The position numbers were made by a program, and so were the translations under genes. The notes under the pieces are model-generated. The model was not told where the DNA came from, searched no databases, and worked only from the letters and a program-made list of their open reading frames with translations. DNA of 64,000 bases from Clytia hemisphaerica. Taxonomy: Eukaryota; Cnidaria; Hydrozoa; Leptothecata; Clytiidae. The stretch spans positions 1,588,458-1,652,457 of the forward strand of contig CACVBU010000276.1 in NCBI GenBank assembly GCA_902728285.1. The letters are read 5' to 3'. Shown one piece after another: positions 1 through 64,000 of this stretch (position 1 is the first letter of the stretch; each line of letters begins with the position of its first letter).

Positions 1-265
1 TAAATTTGGTTATTACAAACTATAAGAACATCATGCTTTGATGACCAAAATTTTAAGAACGAAAGTTAAGAACATTTTAAGGCTTTGCGAACTTTAAACC
101 AATTTCTTAAATACTTAGAAAATTGTGGCAATGAAAATATTTTTGGGCTTAAAACTCAAAGGTTTTAAAGTTTGAAAGATATGTAGGCGATTTCACGAAT
201 TTCTTGAAATTGCTAATTCACCAAATTGATTCTTGTAAAAAATGAATGAAACTTTGCAATATGGT

Positions 266-492
266 TAGACTATGTTATAGTCTAAGACGAATCACTATCA
301 AAGAAAAAAGCCCAAAGCCGAAGAAAATTCGCAAACGGGTTTTTTTTGCCGAAATGAGTTTACAGTCGGTAGAGTTGCTAGTCTTCTTCGAAACTCTCCC
401 GCCGATTTTTTTTCCGTATACCGCCATATATAACGCCATACCGCCATCTTTCCCGCCTTTACTATCACTGTAACGGACGATAACATCGTCTA
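266..492. mobile_element. Mutator-like MITE, family A copy 1
   Basis: A 227-bp non-coding element bounded by TAGACTATGTTATAGTC on the left and GACGATAACATCGTCTA on the right, which are imperfect inverted repeats. It is flanked by a perfect 9-bp direct repeat CAATATGGT (257-265 and 493-501), the target duplication length expected of Mutator-like transposases. Its interior is the reverse complement of the copy at 13542-13758. The small open frames here on both strands are by-products of the element. Confidence 0.85.
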
Positions 493-584
493 CAATATGG
501 TCTGCAAAATTAAATCCGAAGTTTCGAGTTTACTCGCAAATTGTTTTGGTCTTCGAAGATAATAAGTACCTTAAAATTTGGCGG

Positions 585-870
585 ATTTGACGGACTTGAC
601 TGAAATCCGCCAAATTAAGTTCCCGCCAAAATGTCTTTTTTCTGCCATCCACCAAATTAAATTCCCGTCAAATTAAACATTTTGAAAATATATCTCTTTT
701 GAGGTGTTTTTGCTATTTTTTCGCTGTTTTGACGCCATCTTAACGAGTTTTTTAAGCGACCGCCAAATTAAATTCCCGCCAAATTTAGTTTTTTCGTCCA
801 TCCGCCAAATTAAATTCCCTCTGAAAAAACATTTTTGGCCCTCCGCCAAATTAAATTCCCGCCAAAATTT
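585..870. repeat. Interspersed CCGCCAAATTAAATTCCCG repeats
   Basis: Five close variants of a motif of about 20 bp (core CCGCCAAATTAAATTCC) are spread through the segment at irregular spacing, with one inverted relative near 585 (GGCGGATTTGACGG). A similar style of motif (CCGCGAAATTT) recurs at 5940-6170. No coding potential is seen. This is probably the body of a short DNA transposon whose ends I cannot place. Confidence 0.5.
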
Positions 871-900
871 CTTCCTTTAAGGTATTAAGTTTGCACTTAC

Positions 901-3900
901 CTCTTTTACACCGGTCGTGAATGATATTTCCACATGGGAAAACTTCTCTTACCAAGTTGTACAAAGTGATATCGTAAGTGCGAAGTTTTGATCGTGTATT
1001 GACCGGCCCGTGGACGCCATTAGGTCGGGCCGCGTAATCGTTCACTTCAAAATAACTTTGAACACCTATCAGCAAAAATTATGATTATTAAGAGCAAATG
1101 TCGTTAAATTTTTAGTAATTTTGGCCCTAGTCAACATCTTTCCCTGATGATTATCGGCTTTTTTATGCGTCATTATTTTCTGACGACCATCAGTAACGTA
1201 AATAAAGCCTGGATGGGATAAACGAGGACGAGGTTGAACTCTGGTCTACTTTAATAATTTGAATCTATTATTTAAATCAATGTATCATTCTCTTCAAAGC
1301 TCTAGATCAATTACCACATGTCAAAATCGATCATTATCAATCAAACAAGCCATCCATTCAAAGAAACGTAAGTTGATATAATCTATCATTCTTTGCTGTT
1401 GTTTGGGAATGGGTAAAATATTTTAAAGGATGCCGTACGCTACATATTCGTTATTCCTTCATTGGGCCTAAGATGGGCGCCATGCCAGAAAAACTGATAT
1501 TCCCCATGTTACAAAAGTCATTTCTTGAAGGTTAAATCTTACTTGGGTTTTAACCGAAATAACATACCCCATACCCCATGGATTTTTCGTTTAATCTTAA
1601 GAGATCCTGGACTTTTTACCTAGTTTTTGAGCTACAACTATGACTACAATAACTGGCGCAAAAGTAATTCCCCTGCAAGATTTAAATAACCGCAAGTAGT
1701 TTTAAGTTAACTTAGAGTTGGAAAGTAGAATTTTAACTCTGAGTTTTAGCACGAGACTTAAGATTTCCGACTTCAAGGTCTTTGAGGATCGAAAAAACTC
1801 GTGAATGATTCGACTAGGCTGAAAATATGATCTGGCAGCCATTATACCACTCCATAATCGAAATATCCGATTAGATAAAGTAGAGCCTATAAATAGCCTA
1901 TTGTTTATAAGAATTTTAAGAACAAACTATATAAAGACATAAGGCTTTGATGGCCAAAATGTTAAGAACATTTTAAGGCTCTTGAGACTCTAAAACATCC
2001 GATTTCTTAGGAAAATAGACATAAAAAATCACAAAAAATGGGGAAAAATAAAAGGTACAAAAGTTAAGAACATCCGAAGGCTTTGTTGGTTGTTCTTACA
2101 AAAGAAACGTGTACATACCCTCTGCGAAGTATTCTTGTACTGTACTCATAGCATACGTATTTCTCCATAATCCGCGATATTTTGCACTGTTGTAAGCACG
2201 TTGGAGACGAGCAAAATAACCTGGAATTCCTCCACCACGAATTGCCACTTCCTGTATATCATGATAAAATCAATTTATTTCAATCGGATAAATTTCACGA
2301 GAATTAATTTCATGTTTTTACGAATATTTCCTGTTTTCATGAGATTGCTGACTCGCAAAATTAAATCCACGCTAAATTTTCGGAATGCTGATTAGCGATT
2401 TTTTTGACTCGTTAAATTAATCCGATCAAAGTAGTAAAAACTTGCTACAGAAAAAAAAAGATTTTTTCAGGTTGTTATTGTCGAAAATCTGCATGCCTGA
2501 CTGTCTGAGGATCGCTGACAATTCAAGCTACGGATTTATGCTTATGCTTGTACTACCAAAATCAATTTTATTTTTATTTCGATTTTTGGAATTTCAAGGT
2601 CGGTCGGGCCCGTAAAAAAACAAATCAAATTGGTCTCGCCTAATCTGATGAGTTTTTTATAAATGTTCAAGAGAAAACACAATAACAAAATGTGAATTTA
2701 TCCTGAAAATTTATGGACTCAATTTCGTTAGGCTACGTCATATCTTCGTCATATCTTATGTTTCGAGCGTAAAACTCATAGCCTGGAGCTGTCTATTGTG
2801 TAGACTAAATTTCGTAAGTTAAGACACATAGTGAAGTTATATGCACTGAAGAAAAACCATGACAATCTGTAACAAAAACCCAATATACATTTTGGAAGAA
2901 AAAATGGAATTGATAATCTCAGTAATTTAAAATTCTAAAATTCTAAAATCTAAAAAATTTTTCAGTAATCTCAGCGATTACTGTCGCGTTTTCAAAATGG
3001 CAGAAATTTGACTCACCGAAATACCATGTGAGAATTCATGAAGGAAGATGTCTTCCCTTCGATAACGATCACTGCTTCGACACAATAAGTTCTCTTCGCC
3101 ACCAGTAGAAATTGGGATACTAAGCGTTCCGCCCAGACCGCGAGCTCGGGTATCCCACCAACTTCCCAAATGGCGATGCTCAGGGATAGTTGTTGTTCCT
3201 AAAATTATATTTACAAAAATACTTGTTGCTTTTTCTTCGGAATTTTTTTCTAACAGTTTGAAAAAAATATTTAATAGCTCGGTTAACTTGTGTGATGAAA
3301 GTATTCGCATCAGTTTTGTAAGTTGTTGTATAGATCTGTAATACGGACTTCGTGTTTTGCTAACTTTCAGATACGAGTGCCAGATATAGACCCGTGTGTG
3401 GAGCAAAGTACAGTTTCAGCTCTTCACTTCTCTAATCTTATTTGTTTAAAATCGGAAGTCAGGCTAAGAAAACATCACCTAGTCTGATTTTAGATGCAAT
3501 TTTCACTGTGAAGAACTTCACTTTGCTTGCAGAAGGTTGAGGTTTTTACTATTTCTGCTAATGGGGAGTTTGCAAGTATAGTAAGTTTTTTTGCAAGCAA
3601 TGCTTACAGATTTGGACAGAAAAAATTGGAAATGAGTGCTTTTATAGTAAAGATAGCGAAAATAGTGATGGAACAAAAAGGCCCGAGGTTGTGATTTTAA
3701 AGTATTTACTGAGTTTTTATGTGTGTGTTTTTCTACGACGGAGGCGGTAAGGTTCTAATTTGTCTAAATCATGACTGACTGAGGACGACGCGGTAAATCG
3801 GCACATTTACTGTCCTCGTTTTTGCGGGTCAAAATTGCGGGCTATTCCAGATCGCTTCAGTCACTTTACCGTCCTCAAAAGTGAAAATACATAAACTCGC

Positions 3901-5819
3901 TTTTTTCGCTAACAATGACGGTTTAACTTTTGACGTCAAACGATAATAGGTAGTTTTTTTTTTCGTTTCCGATAAGCTAGAGTTAGTGAGTTTGAGGCAA
4001 ACTTCGGAATTTGAACTCTTACCTTCATTTTCGGCCATTATACCAAGTCGTCCATAATTCTTATATAATGATTGTCTGAGTCGAGGTCGATCGGCCAACA
4101 GGAAGCGAACAACGTAACACGCTCTGTTCAAACCAGCATTCGAGACACGGTTGGTACTAACAATAGGTATGCCATACGCATGTGTATACTTTTGATAATG
4201 GTTGTATCTAGAAAGGGGAAAAATTTAATACTATTTTGTAAGCTCTCGTTCGATGAAATTTGTTTTAAGAAATTAGCTTTGCTTTGAAGAATCGAATTTC
4301 AGAAAATCGGAAATATTGTTTTTCACATAATGTTCACAGACAGAGGGATGCGCGCATGTTTCCCATGGGAACCCTTTTGATCTACCATGATAGCGAGGTA
4401 TCACCTTTTGTGTCGTTAATGCCCAAGATAATGATCCTTGGGGCCATATACTGAACCAAGTCAAAAAAGGGCCTATAAATATGTGACCGGTTTGATACAC
4501 GTTATTTTATAGAACATTCAAAATTTTTTTGAAGCCTTGGAATGTTTTTAATTTCTCTTGAGTTTATAGCCTAACATTGGTATCAAAACTCACTTTATAG
4601 CGTATTTGTTGATAAGTCAATTTCTCGGGTATAAATGGAAGCTAGCTGGGAAAAAACACAATTTCTTCAGATTTTGCTTTCTAACTTTGTTTTGAAAAGT
4701 CAAAATAACATTCGCACTATAGGTTTTAATCCGTAATTGGATATTTAGTAGTCTAGCATGCTAGACGACTTAACTCGGTAAAAAATAGGAAGTAGAAAAC
4801 TTGACAGGAGCATCAAATAGTCGTCTAGAATATTTTGTGCACAACAAACTTTTCATAAAAATTTTCTCTTTTCATGTTTTTGGATAACATTTTCAGGGGG
4901 TCTTGTTGGTTTGATTTGGTTTCTTTTTTTTTCTTTCACTTAGAAATTCTCATTGGCTGAAATTTTTATTTGTTTATATATATTTGTTGTATATGATTGT
5001 TTTCTCACCCCGCAGAAATCTGCGGGCCCTGCTGGAACTCCCGTAAGCTACGGAAACCACCTTAGCCCAGTCGTTTATTTTAACCATATCCCGACATAAA
5101 AATTTCCCGCTTTCAACAAAAACGTTATAAACGACTGGATTCCCAGTCTAGATATTTAGAAACTTTGCAAAAACTGTTCTGTTGACCCGAATTATAAAAA
5201 TTCTTAACTTTTATTTGATGGATAGCGAGTTTTGGGGATTTTAAAATTTTCTAAAACTCCTTAAAAAAGGGGGCTTTGAAATTCAATACCTTGTGATGAA
5301 ATTGAGGTGTCTTGGTACAGCTGTTACTCGTCCACACGCATGCGTATCTACTGCATTCCCAGGTCTGTTACCACGGAAAGAGAATGGTTTTGTTCTATCC
5401 AATGCTTTATTGACTTTCTGTTTGATATTCTTTGGTAAATTATCAGTGAAAAATTCTAAAAAAAGAGAAAGATTATGGTTGACTCGTACTGTTTTCCTGC
5501 ATGTTACGTTCGCGTTCGCGGCATTCGACTTTCATTTTATAGGTTTCCTTTGCAAATAAACGATACATGTAGATTTTCTTTTAACCAGAAATCATGAATG
5601 TATCATGATGAAAAATGCTGTAATCTACTTACCAAATTTTTGCCCACGAGAGATTTTTATTCAGGGTTTAGTATCCCTATTTTATAATGGCCTTCTGAAC
5701 AGTATTCTTAGAAAAGACATGTTACTTTCGTAAAACTTGCGTAAAACTCTGTCGCTACAACAAATGCCTCGACTTACTGTAGTTGTAAAGGTCTACGGGG
5801 CCGGTGCTCTTCTTCTGTC
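901..5819 (-). CDS. HEXXH putative zinc metallopeptidase, six internal exons, incomplete
   Basis: Six minus-strand exons join with matching phases: 5819-5778, 5455-5290, 4123-4023, 3198-3017, 2251-2119 and 1065-901. All have AG acceptors and GT donors. The joined frame is open. The exon at 3198-3017 carries RYRREDIFLHEFSHGI, whose HEFSH fits the HEXXH zinc motif. The next exon ends with EYFAEG, a glutamate in a place that could be the third zinc ligand as in gluzincins. Upstream text reads RACYVVRFLLADR and GRLGIMAENE, followed by IPEHRHLGSWWDTRARGLGG. Families with this layout occur in invertebrates and bacteria and are uncharacterised; the peptidase role is inferred from the motif only. The last exon seen ends in a phase-1 donor, so the gene probably continues left of the window. 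The 5' exon with the start codon was not found. No frameshift or stop interrupts the exons. Confidence 0.68.
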
Positions 5820-7400
5820 CTGAAATTGAGAAGTGAAATTTAAAGAACTATAAAATACAATGTGATGCATTGTTTTGGTATGACATTTCGACCAATACAA
5901 AACTGAATGCAGTAGCGCCAAAAAGAATAAATTTTTGCGGATTTCGCAGATTTGGGTGTCATCCGCGAAATTTAGTCCTTATCCGCGAAATTTTTTTGAG
6001 AAAAACTCGAAAATGTCAAATAACTACTTTTACTTTTAAAATGCTTACTAGCATTAAAAAAGCGCTAATGTGCGTATTTTGACAACCAAGATGCACAAAT
6101 TGGTGTAAAAAGGCACAATTAGTGAAAATTGGTCTCCCTATAGTGTTGCCATCCGCGAAATTTAATCCCTGCGAGAATTTATCCAATTATAGTATACAAA
6201 TGACAATGTTAGGTTTTTATCATAAGTTTTACATACAAAGTTCAAGTTTTGTTTTCCTTGATACCAAGCGAATCGACAGGAAATTATACTGTACTTTGGT
6301 ATATACTTTTTTCAGCTCACCCAGTGCAATCGTAATACCATATTATATGGCGGTCAAGGCATGCTCAAATTAACATAATAGATATTGTTTGTTAGCTCCT
6401 GGATTCTTTTAGACGATGCTATCGTCCGTTATATAAGCGTCTAGCATGTTCATACGCATAGTAAGGGCGTCAGGGCGGTTTACGGGAAAAAAGTGACGGC
6501 AGAGTTTGGAACAGACACTGTAAACACCTCCGCCACTGTTTAATCTGCCCGAATTTATCACCTCCAAAACTATTCCCTTTTTTAGTAATCCTGTGTAGAC
6601 GATCCTTTAGAAGATGACTTTTCATTTTGCCTTGGAAAATGAATGGAAATTGAAGAAAATATCACAGTCTCTTCAGCTCCTTGAACTTACTCTTCAAAGC
6701 CAAAAGCATTCTTCTACAATTGAGCACTGAATAAATCCTTGTCTGATTTAGGACTTTTGTCACAAACCTATCTAGATTTTTGATGTCTAAATCAGGTGAT
6801 TTCGAGCAAAAGATAAGACTTTCTCTTAAATGCTAAAAACATTTTCAAAAATTGATAAACGGAGGGAGGGATTGATTTAGATCTCAGGAAGTTAAAATAT
6901 AATCGGAAAATGAAAAGACGGGTGTGGCGTTTATTAGGCATTTGAAAGTAATGAAAGTGGGCCACCATTCTCTCCATCCCATTGTCCCCCAAGGAAACTT
7001 TACAAACCTTGTGATTCGGTTAACAGTATCGCAACAACGGCGAATAAAAAAACTGACTTCATTGCTTGTACGGTGTAGTGACCAAACCGCAAAGAAAACG
7101 GTGAAAATATGTATGTAAGAAAACTTCCTTGTAAAGTGAGACCTGTCTGAGAGAGGCTCTCTGATAAACTAATTTAGAACAAGTGCTAAAGTTGACAGTT
7201 ATATAAACGGCGAAAGGTCAAAAGAATTTGACACTTTTTATAGAAAGATCTATTTACTTATGATTGTATATCAACATTGGATAAAGTATGATCATGTAGC
7301 TTTATATACAGACATATTATGACAACTGTAGTGTGTTTAGTTTCTGTTATTTATCCTCGTGACTAATAGTTTAGAAAAGTTATTCGTCAATAGTTCATGA
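5820..7400. other. Intergenic, repeat remnants
   Basis: CCGCGAAATTT-type motifs recur at about 5940-6170. At 6411 a sequence TAGACGATGCTATCGTCCG matches the left end of family A elements, and GC-rich text similar to their interior follows to about 6550. No matching right end or 9-bp duplication is visible, so this copy looks truncated or decayed. The rest shows no coding signal. Confidence 0.4.
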
Positions 7401-7403
7401 CTG

Positions 7404-7566
7404 CACTGTCAGTTTTAAAGGTTTTTACTGAGACCTTTTGGAGTCTCATATTTGAATCAAGACCCTATAGTCTGATTTGCAACGAAACCTTTTAGGGGCT
7501 GCGATAACGGATCGCTAATTGAGACACCGTATAGGTCTCAGGAAAAACCTTTAAAACTGAGAGTGC
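7404..7566. mobile_element. Short inverted-repeat element
   Basis: About 160 bp with inverted ends of about 30 bp: CAGTTTTAAAGGTTTTTACT on the left is mirrored by AAAAACCTTTAAAACTG on the right, and CTGAGACC is mirrored by GGTCTCAG just inside. No target duplication is obvious. Non-coding. Confidence 0.6.
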
Positions 7567-7859
7567 GTGTAATTCACCCTTTTTTTCGTTATAAGAATGG
7601 TTTTTTGAGGATAAAAAACATCCTATCAATATTTTAAGTTATCTTTCATTTATTTAAAAACTAAAAAGTACATCACTCGGAGTTTCGTGCAAACTTACGC
7701 ACTAATGATACAGAAATGACTGAGAAAATTTGAAATTCGACGTAAAAAAACAAAAACATAACTGGATAATTGGTGCAATAAACTTAGGTAATAAAAAGAA
7801 TGGTGGAAGCATTAAAAGTGTTGAAGTCTGAATCGTAGGCGTAATTGTATATTGGTTAT

Positions 7860-8170
7860 CATCCTTGACTCCCGCCTGGGAGGCCCGATCTCGATACCCA
7901 CCTAAGATTCACTTGGCAAGTGAATATATCTTCGTTCGGGTCAACCCATGCCATGTGAGAGGAATCGGGTACCATTACTCTAATATAAGTGTGTGGGTAG
8001 ATTAGACAGACATAATGAGGTGCCATGGTTCGGCCTCGCGTGAGTATCACTCTCCCAGTGTCGTTCGAGTGTCATGGTATACGCCATGGCTTTGGCAGCT
8101 CGCGTCTGTCAAGTCAAGTGTCTGTTAGCGCCGTGATTCCTACTCGTGAATCGCAGACCTCTGCAAAACT
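7860..8170. other. GC-richer segment of unknown nature
   Basis: This stretch has visibly higher GC than its surroundings and an abrupt composition change at both sides. A 63-codon minus-strand frame (8050-7859) lies inside it but has no recognisable domain and no splice context that I trust. It may be a SINE or part of an older transposon. I see no clear tRNA-like A and B boxes. Confidence 0.25.
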
Positions 8171-8503
8171 ACTGGAAGGTTAGTTAAAGCACTGCGAATT
8201 CGTCAGAAATGTCAGCATCCTTAAGAGGTTCTTAGAACATCGGCAATTAATCAAAAGCACATGTCAGAGTACATGTTTTTTATAAGAACAAACTATATAA
8301 GAACACGAGGCTTCTATGGCCAATACTTACAAAATAGTGAAATTTAGAACTTACCTTTAACCTTAACTTTTTTTTTGAAATGCAAAATCCAGCGAGCCCA
8401 ACACTTTTTGAAAAATGTGAAAAGGAAAAATGTGAAAATTCCTAGCTTGTTTTTAGTTTGTACCTTCAGAGTAAAAACATTAGCCCGGGGGAGGGTACTA
8501 CCC

Positions 8504-8676
8504 TAGACTATGCTATAGTCTAAGACGAGTTTCATCTAAGAGGAACAAACGTGAAGACGGAGTTTTTTTCGGGGGTAGCTGTTGTCTTAGACTATATCAA
8601 CTCGGCAAAATTACGTTTTATAATATACAAACTATATTATATCATAATAATATATTATAGGACGATAGCATCTCTA
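8504..8676. mobile_element. Mutator-like MITE, family A copy 3
   Basis: A 173-bp element starting TAGACTATGCTATAGTC and ending GACGATAGCATCTCTA. It is flanked by the perfect 9-bp repeat GTACTACCC (8495-8503 and 8677-8685). The ends match those at 266-492 and 13542-13758, but the interior is shorter and rearranged. Confidence 0.8.
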
Positions 8677-8685
8677 GTACTACCC

Positions 8686-9500
8686 TTGCCGACCGACGGG
8701 GGTGCTCCGCTGAGGTTCGAAAAAGGTACCCTTCGAGGGACTAATTTTTCTGTTTTTGTGTTTTTGCGATATATGGCAAATTAAATATGTATATACACGT
8801 CTGCCGTGTTTGAAAGGTTAAGAACATTTTTAGACTAGAAAAATTTTGGATGTTATAAAAAACATGTATGTACCTCATTCCATAAGTGTAATGTATTAAA
8901 GCTAACAAAACCACACCCTACACCTCCAAATCACCCCCTGTTGAGTTTCGTCTTATGACGTCAATAATGGGATTAATAAATAAATCATTCAGTGAACATT
9001 TCAACAGTATGAAATTTGATGAGCACTTCATGATTGATTTTTTGATACCCTGCTTGCTTTTTATACCCCTATCAGTCGTGTACCTAGTGCAAAAATGCTC
9101 GTATCAGTTTCTGTTTGGTCAAGTGCATGGTTTGTACATACCGGTCCGTATTTACCTCAAAAATGCTCATTTTCAGTATAAACCACTCTTGTGTGGTTTT
9201 GCTTAGAATTTTGGCTGTAATGTAAAATTCGTAACAGTTGTTAAAATTTTACTGTATTGTTCAATCCCGACGATACAGTAGCATTGGGTTGATTCATTTA
9301 AAGATACACGCTTTTTTATTTTTTATTAGAACACTTAAAATTTGGCTGAGCCTGGATGTGCTTCTTTTTTTAACAATTTTCAGCCTAAAATGTTCTTAAT
9401 TTTTCAGACTACTCTAAATCGACAATATCATGCAAAATAAAGAGCCATTGCCCCCCCCCCCCCCCAATATTTTGCAAAGTAATTTTTTTTTACTTTCAAA
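8686..9500. other. Intergenic, nothing recognised
   Basis: AT-rich sequence with a run of 15 or more C at about 9450. An 83-codon plus-strand frame at 8955-9206 has no recognisable domain or splice context and is probably fortuitous. Confidence 0.3.
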
Positions 9501-9936
9501 AATCTTATATATACACCGTTTAGCGAGGGGTAAATTACTCGAAAAAATTTCGTACACCTCTTAGAACTAGTACATAGCTTACACTAACATGCCACCGCAG
9601 CAATATAATATTTAAAGAATTCTATAATAAATTGTATAATCATAACAATGTCAATTGCAAGATTATAAGAAATGCATGGGGACAAAAAAATAGTAAGTAA
9701 CTACACGTTTGGTTAAACGAGGAAATAAAAGATTTTCTTTTTTCCTGAAAATAATAACAATAACACTCCATCTAAATAAATAAAAACGATGGCCTAGTTA
9801 TAATTAAGGTTTCGACGAAGACATGAAAAAATCTAATTAAAAAGAAATGACTCTTATGTTTTGCAAGCTAAAGTTTATTCCACTTAAATTGGCATTCATT
9901 TTTGCTATCTGTGGAAACCATATCAGAGTAATTAGA

Positions 9937-10203
9937 CTACTCGAGTACCTAATAAACGTACCAGTAGCGAATAAACGTACAGGGTCGAAAATGGAGGGCA
10001 TGCAAACCTAATTGAAGGATCTTTTTAATGAGGTTAGGGTTAAATATTGGGTAATTTGCTTTCTTTTGACGAGTAGAACAAACCTCAAAAGTCAAAGATG
10101 GATATTTATCATTAAAACAAAGTAGGCACTTGAAATTGAGGAAAATTTTTGTTAAAATTAATAAACGTACATGTACGTTTATTAGATACCCGAGAGTATC
10201 TTC
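9937..10203. mobile_element. Inverted-repeat element, about 265 bp
   Basis: The left end, TACTCGAGTACCTAATAAAC, is mirrored by GTTTATTAGATACCCGAGAG near 10180-10198, and the internal ATAAACGTAC motif occurs several times. The arms are about 25 bp and imperfect. No target duplication was found. Probably a decayed MITE. Confidence 0.5.
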
Positions 10204-10825
10204 CTTGAGAGTGGTTTGTACATGGTAGCAAAACAAACTTCCAATTTACATGGAATAGATTTTAAACGTAAGACGGGTTCAAGAAACGAGCTTGTCGGAA
10301 CAGGTTGACGAGATAAAGCTTTTAATGCTTTAAAGATTGAAACATAAAAAATAATCAGGAATAATTAATTGATTTGATTATTGTGATTTAATTACTGATT
10401 GATTGATTGATTGATTCTCTATTGCTACTTTGCCTAATAAACAATAGTCAAGAGGATACTGTGGATAAAATTTATCAAAAAGTTCTGCGCCATCTTAAAT
10501 AGGGCGAAATAGAAACCAATCCTAGCTAAGGCCCGGACTCCACTCGCTTACGCTTTGATTGTACTTCTCAAGCAAAATCTTTTATGTTGTTGGTCAAAAG
10601 AAAAATAAAGATATGCCATTGTGGTCCATTCAGACGTACAGTCGAGAAAAGTTGAAATGCGCCTAATTTTTTTTAAAGTGCATAGTACTTTTTCATGATG
10701 CAATCTTTTCTCCAAACTAAAAGCTGATTGAATCCATTAAGATGATCGCAGCGCAGACAATGAAGAGATGTGCCTTCAGGAAGCTAGACTTTTTGAGTTT
10801 ATAGCTATATACTTTCACTTTATGG

Positions 10826-11515
10826 TGTTTCTGTATGACTGTCTGTGTGCCTAGTCTAACCACCGTTAAATGCCTTCGGGAAGGTCCCTCCTAACTTGGA
10901 AAGCCAGAATTGGAGCTATTTCACCAAACTACTGGAGCGCAAGTTATTACGTAGGCTATCACAACTGAAAAAGTTGAATGTATGCGCCTATACAAACTTT
11001 TTTCAGGTTTTCCAAATAGATTTACCACACTGAACAAACAGTGAAAACACTCTAAGTGAGGTAAATCTATTTTGAAGACCAAAAAAAAAGTTTGTTTACA
11101 TCGATTCACATTCAATTTTGGATTCATATGCTACATTCTACTTTTTTGTACTTTGCCGGTATCTTGTTTTACCGTTTCTGTATGACTGTCTGTGTGCCTA
11201 GTCTAACCACCGTTAAATGCCTCGGGAAGGTCCCTCCTAACTTGGAAAGCCAGAATTGGAGCTATTTCACCAAACTATGGAGCGCAAGTTATTACGTAGG
11301 CTTTCACAACTGAAAAAGTTGAATGTATGCGCCTACAAACTTTTTTCAGGTTTTCCAAATAGATTTACCACACTGAACAAACAGTGAACACTCTAAGTGA
11401 GGTTAAAATCTATTTTGAAGACCAAAAAAAAAAGTTTGTTTACATCGATTACATTCAATTTTGCGGATTCATAGGCTACATTCTCTTTTTTGTACTTTGC
11501 GGCATCTTGTTTTAC
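10826..11515. repeat. Two-copy tandem duplication, 347-bp period
   Basis: The segment beginning CTGTATGACTGTCTGTGTGC at 10831 recurs at 11178 and the two copies run side by side to about 11515. They differ mainly by small indels and a few substitutions. Open frames inside are short and unsupported. A recent duplication of non-coding DNA. Confidence 0.8.
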
Positions 11516-12189
11516 GGAGTTAAGAAAGATATTCCCGAGTTACGACCATATAATGGTCTTTAAAGCTTAAGAGCTCTTAAACAATAAAGGTAGTTATTAA
11601 TAAAAGACAGACAGACAATGAAAACAGTTTGAAAGTTTGAACAAAAGATCAACAAAATGCCATTTGAAAACTTGAGCAAAATTTCTTTAAAGATTCCCGA
11701 AAAAGAATTGAAAATCATTGCTGAAATGAACTTCTGACTAAATTACAGTATTTTTCAGTTTTAAAGACAAGAAACAAAATTTGACATACAAAACACTTTT
11801 TCCATTCAATGAATCGATCAGCTCATCATCAAACCAGTCTGCCATTTTGTTTGTTTTGATTTGCAAAAGTAATATTGTAATCCTTGTTATGGTGTAATTA
11901 TATACTTTTTCTATAATTTGCATTTATAACACTCGCTTCAGCTTTTCAATCCTAAATCAAAACTAATGAAATGCAATATATAATAATGGTAATAGCATAT
12001 AACGAATATGAAAATGTGTATAACATTTACCGCTGTATAATTTACCGCCATATTTTTGCGGAACACTTAATTGGCCGGAACATACAATACGAACAAACGC
12101 GCGCGCAAAAGATTCGAGATTCCTGTCCAATATCCTTGCGTGAAGCTAGGAACGGCCTCCTCACTCGCTACGCTCGTTGCGGGGGCAAA

Positions 12190-12712
12190 AATCACAAAAA
12201 TCAAAAAACAAAAAAAACACAGAAAAAAATCAAAAATAAAGAAATCACAAAAAAAACAAAAAATCACAAAAAATCACAAAAAAATCACAAAAAAAAAAAA
12301 AAAATACAAAAAAAATCACAAAAAAAAAAAAAAAAAAAAAATCAAGAAAAATCAAAAAAAAAAAAAAAACAAAAATCACAAAAAAAAAAAAATCACAAAA
12401 AAAAAAATCACAAAACAAAAATCACAAAAAAAAAAAAATCAAAAAAATCACAAAAAATCACAGAAAAAAAAAAAAACAAAAAAAACGAAAAAAATCACAA
12501 TCAAAAAAAATCACAAAAAAAAAAAAATCAAAAAAACAAAAAAAACAAAAAAATCAAAAAACAAAAAATCACAAAAAAATCAAACAAAAAAAACAAAAAC
12601 ATCACAAAAAAATCCACAAAAAAATCACAAAAAAATCACAAAAAAATCACAAAAAAATCACAAAAAAATCACAGAAAAATCAAAAAATCACAAAAAAATC
12701 AAAAATCACAAA
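12190..12712. repeat. Low-complexity A-rich block (AAATCACAAAA-like)
   Basis: Over 500 bp made of A runs broken by TCAC, TC or C. It leaves two long plus-strand frames (11971-12771 and 12071-12739) open simply because stop codons cannot form. Their lysine/glutamine/asparagine-only translation has no domain. I regard both as artefacts. Confidence 0.85.
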
Positions 12713-13541
12713 TCATTTCGTACGCTTTTTTCGAAGTGATTTACCCCTCGCCGTTTAGAGGGGTGAAATAAGGGTGAAAAGTCGAAAATTTTCTTCGTCG
12801 CCCAACCATGGTGGGCAACATATTTTTTTGGCCCCCTCAATTCGATTCGCACGCTGGGGGCCATGAGAGCACTTAGAATTGGTAAAATTTGGACAATATT
12901 TTACTGTCGATTTTAGAAACCCATCCCTAAGTTCGGTTAAAACTGCTTGAAAAGAGGAAAAATTGTAGTTTCTTGTCATTTTTTTTCCAAACTGAGGCTG
13001 GGCATGTTCTTACAATGTTCTTAATTTTTCGCAAGAATTTCAGCCTCAATGTTCTTATAAACTGGTAAAAAAATAACTAATAAAAAAAAACTTGATTGGC
13101 ACTTGCAGTTGCCACACAAAATTTGTCCAAAAAAAGTTACAGGGTGTCTTTATTTCGGCATTTTTATTGATTTAGACATCATTGATGGAAATCTGAGGAT
13201 CTAAATGTTGCGTTATCTGGTCTGCATTTTTTACATGATTCATATTATTGGCGTGAAATAATTTTATTTGCCAGTTTGTTTTAATCGAGCTGGATAAAGA
13301 TTTTTGAAAATGTATTTTACTTACTGAGTTATTAGACAGGTACGAGCGTACGAGCCGAGAAGTATCTTATCCGTTTGGTGGACTAAATTTCTTTGGGTGT
13401 TTTTCTTGTTCCTTTTGGTAATAAGAATATTTTAAGCTTCTGGGCCACCTGGATTTCTCACCTGGGTATCCATAATAATGGCGGATTTTTGGTCATGTGA
13501 CCCCCGGTAGGAAAAACTGAAAATTCTTTCAACCCAAATAT

Positions 13542-13758
13542 TAGACGATGTTATCGTCCGTTACAGTGAAAGTAAAGGCGGGAAAAAATGGCGGTATGGC
13601 GTTATGGTGGTATACGGAAAAAAATCGGCGGGAGAGTTTCGAAGAAGACTGGCAACTCTACCGACTGTTAACTCTTTTCGGCAAAAAAACCCGTTTGCGA
13701 ATTCTCTTCAGCTTTGGGCTTTTTTCTTAGATAGTGATTCGTCTTATAACATAGTCTA
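13542..13758. mobile_element. Mutator-like MITE, family A copy 2
   Basis: A 217-bp element starting TAGACGATGTTATCGTCCG and ending CTTATAACATAGTCTA. It is flanked by the perfect 9-bp repeat CCCAAATAT (13533-13541 and 13759-13767). It is inverted relative to the copy at 266-492, and the two share nearly their whole length. The open frames across it are the mirror of those at 246-486. Confidence 0.88.
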
Positions 13759-14472
13759 CCCAAATATAGGCTTATCATATATCAATCAATCGGAAATTTG
13801 ACACTGATTAATTTTTAGATACAAAGTTGGGTCTGAAAACTTTCCTATCTCGGGATATAAGTCACTTTCGTTTTCTCAGGTTTGGCTGCTATTGTAGGCG
13901 GGCGGCGGGCTTTCATGGAGTGAGGCAATTCTTTTAGTCATATCTGAAGAAATATACTTTTTAACACATCAAAACTTTATGTGCTCCTAGATAAGGCATT
14001 AAAAATTGTTTGTGCAAATTTTCATTAAGTTTGCAGTAAAAATGTGTATTTTACAGACCAGAGCACAATTTCCTTACCGTCGAAAAAAGATATTTTTCTC
14101 TCAAAATTGGCCTTTTTCTCTGAAATGAATGAGTGAAATGTTTCCCAATAAAGTTTAAAGCCAATCACGTCTCCGTAATCTCACTCTGAGGGGTACTTAG
14201 CAACAAAATAAGGGCTAAATTTGTCTGGTCAGCACTTTATAAGCATGATTTACGGTAAGAAATGATCCCGAAAACGGTGAAATTTCCAAACAATTAATGA
14301 AAAATTCTCTGATTGCATCTCAACAATTTCTTTCAGAAGGTGCGCAGTGTCACTTGAGTCTTCTCACTCTTCTGGGCCATCGAGTTCTATTTCACAAAGT
14401 TTATTAAGAACTGGAAGTGGCTTGTGAGACTTAGAAACTGGAATTAAGCTTAAAATGTGGCGTTTAACAGTA

Positions 14473-14768
14473 TACCCGGGGGTGGGGGGATACTAGGGTT
14501 GGCGGATGAGGGGTACGTGCGGACGGGACCTCCGAAGTCCGACCCTTAGAGAGACTGATTTTGGCTGAAAATGTGACCTGTAGAGAGACTTTTTTTGAAA
14601 AATGTACTTCGATTCTTGAAGAAAGTGTACCCTGAGAGAATTTTTGCACTTGAAATCAAAAAAAATTCCTAAAATCGTGAATTTTCCGACCCTTAGAGAG
14701 ACTACTTTGAAGGGTGAAAAAACCGACCCTTATCGTCCGCACATGCCCAGCACCCGGGGGGGGGGNTT
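14473..14768. mobile_element. G-rich-ended inverted-repeat element
   Basis: Left end CCCGGGGGTGGGGGG and right end CACCCGGGGGGGGGG enclose about 295 bp. Inside both ends a GTGCGGAC / GTCCGCAC pair is inverted. The interior repeats the text GACCCTTAGAGAGACT. A related copy lies at 34433-34769 and a fragment at about 22838-22940. The N at 14766 sits in the G run. Confidence 0.55.
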
Positions 14769-14939
14769 TTTACCGTCGTGTTTTTGTTTTACGGAGTCGG
14801 GAGGTTGAAAGTTGAAATCGAAAGTGAAATCGTGCAGCTTAAGTTACCATCTTTAATTTTCATTTTTGGTGGCTGAATATTAGGGAGATAACCACGCAAA
14901 TATCTAAGAGATATAGGGCATTTTTTGACATAAGGGTTT

Positions 14940-15325
14940 TTAACCCAACAGCCCGGAGGTATGCTGACTTGGAAATCAAAAAGTGTTACGAGATCAACGA
15001 ACGTGAAAAGAAAAGGCAGTATAATGAACGAGTATTGAGAGTGGAGCATGGGTCGTTTAGTCCCATGGTATTCAGTGCTTTTGGTGGGATGGCAAGAGAA
15101 TGCAGCATGGTCATAAAAAGACTTGTTGAACTTCTCGCTGACAAAAGAAAAACTAATGTCAGCCTTGTTTCGTCGTGGGTTAAGAGAAAGATCAACCTCT
15201 CGCTCATGAAATCGCTGGTATACTGTGTCCGAGGAACCAGACACCCATGGTATCGAGACAATTATATTGTCTCTTCATGCTCAAATGACACTGATGCTTC
15301 GGAAGTGAGCTCAGCCTTCAATTAG
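14940..15325 (+). pseudogene. Non-LTR retrotransposon ORF2 C-terminal fragment
   Basis: The plus-strand frame reads NPTARRYADLEIKKCYEINE, then EREKKRQYNERVLRVEHGSF and FSPMVFSAFGGM, and ends at a stop at 15323-15325. The pattern of a short basic helix, VEHGSF.P.VFS..GGM, a Lys/Arg-rich helix and a Cys-ending tail is common at the C-terminus of reverse-transcriptase proteins of invertebrate LINEs. No reverse transcriptase core is present upstream, so this is a 5'-truncated copy. About 480 bp of 3' untranslated sequence follows, ending near the stem-loop at 15798-15842. Overlapping minus-strand frames are shadows. Confidence 0.65.
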
Positions 15326-15797
15326 AATATAATATATATATTTCGCCTATGATAGGATTATTTGTTTGTTAAAAAAAATATCATTTTTTTTGCTAGCTCG
15401 TGTTAGCCAGTCAACCGTGGTCCTGGCAAATATATATATTTTCTTTCTTATTTAAAGATATTTAGAAAAAAATATCTAAGAGATATCCCGCGTGTACGGT
15501 GGCCCAGAGAGGTATGGGTGGATGGTACGGTGGCTTAGAAAGTTCAGCGTGTTAGCTAGGATGCAAGCGTTTTGATTTCAGAGGTAGTCTTTGTTTTTAG
15601 ATGTACTTCTTGGAGTTATTATTTTGAATTATAACTTTTCTCGGTCCTCTGCAATTCTTTTTGGCATTGTTAGTTATATTGCATTTTACATGTGCTGGTT
15701 TTCACGAGGTTTTTCATTTTTTATGAAGTATCATACATGATTTGTGATGGGTGTTGTTCTGTTGACTGCCAAAAAAGTGTTAATTGCTCTGTAAAAC

Positions 15798-15842
15798 AGC
15801 GGTCGCACCAGTTTGCTCTGAAGCAAACTGTGACCTAGTAAT
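15798..15842 (+). other. Stem-loop in probable LINE 3' region, copy 1
   Basis: GCGGTCG is followed by a 9-bp stem CAGTTTGCT / AGCAAACTG with a CTGA loop, and then by TGACCTAGTAAT. A second copy at 16571-16615 keeps the flanks and changes both sides of the stem. It is probably the 3'-end hairpin of a non-LTR element. Confidence 0.6.
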
Positions 15843-16043
15843 GTTTAAAAAAAAAGGAAGGAATGGGGGGGGGGGGCTGGATTTCTTTTTCTGATCAGAA
15901 TAATGCATTTGTATCCAAATTGAAAATCTCCTAGAATAGAAACGCTTGATTTGGTCAAATAAATCTTAAAATTCACCTACCTCAGTCATGATTTACTTTG
16001 GCTGTCTGGCTGTCTCTGGTGTCTGGTGCGGGAGACGATAATT

Positions 16044-16290
16044 ACAAGGTCTCAAAAGAAGGTTGTCTACTGCTCATTCCGACATCGACTTTTACCCTGA
16101 CTGAAATTCGAGCCGTTACTAGCAACCCTGCGGGGCCCAAGGCGCCGAGTATGCACCCGGCACAGTGACAAGCCGTTACTACCAACCCTGACCCTACCTA
16201 ACTGTTAGTTAATCAATTCCAAACAACAAAACCCCCGTAAAATTTAAAATGTCGGAATGAGCAGTAGACAACCTTCTTTTGAGACCTTGT
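16044..16290. mobile_element. MITE with perfect 42-bp inverted ends
   Basis: The first 42 bp, beginning ACAAGGTCTCAAAAGAAGG, are repeated exactly in reverse complement at the right end. The 247-bp element has a short middle with two partly repeated stretches (GCCGTTACTA.CAACCCTG). No clear target duplication; the flanks GGGAGACG and CGACTCCC extend the inverted symmetry imperfectly. The perfect ends point to recent activity. Confidence 0.8.
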
Positions 16291-16570
16291 CGACTCCCGG
16301 AGGCGGTTTTTTTCATAGTGGTACGCTAATCTCGTTTTGCCTTGGCTCATTACTTTGTCTACCATTTACTTTCGGTTTTTTTAACTAGATTACCCAGGTG
16401 TTTCTCTTTTTTTTGGCTGAATGTCTTTTATTCGGAATTGAATAATCGAGACATGAAAAATGACTATATTGTAATCTGTTTTCAATGAATAATCTAAAAT
16501 GTACTGGAGATGACATGTAGGCGTCAATAATGTACGCGCGCTCTTTCACGAGCGTGATGCGTGATGGAAG

Positions 16571-16615
16571 GCGGTCGTTTCAGTGTGGTTTAGATCCACA
16601 CTGTGACCTAGTAAT
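16571..16615 (+). other. Stem-loop in probable LINE 3' region, copy 2
   Basis: GCGGTCG is followed by stem CAGTGTGG / CCACACTG with loop TTTAGAT, then TGACCTAGTAAT. Relative to 15798-15842 the stem has compensatory changes, while the flanking heptamer and dodecamer are identical. Confidence 0.6.
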
Positions 16616-16619
16616 TATC

Positions 16620-17866
16620 CTTTTCCGTCTGGGTGCTTGGCTTGACCTCCCTCTTCTCTAGTGTCTGTGTATTCGATTCGTCTGTCCGTGTTGTGATGTC
16701 AGTGTAGATGGGCTTTTAGTTTTACTGGTGCTACACTTTCATTTTCGATATCTAATGTAGATGGAGCCAAATCCTTTTGTTTTGTTTTGAGAAATCTTAA
16801 AATGGTAGAGGAGTAGCGGTGTGATCAAAAATAATTTTTCAGAATCCAGCTTGTTATTGTAAAATGTTCAGTGCAATGTGCAAAATCTATTTGGTGAGTG
16901 GTCCAGTTTGAACAAGATACCATGAATATTGTTCGACACACAATCTCTAAAGTACTAAACATCCTTGCTTACTATATAAAAACGAAATTGATCCAAATTC
17001 TCTCATTTCTAATCTTTATTTTAGTTTCATCCAGATCTTTCATATGGAATATCAGCCTGGGGTTCACCTCTCACCTGCATGTCAGACTTAATCAAAATTT
17101 CAGATAAACGAAATCGCCATAAATTAACTAAGCCATTTCCTCACATAACAACTGTACCAGCTTGAATGGAAATTAATTTTTAACGAAAAACATAAACGTC
17201 TCCCACCTAATTATCTGAAATCTTTGACCTTGCTAATCAAATCCATGAGCAGGGCACTCGCCAAGCTGCTCTTGGTGGCATGCATATTCACCATCTTAAT
17301 CGTTACTTTCCTATCAAAGCTCTTCCTGCAGATTTTGGGAACATACATTGCCGACACTGGACATGAACACCAAATCAGTCTTCACTGATAATCTCAAAAA
17401 AAAACTCTTGGAGCCCCATTGAGGGACCTACATTTTTTTAAATTCTCAGCTAGGTCTTATTCGTTTAATTCTTGTTGAATCGTGGCTACATCTTTCTTAA
17501 ACTTCTTATTGGAGTATTGTGTGTTTGCATCATTTCGACATAATTGATTTTTTGTTTGTTTGTTTTGTTTTTGTTTTTTGTTTTCTTCTTTTTTTTTTCT
17601 TTTTTTTTTTTTCTGATATAAACCATTTTTAATAAATTTTCCTTAGATTTAACTCTTTGTTAAATTTACTTTTCCATATTTGTATTTCATTTTCTTGGAA
17701 CCAATATTTTGATCTTTAATCATATTTTTTTCTTGCAAAGTGTACATAGCACGAGAGCCACCAATGGTTAAAAACTTATGTACATAGTTTCTTTCTTTAT
17801 GTTATTCAATTTGAAATAAACCTAACCTAACCTAACCTAACCTAACCTAACCTAACCTAAGGGGTC
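16620..17866 (+). mobile_element. Non-LTR retrotransposon 3' end with CCTAA tail
   Basis: No intact frame remains. The segment becomes pyrimidine-rich at 17560-17610, reaches AAATAAA at 17814-17820 and continues at once into eight CCTAA units (17820-17861). An AATAAA followed by a short simple repeat is typical of the 3' end of LINEs that end in microsatellite tails. The 5' boundary is unclear, and membership of the same family as 14940-15842 is not shown. CCTAA is also the complement of a TTAGG telomere repeat, but the tract is internal and short. Confidence 0.45.
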
Positions 17867-18422
17867 ACTCACATATCGATTCTTCCCACGACTAACGTCA
17901 AATTGACGCGAAGGGGTGGGTGGGTTAGAGTCTTTGACGCTAAGAAATTTCACCCAGAAATATCGATTTTTAATACTTTTATTCCGTGACAAATTATTTC
18001 CATATTTCTTTCCTCTTTTACATACCTAATATTCGATGCTTCGCCATTTTACAGAAATTAACCAAACAAACGGCCCGATGTTTATGTCTAATTTCCTTTT
18101 TTCAACGGTCCACGGCCCTTGAATTTCGCCGCAGTCGGTCTTTTTTTGAAATGCGGCTTTTTGTGATTATGACATGGGAGAATTAACTCCGGCACTTTCC
18201 GAAAAAAGTTTAGAAATTATCTCCATTATTTTTAAAAGTAACTGCCTGATCAAGCCGTAGCAAAAATAAAGATGGCTGACGAAACAACGATGAAAGGAAG
18301 CAGAAAATTTAGTTTCATCGATTTTTGATAATTTTTTAATTTGAGTTAAGAGGTGGGGGGGGGGTTTTCAAATTCCGTCAATTTGACGTTAGTCGTGGGA
18401 AGAATCGATATGTGAGTGACCC
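17862..18422. mobile_element. Inverted-repeat element of about 560 bp
   Basis: Left arm GGGGTCACTCACATATCGAT continues to GACGTTAGT-complement text. The right arm ATCGATATGTGAGTGACC mirrors it over about 48 bp, including CCCACGACTAACGTCAAATT. It is inserted at the end of the CCTAA tract, so the target duplication (possibly CTAA) is ambiguous. The interior has no gene; a 66-codon frame at 17986 is unsupported. Confidence 0.7.
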
Positions 18423-18509
18423 TAATCTGATATAATGAACTGTTGAGCTTGCAGTCATTCTATGTTCAGTGTTAAAATGTATTATATTATAAAAAATATT
18501 ACTCCCTTT

Positions 18510-18650
18510 GGGTTGGGTAATTAAGATCACGATCAACATTTACGATGCACGATTCGCAATCCGTGCATATAAAAATATGTTAATTCATGTGTAATTATGC
18601 TAATCATGATAAAATATTTAAGTAATTTACTAACTTTCATTCGCTGAAAC
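18510..18650. repeat. GATGCACGATTCGC-type repeat, third copy
   Basis: The text TTTACGATGCACGATTCGC, then CCGTGCAT and TTAATTCATG.GTAAT.ATGC, matches the segment at about 20364-20440 in the same orientation and 24400-24545 inverted. It is a dispersed repeat arm of unknown element type. Confidence 0.5.
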
Positions 18651-18758
18651 TTAGAGGAGGGTGCCCAGTGCACGAACGGCAAACTTATTTTTCTCTTTTT
18701 TCGCTTACTTTTAGTTTTTACATAAATCCTTTTTGACCATCTTGTAGACAAGGTTGAC

Positions 18759-19253
18759 AGTCAGGAACAGTCGCCTTATAGGAGACCCTCCTGATTAGGA
18801 GGACCCGTCTCTAATCAGGAGGTTCACGTCTCCAATCGGCACGGTCTTATAATCGGAACGGCCAATCTCGTGCGCATGATGATTTGATTTCCCAATGGGC
18901 CAAAAAATTGATCCGGTGAGAAAATCACCGGTGTAATCAATACAATACCAATCAGAAGTAAGAATCTGTCTTCTGACAAAAAGCGTCTCAAAAAGAAAAA
19001 TGGCGGACATTAAAAAAATCAAGAGGGGCTCCTTGTAGTGCTTTATATTAGGAGTGATCGATTGCACCGAGAATTTTTGATGATTTTTTTAAACTTTACC
19101 AATTCAAGGTGCTCTTTCCATTAAAATAGTTTCAAAAATGCGCGGAAAAGCTAAAAGCCCTTTGGAACGCGTCTCCTCAGCGACCAAGTCTTATGTTCCA
19201 ATCAGGAGACGTCTCCTAATCAGGAGGCGTCTCTCATAGGCGACGTCCTGACT
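18759..19253. mobile_element. Inverted-repeat element of about 495 bp
   Basis: CAGTCAGGAACAGTCGCC at the left and GGCGACGTCCTGACTTTG at the right are inverted. Just inside, CCTCCTGATTAGGAGG occurs near the left end and TCTCCTAATCAGGAGG near the right, each nearly palindromic. Non-coding. No target duplication identified. Confidence 0.6.
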
Positions 19254-20130
19254 TTGAAGTTCCTTCTTCAATTTGTTATCACTTGTTTGAAAGCGTCTTG
19301 GAATAATAAGCCGTAAGCGAGCGCTATTCGGACCCAGTCCGAACGAGTAACCAGTGGCGCACGATCTTTTGAAAGAAAAAAATAGAGCTCCGCTCGCAGT
19401 AATACTTTAACTCTCTTCCGAGTACAGGGGTATTGAACTTCAAAAATGTGCTTTTTTCACCAAAAACGTCTTTTTTATAAGAACTTAGCGTCTTACTAAC
19501 CGTTATTTTTGTAATATTTTCTGTATCCATTTTTTTGTTTTTCTTTTTCAAGTTTTGCTCATCAAAAGCGCGGCAATGTAGTGTCTTCTTTTTAATTGAG
19601 ATCGCTAGCGCTTGAGTTTGGACGTTGCAATGTCTTCTTTGAATAGGTGTTTGGATAGTTCGCGGCCTGGAACCTTTTTTATCAACATGGTGATATGTTT
19701 CTATTGATTTTGAATTAATGAGCTAACATTTTTCAATGAAATTTGTTGTGTGATGAAGATAAAGGTTTTTAAAGAGGAAAGTATTTTCAGAACTTTCTTG
19801 CGCAATTTTTATAAAAAACATTTTCTCTTAGATCAGCCATATTTACAAAAATCCCGAATTCGTATTTCTTCCTTGGCCTCGTTCAAAATTGGTTGGTGTT
19901 TCTAGTGCTCCTGTTATTTTTTTTGGAGAGATTGCAGGAATTTGAGGATTCTGCTGCACAGGGAAGTTCTATAGAAGTTTGTTTTTGNCTGGGAATCCAA
20001 GCTCATAATAAAAACCGATGGCTATAAATCTTCATGATGCACTGGCCTTGCAAGTACACAAAATATTGTGCGCGTAGCGCACAGGCAAGCGCAGCGTTTT
20101 GTTAGGGAAGCCAGCCTGCTGCTCATCCCT
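19254..20130. other. Intergenic, nothing recognised
   Basis: AT-rich with one N at 19988. A short hairpin GTTAGGGA...TCCCTAAC lies at about 20100-20132. No gene seen. Confidence 0.3.
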
Positions 20131-20760
20131 AACATGCACCCAGGCGGCTGTGCTCCTCCCGGTGGTGCACCCGTGTGTGGCAGTCAGGCGCATCCTGGCA
20201 AATGAACGGGGTATTTTTCACTTGCGATTGGTGGCAAATACAAGGGGTCGAAAACAAAAGTGATGTAATAGCACTGAATACCCCACGCAATTGAACCGGG
20301 TTGGAAATATTTGCTTCATTTTGAAGAACTGCATAGATGAAATTTTTTTTCCATGGGTCAATTTTGGGTTGGTGTAATTTAAGATGCACGATCTAACGAT
20401 TTACGATTCACGATGCACGATCCATGCATAAAGTATGCTGATTATTCCTAATAATTATCATAAAACTTAAATTATATAACATAATTCTAAAACAATGGCA
20501 TAATCTTTTCCCGCTTTTGTTTACCACGGTAAATTCATGCAACAAAAAAGAAATAAGCAAGCTACGAATAATTACGACCGTAAAATTATGAAAAAAACTA
20601 ACTTGCATAATAATGTTGATAATTGAAGCTATATACCTTGTGAACATGTTACAATAGACAGAGAGTGAAAGTAAACAATGCACAAGAAATATTTTTGCTC
20701 TCCTCAGTTTTAACAATCATAATCGAATATAGGAATTTCTTTCTTAACCCTATTTTTATC

Positions 20761-21467
20761 AGGGGGGGGGGTGTTTTCCACCAGGCTTGCACTCTTTTGC
20801 TAATAGCTCACTGAAAAAAAATTTTAACACTCTGAAAGTTTTTGACTTTTAATATAATTCTATTAGCACCATGTATACCAAATTTTACAATTATACACCG
20901 ACCAGATCAGGTTTTATGTCTTTTTTGTGCACGCATATCATAAAATCCAGCTAAAACCCTGTAAAATCCCAAAATCTTAAATTTAGCATAACTTTTGATC
21001 TAGGCATCCAACTGACTTCAAATTTTGACAGGTTTTAGGTATCAATAATATATTTTAAAAAATATTTAAAAAATTTTCAAAAACTGCTGACGTCATCACA
21101 AATGACGTCATTGTTTTTTGAAAAAATTTACTCATTTTCTGCATGGATTTTAAACCTCAATTTTATTAGTATGTTAAAAACCGGCAAACATGTTAAAGAT
21201 ATTCGTTTTGGCTTTTAGAAATTCAAAACAGAATGGAAAAATCTTCATTCGTTCAACTTTAATTGCTATTCTATTGAATAGTACTTTTTCATTGGTCAGC
21301 GATAATTGTGAAACTTTGTGATGACGTCATCACCTTTATGATGACGTCATCAACCTAAATTTTTTTCTATGAACTCCTTTTATGGTAGAGAACATCTCTG
21401 CCAAATTTCAAGTCCATATCTTTTCTAGATCAAAAGTTATGCAATGCTGGTGGAAAACACCCCCCCT
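20761..21467. mobile_element. Inverted-repeat element of about 700 bp
   Basis: Left end GGGGGGTGTTTTCCACCAG and right end CTGGTGGAAAACACCCCCC are inverted over about 22 bp, with TTGCA and TGCAA just inside. The interior includes palindromic TGATGACGTCATCA pairs near 21320. Non-coding. Confidence 0.65.
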
Positions 21468-21649
21468 TGAGAATACAAAATCCGAAAAAGCCTGATAATA
21501 ATAGGGTTAAAGCAAATAAAATAATATATTGGCTAACAATGTGTTTTGCGGACCATAATGTACGAAGCAAAAAACGGGTGCTCTATTATGAGAAAGAATT
21601 TTCTTTCGGTAAACAATTCCCCTATATTGATTCAAGCTATGAAAAAGAG

Positions 21650-24274
21650 GGCATACCGGATAAGTGGGATGGGGGAACCTGGGAACCTAAAGTGGGAACC
21701 TAAATGAACACCTGAAAAGTGGGATGGGGGAACCTAAAGTGGGAACCTAAATGAACACCTGGAAAGTGGGATGGGGGAACCTAAAGTGGGAACCTAAATG
21801 AACACCTGAAAAGTGGGATGGGGGAACCTAAGTGGGAACCTAAATGAACACCGGAAAAGTGGGATGGGGAACCTAAGTGGGAACCTAAATGAACACCGGA
21901 AAAGTGGGATGGGGGAACCTAAGTGGGAACCTAAATGAACACCGGAAAAGTGGGATGGGGGAACCTAAGTGGGAACCTAAGTTGTTAAATTATTAATATA
22001 ATTGAAATATTTTTCTTTAAAAACAATTACATAACGTAGTTTAAGAAGAATTCCTTTATGTTTAAATAAATAGGTCTATTGAAAATGGCGATTTGTGTTT
22101 ACTTTTCAAATTTTGAAAATTTTGAAAAGATGTGCACATATTTTTTACCTGAAAAGTGGGATGGGGGAACCCGGGAACCTAAAGTGGGAACCTAATTTGT
22201 TATTATTATTATTTTTCTTTAAAAACAAATACATAAAGATAAGAAAGATATTATATGCAAGGAAAGAAAAAACCTTTTATCATAATAAGAACACCAGTTA
22301 TTTACTTTTTACATTACGGTTCGCAAACAATAATGTTGAAAATAAAACAAAGGGAATTTATTTATTCAATTAGCTCAAAAAAGCATGATTATTTATCAGC
22401 AGTTTTATAGTGCATCTTTTTGAAAGGTTCTTTTTAGTAAATTGACTTAATTGACTTTAAACTTTAAACTTTAAACCGTCATATCTTCAAATCTAGAAGG
22501 AATTAGAAGTTCGTTCATAGCTCGATGGATAACTTAGAGCCTCTTCTTTCTTTTGCACGGATCTAATTTGCTTGAATACAGAATCTAGTAAAACATTATT
22601 TACGATCTAGTTTTTGTTCACTCTTGATGCAATACACATTGTTTTTTATTAGCAGCTCCAATTTTCGGGTCAGGGCTGGGGTCGCTTAGCATTTAACGGA
22701 TTCTAGCTCGTTTTTCTTTCTGTACCAACCAAACAGTACAGCGTGTGAATACACTTCATTAATTAAAAATGTTTGATAGTAAAATAGAACATATTGCACG
22801 GCTTGCCACGTTTCAATACACATAAGCATAGATCCACGGGGGGGGGCACTCAAGGTAAACGACCTACCGTACGTGCGGACCTTTTTTCCAAGCTTCCCAA
22901 AGTACACTGTAAGGGTGGAAATTAGCAAAAATGAGAATAAGTGCACTCTAAGGGTTTAAAATTTGGTCAAAGCCAGTCCGGCTTTTAAAATTTCATCCGA
23001 ACAAGTGTCATGTTTTAACACTGGGTAAATTTTGGAACATCAAATATGTCCATCCCTATCAGGATCTGTTCTAGAACATGTTGACCAAGAAAAAGATCTA
23101 GGAGTGATAATCGATAGTGACCTGACCTTTGAAGCCCATATATTCAGTAAAATCAAGAAAGCTAACTCTATCGTTGGCTTGATTAGCAGGAGCTTCGAAT
23201 TTCTCTCACCAGATATGTTTCGAACGCTTTTCATTGCATTTGTCAGACCCCATTTGGAATATGCACATGCAGTATGGTCTCCAAGGCTAATCAAACATAT
23301 CAATGCAATCGAGGGCGTCCAACGAAGAGCTACAAGGCTAATTAGTTGCTATAGAAACTACTCATACGAAGATCGGCTACGACTCATCAATCTACCTAGC
23401 CTAAAGACCAGGCGGCAAGTTGGTGATATGGTGGAAGTTTTCAAGAACCTCCACATTTATGACGAGTCTATAAGATCAGAGAAATTTACTCCTCGAACAC
23501 GACCACGACGTCAGCATGATTACGAGCTTCAAAGGAACTTTGCTAATGACGGTATGAGGGCTACCAAAGCAACTCTCTTTTTTACAGAAGTGTGAAACCT
23601 TGGAATGATCTAGAAGAAGATATTGTTGAAGCACCATCCTTACAAGTCTTCAAAGAGCGTTTGATAAAAGAAAGGGAGAAAAAACTTTATAAAATGTAAA
23701 ATCAAAAGTTCTGTTTCATAGGAGGTCAATCGACGTGCGAAATATATTGCTATAAAAAAATAAAAATGAAAAAAATAAAATAAAAAAAATAAAAAATTAG
23801 GTTCCCACTTTAGGTTCCCAGGTTCCCCCATCCCACTTTTCCGGTGTTCATTTAGGTTCCCACTTAGGTTCCCCCATCCCACTTTTCAGGTGTTCATTTA
23901 GGTTCCCACTTAGGTTCCCCCATCCCACTTTTCAGGTGTTCATTTAGGTTCCCACTTAGGTTCCCCCATCCCACTTTTCAGGTGTTCATTTAGGTTCCCA
24001 CTTAGGTTCCCCCATCCCACTTTTCAGGTGTTCATTTAGGTTCCCCACTTAGGTTCCCCCATCCCACTTTTCAGGTGTTCATTTAGGTTCCCACTTAGGC
24101 TCCCCCATCCCACTTTTCAGGTGTTCATTTAGGTTCCCACTTAGGTTCCCCCATCCCACTTTTCAGGTGTTCATTTAGGTTCCCAATTAGGTTCCCCCAT
24201 CCCACTTTTCAGGTGTTCATTTAGGTTCCCACTTTAGGTTCCCAGGTTCCCCCATCCCACTTATCCGGTATGCC
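21650..24274. mobile_element. Non-autonomous Mutator-like element with tandem-repeat ends
   Basis: The ends are GGCATACCGGATAAGTGGG and its exact reverse complement. A perfect 9-bp duplication GAAAAAGAG flanks them (21641-21649 and 24275-24283), as expected for Mutator-like transposition. Each inverted end is a tandem array of a unit of about 48 bp (core AAGTGGGATGGGGGAACCTA, then GTGGGAACCTAAATGAACACC): about seven units at 21665-21980 and about ten at 23795-24270. One stray unit sits at 22150-22192. The centre carries no transposase but holds a retrotransposon fragment at 23032-23697, so the element must be moved by a protein supplied from elsewhere. Confidence 0.88.
23032..23697 (+). pseudogene. 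LINE reverse-transcriptase C-terminal fragment, frameshifted
   Basis: The frame reads DQEKDLGVIIDSDLTFEAH, then FVRPHLEYAHAVWSP and IEGVQRRATRLI, a pattern seen downstream of the reverse transcriptase core in CR1/L2/Jockey-type LINEs. A one-base slip in the T run near 23580 shifts the frame. The continuation KPWNDLEEDIVEAPSLQVF, then KERLIKEREKKLYKM, ends at a stop at 23695-23697. The catalytic core is missing. It lies between the two arrays of the element at 21650-24274. Confidence 0.8.
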
Positions 24275-25063
24275 GAAAAAGAGAGAGTACAGAAGGTGAA
24301 TGCACGTGGCCTTCACTTTCTTTTGGTCTATAACAGAATTTAAATTGAAAAGAGAATAATTTGTATAATCTTACATAAATGATGTTTTTAAAAATAATTG
24401 AGTTTTAGCGAATGAAAGTTTGTAAATAGCCTAAATATTTTATCATGATTAGCATGATTACGCATGAATTAACATATTTTATGCACGGATCGCGAATCGT
24501 GCATCGTAAATCGTTAGATCGTGCATCTTAAATTACACCAACCCGTCAATTTTGTCTTCGAAGATTGAAGAAACTTTTAACGAAAAAATAAAGTTCCCGG
24601 TTTTCTTCCTTTTTTCCCGTTTTCAGTTTGAAGTTCATTTTTATTCATTTTCACGCTTTTAGCCTGAGACGTCCTATCTCATTTGCACTGGGTGACGAAT
24701 ACCCCATGCAAATGCTCACCCCGTTCATTTGCCAGGATGCGCCTGACTGTGTGGGGTCCACAGGTGTTTGCCATAAGCTTAATTCCCACGTCTCAGATGC
24801 AATTAAAGTATAAGGCCCTAGGAATAAAAACACAAAAAAGGCAGACTAAGGAGGCAAGATGAGAAGTTTTTGAAAGTGGTCGAAATACACTGATCTAGGT
24901 ACCAAGGATATGAGCAACAGAGGAAATAGAATAGAGACATAAGTGTGCAGTAATGGAAACAGTATATTTCGAAACGTAAACAAGAATGCCGAAAATGTAT
25001 AATAGAACTTGGGATGACATTGGGGATGCATCAAGATATATATATATAACTGAGAGCCTAACC

Positions 25064-25215
25064 CGTTTTGACGACGGGTGTCCTGTGTAACCCGTATTTA
25101 TATATGATGGGGGTCTTACTTAGCCTGTTTTGATGACAGGTGTCGCCTAGCCCCGTTTTGATGACGGAGGTTGATAAGCCCCGTTTTGATGACGGAGACT
25201 TATACGCCCCGTATA
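25064..25215 (+). other. Tandem covarying stem-loops (CCNGT TTTGATG ACNGG)
   Basis: Four short hairpins share the loop text TTTGATG or TTTGACG: CCCGT/ACGGG, CCTGT/ACAGG and twice CCCGT/ACGG. The T-A for C-G change in the second is compensatory. A further hairpin TTATACG...CGTATAA closes the group, and AGCC or GCC precedes several units. The following 300 bp is GC-richer than its surroundings. No gene is recognised. It could be a structured leader of a retroelement. Confidence 0.5.
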
Positions 25216-25219
25216 AGAC

Positions 25220-25990
25220 TGAGGCTAAAAAATAAACAGGGAGGTTGCCCTGGCGAACCTTAACACCGTTGGGACTACAGTGTGCGAACCTAATCCAGAT
25301 CTAACTGGATCCTTGACCTTAGGGGATGAATCTAAGTAACTGACTACTGACATGCAACGGTTACGGAGTAACCCTACACCCCAACGTCTCCCAAATCCAA
25401 AGAATAACATTAAAAGGAGGGTAAAGAAATTAATCTGAGGAAATTCTAGACACATAATGACATTAGGTAGGTTGCAAATAGTGATGTAAAAATTTTACCT
25501 TGGCCAAGTTAGAATTAAACTTAGAAATATCTGGTCAGAGATTTGAGATACCTAAGATAGCAATCCCTAGACCGTCTACCCATAATGTGTATCATTGAGT
25601 CAGACACACATGCGGAGAGGGCAGCGGAGGCTCCACCCATGCAAAAACTTAGGGTATTTAAACAGTGTTCAAGAGGAAGGAGCTTGAGCAGGGTATGGAC
25701 TTTCCTTCAAGATATAAGTTTGCCATCCATGAATTTCCATATAGTATTGTGAAAAGGAATCTCTACGAAAAAATGTGTCTTAGAAATTGTAGTCTGTAAA
25801 TTTAAAAAAAGGAGTAGGAAGAGTTATAAACAAAGATATAAAAAAAAAAAAATTCGGAAAATATGACGGCAACAAAATAGAAAGAGAGAAAATATTCAAA
25901 AAGCATCAGCATTGAGAAAATCAGCTAGGAAACTAAATACAATCATGTGGAAAATTGAAGAACTAAATTTGAGTTTTAAGAGAGCTTTAA
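25220..25990. other. Intergenic, nothing recognised
   Basis: The first 250 bp is GC-richer and may belong with the hairpins at 25064-25215; the rest is AT-rich. A 76-codon minus frame (25455-25225) has no domain that I recognise. Confidence 0.3.
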
Positions 25991-25991
25991 A

Positions 25992-28321
25992 TAGGGTGTA
26001 AACTGGAACCATGAAAAAATACTTTTTTTGGATTTTCAAAATTGTCACAATTTTTTATCAAAATTTATCATATTGTAAGACTTCTTGCGCAATTTTTAGG
26101 TCCATACGTCAAAAATCCACTGTTTGCCCCAGGGGTATCTGATTCGCGGTAGTAGCAAAAAACAGCAAAAATGGCATTTTTTTTCCATTTTAAGACTATA
26201 AAAGGCCAGGAAATGGTAAAAATGGTTTCTAAATGGTGTCTCGTACTAATATTCAACACAAAAAGACAAAATAACCCCAGCGAGATCGCTCAATGTTTCA
26301 ATTTCAGGCTAAAAAGGCCGATTTTCTCGGATCCTGGGTAGCAAAATGCATGAAAGCAGCATTTTTGAGGACCCACAACTTTTAAACTTTTTAAGGTACA
26401 CACTTGAAATTTTCAGCAATGAAACACTTCAGAGAAAGCTCCAGGAAAAATCAAACTTGAGTTTTCAAATATTTCCTATAAATCCATAATGGCGCCCTAT
26501 AAATTGAGTTTTCATGCTAAATTCTAATATTTCAGGCTAAAACTTGGTTTTCTCTGGCTAGAATCTCAAAAATGGTTTCAAATGGTGTCCTGAAATCTTT
26601 GGGTGTTGAAAGTATTCAGGAAAAACTCTGGGAGAATCAAAATGGTTTGGGTCAGAAATTTGCCTAAGTCTGCCATTATTGTATTGCATTTCCCACTAAA
26701 ATGCAATTTTTAGAGTTAAAGTCTAACTTTCTCAGGCTAGAATCTCAAAAATGGTTTCAGATAGGGTCCTGAAATCTTTTGGGGTTGAAAGTATTTTGGA
26801 TTGGGAGAACCAAAATGGTTCGGGTTAGAAATTTGCCAAAGTTCGCCACTATGGAATTGCATTTCCCACTAAAACGCAATATTTAGAGTTAAAGTCTGAT
26901 TTTCTTAGGCTAAAATCTCAAAAATGGTTTTAAATAGGGTCCTGAAATCTTTTGGGGTTGAAAGTATTCTGGATATACTCTGGGAGAACCAAAATGGTTT
27001 GGTTTTGAAATTTGCCTAAGTCTGCCAATATGGTATTGCATTTCCTACTAAAACGTGATATTTAAGAATTATAGTCTAATTTTCTCAGGCTAAAATCTCA
27101 AAAGTGGTTTCAAATAGGGTCCTGAAATCTTTTGGTGTTGAAAGTATTCTGGAAATACTATGGGAAAACCAAAATGGTTTTGGTCAGAAATTTGCCAAAG
27201 TCTGCCATTATGGAATTGTATTTCATTCTAAAACACAATGTTTTGAGTAAGCTTGAGTGTTCTTCTAAAGAAATGAAATTCATAATGGCAGACTTTAGCA
27301 TATTATATGACCATTGTGAACCACTATGATTTTCCTTGAGTGTTCCCAGAATACTTTCAACACCAAAAGAATTCAGGACCCTATTTGAAACCATTTTTGA
27401 GATTTTAGCCTGAGAAAATCAGACTTTAACTTTAAATATTGCGTTTTAGTGGGAAATGCAATACCATAATGGCAGACTTGGGCAAATTTCAAACCCAAAC
27501 CATTTTGGTTCTCCCAGAGTTTTTCCTGAATACTTTCAACACCCAAAGATTTCAGGACACCATTTGAAACCATTTTTGAGATTTTAGCCTGAGAAAATCA
27601 GACTTTAACTCTAAATATTGCGTTTTAGTGGGAAATGCAATACCATAATGGCAGACTTGGGCAAATTTCTGACCCAAACCATTTTGATTCTCCCAGAGTT
27701 TTTCCTGAATACTTTCAACACCCAAAGATTTCAGGACACCATTTGAAACCATTTTTGAGATTTTAGCCAGAGAAAACCAAGTTTTAGCTTGAAATATTGG
27801 AATTTAGCATGAAAACTCAATTTATAGGGCGCCATTATGGATTTATAGGAAATATTTGAAAACTCAAGTTTGATTTTTCCTGGAGCTTTCTCTGAAGTGT
27901 TTCATTGCTGAAAATTTCAAGTGTGTACCTTTAAAAGTTTAAAAGTTGTGGGTCCTCAAAAATGCTGCTTTCATGCATTTTGCTACCTAGAATCCGAGAA
28001 AATCGGCCTTTTTAGCCTGAAATTGAAACATTGAGCGATCTCGCTGGGGTTATTTTGTCTTTTTGTGTTGAATATTAGTACGAGACACCATTTAGAAACC
28101 ATTTTTACCATTTCCTGGCCTTTAATAGTCTTAAAATGGACAAAAAATGCTAATTTTGCCGTTTTTTGCTACTACCGCGAATCAGATACCCCTGGGGCAA
28201 ACAGTGGATTTTTGACTTATGGACCTCAAAATTGCACAAAAAGTCTTACAATATAATAAATTTTGATAAAAAATTGTGACAATTTTGAAACTCTAAAATT
28301 CAAAATCCAGTTTACACCCTA
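25992..28321. mobile_element. 2.3-kb palindromic element with tandem subrepeats
   Basis: The ends TAGGGTGTAAACTGG and CCAGTTTACACCCTA are inverted, and nearly the whole element folds on itself: each arm is about 1.1 kb with its centre near 27300. A direct repeat CTTTAAA flanks it (25985-25991 and 28322-28328). Each arm contains two to four copies of a unit of about 180 bp (marker text CTGGGAGAA.CAAAATGGTTT). Several frames of 63-78 codons on either strand mirror each other across the centre and are not genes. The architecture resembles 21650-24274, without a clear 9-bp duplication. Confidence 0.78.
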
Positions 28322-28566
28322 CTTTAAAAGATCTGAATTTAAAGCTGTTGATTCGAGATCTGTACAATGTGATTCAAGTCTCTTGCAAAGATGTGACATG
28401 AAACGGAAATAAGACATCCTAATTAAGATTTGGTTTGTAGTGAATGTACGCTGCAAACTAAACTTGGAGATTACAAACGGTTCAAAACATATCATCTGTT
28501 AGCCATTAACTTATAATATTTTCATAAATGACTTGAACTTAGTCCTTTGATTTTTCTAAAGTATCC

Positions 28567-31500
28567 ATGCTCGAGAAATCTATTGAAATTCATTACTGTC
28601 CTTGTCTAGCCACTGACTCTATCAAGTTGAAACAACAATCATTGTTGAGCTATTCAGGAGCCACAAGNAAGATTTTGAAACATAAAATCGATAGCTCAGA
28701 AAATGGTACTGCTGAGTTCCCATCTGGCGGGCCAAGGGTAAGCTAAAAAAAATTTTATTTCGTAAAAATATGTACCTAGCCTTTTGTGCATTGTCTAAGG
28801 AAAGAGGTTTTGCTAATTTTCGAAGTCATTTAAGATATGAAAAAAAAAATCCTTTTTTTCAGCCTCGAGTATTCATGTCAACACCGAAACCTGTGAAGCC
28901 AACAGCGGAATGTTCTTCTCGTCACCAACGCCGCCGAAATAAAGGCATTAGAAAGTCTATTGAGTTTGCGTCGAAGACGACTATTTCCAAACAGATGGCA
29001 TCACTATCTAAATTCCTTCCTAAAAATCAACGAAAAGATTTCCTGGAGGAAATTGGTTTTGGTCGGATTGAGATTGACGAGAAAAAAATGCTCTCCCTTA
29101 AAATCAGTCTTGGAATGCCTTGGGAAAAGTTGAAAAAGATAGGAAGGTACAGTACCTGGATATCTTTTTATCTTTTTAACAAATAAAAAATGCAACTGAG
29201 GTGCTTCTCAAAAGGTTGAGCTACGAATTGGTGCTAACAGAAATTTCTAAATTGTGAAGCAATAAATATTTTCAAAATTAAAAAGAAAATATTCTATATA
29301 TTAAGTTAAATATTTCATTTTGTTTAAGGTTTCTTAGCCAACACAATATCAAAACTGGTGGTCACAACAAAATGCGAAATTTGCACAAAGAACTGCGTGG
29401 TAGTGGCTGGTGTGTTAAAACCGGTTCATTTATGAAGAAAATCAGCAAAAGCAAATTTGTTTTAAATGAAGTGCCCTGGGGCTACATAGAGGATTTGAAA
29501 TCACACGTCCTCGAAAGAATCGACTTAATTGACGAGTAAAATACTACTACCACTTTATTAAGATAGATGTTGTGTTTTAACAAAATTCTATTGGGCTAAT
29601 TCACTCCTTCTCCTTTGATAAATCCAATAATAAAATTACTATTCACAAAAAAAAATTAAAATATTTTCTTTACTGTTCAGGGCAAAAGAATTGAAGTTTG
29701 AAGAGTTTATGAAAGATGAAGTGCATGTGAAAATCGGGGAAGACCATGGTGGTAACACAGGAAAGGCCTGTTATGAGATTTGTAACCGAGATTCACCAAA
29801 CAGTAAAGAAAATACAGTCATATTCAATTATTTTGAAGAAAAAGACCATCCACTCAACTTGAAAATAGCCTTATCACGATTTAAAGAACAAATCGACGAC
29901 CTTCAAAAGTCCAGTTGGAAGTGAGTGTTTACAATATTGATCTGAAAATTCTTTTGCAAGCAATGAAATAGCTAAAACTAATCTAGATTACTGTGGGCTT
30001 GTAATTGTTTTTGTTTAATTAATTGTGAAGTTGTCTTTTCTTTTTCAGTGACAAAAAGATTCGTATGTTTTTGATGGGGGACTACGAGTTCCTGTGTAAT
30101 GCATATGGCATTAGTGGAGCAAGTGGTAAATATATGAAATACGTATTATAAATATATTTTTATAATACGATACTTGATAGATAATGAAAAATGAAATATA
30201 CATACAGCAAAGTAATATAATACCTAGTAAATCTTCCAGTATTATTATCAACTGCTTAGCTTAGCTAAGATTGTACCTTATCTTGGGAAAATAAAGTTGG
30301 GATTTGTTTTGGCCAAAGAAGTTTCACATTTAAAATTTACTATTTTCAGGGCGCCACTGCTGTTTACTTTGTCAAGCAACCAAGGAAGAGATTCAAAAGT
30401 ATAGAAAAAGTCGAAATTGTAAAACAAGAACTCTAAAGACACTTGATGAGAACCTCAGGAATTTTCAAAAACACGGAAACCTGTCGAAAGCTAAGGAGCA
30501 TTTCAATGTCATCGAAGAAAGACTATTTAACATACCTCTGACACAGGTATTGAATTGAAAAAATACTTTGATTCATTATATTCACCAATAATATTCCACT
30601 TATTTGGTCCAATCAAAATTCACATGAACAATAGTGGAACTTAATGAAACAACTTTTCTAATCTTTCAGGTTTCAATCCCTGCTTTACACATTTCGTTGG
30701 GCACATACAAGAAATTTTTCGACCTTTTGGAAGAATACTGTTACCAGCTGGACTTTATGATCGCAGGTTCGACAAGTCAAGCAGATGGATTAGAACGGTC
30801 CAAAATTGACAAACTTGGTGAAACGTGGCAGGAAATCACTCTTTTACGGCAACAGATTCGGGATCTTGATCGCACCATCAATTTGGTTCATGATGCCATT
30901 GCTCAAAACATTGCCAAAGATCCTGCACACGAGAAAGAAATAAGAGCTGTTTATGAACCCCGTCTGTTACACTTGTCTGACTTGGTTGATAAGAAAGTAA
31001 GCACATTTGTTATACATATTTTAGTGCTTTTGAGATGATGCAACATGATAAACTTAATTATACAATAAGTTGTCATGTATCCTAAGTCTTTGAGCCATTT
31101 ATATTAGCCTTAGTTATTGTCAGATCCTACTTTATAGTTGACATGGGAACCTCAAATGGACATATGAATTCATTCTCTACTTTCAGGAGAAAAAAGTTGA
31201 TGTACTGTTCAAGGATAATCCCTTCAAAGAATTAAAAGGTGGTGGCCCTTGTGTTAGAGGTTTGGACGATGTTCTTAAAAAGTGTCATGTGCATAGGCAA
31301 GCTTACCATGGTAAATCATTTGTTGGCAACCATGTTGACAGAATGCTCAAGGTTAGCTTATTCTTGAAACTTCAAATATCTTTGAGTTGATCTAACCTGA
31401 AAGGAAATTTTGAACAGAGGTTACAACATGCAAACATGTGTCTTAAAATTAGTATCTCTTAGTAATTTATTACAAAAAACATATTTTGTTGTTGCAAAAA

Positions 31501-32258
31501 TAGTGGAAAAACTTATATCTTCCAGTAGTATCGCACAATCCAATAAAATATTTTTTCCTTTCAGACAAAGAACCTAGAGCTCTTGTGTGACTCAATTCCA
31601 GAGAAAATTGCTGAGTTTGAATTGAATGACACAAACATTACAAATTGGGGTGATATTTTGTGTTCGAACTTCAAAGATCTGTTCAAGAAATATGCAATTT
31701 GCCATAAGGTGATCAATTCAAGCAAAACTTTTTCAACTTCAGACATTGATCAACTAGGTATATATTTGTTTTTATTTTTTATTCATTTCAATCACACAAA
31801 ATTATATAAAGAAAATTGAAAAGTTTGACATTACCACTAAGACGATACGTCCAAATTTTTGTATGCCAGTCCCATAGGACTGTAGGATTTTTAGAATTAA
31901 ACTTCTAAAGATTTAAAATTTGTTCCTTTTTATAGAGACAGCAATTGATGACTTACTATCATTCTTTCGTGAAACGTTTCCAGATCAAAGCATCACACCA
32001 AAGTTACACCTTCTAGAGGATCATGTCGTTCCATTTTTACGACGTTGGTCCATTGGTTTCGGCCTCTATGGTGAGCAAGGAATGGAGGCATTGCATTCCA
32101 CGATTAATGATATGTTGGACTCGTTCATCTCAATGCCTGATAAAAATGCTCAGTTGGAATCATTACTGGGAGAGCACTATGCCAGAGTGAATCCTCTAGC
32201 AAAGGCAGTTGATTTGAAACCAAAGAAGAGAAATCTGAAAAGGAAGAGAGAGGAATAA
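28567..32258 (+). CDS. Transposase-like protein, ten exons, 727 codons
   Basis: Exons: 28567-28737, 28863-29146, 29329-29535, 29681-29920, 30049-30125, 30350-30546, 30670-30996, 31187-31351, 31565-31757, 31936-32258. All introns are GT-AG, phases agree throughout, and the joined length of 2,184 bp is a multiple of three ending in TAA. The product has an acidic-block triad pattern: KIGEDHGGNTGK, then FLMGDYEFL (exon 5), then GFGLYGEQGMEALHS near the C-terminus. A CxxC pair (RHCCLLCQ) and the stretch RQAYHGKSFVGNHVDRML lie between. Proteins with these landmarks are abundant, uncharacterised and probably transposon-derived in marine invertebrates. The role as a DDE-type enzyme is inferred. The start ATG at 28567 has an upstream in-frame stop, but an AG acceptor just before it allows an earlier exon. 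The N at 28668 falls in codon 34. Confidence 0.8.
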
Positions 32259-32324
32259 AAAATTTAATTTGAAGTAGAGAATAATGATTGTTCCATTTTA
32301 TTTATAGTTTTCATATAGTTTTAT

Positions 32325-32753
32325 ACCAAACGTCCGCGCTCGATAGGATCGATCATCGGAACGGCTCGATTACGGATCGATATGTGATCGATGGATTACT
32401 TAACGATCCGGATAGGAGATTGATGGAAGATTCAGCCATTAAAAAGTTATCGAGCTAGTATTTCAATCGAGTATACCGATTCGTCATAGATCGTTAATCG
32501 ATTCGTCATCGATCGTTAATCGATGTGTTATCGATCGTAAATGTAGTACGAGTCAATAGGGTCAATAAGATCGATAAAAGATTGATGATAGATCGATAAA
32601 TAATTGATTACTAATCATAAGCTTAAAAAAATCTTGAGTATCGTTCCTCTATCGATATCCTATCCGGATCGTTGTTAAGTAATCCATCGATCACATATCG
32701 ATCCGTCATCGAGCCGTTCCGATGATCAATCCTATCGAGCGCGGACGTCTGGT
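32325..32753. mobile_element. GATCGAT-rich MITE, copy 1
   Basis: The ends ACCAAACGTCCGCGCTCGAT and ATCGAGCGCGGACGTCTGGT are inverted, and the 4-bp sequence TTAT flanks both sides (32321-32324 and 32754-32757). The interior is saturated with GATCGAT-like words and folds into a long hairpin. It lies about 70 bp after the stop of the upstream gene. A second copy is at 56061-56494. Confidence 0.82.
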
Positions 32754-32759
32754 TTATAT

Positions 32760-33587
32760 TTTAATAATACTGTTCCTTAGATATTTTTTATTTTTCCATA
32801 GCTATGGGATGGGATAGCTTAAATGTAACAAATTAGGACTACCTTAAAAAGAAAACATTCTTATGATATTGGAGGATAGCCAGAAAAAGAGAGCCTATCA
32901 GGTGCTCGGAGACATTCTTTATTGACTGTAATTTTTCCACTGAACGTATCAAAGTATTTTGTAATATATAACTATTTTTATGCTTTTTTAAAGTTCCTCA
33001 GGTGGTTTGTGAGAGGATTTGAATGTATTTAGTTGATTTTACTTCAATAAATAAAGAAGATGTTGAGTAAATACTAACCGTAAACCCTGCGTAAAGTCAC
33101 ATTAAGATAGTCCAATCACTTGACTTTCAGCAGCTGAATCTCTAATTAAAAAAATTACACAACCAAAATTTCTTCTGATTTGGTAAGATAGGGGTATAAT
33201 CTGTCAGAATTGCCAAAGTGCAGGCCTCAAAAAATTTGGGATGGCCCACAATCTCCATTTCTGTCAACCAATTAAAATTCCACAGCAAAAACCATGAAAA
33301 ATCATGAAAAAATAAGCTTTCAAGACCAATTTTGAGCTCGCTGAGCCTCTGCACCCTGTGAAATTGTTTGTAAAATGGTCATAGGTCATTTCACAATCGA
33401 AGAAACTAAAGCATGTTTTGTGTATTTCACAGAACACTCTGTTAATGGGGTAGTAAGTGGCATAAGTACAGTCAGGAAAATAGCCACGCGCCCGACACCG
33501 CAAAGATCTACCATTTTGTTTTTTTTGTAAACAAACGGTTTCTGCGCGCGCATCTAAAATACTGTATGTCACATTCTAAATGACCGT
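32760..33587. other. Intergenic, nothing recognised
   Basis: AT-rich. A 102-codon minus frame at 33572-33264 lacks domain or splice support. Confidence 0.3.
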
Positions 33588-34430
33588 GTACACCCATTAG
33601 TAACCTTTTACAAAAAAAATAAAGTTTATAACTGCTTCCAATTTTTCAGTTAGTCGAGGAACGTGTCCCTAACTGACTTTAACCAAAATGTGAAAAAGTG
33701 AAATTCGGGCTTTCTGGCCAACTTGGATCAAATGGTATGGCTTCCATTTATAGAAAGGACGCAACCATTGAGTTTCAAGCCCGAAGGGCTAGAGGTCAAT
33801 CTCTTTGGTAGGATTTGAAGCCAACAAATCCTACCAAAGTTGCGCGGCCTTGAGCGACCCGCCTGGTTTTTACACAAATGACAGATTGAAACTAAAATTT
33901 ACCGCTAAATTTTGAAAAATATTTCACTCAAAAACAAAGGAATTGCTAGATTCAATCCGTCATCAAAAATACGGCGCATATTTAAAGGCTTCAATTTTTC
34001 TTGCCTGAGAAAGGTTAAAGATTGACCTCTAGCCCTTCGGGCTTGAAACTCAATGGACGCAACCTAAACCCATTAGTGACCTTTTACAAAATAAATGAAG
34101 TTCATAGCTGCTTCCAATTTTTCAGTTAGTCGAGGAACGTGTCCCTAACTGACTTTAACCAAAATGTGAAAAAGTGGAATTCGGGCTTTCTGGCCAACTT
34201 AGATCGAATGGTATGGCTCCCATTTATAGAAAGGACGCAACCTACACCTATTAGTGACCTTTTAACAAAAAAAATGAAGTTCATAGCTGCTTCTAATTTT
34301 TCAGTTAGTCGAGGAACGTGTCCCTTACTGACTTTAACCAAAATGTGAAAAAGTGGAATTCGGGCTTTCTGGCCAACTTGGATCGAACGGTATGGCTCCC
34401 ATTTACATTTATAGATATAATGCAACATTG
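33588..34430. repeat. Tandem array, about 177-bp unit, left copy
   Basis: Three units share TTTTTCAGTTAGTCGAGG, ACGTGTCCCTAACTGAC, GGCTTTCTGGCCAACTTGG and GACGCAACC. They are inverted relative to the eight-unit array at 56885-58412. A MITE (33766-34055) interrupts the first junction. The minus-strand frames here (34428-34126, 34538-34305) run through the repeats and are not genes. Confidence 0.85.
33766..34055. mobile_element. MITE inserted in the tandem array
   Basis: Arms of about 35 bp: CATTGAGTTTCAAGCCCGAA and TTCGGGCTTGAAACTCAATG, continuing GGGCTAGAGGTCAATCT and its mirror. The array sequence GGACGCAACC occurs on both sides (33757-33766 and 34055-34064), giving an 8-10 bp target duplication depending on where the arm is taken to begin. 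hAT-type (8) or Mutator-type (9) are both possible. Confidence 0.78.
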
Positions 34431-34432
34431 AA

Positions 34433-34769
34433 ACCGGGGGGGGGGGGTTACTTTGGCAAAATGGGTGTCAGGTATGTGCAACCCATAAGGGTACCTTTGC
34501 TCATTCCTCAAAAGTCTCTCAAAGGAGTACAAATTCAAAAGTTAGTCTCTGAAAGGGTCCCGAAAATTAAAAATTTCTCACGATTTCCAAAAAATTTGAC
34601 CAAAAAATTGGTGAAAATCAAACTAGATTTGGAAAAAATGGACCAAAATTTAGGAAAAAGTCTCTCAAAGAGTCCTAAAGTCACCAAAATTTTGTCTCTC
34701 AAAGGGTCAATTTTCGATTTTCGGTTCGGACATACCCGTCACCTCGCAAACCTAGTACCCCCCCCCGGG
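34433..34769. mobile_element. G-rich-ended element, second copy
   Basis: CCGGGGGGGGGGGGG at the left and CCCCCCCCCCGGG at the right bracket text with repeated GTCTCTCAAAGGGTC words, like the element at 14473-14768 in structure. CATTGA occurs at both flanks. The 140-codon plus frame at 34353-34775 spans it and is probably fortuitous. Confidence 0.5.
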
Positions 34770-34807
34770 CATTGATAAAACAATTATTGACAACAAGGTA
34801 ATCTCTT

Positions 34808-36535
34808 TTATTTAGGACAATTGAATTTGTTCATAAATTTGTCTAGTTCTCTATAAACAGCGCCAAGGGTTTTCTGGTTGGCTTGAAACCGAACAAGTTT
34901 CAAATACTGACATCTGGTATGTCTCAATTGTTCCAGAAAGACTTCTAGCGTTCTACTTTTCGTAACAAGTTTGAATTTTTCTATCCTGATACAAATAGTT
35001 CGACAACGCATCTCCTCTGCTCGGTTGAAAATTCCTTTTGCCAAATTTGAGAGGTCTTCTTCGTTTGTTCGATATGAAGCTAAAACCAATAATAACTAGA
35101 TGGAATTATAAATATCTAAATCCTGTGCTCGTTGCAAAGATAATTAGATGTTTTGTTTTGCTTGCCATTTTCTAACAAATGGCTGATAAAGGGTGATAAC
35201 TGGTTTATCGTCAACTTAAAAAAGATGACCAAACTTTTCTTCTGGAAACCCATCAATTGTGCCTTTTTCGTTTTTTCTCTTTCTGTGTTTTTTGACGATA
35301 AACTTTAACGATCTTTCTTGTTTGACTGCTTAGTAAGATAAAATGAAATATATAAATCGAAAAATCTTACCAACTGCACAAAAGAGAAATTTTGATCGAC
35401 ATTTTTCGCTTTTGATTTCATAGTGAGAGACAGCGTGGTGTGGCACCAATTCAACTATTGGGAATACCCCAAGAGCGTCCGCCCATGACACAAAACCAGG
35501 CTTAAAAAGATATTTTGTGTTTTATTTATTTTGTGATCATCAACTTCACTACATAATTGTTACATTGTAAAATTAAACAATGATTATGCTAAAACTTAAT
35601 GTAGTCGTCTTCCAGTGCGCGGGCGAGCTGACTGGTATATGCCACTTCTATAACCATGTTGTCTTACCTCTGAAAAAGCTAATAAAATGCTAATGAAACA
35701 GTAATGAGTCGTCTGTGACGACGTTCTGGGACTGCAAGTTTTACACGATAATATACCAACTAAAAAGTTTTAACATAGGCAAGTTATGAATCCTAAAACA
35801 ATTACTCACCAAGTTTATTGGAGTCGTGTTACTATGCGTTAGAACGACGATAGCGTCTGTGTGTTGCCTAAAAATATCTTGTTCGGATGCTAAAAAAAAA
35901 AAATTAAATATGTCATATATTTACCAAATCAAAATAACTAAAAATAGCTGAACATTTTAAGAACAGTTTCACTTTTTTTGCTCATAAAAATCTTGAATGG
36001 GTATAAAATTTCGAAACCTTTTGATACTTTGCATCAATTTTTTAAATAAGAAAGTATCCAGCAGGAAACCAATTTTTATATTGTGGTAAAATAAGGTAGC
36101 CTAAATAGCGATATACCGGGTGCACCACAAAAAGTTTAACATTTTGAATCATTACACCTTTTTGACCCTATTTTTTGGTGCACCCGGTATAGTCCTTCTA
36201 TTTTCATTTTGATTATTGCTGATGATTTTTCCTTTAAGTAATAAAACTGAGCTTTTGTTAGTTTTAAAAGCTCAGATTTTTTTTTGTTACTCTAATCAAG
36301 AAAAAGATGATAGTACATTTTTGAGTGCTTTGAGAGTTGAGAGCACGTTTTAATCAGAGGTTGCACACGTCATTATCCAAATGAAAATGTAAGGACTATA
36401 CTTTATATCGATATATGGAACCTTTTTTTTCTTCCAAGATAGTATATAGATAGATAGAAGCGGCTTACACTGAATAATGACATCATTAACTTTCACAACT
36501 TTATCTTTCTTTGGTTTTGTAGAATAAACTTTTTC
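34808..36535 (-). CDS. Degenerate macro-domain-like protein, four 3' exons
   Basis: Four minus-strand exons join in phase: 36535-36469, 35889-35810, 35500-35371 and 35079-34808, ending at a stop. The joined text reads KVVKVNDVIIQ, SEQDIFRQHTDAIVVLTHSN, then FPIVELVPHHAVSHYEI, KFLFCAV, and NLAKGIFNRAEEMRCRTIC followed by a final strand and helix. The order (strand, xxDI, hDAIVV...N, then the late GxV strand, helix AEE and closing strand-helix) parallels macro domains, which bind or cleave ADP-ribose. The glycine-rich ligand loops are not conserved, so activity is doubtful. The phase-0 first exon is missing. Exon 35889-35810 could alternatively be joined to the phase-1 exon at 37692-37633 of the large upstream gene. 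Domain call is by eye. Confidence 0.55.
36112..36191. mobile_element. 80-bp hairpin MITE
   Basis: TATACCGGGTGCACCA and TGGTGCACCCGGTATA are perfect inverted ends around about 45 bp. TA at the tips suggests a TA target as in mariner-like elements. It lies in an intron of the macro-like gene. Confidence 0.7.
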
Positions 36536-37011
36536 CTAAAATGAGAAGATGAAATAGCTTTTTGCCTGAATTGTTTTTTATGCGAAAACCCTCTGATATT
36601 AAATGAATTTATTATCGCTGGAAAGGCGATTTCGTCACGTGAAACGCTTCTTTAAAAGCTCGGTAGAGATGGATCAGTGAATTACACGTCATAAGAGTTG
36701 ATGGCACGCCCACCCGTCCGAACCGCAGAGAGAGGATGAAGTCACGAAGTGATGATGTAGATGAAAGAAATCATGTTGATTAAGATGATATACATTTGTT
36801 TGACTTTACAAATTAGAAAATAACTTTTGAGATTTTGAGTTCCAAGTTCATCTGTTAAAAAATAACAATAACCAAAATATCCCTCCTGTAGGCGCAAAAC
36901 CTATGTTGGGTTATGGGTGTTCTCTCAATTATAATGGGAAAGTAATCAGACCTTAAGCTCTGGACTCAATAATGGAACTTGACTTATCAATATGATCACA
37001 GTTACCCCTTG

Positions 37012-40000
37012 CTATTTAAAAAAATCACTAACAGCTTTTAGTAAGGGCAGGTGGAAGGTTGTCGGATGTGATGTTCCATACAATGTTTGCGTGGCTTCCC
37101 AGTATGACTTGTTCAACTTTTTCATTGTAAAGTAAGTGAATGCTTCTGGAACAAGCAGCAATTCCACGGTGTCGAAATATGAATTTCTTTCAAAAGGAAG
37201 TGGAATTCTGGATGACCCAGCGAGGCAGCAGATATCATCAGGATCGACTTCATTGGCAACTGTTAATTTGTGCTTGACAATATAGGTGGCATAACGCATT
37301 GCTTGACTGTAATCGATGCCGAGTATTTTGCGGTCATGTTTGGCACATTCATCCAGATCCACAAACGAAACAGGACCAACGAATGCTTGAAATCTCTCAG
37401 ATTGATTGCGCAGTAATTTATCTCCTTCAATTAGGCGCAGTATTGTGTTGTCCTCTTTCAAGAATTGAAGAAACTCATCGTTCAGCTCAGATTCTTTATC
37501 TTTAAACAAAAAGGTAGAATGAAAGTAGAATTTTAAAGGCTACAATTTTGGCTTATTTTCTTTATTATGTAACTGGTGGAATAGTCTTCCTTTTTAAACA
37601 ATAAGTTTCAAACGTTTTTAAAACATCCTTACAGTCACTTGACTCGTCAGAGGTAGATTCGTCTGAAGATCCGTCGTACAATTTAACCCCATCTATAAGA
37701 AATAAGTTACATATCACAGTTTTTGCCTATAAAAGGCTAAAATAGACTTTTTGATATTTCCTCAATCAATCGTAAATCCTTCAATAAGTTTCTAAATTTA
37801 TTCTTCTTTCTATAATTTATAGTATAAATTCAATTTTTACAATTTCTTCCCATTTTGGTTTTTATAAAAGACAGTGTCAAAATGTCTCCCAATGGGACTA
37901 CTTTCGGGCAATGTCACTCCAACAAACATCTCCCAAATGGGAGACGTATTCCAATCGAGATATTTTTTCCTATTGAAGAAGCAGTATTCTACAAAAAAAA
38001 CAAGCACTTATTTTTTCGTTGTAAAAGAAACAGTGAGATATTTTTGCTTTGGTCTAAATAATACTTCTCATAGTAGTATTAAAAAAGCTATTTTATTTTG
38101 AAATTACTGAAAGTGATTTTAAAAATTCAAACAACTCAACCTTGTTTTTTTGTTTTGATTGATGAGGTGATTCGCCCTGGATACGCGCTAGATTTTCCCC
38201 TCCTATCTGATTATCACAATAAGAATAGGTCACTACATTGCCAAAAAATTCGAAAATAGACTTTACATAATAGCATTGAGTTATTCATGAAAGAAATAGA
38301 CGCAAAAAGAAGTTTTGTTACCACAGGGAGTCTAAAGCGACCATGGATGGTATTCAAAGCCAATGTATTGTCGGAGGTTTTTCATTATTCTGTGCGTTTT
38401 TCAGTATTGTAAGCTCCAGTTTAAACGATGTCTCTTTTATCTAGGAAATGTTCCATTTCAGAGCATTATCGGATCTTAATAACAACAATAATTATTTTAT
38501 ACCTGGAGCTCTGTTCACGTGTCTTCCCTTTTTCGTTTTGCCTGTTGTTTTTTCTAAAATAAATCAATTTTTGAATCTGACTAAGTGAAGTATAATTTAT
38601 TGGATAAACTGCACTGTATGAAATAAAACCTAAATAGATAAAGAACGCGATCTTCAAAAGCAGCCGACGAGGCGATCTTTTTTTGCGATGTGTTCTGAGC
38701 ACATGCTAAAGCTAGAAAACATAGCCTTAAGGGCCGGAAATACGGTAGGTCATTTAACTTGATGAGTAGCTCCCCCCGCTGTTTCAATAATTCTATGATA
38801 GATATTTCTGCCAGAAATGGGTATTTGCTTCATTTCTAACTTTTTTTACTACAATCAGTGCTATAACATATTTGCACTTTTGGCTAATTTACCATTTTTC
38901 GATATTAAAGTTCGAGCGAGAATGTCAATTTCAGGCCTTGAACTTGATTTCATCGATTATTTCGATCTGGGAGGGATTTATTGGTTTCTAGGCTATATTT
39001 CAAGCCCTACTGGACCATTTTTGAGTCACTTTTGGATCCTCAGTCTAGATCTTAAGTCTAGCGTTAAAACACAGAGTTAAAACTCTACCCTTCCAACCTA
39101 CTTTAGACCACTTACAAAAGATTGTGGTTTCAAAACTTCCCGGTTGATTTCCCTATTGTGTCAAGTATTTTGTCACTGATTGTAGCATAAGTTCATACTA
39201 ACCTTTTGAATTCTTTAAAAGGTCTTTGAAACTGAAAACAGATGATTGCATTCTTGCAAATGAATCTGAAATTAAAATTTGGTCCTTACTAGAATTTATC
39301 AACAATGTGAAACCAGAAAAACAAGAATGACCAGAAATCAGTGTGACATTTCACCGTAAGTCTAAATATAGATTTCAGCTTCAAAAATATAAAAATATTG
39401 AAATTTCGACTTTTGGGCTGAAACTAAATCATAGTTGCTGAGAAAAGATCAAATCTCGGTTGCTTCTTAGCACGAAATCTGAGAATAATAATAGTTAAGC
39501 TCAATATCATGGTCACATTTTTATTACTATAGGAGAAAAAAGTTTTTCAAACATTTCAATAACTTACCATACTTTCTTGTTGAATCGATTTCTAAATCTG
39601 ATAAGCTTTCGGTATCGGACAGATTTTTGGCAGTGCGATTTCCCAACAAACCTGGAGTCTCCAGAGTTGAATTTTCAATGTCATCAGAATTTTTTGTTGT
39701 GAGAGGTACTAAAATACAAGTAAAGTTAAGCGTTCAAAGTTAAAAATTCAAACTCTCAACGACCGTAAGGAACCTATTTTCGGTGCATAAACTTTCGCGA
39801 GGACTAAAAATCGCGAAGCTCACAACATTTACTTTCGCAAATTTAACGGAAAATATTTTTCTTATTAGTCTTTTAGCAGGCTATAAAGTGCCATAAAAGT
39901 TATATTTTAGTCAAAGTTTAAAGTTTACAGATTCATGCGAGCATAAACTTTCGCAAATGGCCCTTTCCAGAATTTTTAAAGACAAAAAAGACAAAAAGGG

Positions 40001-43000
40001 CCAAAATTCGCGAAAATTTCTGCTGGCAAAAGCTTGTACGCCTAAAGTACTTCCACCCCTTGAACATAACTATTTATTTTGGTCTTTACGATGCGTATTA
40101 AAGCGGTGGTGATAAATCTTCCCCGTCAGATGGTCCATAATACATCAAACTCGAAAAATTTAATAAAAATCGTTGAAGTCTACCATTCTGATGACGTCAT
40201 AAATAGAAAAACTTGAATAACTTCATATAGAAAAAAAATTCGAACTCAAATTTTGATCAAACTTCATCTTACAGTGTGACTTTTCGGATGAATCTTCAAT
40301 GCCGTTGTCGATAGAAGTATTGAACAGGGAAATATGAGTTGTTTTGGCTATAGTAACAGAAGATAAAGGATTAAAGCATCAATGATAAAGAATCCATAAA
40401 TGATAAAGGATAGTCTTATTTTCACCACTTTGTGAGTATTTTTGTGCAATTTGAATCAAAGCTTTATGTTTATCAAAATCATCAAGCATTTAAAGTCAAT
40501 AACGTTCGACTATAACTGCAGTTCAAATTGATTTTACTTTCTGGTTGATTTGAAATTACTTACGAAACGCGCTCGATTCATCGTTTTTAAAATCCATGTT
40601 TTCATCAGTTATAATTTTCGTGGTGAGAGGGGCTAAAATGTAAAGCAAAGTCGTCATAAGCATTAAAAGTCAATAACGTTCAACTACAATTTCAATTAAA
40701 ATTGATTTTACTTTCTAGATGATTTCATTCCTACATTTTGAAATTACTTACGAAACGCGCTCGATTCATCGTTTTTTGGATCCATGTTTTCATCAGTTAT
40801 AGTTTTCGTGGTGAGAGGGGCTAAAATGTAAAGCAAAGTCGTCATAAGCATTAAAAGTCAATAACGTTCAACTACATTTTCAATTAAAATTGATTTTACT
40901 TTCTAGATGATTTTATTCCTACATTTTGAAATTACTTACGAAAGGCGCTCGATTGATCGTTTTTTGGATCCATGTTTTCATCAGTTATAGTTTTCGTGGT
41001 GAGAGGGGCTAAAATGTAAAGCAAAGTCATCATAAGCATTAAAAGTCAATAACGTTCAACTACAATTTCAATTAAAATTGATTTTACTTTCTAGATGATT
41101 TTATTCCTACATTTTGAAATTACTTACGAAAGGCGCTCGATTGATCGTTTTTTCGATCCATGTTTTCATCAGTTATAGTTTTCGTGGCGAGAGGGTCTAA
41201 AATGTAAAGCAAAGTCATCATAAGCATTAAAAGTCAATAACGTTCAACTACAATTTCAATTAAAATTGATTTTACTTTCTAGATGATTTTATTCCTACAT
41301 TTTGAAATTACTTACGAAAGGCGCTCGATTGATCGTTTTTTGGATCCATGTTTTCATCAGTTATAGTTTTCGTGGTGAGAGGGGCTAAAATGTAAAGCAA
41401 AGTCATCATAAGCATTAAAAGTCAATAACGTTCAACTACAATTTCAATTAAAATTGATTTTACTTTCTAGATGATTTTATTCCTACATTTTGAAATTACT
41501 TACGAAAGGCGCTCGATTGATCGTTTTTTGGATCCATGTTTTCATCAGTTATAGTTTTCGTGGTGAGAGGGGCTAAAATGTAAAGCAAAGTCATCATAAG
41601 CATTAAAAGTCAATAACGTTCAACTACAATTTCAATTAAAATTGATTTTACTTTCTAGATGATTTTATTCCTACATTTTGAAATTACTTACGAAAGGCGC
41701 TCGATTGATCGTTTTTTGGATCCATGTTTTCATCAGTTATAGTTTTCGTGGTGAGAGGGGCTAAAATGTAAAGCAAAGTCATCATAAGCATTAAAAGTCA
41801 ATAACGTTCAACTACAATTTTAATTAAAATTGATTTTACTTTATAGATGATTTTATTCCTACATTTTGAAACTACTTACGAAAGGCGCTCGATTGATCGT
41901 TTTTTGGATCCATGTTTTCATCAGTTATAATTTTCGTAGTGAGAGGAGCTAAAATCAAAATGATCAAGCATTTAAAGTCAGGTGTAACTTCTAAAATCGT
42001 TAAAATCAGGTAGGGTGATTTTCGAAAAGCTTTTAAATTAATTTTCTTTGTATTACTTTGTTCCTCTATCATTTTGCTGTTTCTTTAGTGATATTTTCCG
42101 ACTGAAAGCAAGTTCGAACACGTGTTGAAAGTATGACAAATGGATTACCTGCACAAGAATCTCGACTGCATGGTTGTTTCACTATCCTCTTCCTTATTGT
42201 TCTGTGGTGTTTGGTTGTTATATGAATATCGGCTTCTCTGATGATGTCAACATCAACTACAATGCTTTTTGTTTCTTGTCTATTTTTGTTTTTCCTCAAT
42301 GGTGCTTCTGGATGTTTTGACGTTAGTATTTTTGACGCGATAAAATATCTTGCATTGCCACAATCTTCTTTTGTCAATTTCAGGAATGTATCATCAATGG
42401 TGTTGAGTGCATTTATGCAAGCATACACTCCACAATCTACAACGCCCTCTTGTAAGTCAATATCGGCTCTCGAGACAAAAAGCCATTCTTCTTTGGTTGT
42501 GTTCTTCTTCAAGACACTTGCAATCAAGTGCTTCACAAAACTGAATACACTAGACATAATCTCCGGATTGACGATAAGAAGTGAATCTAAGTGATGGATT
42601 TGTTTTGTCAGGAAGTAAATGACGATGATTGACCAATGGTTATGACTGTGGTGAATTGGAAGGATCAGTTGTCGTTTTGAAAGTATGTCCTCGTAGTTCT
42701 CGGGGTTTAAGTGTACAGATGATCTTCCACTTTCAATACTCGTATAAACATGGCTGTTGAAAACATGGATGTCGTCCCTTCCATAGGATATTGCCTGTAG
42801 AAACCCGTTGATGACATCTCCTTTCAAGCACTTGTTTGGGATCAGGCTTCGGAACTCTTCGGTTCTTATACCATTTAACTCAGCATGACCTTCTTCACCT
42901 AACCATACTCTTTCTACTTCTCTCTTTTCCTCTTCTGTTGTATGAAAGTTAAGTGGTTGACGATCCGAACCTGTATCTTCACGCACATAAAACAATGTAG

Positions 43001-46000
43001 ATACTGTCGATTCAACATCATATGAACCGAGGAAGTTTTCTTCATCTTCGATATAAATCTTTGTATCATTTATTGTAACAATTCGTTCGTCAAAGAACGT
43101 AACAGTGAAGTGGCCAGCATTCACAGTTTTGCCAGTGTGATTAATCATGGCAAATAAGTTGTAAGAGACGCCTTCCAAGCTACTCGCACAAAAGAGTTTG
43201 AACTGAAGGTGTCTTTCAATGATTACTCTCGACCGTATAACTTTGACGTTTTTCCCGACATGCCCTCTGTTAATTGAAACAACGAGTATCGATGGCGCGT
43301 TAAGAATTGTGGAGGTTTGGTGAAACATGACTGGACATTCACAAAACGAGTTATTTCCCCAGGTTCTTGGTGGGTGGCCAAAACAAGCATGACGAATCAA
43401 GGAATCCAAAGTCATTCGTTGTGAAGTTTTGAAGACCGATACATGTAAAGATGGGTGAGCTGAAACATTTCCATATATTTTATTGCATCGGTTGCAAGTG
43501 TTAAGTTCAGCAACTCTGATAAAGAAATACTCCGTAAGAGCAGGACAATCACTGTTCAGTTTGCAGATTAGATCAAAATAAAACTGGTATTCACAACACT
43601 GCTGATGGTCGGATAGTCGTATATTTGATACTAGTTGAGTTAGTGCTGTCCAATCTACCAGTGCGCCATTTGACTGTACCTCTAACGGTTGGTTGACATT
43701 TTGAAGTTTTTCATTGACAACAACAAGATGCTTGAAGATTTCATTTTCAGGTTGACATATGCTGGATAGAAAATCAAACAAGGTAGAGCCACATACAACT
43801 TGCAAGACTGTGCTCATCCAACAGTTGTTGAGAGGATTTATTATACCGGAACAGGATATTCGTTTGATATCCAGCGTACAAGCAAGCTTTTTGGGCAGTG
43901 AAATCTGCTTGATTACATCTCTTTCCTCTTTAGTTTTTCGATTCCAAAGAAAATCCAAAACCTCAATGGAGGTCTCTTCCGAATTTTTGAAAGCCATGTA
44001 ATCTGCAAACGGCAGGAAACGGCATCTTACACAAGGTGCACAAATGAAATTTAGGCAAACTTTGCCGTAATTCACATCCGTACCTGTGCACTCTGAGTGG
44101 TAACTTTTCCGACAGATACTACATTTGATTCGAGAACCTACGCGATCTTCGCCGCAGGCAGCACAATAATTTTCTCCTGTGTCTTCACTTTTCTTCTTCT
44201 CAGGAAAAGTCAAAGTCTTCTTTCTTGCGGATCGATAAATACCAATTTCGTTGACGTCTGTTCGTTTTGTTTTCTTATTCCAACCTTCTTCCACCTTTGG
44301 AGCTTTTCTTGGAATGAAATCTTCGTTATTGATCTTTGGTGTTCTTTCCAGGACGAATTTATCTTGACCGTGAACAAGCATATCATAAAATTGACGCTGT
44401 TGCCAGTGCAGATCCCGGTAAGTGTTTTCAATAAATTCTGGGATAGGCTGATTCAAGCCTTGGAGACGTTTCAAATTGGAGAAATACCCCTCAACTTGGG
44501 CAGTTGTCGTGTTGCTTTTCATAATAGATTTTGAAGCCGAAGGTTGCTGCTCTTCCTGGTTGTTAGCTCGAAATCTAGTCAAATTACCGAGGCAGAGACC
44601 AGTCCAAAGGGTTGCCGTGGGAAGTCTATAGTGCATTACGAAATTGAAATAAGATGGCGCGTAAAATTCATTGTTGATCTCTTCATTTGTTGCAGTTTGG
44701 ACAGAAAAACCAGATAAAGCGTTGTCCCAAAATCTAGACAATTCAGTTAATGGTTGGTTACTGCCTGTCTTTGTTTTCTTCGTTTCTTCTATGGATGCTA
44801 AGAAATCGTCTTCATCTGCCTCGATACTGGCAAGGGTGTTTTCGTTTTCTTCATCTTTGGGGTTCTCTGCGTTTGGGGTATCTTTCAAAATCTCTTGAAT
44901 ATGTGGAAACTGTCCAATTGACCTCTCGATCTCCTCAACTGCCTCGTGAACTGTTTTACCGTAGTTAACAACATCAGTGGTCGGCGTCATAAAAACAATT
45001 TGGCCAAGCTTCACCAATTCCTCAAGTTCTGCGAGAAATCTACATTCTGTTAGCCGGGAAAACCAGTGCATGGCGAGGCTTACAGCTTTCTTTGGTGATT
45101 TTAATTTTTTCAAGACATATTTGTTTCTTTTTGTGATATGAGAAAAGCAAATATGTAACAAAGTTTTCATCAAATTGTCTTCCAATCCATTGACGATTCG
45201 GAATGTTCTGTTGATATATTCCGGAAGAGATTCACCGCAAAATTCATTCACACAGGCAACGATCAACGCAACAGAATAATCAACGAGGATAAGGGACGGT
45301 CTTGAAATTTTGTTGAAAACAAGTTTCTCCTTCTCTTGTAACGACATGAGAAAACGGCGGATCGACGGTACTGAATGTGAACTAGACAGATATTGCGCTA
45401 TTGGAAGAGGGGGTGCTAAGCCGTATGGATGACGTACGCAAAGTGAATAAAGGAGAATACGCTTACACTCTTTTAACGGTAGGGTAACACTACCAGTCGC
45501 ATCTAGGTACACTATGTCTTGATAGTTCTTTTCGTGATACAACCTAATCAATCCCTCAGTCGTTAATGTGATCCGCACCTCCTTGTCTACCATGACATCA
45601 TGAACATAGCCATAAAATTTTCTTGCCTGCTTTTGTTCTTGTGCCTTCGCACGGTCTTCGTTTTCAATCTTTGACGCCACTTGTTGAACTTTTTCGTGTA
45701 GAAAGGCTTTTTTCGTGTTGGGGCTCCTAACCTCAGATTTTATTTTCTGATAAATTTTTGGGGATCTCCCGGCTTCCTCTCTGTTTCCTGCTGCAAAAAC
45801 AGTTGACTTGATCTTTGCCAATTTCTCCCCATAAACTTTACTAGGAGGAGTCTTCAAATTCTTCTCAAACCTTCGATGCTCCGATTTTCTTTTTCTGCCA
45901 GATATGATGTCAGCGCTGGTTTTCCTGATATCGTGTGAAACTTTGCCATCAAATAAAAGTGTCGCATACTGGCAATCTTCCTTCATGATTGACACCTTAG

Positions 46001-47261
46001 CTGAAAAATTGCATTCTGGTCTTTTACAACGCAGATGGCATATCCAATAGGGGGTACTTGATTTCTTTTTTGATTGGTCGTTGTTCAATCTTTGGTGGTT
46101 GACGACTAAACTGCAATATTCGTTATGTTTTTTTACCATTGGGAATAAAAGCTCTTTATATTTGTTCTCAAATCTTCGATAGGTCGAATTATCACTTTGT
46201 ATTATTCTAAGCTTTTGCCAATCGTTTGAAAGCTTTTCACGTAAGCTTTTCTGTTTGAGACGATAAGTAAACACGCCACTTTTTGGAATTTGAGCTGACG
46301 TCAAAAGGTTTGCGGTTGTTGAACTAATTTCACGTAAGAAGAATGAGTCCTTAGGGCATTCGCTTTGGTCAATATCGGATGCTGATGACGAGCTGCTTTC
46401 GGATTCGGTAATTCCAATGTCAACATCAGTTTCATTTTTCACACCAAGGTCAACATCAGTTTCATTTTTCACACCAAGGTCAACATCAGTTTCATTTTTC
46501 ACACCAAGGTCAGCATCAGTTTCATTTTTCACACCAATGTCATTCTTCTTATGAGTTGTATTTTTCACGTTTGAGGTACTAGAAAGCCTTTCCACTGTAT
46601 ATTTAGTTAACTCTACGGCCGTTTTCGATAATACAGATGCTGCAAAACTTTCCATTCTATCCAATATCACATTCTCCTTATTCGACTTTTTACGTGATTT
46701 GGTGGTTCTGGAACTCGTCTTAGGATTTCGACGATCCAATGAATCAACGACATTCCTTAATCTTTCTGATTCCGGTGTAGTCTCTCTCACAGGGACAAAC
46801 AATTCTTCGACTCTCTCAGTGGATTGTTCATATGGTTCGTTGGTTCTTGAACTTGTTTGAGGAATTGGTAGATCAATGTCATCGTTGCTTTTCGGTATTT
46901 CATAGACAGGTACACTCACTGGTGAGCAATTTTCTCCAACTTGTTCGATTTGTTCTTGATATTCTTCACAAAATTTACTGGTTCCATCTTGAAGCATTTC
47001 CGAGGATTCCCCAACATTAAATATTTCAGCAAACGAAATAGACGAAGCTTTGTCAATAGATTTAATATACTCCCGAAAGAGGTGTTTCACTTTATGGTCA
47101 GGAGGTGGTTTCGTAGCATTGTAATATTTTTGGGTTATCTCCTTCCATATTATTTTATCAAATGATTTTTTGTTACGGTTCTTCAAAGGGATAAGTTGCA
47201 ACAGGCGATCCAAATCGATCTCTAGCGAAAATGTACGTCGTTTTCTTCCTTCTCTTGGCAT
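37012..47261 (-). CDS. Transposase-PHD-USP-Ulp1 multidomain protein, 14 exons
   Basis: Exon 1 is 47261-42149. Then come eight 69-bp exons (41948-41880, 41760-41692, 41572-41504, 41384-41316, 41196-41128, 41008-40940, 40820-40752, 40632-40564), 40347-40273, 39708-39568, 38553-38503, 37692-37633 and 37499-37012. All junctions are GT-AG and phase 1; the total is 6,480 bp, or 2,159 residues. An optional symmetric exon lies at 38206-38141. Approximate residues: Myb/SANT-like 1-65; four GVKNETDVDL repeats 240-280; Cys-rich 400-420; transposase-like core 560-960 with YLDATGS, LILVDYS, HICFSH and AQVEGYFSNLK; PHD finger 1030-1075; USP domain with NNCWMST (about 1147), AGHF (about 1383) and IND (about 1399); Ulp1 domain with HNHWS (about 1541), HLDS, DLQEG and DCGVY (about 1609). 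The USP and Ulp1 catalytic residues appear intact. The unspliced frame would stop at 42069. The last exon encodes an unrecognised domain (LLVPEAFTYFTMKKLNKSY). An AG near 47295 suggests an upstream untranslated exon. Confidence 0.82.
40564..41948 (-). repeat. Eight-copy tandem exon-intron array, 188-bp period
   Basis: Eight units each hold a TTTTAG acceptor, a 69-bp exon and a GTAAGT donor. Exon starts lie exactly 188 bp apart. Each exon adds 23 residues (PLTTK.ITDENMDPKNDQSS core) without shifting frame. The fourth exon from the right edge of the minus order differs (LATK, DRKND) and the two 3'-most exons carry KNDESS. Introns are as similar as exons, so the array grew by unequal exchange of whole units. 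Confidence 0.95.
46430..46545 (-). repeat. Four in-frame 30-bp coding repeats
   Basis: The decapeptide GVKNETDVDL is encoded four times in a row inside exon 1 of the large gene, followed by an acidic serine-rich stretch. It probably lies in a disordered linker before the Cys-rich segment. Confidence 0.9.
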
Positions 47262-47289
47262 GATTCAAGTCCAAATGTTTTTTCTCGTT

Positions 47290-47904
47290 GCTTAACTAAA
47301 AAATTTTAATGATAATAAAACTGTTGGGAAGAAATAAAACATAACCTCCGGAAACTGAAAAAAAAAAAAAAAGCACATCGACGCTCAGCCAAAATTAAGA
47401 CGTTCTAATAGAAAAAACGTGATTTTTTTATAAAATAAGCGTGTAACTGATGAAGGCAAACAGGAGAGTACGAGTTTTCCAAGACAAGATAACAAGATAT
47501 GTTGATTTAGAAGAATAAAAATTACTATTCCTTCAAATCATCATTTTTTCCTTTGATTAAAAAGTTATTCCCACGGGAATATATTGTTATCGTTTACTCT
47601 TGTTGACTGATGCATGTCCATTCAATTAACTTTTATGGTAGAATTAACATGATGACTGATCAAATGTGCTTGGACTAATCTTGTTTTTTCTCTACAGTGA
47701 CGTCTTAATGATTTTCAACAGGAGGATTCGGTAGCTTGTATCTCGAGAAAAAAAGGCAGAAAAATGTTTTTTAAAAGAAATAATACGCTCTAATGAAAGT
47801 CCCGCGCGAAATCACAGGCAAAAACAAAAACGCTGCGGAAAGGTTTCATGCATGTACGGTTAATTATTACATATATTTTTTTTGTGAAACACCCTGTAAA
47901 GCCC
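47290..47904. other. Upstream region of the large gene
   Basis: A possible acceptor (TTTTTTAG on the minus strand near 47295) precedes the start codon by about 35 bp. No TATA box or coding exon is evident. Confidence 0.3.
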
Positions 47905-48023
47905 CTCTCAGTGGATTGTTCATATGGTTCGTTTGTTCTTGAACTTGTTTGAGGAATTGGTAGATCAATGTCATCGTTGCTTTTCGGTATTTCATAGACA
48001 GATACACTCACTGGTGAGCAATT
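47905..48023 (-). pseudogene. Duplicated fragment of exon 1 of the large gene
   Basis: A 119-bp copy of 46813-46931 with two mismatches, offset by 1,092 bp and in the same orientation. Its translation (VYEIPKSNDDIDLPIPQTSS) matches the N-terminal part of the protein. It abuts the 63-bp minisatellite, which begins immediately after it. Confidence 0.92.
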
Positions 48024-48024
48024 A

Positions 48025-50085
48025 TTGAGACGAAATCCAATTAAATCTGTTCATTGTTTCAATCAAATCCAGACGGTTCATTGTTCCATGTTGCATCAGT
48101 AAAATGTCCAATTCTTGAGATGAAATCCAATCCAAACGGTTCATTGTTCCATGTTGCATCAGTGAAGTGTCCAATTCTTGAGATGAAATCCAATCCAAAG
48201 GGTGCATTGTTCCATGTTGCATCGGTAAAATGTCCAATTCTTGAGATGAATCCAATCCAAAGGGTTCATTGTTCCACGTTGCATCATTGAAATGTCCAAT
48301 TCTTGAGATGAAATCCAATCGAAACGGTTCATTGTTCCATGTTGCATCAGTGAAGTGTCCAATTCTTGAGACGAAATCCAATCCAAGCAGTTCATTGTTC
48401 CATGTTGCATCAGTAAAATGTCCAATTCTTGAGATGAAATCCAATCCAAACGGTTCATTGTTCCATGTTGCATCAGTGAAGTGTCCAATTCTTGAGATGA
48501 AATCCAATCCAAAGGGTGCATTGTTCCATGTTGCATCGGTAAAATGTCCAATTCTTGAGATGAAATCCAATCCAAAGGGTTCATTGTTCCACGTTGCATC
48601 ATTGAAATGTCCAATTCTTGAGATGAAATCCAATCGAAACGGTTCATTGTTCCATGTTGCATCAGTGAAGTGTCCAATTCTTGAGACGAAATCCAATCCA
48701 AGCAGTTCATTGTTCCATGTTGCATCAGTAAAATGTCCAATTCTTGAGATGAAATCCAATCCAAGCAGTTCATTGTTCGATGTTGCATCAGTAAAATGTC
48801 CAATTCTTGAGATGAAATCCAATCCAAACGGTTCATTGTTCCATGTTGCATCAGTGAAGTGTCCAATTCTTGAGACGAAATCCAATCCAAGCAGTTCATT
48901 GTTCCATGTTGCATCAGTAAAATGTCCAATTCTTGAGATGAAATCCAATCCAAACGGTTCATTGTTCCATGTTGCATCAGTGAAGTGTCCAATTCTTGAG
49001 ATGAAATCCAATCCAAAGGGTGCATTGTTCCATGTTGCATCGGTAAAATGTCCAATTCTTGAGATGAAATCCAATCCAAAGGGTTCATTGTTCCACGTTG
49101 CATCATTGAAATGTCCAATTCTTGAGATGAAATCCAATCCAAAGGGTTCATTGTTCCATGTTGCATCAGTAAAATGTTCAATTCTTGAGACGAATCCAAT
49201 CTAAAGGGTTCATTGTTCCATGTTGCATCAGTAAAATGTCCAATTCTTGAGATGAAATCCAATCCAAGCAGTTCATTGTTCGATGTTGCATCAGTAAAAT
49301 GTCCAATTCTTGAGATGAAATCCAATCCAAACGGTTCATTGTTCCATGTTGCATCAGTGAAGTGTCCAATTCTTGAGACGAAATCCAATCCAAGCAGTTC
49401 ATTGTTCCATGTTGCATCAGTAAAATTTCCAATTCTTGAGATGAAATCCAATCGAAACGGTTCTTTGTTCCATATGTTGCATCAGTAAAATGTCCAATTC
49501 TTGAGATGAAATCCAATCCAAGCGGTTCATTGTTCCATGTTGCATCAGTGAAATGTCCAATTCTTGAGATGAAATCCAATCCAAGCAGTTCATTGTTCCA
49601 TGTTGCATCAGTAAAATGTCCAATTCTTGAGATGAAATCCAATCCAAGCAGTTCATTGTTCCATGTTGCATCAGTAAAATGTCCAATTCTTGAGATGAAA
49701 TCCAATCGAAACGGTTCTTTGTTCCATGTTGCATCAGTAAAATGTCCAATTCTTGAGATGAAATCCAATCCAAGCAGTTCATTGTTCGATGTTGCATCAG
49801 TAAAATGTCCAATTCTTGAGATGAAATCCAATCCAAACGGTTCATTGTTCCATGTTGCATCAGTGAAGTGTCCAATTCTTGAGACGAAATCCAATCCAAG
49901 CAGTTCATTGTTCCATGTTGCATCAGTGAAGTGTCCAATTCTTGAGATGAAATCCAATTAAAACGGTTCATTGTTCCATGTTGCATCAGTAAAATGTCCA
50001 ATTCTTGAGATGAAATCCAATCCAAACGGTTCATTGTTCCATGTTGCATCAGTAAAATGTTCAATTCTTGAGACGAATCCAATCT
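48025..50085. repeat. 63-bp minisatellite, about 33 units
   Basis: Units read TTCATTGTTCCATGTTGCAT, CAGTAAAATGTCCAATTCTT, GAGATGAAATCCAATCCAA. Variants alternate (AAACGG, AAGCAG, AAAGGG; AGTGAAG or AGTAAAA) in higher-order groups. Because 63 is a multiple of three and the unit lacks stops in several frames, frames of 151-430 codons stay open on both strands; a few 1-2 bp deletions shift them. I see no start context or splice signal that makes any of them a gene. Confidence 0.93.
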
Positions 50086-50099
50086 AAAATTATCAGAGC

Positions 50100-53000
50100 A
50101 AGAAATCATTACTTCGCGCACTTTGATTAACAATTCTTCTTTAAATTTGACTATCAGTGCAATGTTTTTTACTATAACGATCAAGGTCACTAGAAATAAA
50201 GACAGTAATAATCACCTGAAACACAAAATAAAAATTGGAGCTTCATTTCACCGCCGTTCAAATTTAAATAAAATTCACAAGAAAATTATAGTTTTTAAGA
50301 GTTTAGTTTTTAATATTCAAAGTCAACGCTTTCTAAAAAATAGACCCGTGATTAACTGAGACACAAAGTTTGTGGCTGGTTAACTCTATCATGACTCTAT
50401 GAAATAAGCAGCAAAACAGCAGCCTTGTAGAAATCAACAAGTAATAAACTTTGTTCCAAATCTTTTGATTGAGTAAATATTTTGGAAAATTTTTTTTCAC
50501 AGTGATGGTCTAAGAACAAAAAATCACTATAGTGAAAATGGTAATCATAGCACAATTCTACAAGAAGTCATTCTTCATTTTTCATTTTCATTTTTCACCT
50601 TTTTAATTAATTTCTTTAAAATATGCTATTTCACTTAAGGACATCTTTTCAACGAGCACTTAATTCTAATTCTATCGAAAGTTTTTTTTTCTCACCTGCA
50701 GATTATTTCGAGATAAAGTTTTCAAATAGTTTGTATTTAATTATCGGAAACTGCAACGTCTTTGAAAAATATGCAAGATGGAGGGCAGAGGCAGTTCTTT
50801 TCAAAGTTCAAAATCAATTTGCATAATATAAAATGTACATGGTTCCAAAGCTCTTTAACAACTTCTAAAGATACTGACATTTAATATCTACTTTTTTAAA
50901 CGGAATTTAAAGTTTGTTTTTGAGAAGTAATTAAAAATTACTAACCTATGTATAATGACTTGGAAAAACTTAAAACAGTAAATTTTGGATCTAAGGAAGT
51001 CTTCATCTTTCATCTATTTATCCCTCCAGGTAGGTCCAAACATTCCTGGTTTGATGGATGTTTTAAACAATCAATCAAGCGTAAAGTTCGCTTACTTGAC
51101 ATCACGAGGAAAGTCAAATCAAAAAATCAAAAAAGAGAGAATCAGAAAATTGAATATCCAAAGGAAAAAGGAGCTTTTTAAATAATTTTTTTTATTCGGC
51201 TATATTGCTTCTTCTCTTTGACAAAATATCCAAAGGTAAAATGCAAACCTCCTTTATTATGTCTTCTTTCTTCTCTTTCCTTTTTCTTTTAAACTATAAA
51301 CACGGATTACATGGACGCTCAAAGCTTTTGTTTATTCTGGATTCAAAAAGGTGCTTACGGCATTGTTGTTTATTTAACTTTGAAATAATGATAGCTTTCT
51401 CACATCCCTTACAACCAATGCCATAAAGACTTCAGGCTGTATGGAATTGTCAGAAAATTCTGCGAACAATACTTTTAAGCCGACTTTAACGCTCTAATCT
51501 CACCAAAATAAGTATATAAGCGAAGTTCTTATGACTTAAAACCTGGAACATTTGATTATTCTCGGGCTAACTCCAGATAATTCTCTACTTGTTCAGCATT
51601 AATAAATTAAATCATTAATATATACGCGGGCGCTTTTTTATTGTTTTTGTCAAAAAACTTTTTCTGCCAATATAGAAAAAAATTTATGGATTTCATTTTG
51701 GTTAGACTGGGAGTCCTTTATAACATTTTTATCTGAAATTTTTATGATGGGAGTCAAAATAACCATACTGATACTCCTTTAGGTTTTCTTCAACATATCC
51801 TACTTTCTCCTGCATTTAGTCGTCTAGCTTGCTAGATTACATTACATTTTTGGTAAAATCTCGTTTCTGATTATATCTTGATATGTGTAAGTTTGATTAC
51901 GTTTGATTGGTTAACAAAATATCGTACGAAATTTTTAAGCCAATCAAAATAAGAGTGTCAGTCGAATGTTTTTTTATAGTTTCGAATGTTTTTATAAGTT
52001 TCGAAAAGAATAGCGATTGAGTGTTCTTCAATTCTTTTTTTGACCATATAATTAACGCGGAATAACATGGTATTCTCGGGTGATTTTGAATTAATAACCC
52101 CTCGTTTCATTGAAAACACTTCAAAATATTTTGAAATGTTTTTAATGAACCTCGGGGTTATTAATCCCAAATCACCTTCTAAACCATGTTATTACTAGTA
52201 CTAATGACATTCACCATATATGGTAAAAATATAACGTCACAGGGGTCGAATCATTAAGAATCATATGTAAACAATAAGACAGTTGCAGTCCAGCAGAAAC
52301 TTACTAATATCCAAGTTAACACAAATATGATTCACATTCTTTCCATCCCTGAAAGTAAATATGAAAACTTTTTCGAAAGAAGTATTGAACATCAACTATT
52401 GAAAATCGAAAGTTAAAGCCAGTATATCTATTTAATAAGAGTCAGTTTGCTTAATTCTCCAAAAATATTACACATTAAAAACGTTAAAAAATGTTATATT
52501 AAAATGAAAATATTTCAGTGTTGAATCGATTAGTTACGTCATGTGCTATCTCTTGTTTTGATGATTATGTAGTTGAACAACTACAACGTTATGCAAGCTC
52601 AGCTTTTTTGAAAAAAAAAGACCTCGAAAAAACATAATGTCAATCTGGCTTTAAGACCCACTAAAAAGTCATAGCTAATTTATTTTACTGTAGCGAAGCG
52701 CCATGTAGTGCAAAAATCTCTGCCTTTTCAAGACATGGATGCTGGTGTTTTAAAAGTTGTGCTCAATCCGTAGGGCAAAATCGGAATCGGGAATCGCATT
52801 CCGTTCGGTAGTAGCATCCCAAATGGAGAGACAATTAATCAAAAGTCGCCCCACCTGGAAGTTTAATCAAGGTAACAGGAAAGAGTATAAAATAAAAGAG
52901 GGTACAAAATAAACAAACCCATATATAGTTTTGTGTTTTTCAAATATGCACATCAATTTTGCTGATTTCGTACAGTCTTGATGAAGAGATTTTCTTTCTA

Positions 53001-54870
53001 GCAGCTTATTTTCTAAAAATAAGATAAAGTGCAGATTACTCAAAAATTGATACTTGAAGACGTTTTTAAGCTTTGCAAAAACTGCCATTTTAATAATAAA
53101 TAAGTAATAGTCCACAAGACACACCATGTTAGATACATTCCACAAAATTTGGCATTTTGCTAGATTTTGGTTTTAATTGAGAAATTTCAAATTCTTGGGA
53201 TACAACAAATCAACCAGAATCAACAAATAAAATTGATCAAGGAGTTTGGTAAAGTCATTCAATACTGAACATACCAAAAGTTAGCAAACTTGCTCAAATG
53301 TCTTTCAGGGACAGCAGATCAAAGATCTTAAAAAGAAACTATCACTTTTGACTGACCACTTTAATTCCCACTTACCCTGTAACTCTTTCGTTCCTTCAGA
53401 TTACTTTGAATAGTGACAATAAGGGCAATGAGGATAATATAAGATACAAGATAAAATTAAATTTAACTTACAACAGAGCTTCCCAACTTCGTAAAGTAAT
53501 CCGGTCTGCTTCCTTTAATAATAAGGCTGTTTTCTAAAAAAGAAAATGATAAATAGAAGTTGTTTCTATGAACAATGATAATGGAACCACAATTAAACTT
53601 TTACATTAGTATATTCTTTGATAAGGATTGGATCTTGAGACAAAATAATTAAGGTTTTATAATTAACAGGGTGGCCACGCTTATTTTAAATAAAAAATCC
53701 AGCTTTTTTGGTCATAAACATCCTTTTTTCCAGCCTTCACCCAAATATCTGTACTTTTTTCCAGCTTACCCTTAAAACCTACAAAAAATAGTTTAGGTGG
53801 AGTTCTAGACCGAAACTTTTTGTGTTGAAAGTACGCTGTCTATGGTTCCTACAAAATGGTTTTTCTCCAATAACTTTTTATAAAATAGTTCTTTTGGTCT
53901 CAAATTTTCAACAGTGATTTACTGCAATGTAACTAATGTTGCAATAATTAGATCATTGGGACCTAAATATTTTCAAAACTGTATGTTAAAATCAAAATAC
54001 ACTTTAAAGCCTAAACTTTGAGGGCCTTAAGGATTTCTTTGGGGTTTAAGGCGTCAATCCCAAATATCTTCATTTTGCGTCATCGTTGGGTCTAAAAAGT
54101 GAGTCAGTCGGTCGGTCAGAAAAATTTTCGGGGTTTTCCATATTATAAGTAAGACCTCCATCATCCATTTTTTGGAGTGTATTCTTGAAGGAAACTACCA
54201 GCCAGCAGGCAGCCAAAACAACCGCATGTCATGGGTGGTTTAAAATTATTACCTTTGAATACTGACCTCCGACCCAATGGCGCATGTAATGATAAACGTA
54301 GTCAAAATGCCGCGAATGCGCTAGAAATCGCTCGCAAAAAAAAACGGCAATAATAAAATTTTTGAACGAAGGAAACGTCATCGACAGAAAAAGTCCGACA
54401 AATTTACTGACTCACTGACTCAATTCTACTCAATTTTCGCTAATAAGGTGAAAAGGGCCAAGATAAGGTATTTAATGAAGTAAAGAAAATTTCTGGAATT
54501 CGCCAAATCTCATACCGCTCTTATTACTTTGAATAAACGCCCGCTTTCGAATTAATAATGCTCCTCCAAAAAGGCAAACCATTCAATAACGCCCCTTCTC
54601 TAAATAAAATGGTAACTTGTTTTTTTTTTAACTTTTTTTTGTTCAGCCTTTCAGAGGGTTTGCGAATGCTTCAGCCCAAATTTATCGTTATAAAAAATGA
54701 GTGTAGTAGCTTTTCTAGGCCCTGTGCTACCAGGGGATTGGATTAAATTCAAAAGTACATCCTAATCGAGATCAGCAAAAAATTTTGCTTTTACTGTCGC
54801 GAAAATGGCGAAAATTCGAGAAATCGAGAATTTTATTCTCGCGAAGGCAAAAGTTAATCCAATTAAAGTA
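50100..54870. other. Long stretch without a recognised gene
   Basis: AT-rich DNA with short unsupported frames. One possible minus-strand exon at 53533-53472 has a TTTTAG acceptor, a GTAAGT donor and an open phase-1 reading (SLIIKGSRPDYFTKLGSSV). A strong donor (CTGCAG then GTGAGA) lies near 50694 on the minus strand after a stop-containing segment, so it might end an untranslated exon. Either could be upstream exons of the large gene. Confidence 0.25.
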
Positions 54871-54879
54871 CCACTCCCT

Positions 54880-55880
54880 AAAGTCTGATAAATAATCGAT
54901 CACGAATCGATTGTTGATCGAATAAAAATTTGATTGATGATTAATTGATTTTTGATCGATATGTCCAGACGGTGTCAATCGAACAACTTCGAACAAAAAT
55001 TGCAATTGAGCTAATCGCACGTAATTGAACGCGATCGCATAATTGCGATTTGATTGTCGAACGTAATTGAATCTCAATTGAACGGTCAATTCCTGGGTAA
55101 TATTTGATTGTGTTTGATTGCATTCGAGTAAGGTTAGATTGGTTCGATTAATAGCTGACTATGTTCCATTGGTTCGATTGATTGTCAATTACACTTGATT
55201 AATATTAATATTCTATTTCCTTCTATTACGATAACGTTCGATGAGTTTTAGCGTGGACGGCCGAGCGCTAAAGTATCGTACGAAAGAGAATAAAATCTAA
55301 ATCAATCGAATGTAATCGATCCTAGGTTATCCTAGGTTATCCTAGGTAATATTCGATTGCGATTCGATTGCATTCGACAATCGAATTGCAATTATTAGAT
55401 TGTGTTCAATTGCGTTCAAGAGATCTTTTTTCAAAGAGGCCACCCTGTTGAATAATTATGTAGTCCAGCAGAAAAACAATGATAAAACCATGCATAATTA
55501 TTACAATATGCATGATACAGTAATTATGCATGGCTCTATCATTGTTTTTATGGCTGGACTACATAATCATTCAACAGGACGTCCGATTCGGCTTTCGATT
55601 TGTTCGATTGACACCGTCTGGATATGTAACCGATCAAAAGCTGTGATCAATAGCCGATCAATTTTTAATTGATACTTAAATTAATCGAAGTATAATCGAT
55701 CTATAATCCATAAACAATCGATGACAAAATTGACCGATAAATAATCGAGCTTTGAAAAAATCTATCGTTACCTATCGATTCTATCGGTTAATCGATATCT
55801 AATCCATCGATTACTTATAGATTATTTATCGATTTCTCAAGATTATTGATTATATCGATTCCATTAAGTACGCCTGGTAT
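54880..55880. mobile_element. Nested palindromic ATCGAT-rich element, about 1 kb
   Basis: GATATGTCCAGACGGTGTCA (about 54958) is mirrored at about 55606-55626, and ATCGAT-rich arms continue outward on both sides. Within it, 55448-55570 is a second palindrome with arms CCTGTTGAAT...TATGTAGTCCAGC and their mirror. It looks like a small element inserted into a larger hairpin element. Frames here are mirror pairs. Confidence 0.6.
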
Positions 55881-56060
55881 AAGAGGTTGTAAAAAAGTGG
55901 ACTTAAAAATATAAATTTAAGTTTGGTGGCTGGTAGATTTTAAGAAGTATCCACTAGTACTTCTAGATTTTCAAAAGACATTTCTTTTAAATCGATCATT
56001 CAGTAAAGATCTAAGCTCATAAAAATCTTTGTAAAAATGACAATAGAGAACATCTTATGG

Positions 56061-56494
56061 ACCAGACGTCCGCGCTCGATAGGATCGATCATTGGAACGG
56101 CTTGATGACGGATCGATATGTGATCGATGGATTACTTAACAATCCGGATAGGAGATCGATAGAGAATCGATACTCAAGATTTGTTTAAGCTTATGATTAG
56201 TTATCGATTATTTAGCGATCTTCCATCGATGTATTATCGATCTTATCGACCCTATCGACTCATACTTGATTTACGATCGATAACAAATCGATTAACGATC
56301 GATGACGAATCGGTATACTCGATTGAAATACTAGCTCCATAAATGGATCAACGAAGGATCGATACTCAAGACTTTTTAATGGCTGAATCATCCATCTCCT
56401 ATCCGGATCATTAAGTAATCCATCGATCACATATCGATCCGTCATCGAGCCATTCCAATGATCGTTCCTATCGAGCGCGGCGCGGACGTCTGGT
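56061..56494. mobile_element. GATCGAT-rich MITE, copy 2
   Basis: The ends ACCAGACGTCCGCGCTCGAT and CGCGGACGTCTGGT are inverted, with the 4-bp ATGG on both sides (56057-56060 and 56495-56498). It is the same family as 32325-32753. The right arm has a small CGCGG duplication. Confidence 0.82.
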
Positions 56495-56884
56495 ATGGAC
56501 TACCCCTCTGCCCAGTGACTGCCTGCCCCTATCGGGGAAAAAAATGTTGGGGAAAAGTGTTGAAAATTTTTAGGGGGTGACAGACTAGTATTCACTGAAG
56601 TACCTGCTTTGTATGGTGAGCTTGAAAACATTGTTTGGCATAATCTTATTCTTCAACATTTCTACAGATGTTTTTTTCACTGATACGTGATAGTGAAAAA
56701 GAAGCACGTTTCTCCGCCATTTTTAATTTATCACTGATTGTATTGGTACCGCGATTGATAAATTGAACAACGGTGTTCCGGGCGTCTTTAGCTTTTACTA
56801 CCCCGCCCACGGGCGTTTTTTTATTTTTGAATAAACAACATTGCCCAACCTCGTGTTCGTGTATCCCAGGCTTTATTGAAAGCA

Positions 56885-58412
56885 GCCATGAACTTCATTT
56901 TTTTGTAAAAGGTAACTGATTGGTGTAGGTCTGGTAGGTTGCGTCCTTTCTATAAATGGGAGCCATACCATTCGATCCAAGTTGGCCAGAAAGCCTGAAT
57001 TCCACTTTTTCACATTTTGGTTAAAGTCAGTTAGGGACACGTTCCTCGACTAACTGAAAAATTGGGAGCAGCTATGAACTTCATTTATTTTGTAAAAGGT
57101 CACTAATGGGTGTAAGTTGCGTCCTTTCTATAAATGGGAGCAATACCGTTCGATCCAAGTTGGCCAGGAAGCCCGAATTCGACTTTTTCACATTTTGGTT
57201 AAAGTCAGTAAGGGACACGTTCCTCGACTAACTGAAAAATTAGAAGCAGCTATGAACTCATTTTTTTTGTAAAAGGTCACTAATAGGGTGTAGGTTGCGT
57301 CCTTTTTTATAAATGGGAGCCATACCGTTCGATCTAAGTTGGCCAGAAAGCCCGAATTTCACATTTTGGTTAAAGTCAGTTAGGGACACGTTCCTCGACT
57401 AACTGAAAAATTAGAAGCAGCTATGAACTTCATTTTTTTTGTAAAAGGTCACTAATAGGTGTAAGTTGCGTCCTTTCTATAAATGGGAGCAATACCGTTC
57501 GATCCAGGTTGGCCAGAAAGCCCGAATTTCACTTTTTCACATTTTGGTTAAAGTCAGTTAGGGACACGTTCCTCGACTAACTGAAAAATTGGAAGCAGCT
57601 ATGAACTTCATTTCTTTTGTCAAAGGTCACTAATGGGTGTAGGTTGCGTCCTTTTTATAAATGGAAGCCATACCATTTGATCCAAGTTGGCCAGAAAGCC
57701 CGAATTTCACTTTTTCACATTTTGGTTAAAGTCAGTTAGGGACACGTTCCTCGACTAACTGAAAAATTGGAAGCAGCTATGAACTTCATTTTTTTTGTAA
57801 AAGGTCACTAATGGGTGTAGGTTGCGTCCTTTCTTTAAATGGAAGCCATACCATTTGATCCAAGTTGCCAGAAAGCCCGAATTTCACTTTTTCACATTTT
57901 GGTTAAAGTCAGTTAGGGACACGTTCCTCGACTAACTGAAAAATTGGAAGCAGCTATGAACTTCATTTTTTTTGTAAAAGGTCACTAATGGGTGTAGGTT
58001 GCGTCCTTTCTATAAATGGAAGCCATACCATTTGATCCAAGTTGGCCAGAAAGCCCGAATTTCACTTTTTCACATTTTGGTTAAAGTCAGTTAGGGACAC
58101 GTTCCTCGACTAACTGAAAAATTGGAAGCAGCTATGAACTTCATTTTTTTTGTAAAAGGTCACTAATGGGTGTAGGTTGCGTCCTTTCTATAAATGGAAG
58201 CCATACCATTTGATCCAAGTTGGCCAGAAAGCCCGAATTTCACTTTTTCACATTTTGGTTAAAGTCAGTTAGGGACACGTTCCTCGACTAACTGAAAAAT
58301 TGGAAGCAGCTATGAACTTCACTTCTTTTGTAAAAGGTCACTAATGGGTGTAGGTTGCGTCCTTTCTATAAATGGGAGCCATACCGTTCGATCCAAGCTG
58401 GCTAGAACACTT
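56885..58412. repeat. Tandem array, about 177-bp unit, right copy
   Basis: Eight units share GGACACGTTCCTCGACTAAC, GGTTGCGTCCTTTCTATAAA and GATCCAAGTTGGCCAGAAAG. The array is the reverse complement of the three-unit array at 33588-34430. The outer edges of the two arrays fall at different places in the unit, so a simple shared terminus is not visible. Confidence 0.9.
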
Positions 58413-58439
58413 TTCATAACCACTTTCGATTTGAATCTG

Positions 58440-59010
58440 ATTTGCGCTGACGCTGACGCTGACGCTGACGCTACGAAACTGACGCTGGCTTCATTTTGGT
58501 GTTCCGGAGACCCCCCTCAGCTGGAAATGGCCTAGGTGTTCCGGGAAATTTTCAAAAAATTTGCTCCTGGAAATACATAGCTGTTCCCTGGAAAAATCCT
58601 TAAAGTTCTATCTCAGCTCTCCAGCTGGAAATTCACATGTGTTCCGGGTTGATTCCATGTAATTTTCACAACTGATATAGAACTTGGGAGCTGTTCCTGT
58701 AGCCAACTAACTGGAAATCTGGAGCTGTTCCCGATTGAGACTAAGTTTTTTCTGGACAAAAAGATTCAAAGATTGAGCTGTTCCTTGAATTAGCCAGCTG
58801 GAAATTTAGAGCTGTTCCTTGAATTAGCCAGCTAGAAAATTAGAGCTGTTCCGGTCGATTTTTTGGAGCTGCTTGGACAGTTTAAAACAAGACGCTCCTG
58901 GAAAAGTGCCCTACTGGAGCAGGAACAGCTCAATTTTTTGCTCGCAAATTAAAAAAAAATCAAAAAATGAGCTGTTCCTCTACAGTAGGGTACTTTCCAG
59001 GAGCTATTTG
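58440..59010. repeat. GACGCT microsatellite and AGCTGTTCC hairpin region
   Basis: Four GACGCT-type units stand at about 58448-58472. From 58530 the words CAGCTGGAAAT and GAGCTGTTCC alternate at least six times. At 58900-59005 an inverted pair (CCTACTGGAGCAGGAACAGC and its imperfect mirror) forms a hairpin. No gene. Confidence 0.6.
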
Positions 59011-59564
59011 TGTTTCAAGCTGTCTTAATTTGATTTAATAACACGGGGGTAACATAAAATGTAAGCTATGATAGCAATTGGAAAATTGGAAAATAATTTC
59101 TACCATAACTTTCAGAATTTAGAGAACTACATAGTTCAAATGAGAACTTTTTACAAAATCATGAAAGTAGTAGAATATAAAATGACAGCGTCATCATGAA
59201 ATTAAGCTATATAGTAACCCCCGTCTTTACACGAAGTAAGATAATTTGCAAAATGGTAGCAGAGTGGCGCGAATGTATTTCATTTCTAGTTGGTGGCGAA
59301 GTAAAACTTTCAGTTTGCAAAAGTTAAAGCTATTTTAAATCTTAACCTAACATCGTGATCCTTGACACAAATCACTGATTGACTATATGAAACGCTTTCA
59401 AAGAAACTGGAGAAGATATTTTTGTGGTTATTTGAGCAAAAATGGACGATCCTCTTGATAAAAACATTCAACAAGAACACTGAAAAAATCAAACATCTAA
59501 ACTCGAAAACTGACAAGCAAGACCAGGCATGTATTTTCAAACTTTTGTACTTTTCAACCCTTAA

Positions 59565-59839
59565 AGGGATAATCAGATGGTTTGGGATATTTGGCATGTG
59601 GAATCTTTCTTTTGTCCTGAACAAAACCTCAAAATATTTTTGCCTAAATATTTCCCAAAGTTGAGATAAGTTACAAGTTTTTGACTTTTAGTAAAACAAC
59701 GTAAGAACCGTATGAGAACCCATTTTCAGAAATTTTAAATCTTGACTTTAGAATATAGTTAGACAAAAGTTTGGGCAATTTTACTCAAAACCACAGGAGT
59801 TTTTTCAGGCAGAAAATCTCAAACCATCTGATTATCCCT
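59565..59839. mobile_element. TTAA-flanked MITE, 275 bp
   Basis: AGGGATAATCAGATGGTTTG and its mirror CAAACCATCTGATTATCCCT are the ends. TTAA lies at each side (59561-59564 and 59840-59843). A TTAA target is characteristic of piggyBac-type transposition. The frames over it (59624-59310 minus, 59422-59664 plus) are not supported. Confidence 0.8.
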
Positions 59840-60164
59840 TTAAATGTCTCTGGATTTTTAAATATACATCACTTTCCGTGCCAATGATTAAAATGGTTAA
59901 TAAGGTACACTATTTACATCTTTTTAAGAGTTGAAGTGCAATATAATTTTTTCAACTGATCTTAAAGATTTGGTCTAAAACTTGTGTTAGCTTCACAGTT
60001 ATCTGTAGGTAGGTCTGCAGTGCAGCAGCTTAAGGAGGGGTTTAATTATTGGGTATATTTGTGAAATACAAACTGTATTTTCTGGGAAGTAATTTTTGGT
60101 TAACCTTTGGCCACATTTTTATTACATTGATATTGTGTCAGCAGTGTTGGGTATGCGACATATT

Positions 60165-60480
60165 GTGTGTTATCAATGAAATCTAATCAATAATCAATAT
60201 GGATACTTGATGAAAAATCGATAAAAATTGATGAAAAATCCATTACGATTGATACTTGAAGGCACCTGATGATGATCGATTGTTAATCGACAGAACCAAT
60301 ACCAAAAGTTGATCGATAGTAATTGATACCTCATCGATAAAAATCGATTGCTCGTCAATATCAATTGATGCTAGTCAATAGCTAATTGATTTTTAAAAAT
60401 GTATTTTATGTCAATTAGTTATTGATTATTGGTTCTAATCGATATGTAAGTGTAAAATTATGATCAATTTGATCATTTAT
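60165..60480. repeat. TGATTGAT/ATCGAT-rich segment
   Basis: Dense ATCGAT, TTGAT and ATCAAT words with partial inverted symmetry, similar in style to 54880-55880 but without clear ends. Probably a decayed hairpin element. Confidence 0.4.
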
Positions 60481-60702
60481 GAGTGCTTGCGTTGCTCATC
60501 AGAGACATTTTCATTAAAATTATAAATTACTAAAAGTAATAAGTAATGATAAAAGTAAACAGGTAAACATAATTATAATATTATTAAAAGGATGAAACTT
60601 CAATGAATGCATGATACATTATTAACTGTTCTGACTAGGCTGTTTCTTAGATTTTTGGGAAGGCTTGGTGATTTTTACTTAAACGATCCAAAAGATTTAT
60701 TT

Positions 60703-62849
60703 CTCAAAATGAGGGGGTTGGATACAAGATTATGGGTAATGACGCGCTCCTCGAACTAAGTTGAATTTTTTACTTCTTTCCAGCACATTATATTTATATA
60801 TTTTTTCAAAGTATGCTTAGCTTCTTTACACTTTACTTTTCATTTTTTATATGTTATGGCTATATTAATATTTATAGATATATTTCAAAATGAACAGCTA
60901 TGTGACAGGCGTTTTTGCGAGTTACCTATATCTTGTCATTTCTCTAAAATGAAATTATCTCTCGGGATTGATATGTCGTGACGCGCTCCTTCTTTCAAGG
61001 CGTTTTTGCGAGCGGCAATACTTTTCCTTTGAGATAATTTATGCTTGATTAAAAAAGCAAAACGGATCATTAGATAAACAGAAAGCTACAGACATTTAGC
61101 TACACCAAAAGCCAAAGTTTCTTCTCAATATAGTTGACTGGTACTGTTTGCCAAAAAGTATAGTGTTGTTGAAGTTTGCAAAAACCTTAAGCTGTAATGA
61201 CTTTAAGGAAATGCATTGAAAGATGAAATGAAATTGTGCATAACCCGGTATGAGGCACTATTTTTAAAAGTACTATCCAAAATGTGTCTTTACATACTGG
61301 GAAATTCTGATCAGACTTTTTTTTTTCATTCCAGTTTTCAAGCAATGACCTGGACATGAATTTGAATTCAACAATATCAAAATTGAAGAAATTGGTATGA
61401 TTTTTATTGTTCTTATGGGCAAAGTGCTAGGGTGTAGCTGTAGCTTCGTTAGTGTAGCTGGGGCGAACCCTAAGAATATTTTTGTTTCCGGTCCACCGGG
61501 TGACGAAAAAAACACTCACCCGGCCGGCCGCAAAAAATTTTTTTTTGCTAAATTGCGATCCCAAAACTCGATTTTTTAAAGCACTCATAGAAGTTCAAAT
61601 GATGGTCTTCTTTACCTTAAATCTGTAGTAACTTGACACCGCTACAGGCTTCGGCATAAGAAAAATTCACATGTGATCATCGCATGCCTAGATTTTGATT
61701 TATAGTGGTCTAGGCGTGCGATTATTCAAATACTTAATTTTCATTGCTTATATTTTCAATTGTGTTACAATATCTCTCAAAATGAGGGGGTTGGATACAA
61801 GATTATGGGTAATGACGCGCTCCTCGAACTAAGTTGAATTTTTTACTTCTTTCCAGCACATTATATTTTATATATTTTTTCAAAGTATGCTTAGCTTCTT
61901 TACACTTTACTTTTCATTTTTTATATGTTATGGCTATATTAATATTTATAGATATATTTCAAAATGAACAGCTATGTGACAGGCGTTTTTGCGAGTTACC
62001 TATATCTTGTCATTTCTCTAAAATGAAATTATCTCTCGGGATTGATATGTCGTGACGCGCTCCTTCTTTCAAGGCGTTTTTGCGAGCGGCAATACTTTTC
62101 CTTTGAGATAATTTATGCTTGATTAAAAAAGCAAAACGGATCATTAGATAAACAGAAAGCTACAGACATTTAGCTACACCAAAAGCCAAAGTTTCTTCTC
62201 AATATAGTTGACTGGTACTGTTTGCCAAAAGTATAGTGTTGTTGAAGTTTGCAAAAACCTTAAGCTGTAATGACTTTAAGGAAATGCATTGAAAGATGAA
62301 ATGAAATTGTGCATAACCCGGTATGAGGCACTATTTTTAAAAGTACTATCCAAAATGTGTCTTTACATACTGGGAAATTCTGATCAGACTTTTTTTTTCA
62401 TTCCAGTTTTCAAGCAATGACCTGGACATGAATTTGAATTCAACAATATCAAAATTGAAGAAATTGGTATGATTTTTATTGTTCTTATGGGCAAAGTGCT
62501 AGGGTGTAGCTGTAGCTTCGTTAGTGTAGCTGGGGCGAACCCTAAGAATATTTTTGTTTCCGGTCCACCGGGTGACGAAAAAAACACTCACCCGGCCGGC
62601 CGCAAAAAATTTTTTTTTGCTAAATTGCGATCCCAAAACTCGATTTTTTAAAGCACTCATAGAAGTTCAAATGATGGTCTTCTTTACCTTAAATCTGTAG
62701 TAACTTGACACCGCTACAGGCTTCGGCATAAGAAAAATTCACATGTGATCATCGCATGCCTAGATTTTGATTTATAGTGGTCTAGGCGTGCGATTATTCA
62801 AATACTTAATTTTCATTGCTTATATTTTCAATTGTGTTACAATATCTCT
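60703..62849. repeat. Two-copy tandem duplication, 1,073-bp period
   Basis: 60703-61775 and 61776-62849 are nearly identical, differing by a few single-base indels in homopolymers. The junction text is ATATCTCT then CAAAATGAG. Each copy holds a GC-rich hairpin, CCGGGTGACG...CTCACCCGG (about 61496 and 62568). The 60-80 codon frames present twice are by-products. Confidence 0.93.
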
Positions 62850-64000
62850 AAGAACTGGACACTCTCTTTCATTTTGAATATTTATCTTCAATTGCTAAAG
62901 GCTCCAAACTGTGATTACGAAGTGAACTTTTTTGAGAAAAAAGTAGAGTGAGAGAAACATTTCCCAAATTTTTTAAATCCTCACTTTATGAATGTTTCTT
63001 TTTATTTTACTCACAAGTCAGCATGATTCCTTTTATAAAAACAAAGCTGTTTACTTACTGAAAAGTCCCCACTTTGTGAATGCTTCTATTTATTTTACTC
63101 ACAAATCAGCATGATTCTTTTATAAAAACCAAGTTGTATATAAAAAAACATTCTTAAAAGTTGAGTTGCAAGCAAGAATTAACAAAAACAGTGCAGGGTT
63201 TAGTTTGAGATGAATAAAATTTCATTTCTATAACAATGATCAGGATAAAACCTTCATTCCAAGTGATTTCTAGGCGTGCATTTTACAGTAGAATATAAAA
63301 TATCACGTGTGATAAATCACACGCCTCAAAAACTGATTCACGAAAGTTTTCCAAACAAACAAACTAACCCTAACCCTTACCCTAACGATGATGTACGAAA
63401 AAAAAATGCGGCCGGGTGACGACGAAATAAATTTTCACCCGACCGGTGGACCGGAAACAAAAAAATTTTTCGGGTTCGCTTGGAGAACGATTTTTCTAAA
63501 AAATTAGTTGAGACAAGTTAGAATTCCTGCTGGCCTTTGTTTGTCAATTTCTTTGATATGCTGCTGGCAAAATAACAAAAAAGGCATCTCATCCATATAA
63601 GCCTTTACTCAAATCATATCATTCAAAGGCAGTGTTCATTTTATTTTTGAAACTTTCAACATGCAACAACAAAAAGTTAATTCAAAATTTCCATTAGGCT
63701 CCAGTCTGGAACAAAAAATCTGAGAAAAACAAAGCTTGATAAAAGCAGCTATTAAAATGATTTTGAATTCTTTTGAGCACTTTTTTTATAAATTAAGCCA
63801 TGTTCGTTAGTGTGTGTTTGTTACCAGCTTTTCTTGAGATTGGCTCATTAGTTTTTTCTGATTTTTGGCACAAAGGTGCATGACCATAAACCCTCGAATG
63901 TGACCGGGCAAATTTGGGTCAAAAAAACGGCTAAAGAGAAGTAAAAACAAACTATTGACATTTTCTCATTGGCTGATAAATGTAGTAGCTGATTGTAACA
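62850..64000. other. Intergenic, nothing else recognised
   Basis: Contains a partly duplicated stretch (ATTCCTTTTATAAAAACAAA at about 63026 and a variant at about 63115) and short CCCTAA-like text near 63370. No gene seen. Confidence 0.3.
63395..63480. repeat. Inverted copy of the GC-rich hairpin segment
   Basis: GGCCGGGTGACGACG, TTTTCACCCGACCGG and GGACCGGAAACAAAAA match, in reverse complement, the text at about 61470-61545 and 62542-62617. A dispersed repeat; boundaries are not defined. Confidence 0.6.

Follow-up and report, generated by a model that had tools for sequence, protein, structure and literature searches.

A transposase-like protein of Clytia hemisphaerica joined to a PHD finger and to USP- and Ulp1-type protease domains

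Does one gene of the hydrozoan Clytia hemisphaerica really join a transposase-like core to a PHD finger, a deubiquitinase and a SUMO protease, and if so, what kind of gene is it? In the window (the whole stretch of 64,000 nucleotides that was analysed), an open reading frame of 1730 aa occupied positions 42069–47261 on the minus strand, as did all features described below. An earlier note had placed a single uninterrupted coding exon at 42149–47261. The frame was indeed open in the genomic DNA, but the strand had been omitted, and position 42149 was an exon end, followed by GT. A stop-free run of 1731 codons had a chance of ~1e-55 on base composition alone. In the public annotation, the model P0002 (1821 aa) spliced at 42149 into small 3′ exons. 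A 188-bp tandem array of eight units (seven found by script, the first by eye) lay at 40549–41955, with an AG acceptor and a GTAAGTA donor around a 69-nt exon, and five of these units served as C-terminal exons of the public model. Such 3′ exons are a possible trait of a host gene and count against a transposable element. All 14 motifs looked up were present, and the observation of a four-part protein was confirmed.

The Ulp1/SENP (C48) domain comprised residues 1465–1648 (42318–42869). The piece alone matched PF02902 above cut-off (E = 7.2e-11; 1.4e-9 in the whole protein). It was also recovered by phmmer against PDB chains (1euv, 1e-12), by profile (SENP1, 2e-16) and by Foldseek (2e-7), where all 39 matches of the C-terminal half at E ≤ 0.001 were Ulp1-like. 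The His-Asp-Gln-Cys set was in place as H1542, D1559, Q1604 and C1610. Among the aligned sequences, window included, the His was kept in 7/7, the Gln in 6/6 and the Cys in 6/6; the Asp was replaced in the Clytia paralogues C883 and C819.

The USP (C19/UCH) domain comprised residues 1139–1425 (42987–43847), and the piece alone covered profile positions 2–254 of 254 in PF00443 above cut-off (E = 7.6e-18; 4.6e-16 in the whole protein). C1147 was conserved in all seven aligned rows spanning it and H1384 in all six, the window being counted in both. The third triad residue of USPs is Asp, in some of them Asn; the window had Asn1398, and the five relatives spanning this position had Asp. The Asp that the earlier note had proposed was therefore the residue after the aligned third position. 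No USP catalytic domain reached significance in a single-sequence search of PDB chains, none was among the 39 Foldseek matches of the C-terminal half at E ≤ 0.001, and the AlphaFold model (pLDDT 35) was too poor to settle the USP. Profile searches, which had been set as the test of the reading, recovered both the USP and C48 domains and placed their catalytic residues, with Asn as the third USP residue. As the domain order also recurred in P0005 (see below), the reading withstood the refutation proposed for it and is supported in part. It is improbable that the two domains serve only for binding, with weak or lost catalysis in the window copy or in the whole family. Asn1398 and the replaced C48 Asp in C883 and C819 would fit such a loss, but the Cys and His of both proteases were kept in the aligned sequences spanning them, and dN/dS over the USP was 0.20 (see below).

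The PHD finger (residues 1033–1077; 44031–44165) had all eight zinc ligands of the C4HC3 type that had been claimed for it, and its PF00628 score was below cut-off (E = 3.4e-4, 21.0 bits for the piece alone; cut-off 24). The Pfam scan of the whole protein did not list it. A profile dominated by relatives matched the PHD of PHF2/PHF8. Among the relatives scanned, P0003 (30 bits) was the only one above cut-off, and P0005, P0006, C558, C883, C819 and C470 scored 18.1–23.3 bits, all below it (P0005 22.0, C558 21.6). In PHF8 and PHF2, a Trp contributes to the cage for H3K4me3. The aligned Trp was present in P0003, P0005 and P0006; it was Ser in the window and was absent also from C558 and C883 in the alignment.

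The transposase-like core covered residues 500–960 (44382–45764). Its landmarks were D587 in YLDATGS (45501–45503), D661 in LVDYS (45279–45281), C705-x2-H708 (45138–45149) and E924 in QVEGYF (44490–44492). All 14 aligned rows, the window's among them, kept the first four residues, and all 12 rows that span position 924 kept the E. MULE transposases have the order D-D-CxxH-E, and the core had the same order, with a long spacing of 263 residues between the second D and the E. The D-D-E-like landmarks of the earlier note were present and conserved, but the Pfam scan of the window core matched no transposase family. PF10551 (MULE) was not found in the window core, and of the eight proteins scanned only P0004 gave a match (E = 0.13). 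KDZ, hAT and integrase families were absent from the Pfam matches. The AlphaFold model of the core was poor (pLDDT 42), and Foldseek with it returned no match at E ≤ 0.001. The conserved D-D-CxxH-E set and the copy number make a transposase identity likely, though not proven. Upstream, residues 385–445 (45927–46109) formed a beta region with C412, C417 and H443 that was weakly WRKY-like: the relatives' profile matched the WRKY structure 2ayd (E = 0.13), which was also the top Foldseek match (E = 0.05, not significant). This region is possibly a DNA-binding zinc finger.

A search for homologues with a like domain order, as had been proposed, yielded P0005, from elsewhere, in which the order was core-PHD-USP-C48, with UCH and C48 above the Pfam cut-off and PHD below it. 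P0006 contained the core, the PHD and the first half of the USP, the latter two below cut-off. In Clytia, C558 had core, PHD, USP and a C48 that was interrupted by a frame change; Pfam found the USP in C470 and C48 in C819 and C883. Pfam listed no UCH in C883 and no C48 or PHD in C472, where the assignments rested on alignment. It is hardly conceivable that unrelated genes were joined by the assembly or by the gene model, since the protein is one open frame in genomic DNA; a fusion artefact was ruled out by the order in P0005 and by diverged Clytia paralogues on other contigs, which kept the domain order wholly or partly. The similar layout suggests an old family of mobile-element-like genes that would be able to strip both tags. 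The EukProt models presumably belong to Aurelia, from a second class of jellyfish. Two protein searches scored only those candidates that had the most words in common with the query (7993 and 7983), and another search missed P0003; more relatives may exist beyond the candidates scored. Two scans of viral_contigs (29 and 111 pattern matches) gave no relative by tblastn. A frame of 3818 aa in C597 was spurious, produced by a run of N.

In the Clytia genome, at least 43 matching stretches were found on 20 contigs, the window's included, and 29 of them contained stops. Compared with C558, a 58%-identical paralogue, dN/dS was 0.135 overall, 0.088 in the core and 0.20 in the USP, with dS saturated. 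Compared with C594 and C539, it was 0.73 and 0.66, near neutral. These two copies, ~90% identical, had deletions in common and are therefore duplicates of a dead copy. On its own branch, the window gene had 20 nonsynonymous and 12 synonymous changes, and the branch to the dead copies 60 and 13 (Fisher p = 0.045). The sequences thus point to long-term purifying selection on the family; the selection that had been suggested for this gene finds support in the comparison with C558, and less support for the recent history of the window copy.

MULEs carry terminal inverted repeats (TIRs) and 8–11 bp target site duplications (TSDs). No TIR was recognised on comparing the two flanks of the window gene, where the best inverted match reached E = 0.05, or in the flanks of four paralogues, two of which had just 130–699 bases on a side. 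No TSD candidate was found in the scan, which was confined to the window, and a MULE-type TIR with an 8–11 bp TSD was not seen within the search reach. Upstream of the gene, the homology to C539 ended at window position 47737 with no recognisable terminus. C819 and C470 matched over 9.4 kb, and there was therefore no insertion boundary there; they resemble haplotigs or the product of a large duplication. Near-identical copies gave no insertion boundary.

The reading of the gene that we prefer, and consider somewhat probable, is that its product belongs to an old family resembling transposable elements, present in many copies and either MULE-like or of another D-D-CxxH-E kind, that occurs in Clytia and other animals and holds the core, PHD, USP and Ulp1-type domains in one chain. 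A rival reading, rather unlikely, is a domesticated host gene whose core no longer moves DNA and whose product is a chromatin-bound eraser of ubiquitin and SUMO. The missing TIR and TSD in the flanks searched, the spliced 3′ exons of the annotated model, the smaller number of nonsynonymous changes on the window branch than on the dead-copy branch, and the position of P0002 as the only member of its 90% protein cluster would all suit a host gene. However, the many copies in a single genome, both open and dead, argue against it, as do the D, D, C, H and E, unbroken in the aligned rows; domestication often costs transposases their catalytic residues.

If the gene does belong to such an element-like family, the core and the N-terminal Cys/His region most likely bind the element's DNA, where the core would act in transposition. 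The PHD finger may help to keep the protein on chromatin through histones, and the USP and the Ulp1-type protease would take ubiquitin and SUMO off proteins nearby. As one outcome, the transposase could be spared degradation; as another, silencing, or signalling for repair, that depends on SUMO and ubiquitin could be undone at the element. We infer that the protein probably carries a putative anti-silencing or self-stabilising module. Alternatively, the proteases may act in cis, in processing or stabilising, for example by untagging the transposase itself, and be unrelated to host silencing. The location of both enzymes within one chain would agree with this, but the present data do not separate cis from trans action, and we regard it as possible yet not likely. 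A wider reading, that an animal element lineage of Clytia and a second jellyfish class (if the EukProt models are Aurelia) has long held a self-contained chromatin counter-silencing machine, is offered tentatively and is rather unlikely. Its DNA-binding core and histone-reading PHD finger, with the deubiquitinase and the SUMO protease, would act together on SUMO-/ubiquitin-dependent silencing at the element.

Parts of this architecture have precedents. The capture of Ulp1 by plant Mutator-like elements, which the earlier note had mentioned, is on record, and it extends to Mutator transposons of Hydra and lancelet and to Hydra Ginger1 (cited or described in PMC2836005). Ginger1-4 to -10 and -12_HM are reported there as transposases with a C-terminal Ulp1, with a PHD finger as well in Ginger1-9_HM; Ginger1 elements are described as carrying OTU or Ulp1, never both, and Table 1 of that paper shows no USP. 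The Clytia protein resembles them as a hydrozoan transposase-like protein with a C-terminal Ulp1 domain, and Ginger1-9_HM also in its PHD. However, the Ginger1 core is described as Gypsy-integrase-type, whereas the Clytia core had no integrase Pfam match. The Mutator/MULE elements share with it a carried Ulp1, and a D-D-CxxH-E core is plausible in the Clytia protein. Plant non-TIR MULEs carry Ulp1 in KIU/VANC genes, and KIU-carrying elements are reported to induce hypomethylation of related elements (PMC13317346). No TIR was found for the Clytia gene either; however, the plant Ulp1 lies in VANC/KIU genes rather than in a transposase-PHD-USP chain, and the accounts of these Mutator and MULE elements mention no USP. 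In Trichomonas vaginalis, XP_001314237.1 joins a transposase_11 to a Peptidase C19 (cited in PMC2836005), likewise a C19-type ubiquitin protease on a transposase, but it is from a protist and another transposase family, and its description mentions no PHD or Ulp1. Among animal transposons, deubiquitinases of the VTD and/or OTU class are also carried by Helitrons, 121 of which have both (PMC9741609); these elements differ in their rolling-circle RepHel and in having VTD/OTU instead of USP, and that account names no SUMO protease. Ulp1, PHD and a C19 protease on one transposase protein were not found in the literature searched.

Transposon capture of Ulp1, OTU, VTD or a C19 protease is already in print (PMC2836005, PMC9741609). 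Here a family retains putative erasers of both tags together with a PHD finger, with purifying selection over the long term, in an animal kept in laboratories, and this makes the targets of tag removal directly testable, be they the transposase, repair factors or silencing factors. As a minor observation on the locus, a 119-bp fragment of the gene was duplicated upstream at 47905–48023 (98% identical to 46813–46931), where it adjoined a 63-bp minisatellite.

The combination of a transposase-like core, a PHD finger, a USP (C19) domain and a Ulp1/SENP (C48) domain in one protein is real, conserved and unusual. The window frame comprised 1730 residues (42069–47261, minus strand) in the translation of the window, and a frame of such length would be expected by chance at ~1e-55, as computed from base composition. 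The single near-identical protein in the protein searches was P0002, the public Clytia hemisphaerica gene model (1821 aa, "uncharacterized protein"), which was identical to the frame as far as the exon end at 42149 and continued into small exons drawn from a 188-bp tandem array. This array (40549–41955) consisted of eight units, each with a small exon, and the phase was kept and the splice sites were intact. In two dead copies elsewhere in the genome, C539 and C594, the 188-bp unit was single and inverted.

The protein searches yielded at least eight proteins among the candidates scored, P0002 among them. The same domain order, which the earlier note had proposed to look for, was found in P0005 (1791 aa, ENA source, 7 member sequences): core, PHD, USP and C48, with the PHD at 22.0 bits, below the Pfam cut-off. 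P0006 had the core, the PHD and the first half of the USP (the latter two below cut-off), and P0003 had the core and PHD and nothing further of the set; both are EukProt "Seg...GoldUCD" models, which probably stem from the Gold laboratory's Aurelia genome. In the core tree, which was drawn open, the Clytia sequences split over four separate branches, and the window, its paralogue C558 and P0003 to P0008 formed a group of eight (support 86/96). Most simply, the fusion would predate the splits seen in this tree.

The own-genome search (417 Mb assembly, 951 contigs) gave at least 43 matching stretches, counting that of the window, spread over 20 contigs; this is a lower bound, as 27 of 226 candidates were scored, and several stretches were overlapping pieces of a single copy. 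Stops were present in 29 of the at least 43 stretches listed. C558 shared 58% identity with the window across residues 1–1573, with the USP and part of the C48 above cut-off before the C48 shifted to another frame. C472 was a single 1422-aa frame with USP as its sole Pfam match; by alignment, its C48 His, Asp, Gln and Cys were present and its PHD was degenerate. C883 was a single 2111-aa frame in which Pfam gave C48 and PHD (23.3 bits, below cut-off) and missed the USP, whose Cys, His and Asp were recognised by alignment. The near-identical C819 and C470 spread all four domains over several frames, with Pfam support for C48 in C819 and for USP in C470. The argument rests chiefly on P0005 and C558, and thus confidence was not altered by the Pfam misses in C883 and C472, the sub-threshold PHDs or the near-neutral recent ratios.

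The USP and C48 folds proposed earlier were both recovered by Pfam from the excised regions (PF00443 at 7.6e-18 with near-complete profile coverage; PF02902 at 7.2e-11). In single-sequence searches the C48 domain matched yeast Ulp1 at 1e-12, and no significant match was obtained for the USP catalytic domain; a profile built with P0005 and P0006 matched SENP1 (2e-16) and USP21 (1.5e-3). Foldseek on a low-confidence structure model of the C-terminal half recovered Ulp1/SENP at 2e-7 and did not find the USP. Among the aligned sequences, window included, the USP catalytic Cys was kept in 7/7 and the His in 6/6 (P0006 stops short of it). The C48 His was kept in 7/7, Gln and Cys in 6/6 each (C558 stops before them) and Asp in five of seven, with Ser in C883 (L031) and Asn in C819 (L035), both retaining His, Gln and Cys; these counts exclude the C48-bearing copies C133 and C470. 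Both protease sites had been described earlier as looking intact, which held for the USP Cys and His and all four C48 residues; however, the third USP triad position was Asn1398 in the window and Asp in 5/5 others, the choice of triad member within that residue pair following USP7.

The excised window PHD reached 21.0 bits, short of the cut-off (24), and was absent from the hits of the whole-protein Pfam scan. A profile with P0005 and P0006 matched a KDM7/PHF8-type PHD at 5e-7, a signal that owes much to these two sequences. The PHF8 Trp that forms part of the H3K4me3 cage aligned with Trp in P0003, P0005 and P0006 and with Ser in the window; therefore, methyl-lysine reading is plausible for these relatives and doubtful for the Clytia window copy.

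Within the core (residues 500–960), D587, D661, C705 and H708 were kept in 14/14 aligned sequences (seven database proteins, the window and six Clytia paralogues selected because their frames are open), and E924 in all 12 spanning the position, P0004 and P0008 stopping before it. The short relative P0009, 25% identical and with no Pfam match at E≤1, retained all five residues. Faint signals of MULE (P0004, Pfam, E=0.13) and WRKY (profile search, E=0.13) were detected. These signals, the D-D-CxxH-E set, the copy number and the dead copies suggest that the window protein is likely a transposase. Against this, the core had no Pfam transposase match, neither TIRs around the gene nor a TSD in the window search were found, and the close copies examined gave no insertion boundary. 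The close pairs C594/C539 and C819/C470 look like duplications of larger stretches. In C539 the gene was split near its start by a ~3.5 kb insert, probably another element, with a 4-base overlap (window 47197–47200).

The dN/dS between the window and C558 was 0.135 over 1499 codons (residues 1–330, 0.30; core, 0.088; USP, 0.20; PHD, 0.27), with dS near 2 (saturated) and inestimable for C48. However, the ratios against the ~90% identical C594 (0.73) and C539 (0.66), which have disabling deletions in common, were near neutral. The selection proposed earlier was supported over the longer comparison and less strongly for the copy's more recent past. When changes were polarised by means of C558, the branch of the window copy carried 20 nonsynonymous and 12 synonymous ones, vs. 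60 and 13 on the branch to the dead copies (p=0.045, Fisher; 33 sites left unpolarised), which gives modest support for constraint on the window copy since their split. The protein's function is inferred.

The capture of Ulp1 by plant Mutator-like elements, noted earlier as known, is documented in two papers: PMC2836005 reports Ulp1 with Mutator of hydra, lancelet and plants, and PMC13317346 describes plant non-TIR MULEs with Ulp1 and the anti-silencing VANC. PMC2836005 also reports Hydra Ginger1 elements carrying Ulp1, one also with PHD, and a Trichomonas protein joining transposase_11 and C19, and proposes that transposon proteases act in repair following transposition. Other papers describe deubiquitinases on helitrons (PMC9741609) and C48 associated with Cryptons (PMC3212892). 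USP, Ulp1 and PHD on one transposase were not found among the open-licence papers listed, most of them judged by title and the opening of the abstract.

Several repeats were observed in the window. Upstream of the gene, 47528–47883 is a dispersed repeat with ~70% identity to many genome places. A 63-bp minisatellite (48061–50088, ~32 copies) has long open frames on either strand and adjoins a 119-bp fragment of the window gene. By eye, ~180-bp tandem arrays at 26548–27248 and 27319–27799 appeared mutually inverted, and units of the distant ~178-bp satellite arrays at 34055–34405 and 56875–58407 resembled reverse complements. A 46-bp minisatellite unit, also compared by eye, occurs at 21681–21980 and 23820–24243 in opposite orientations ~2 kb apart, and these two arrays are possibly the arms of another element.
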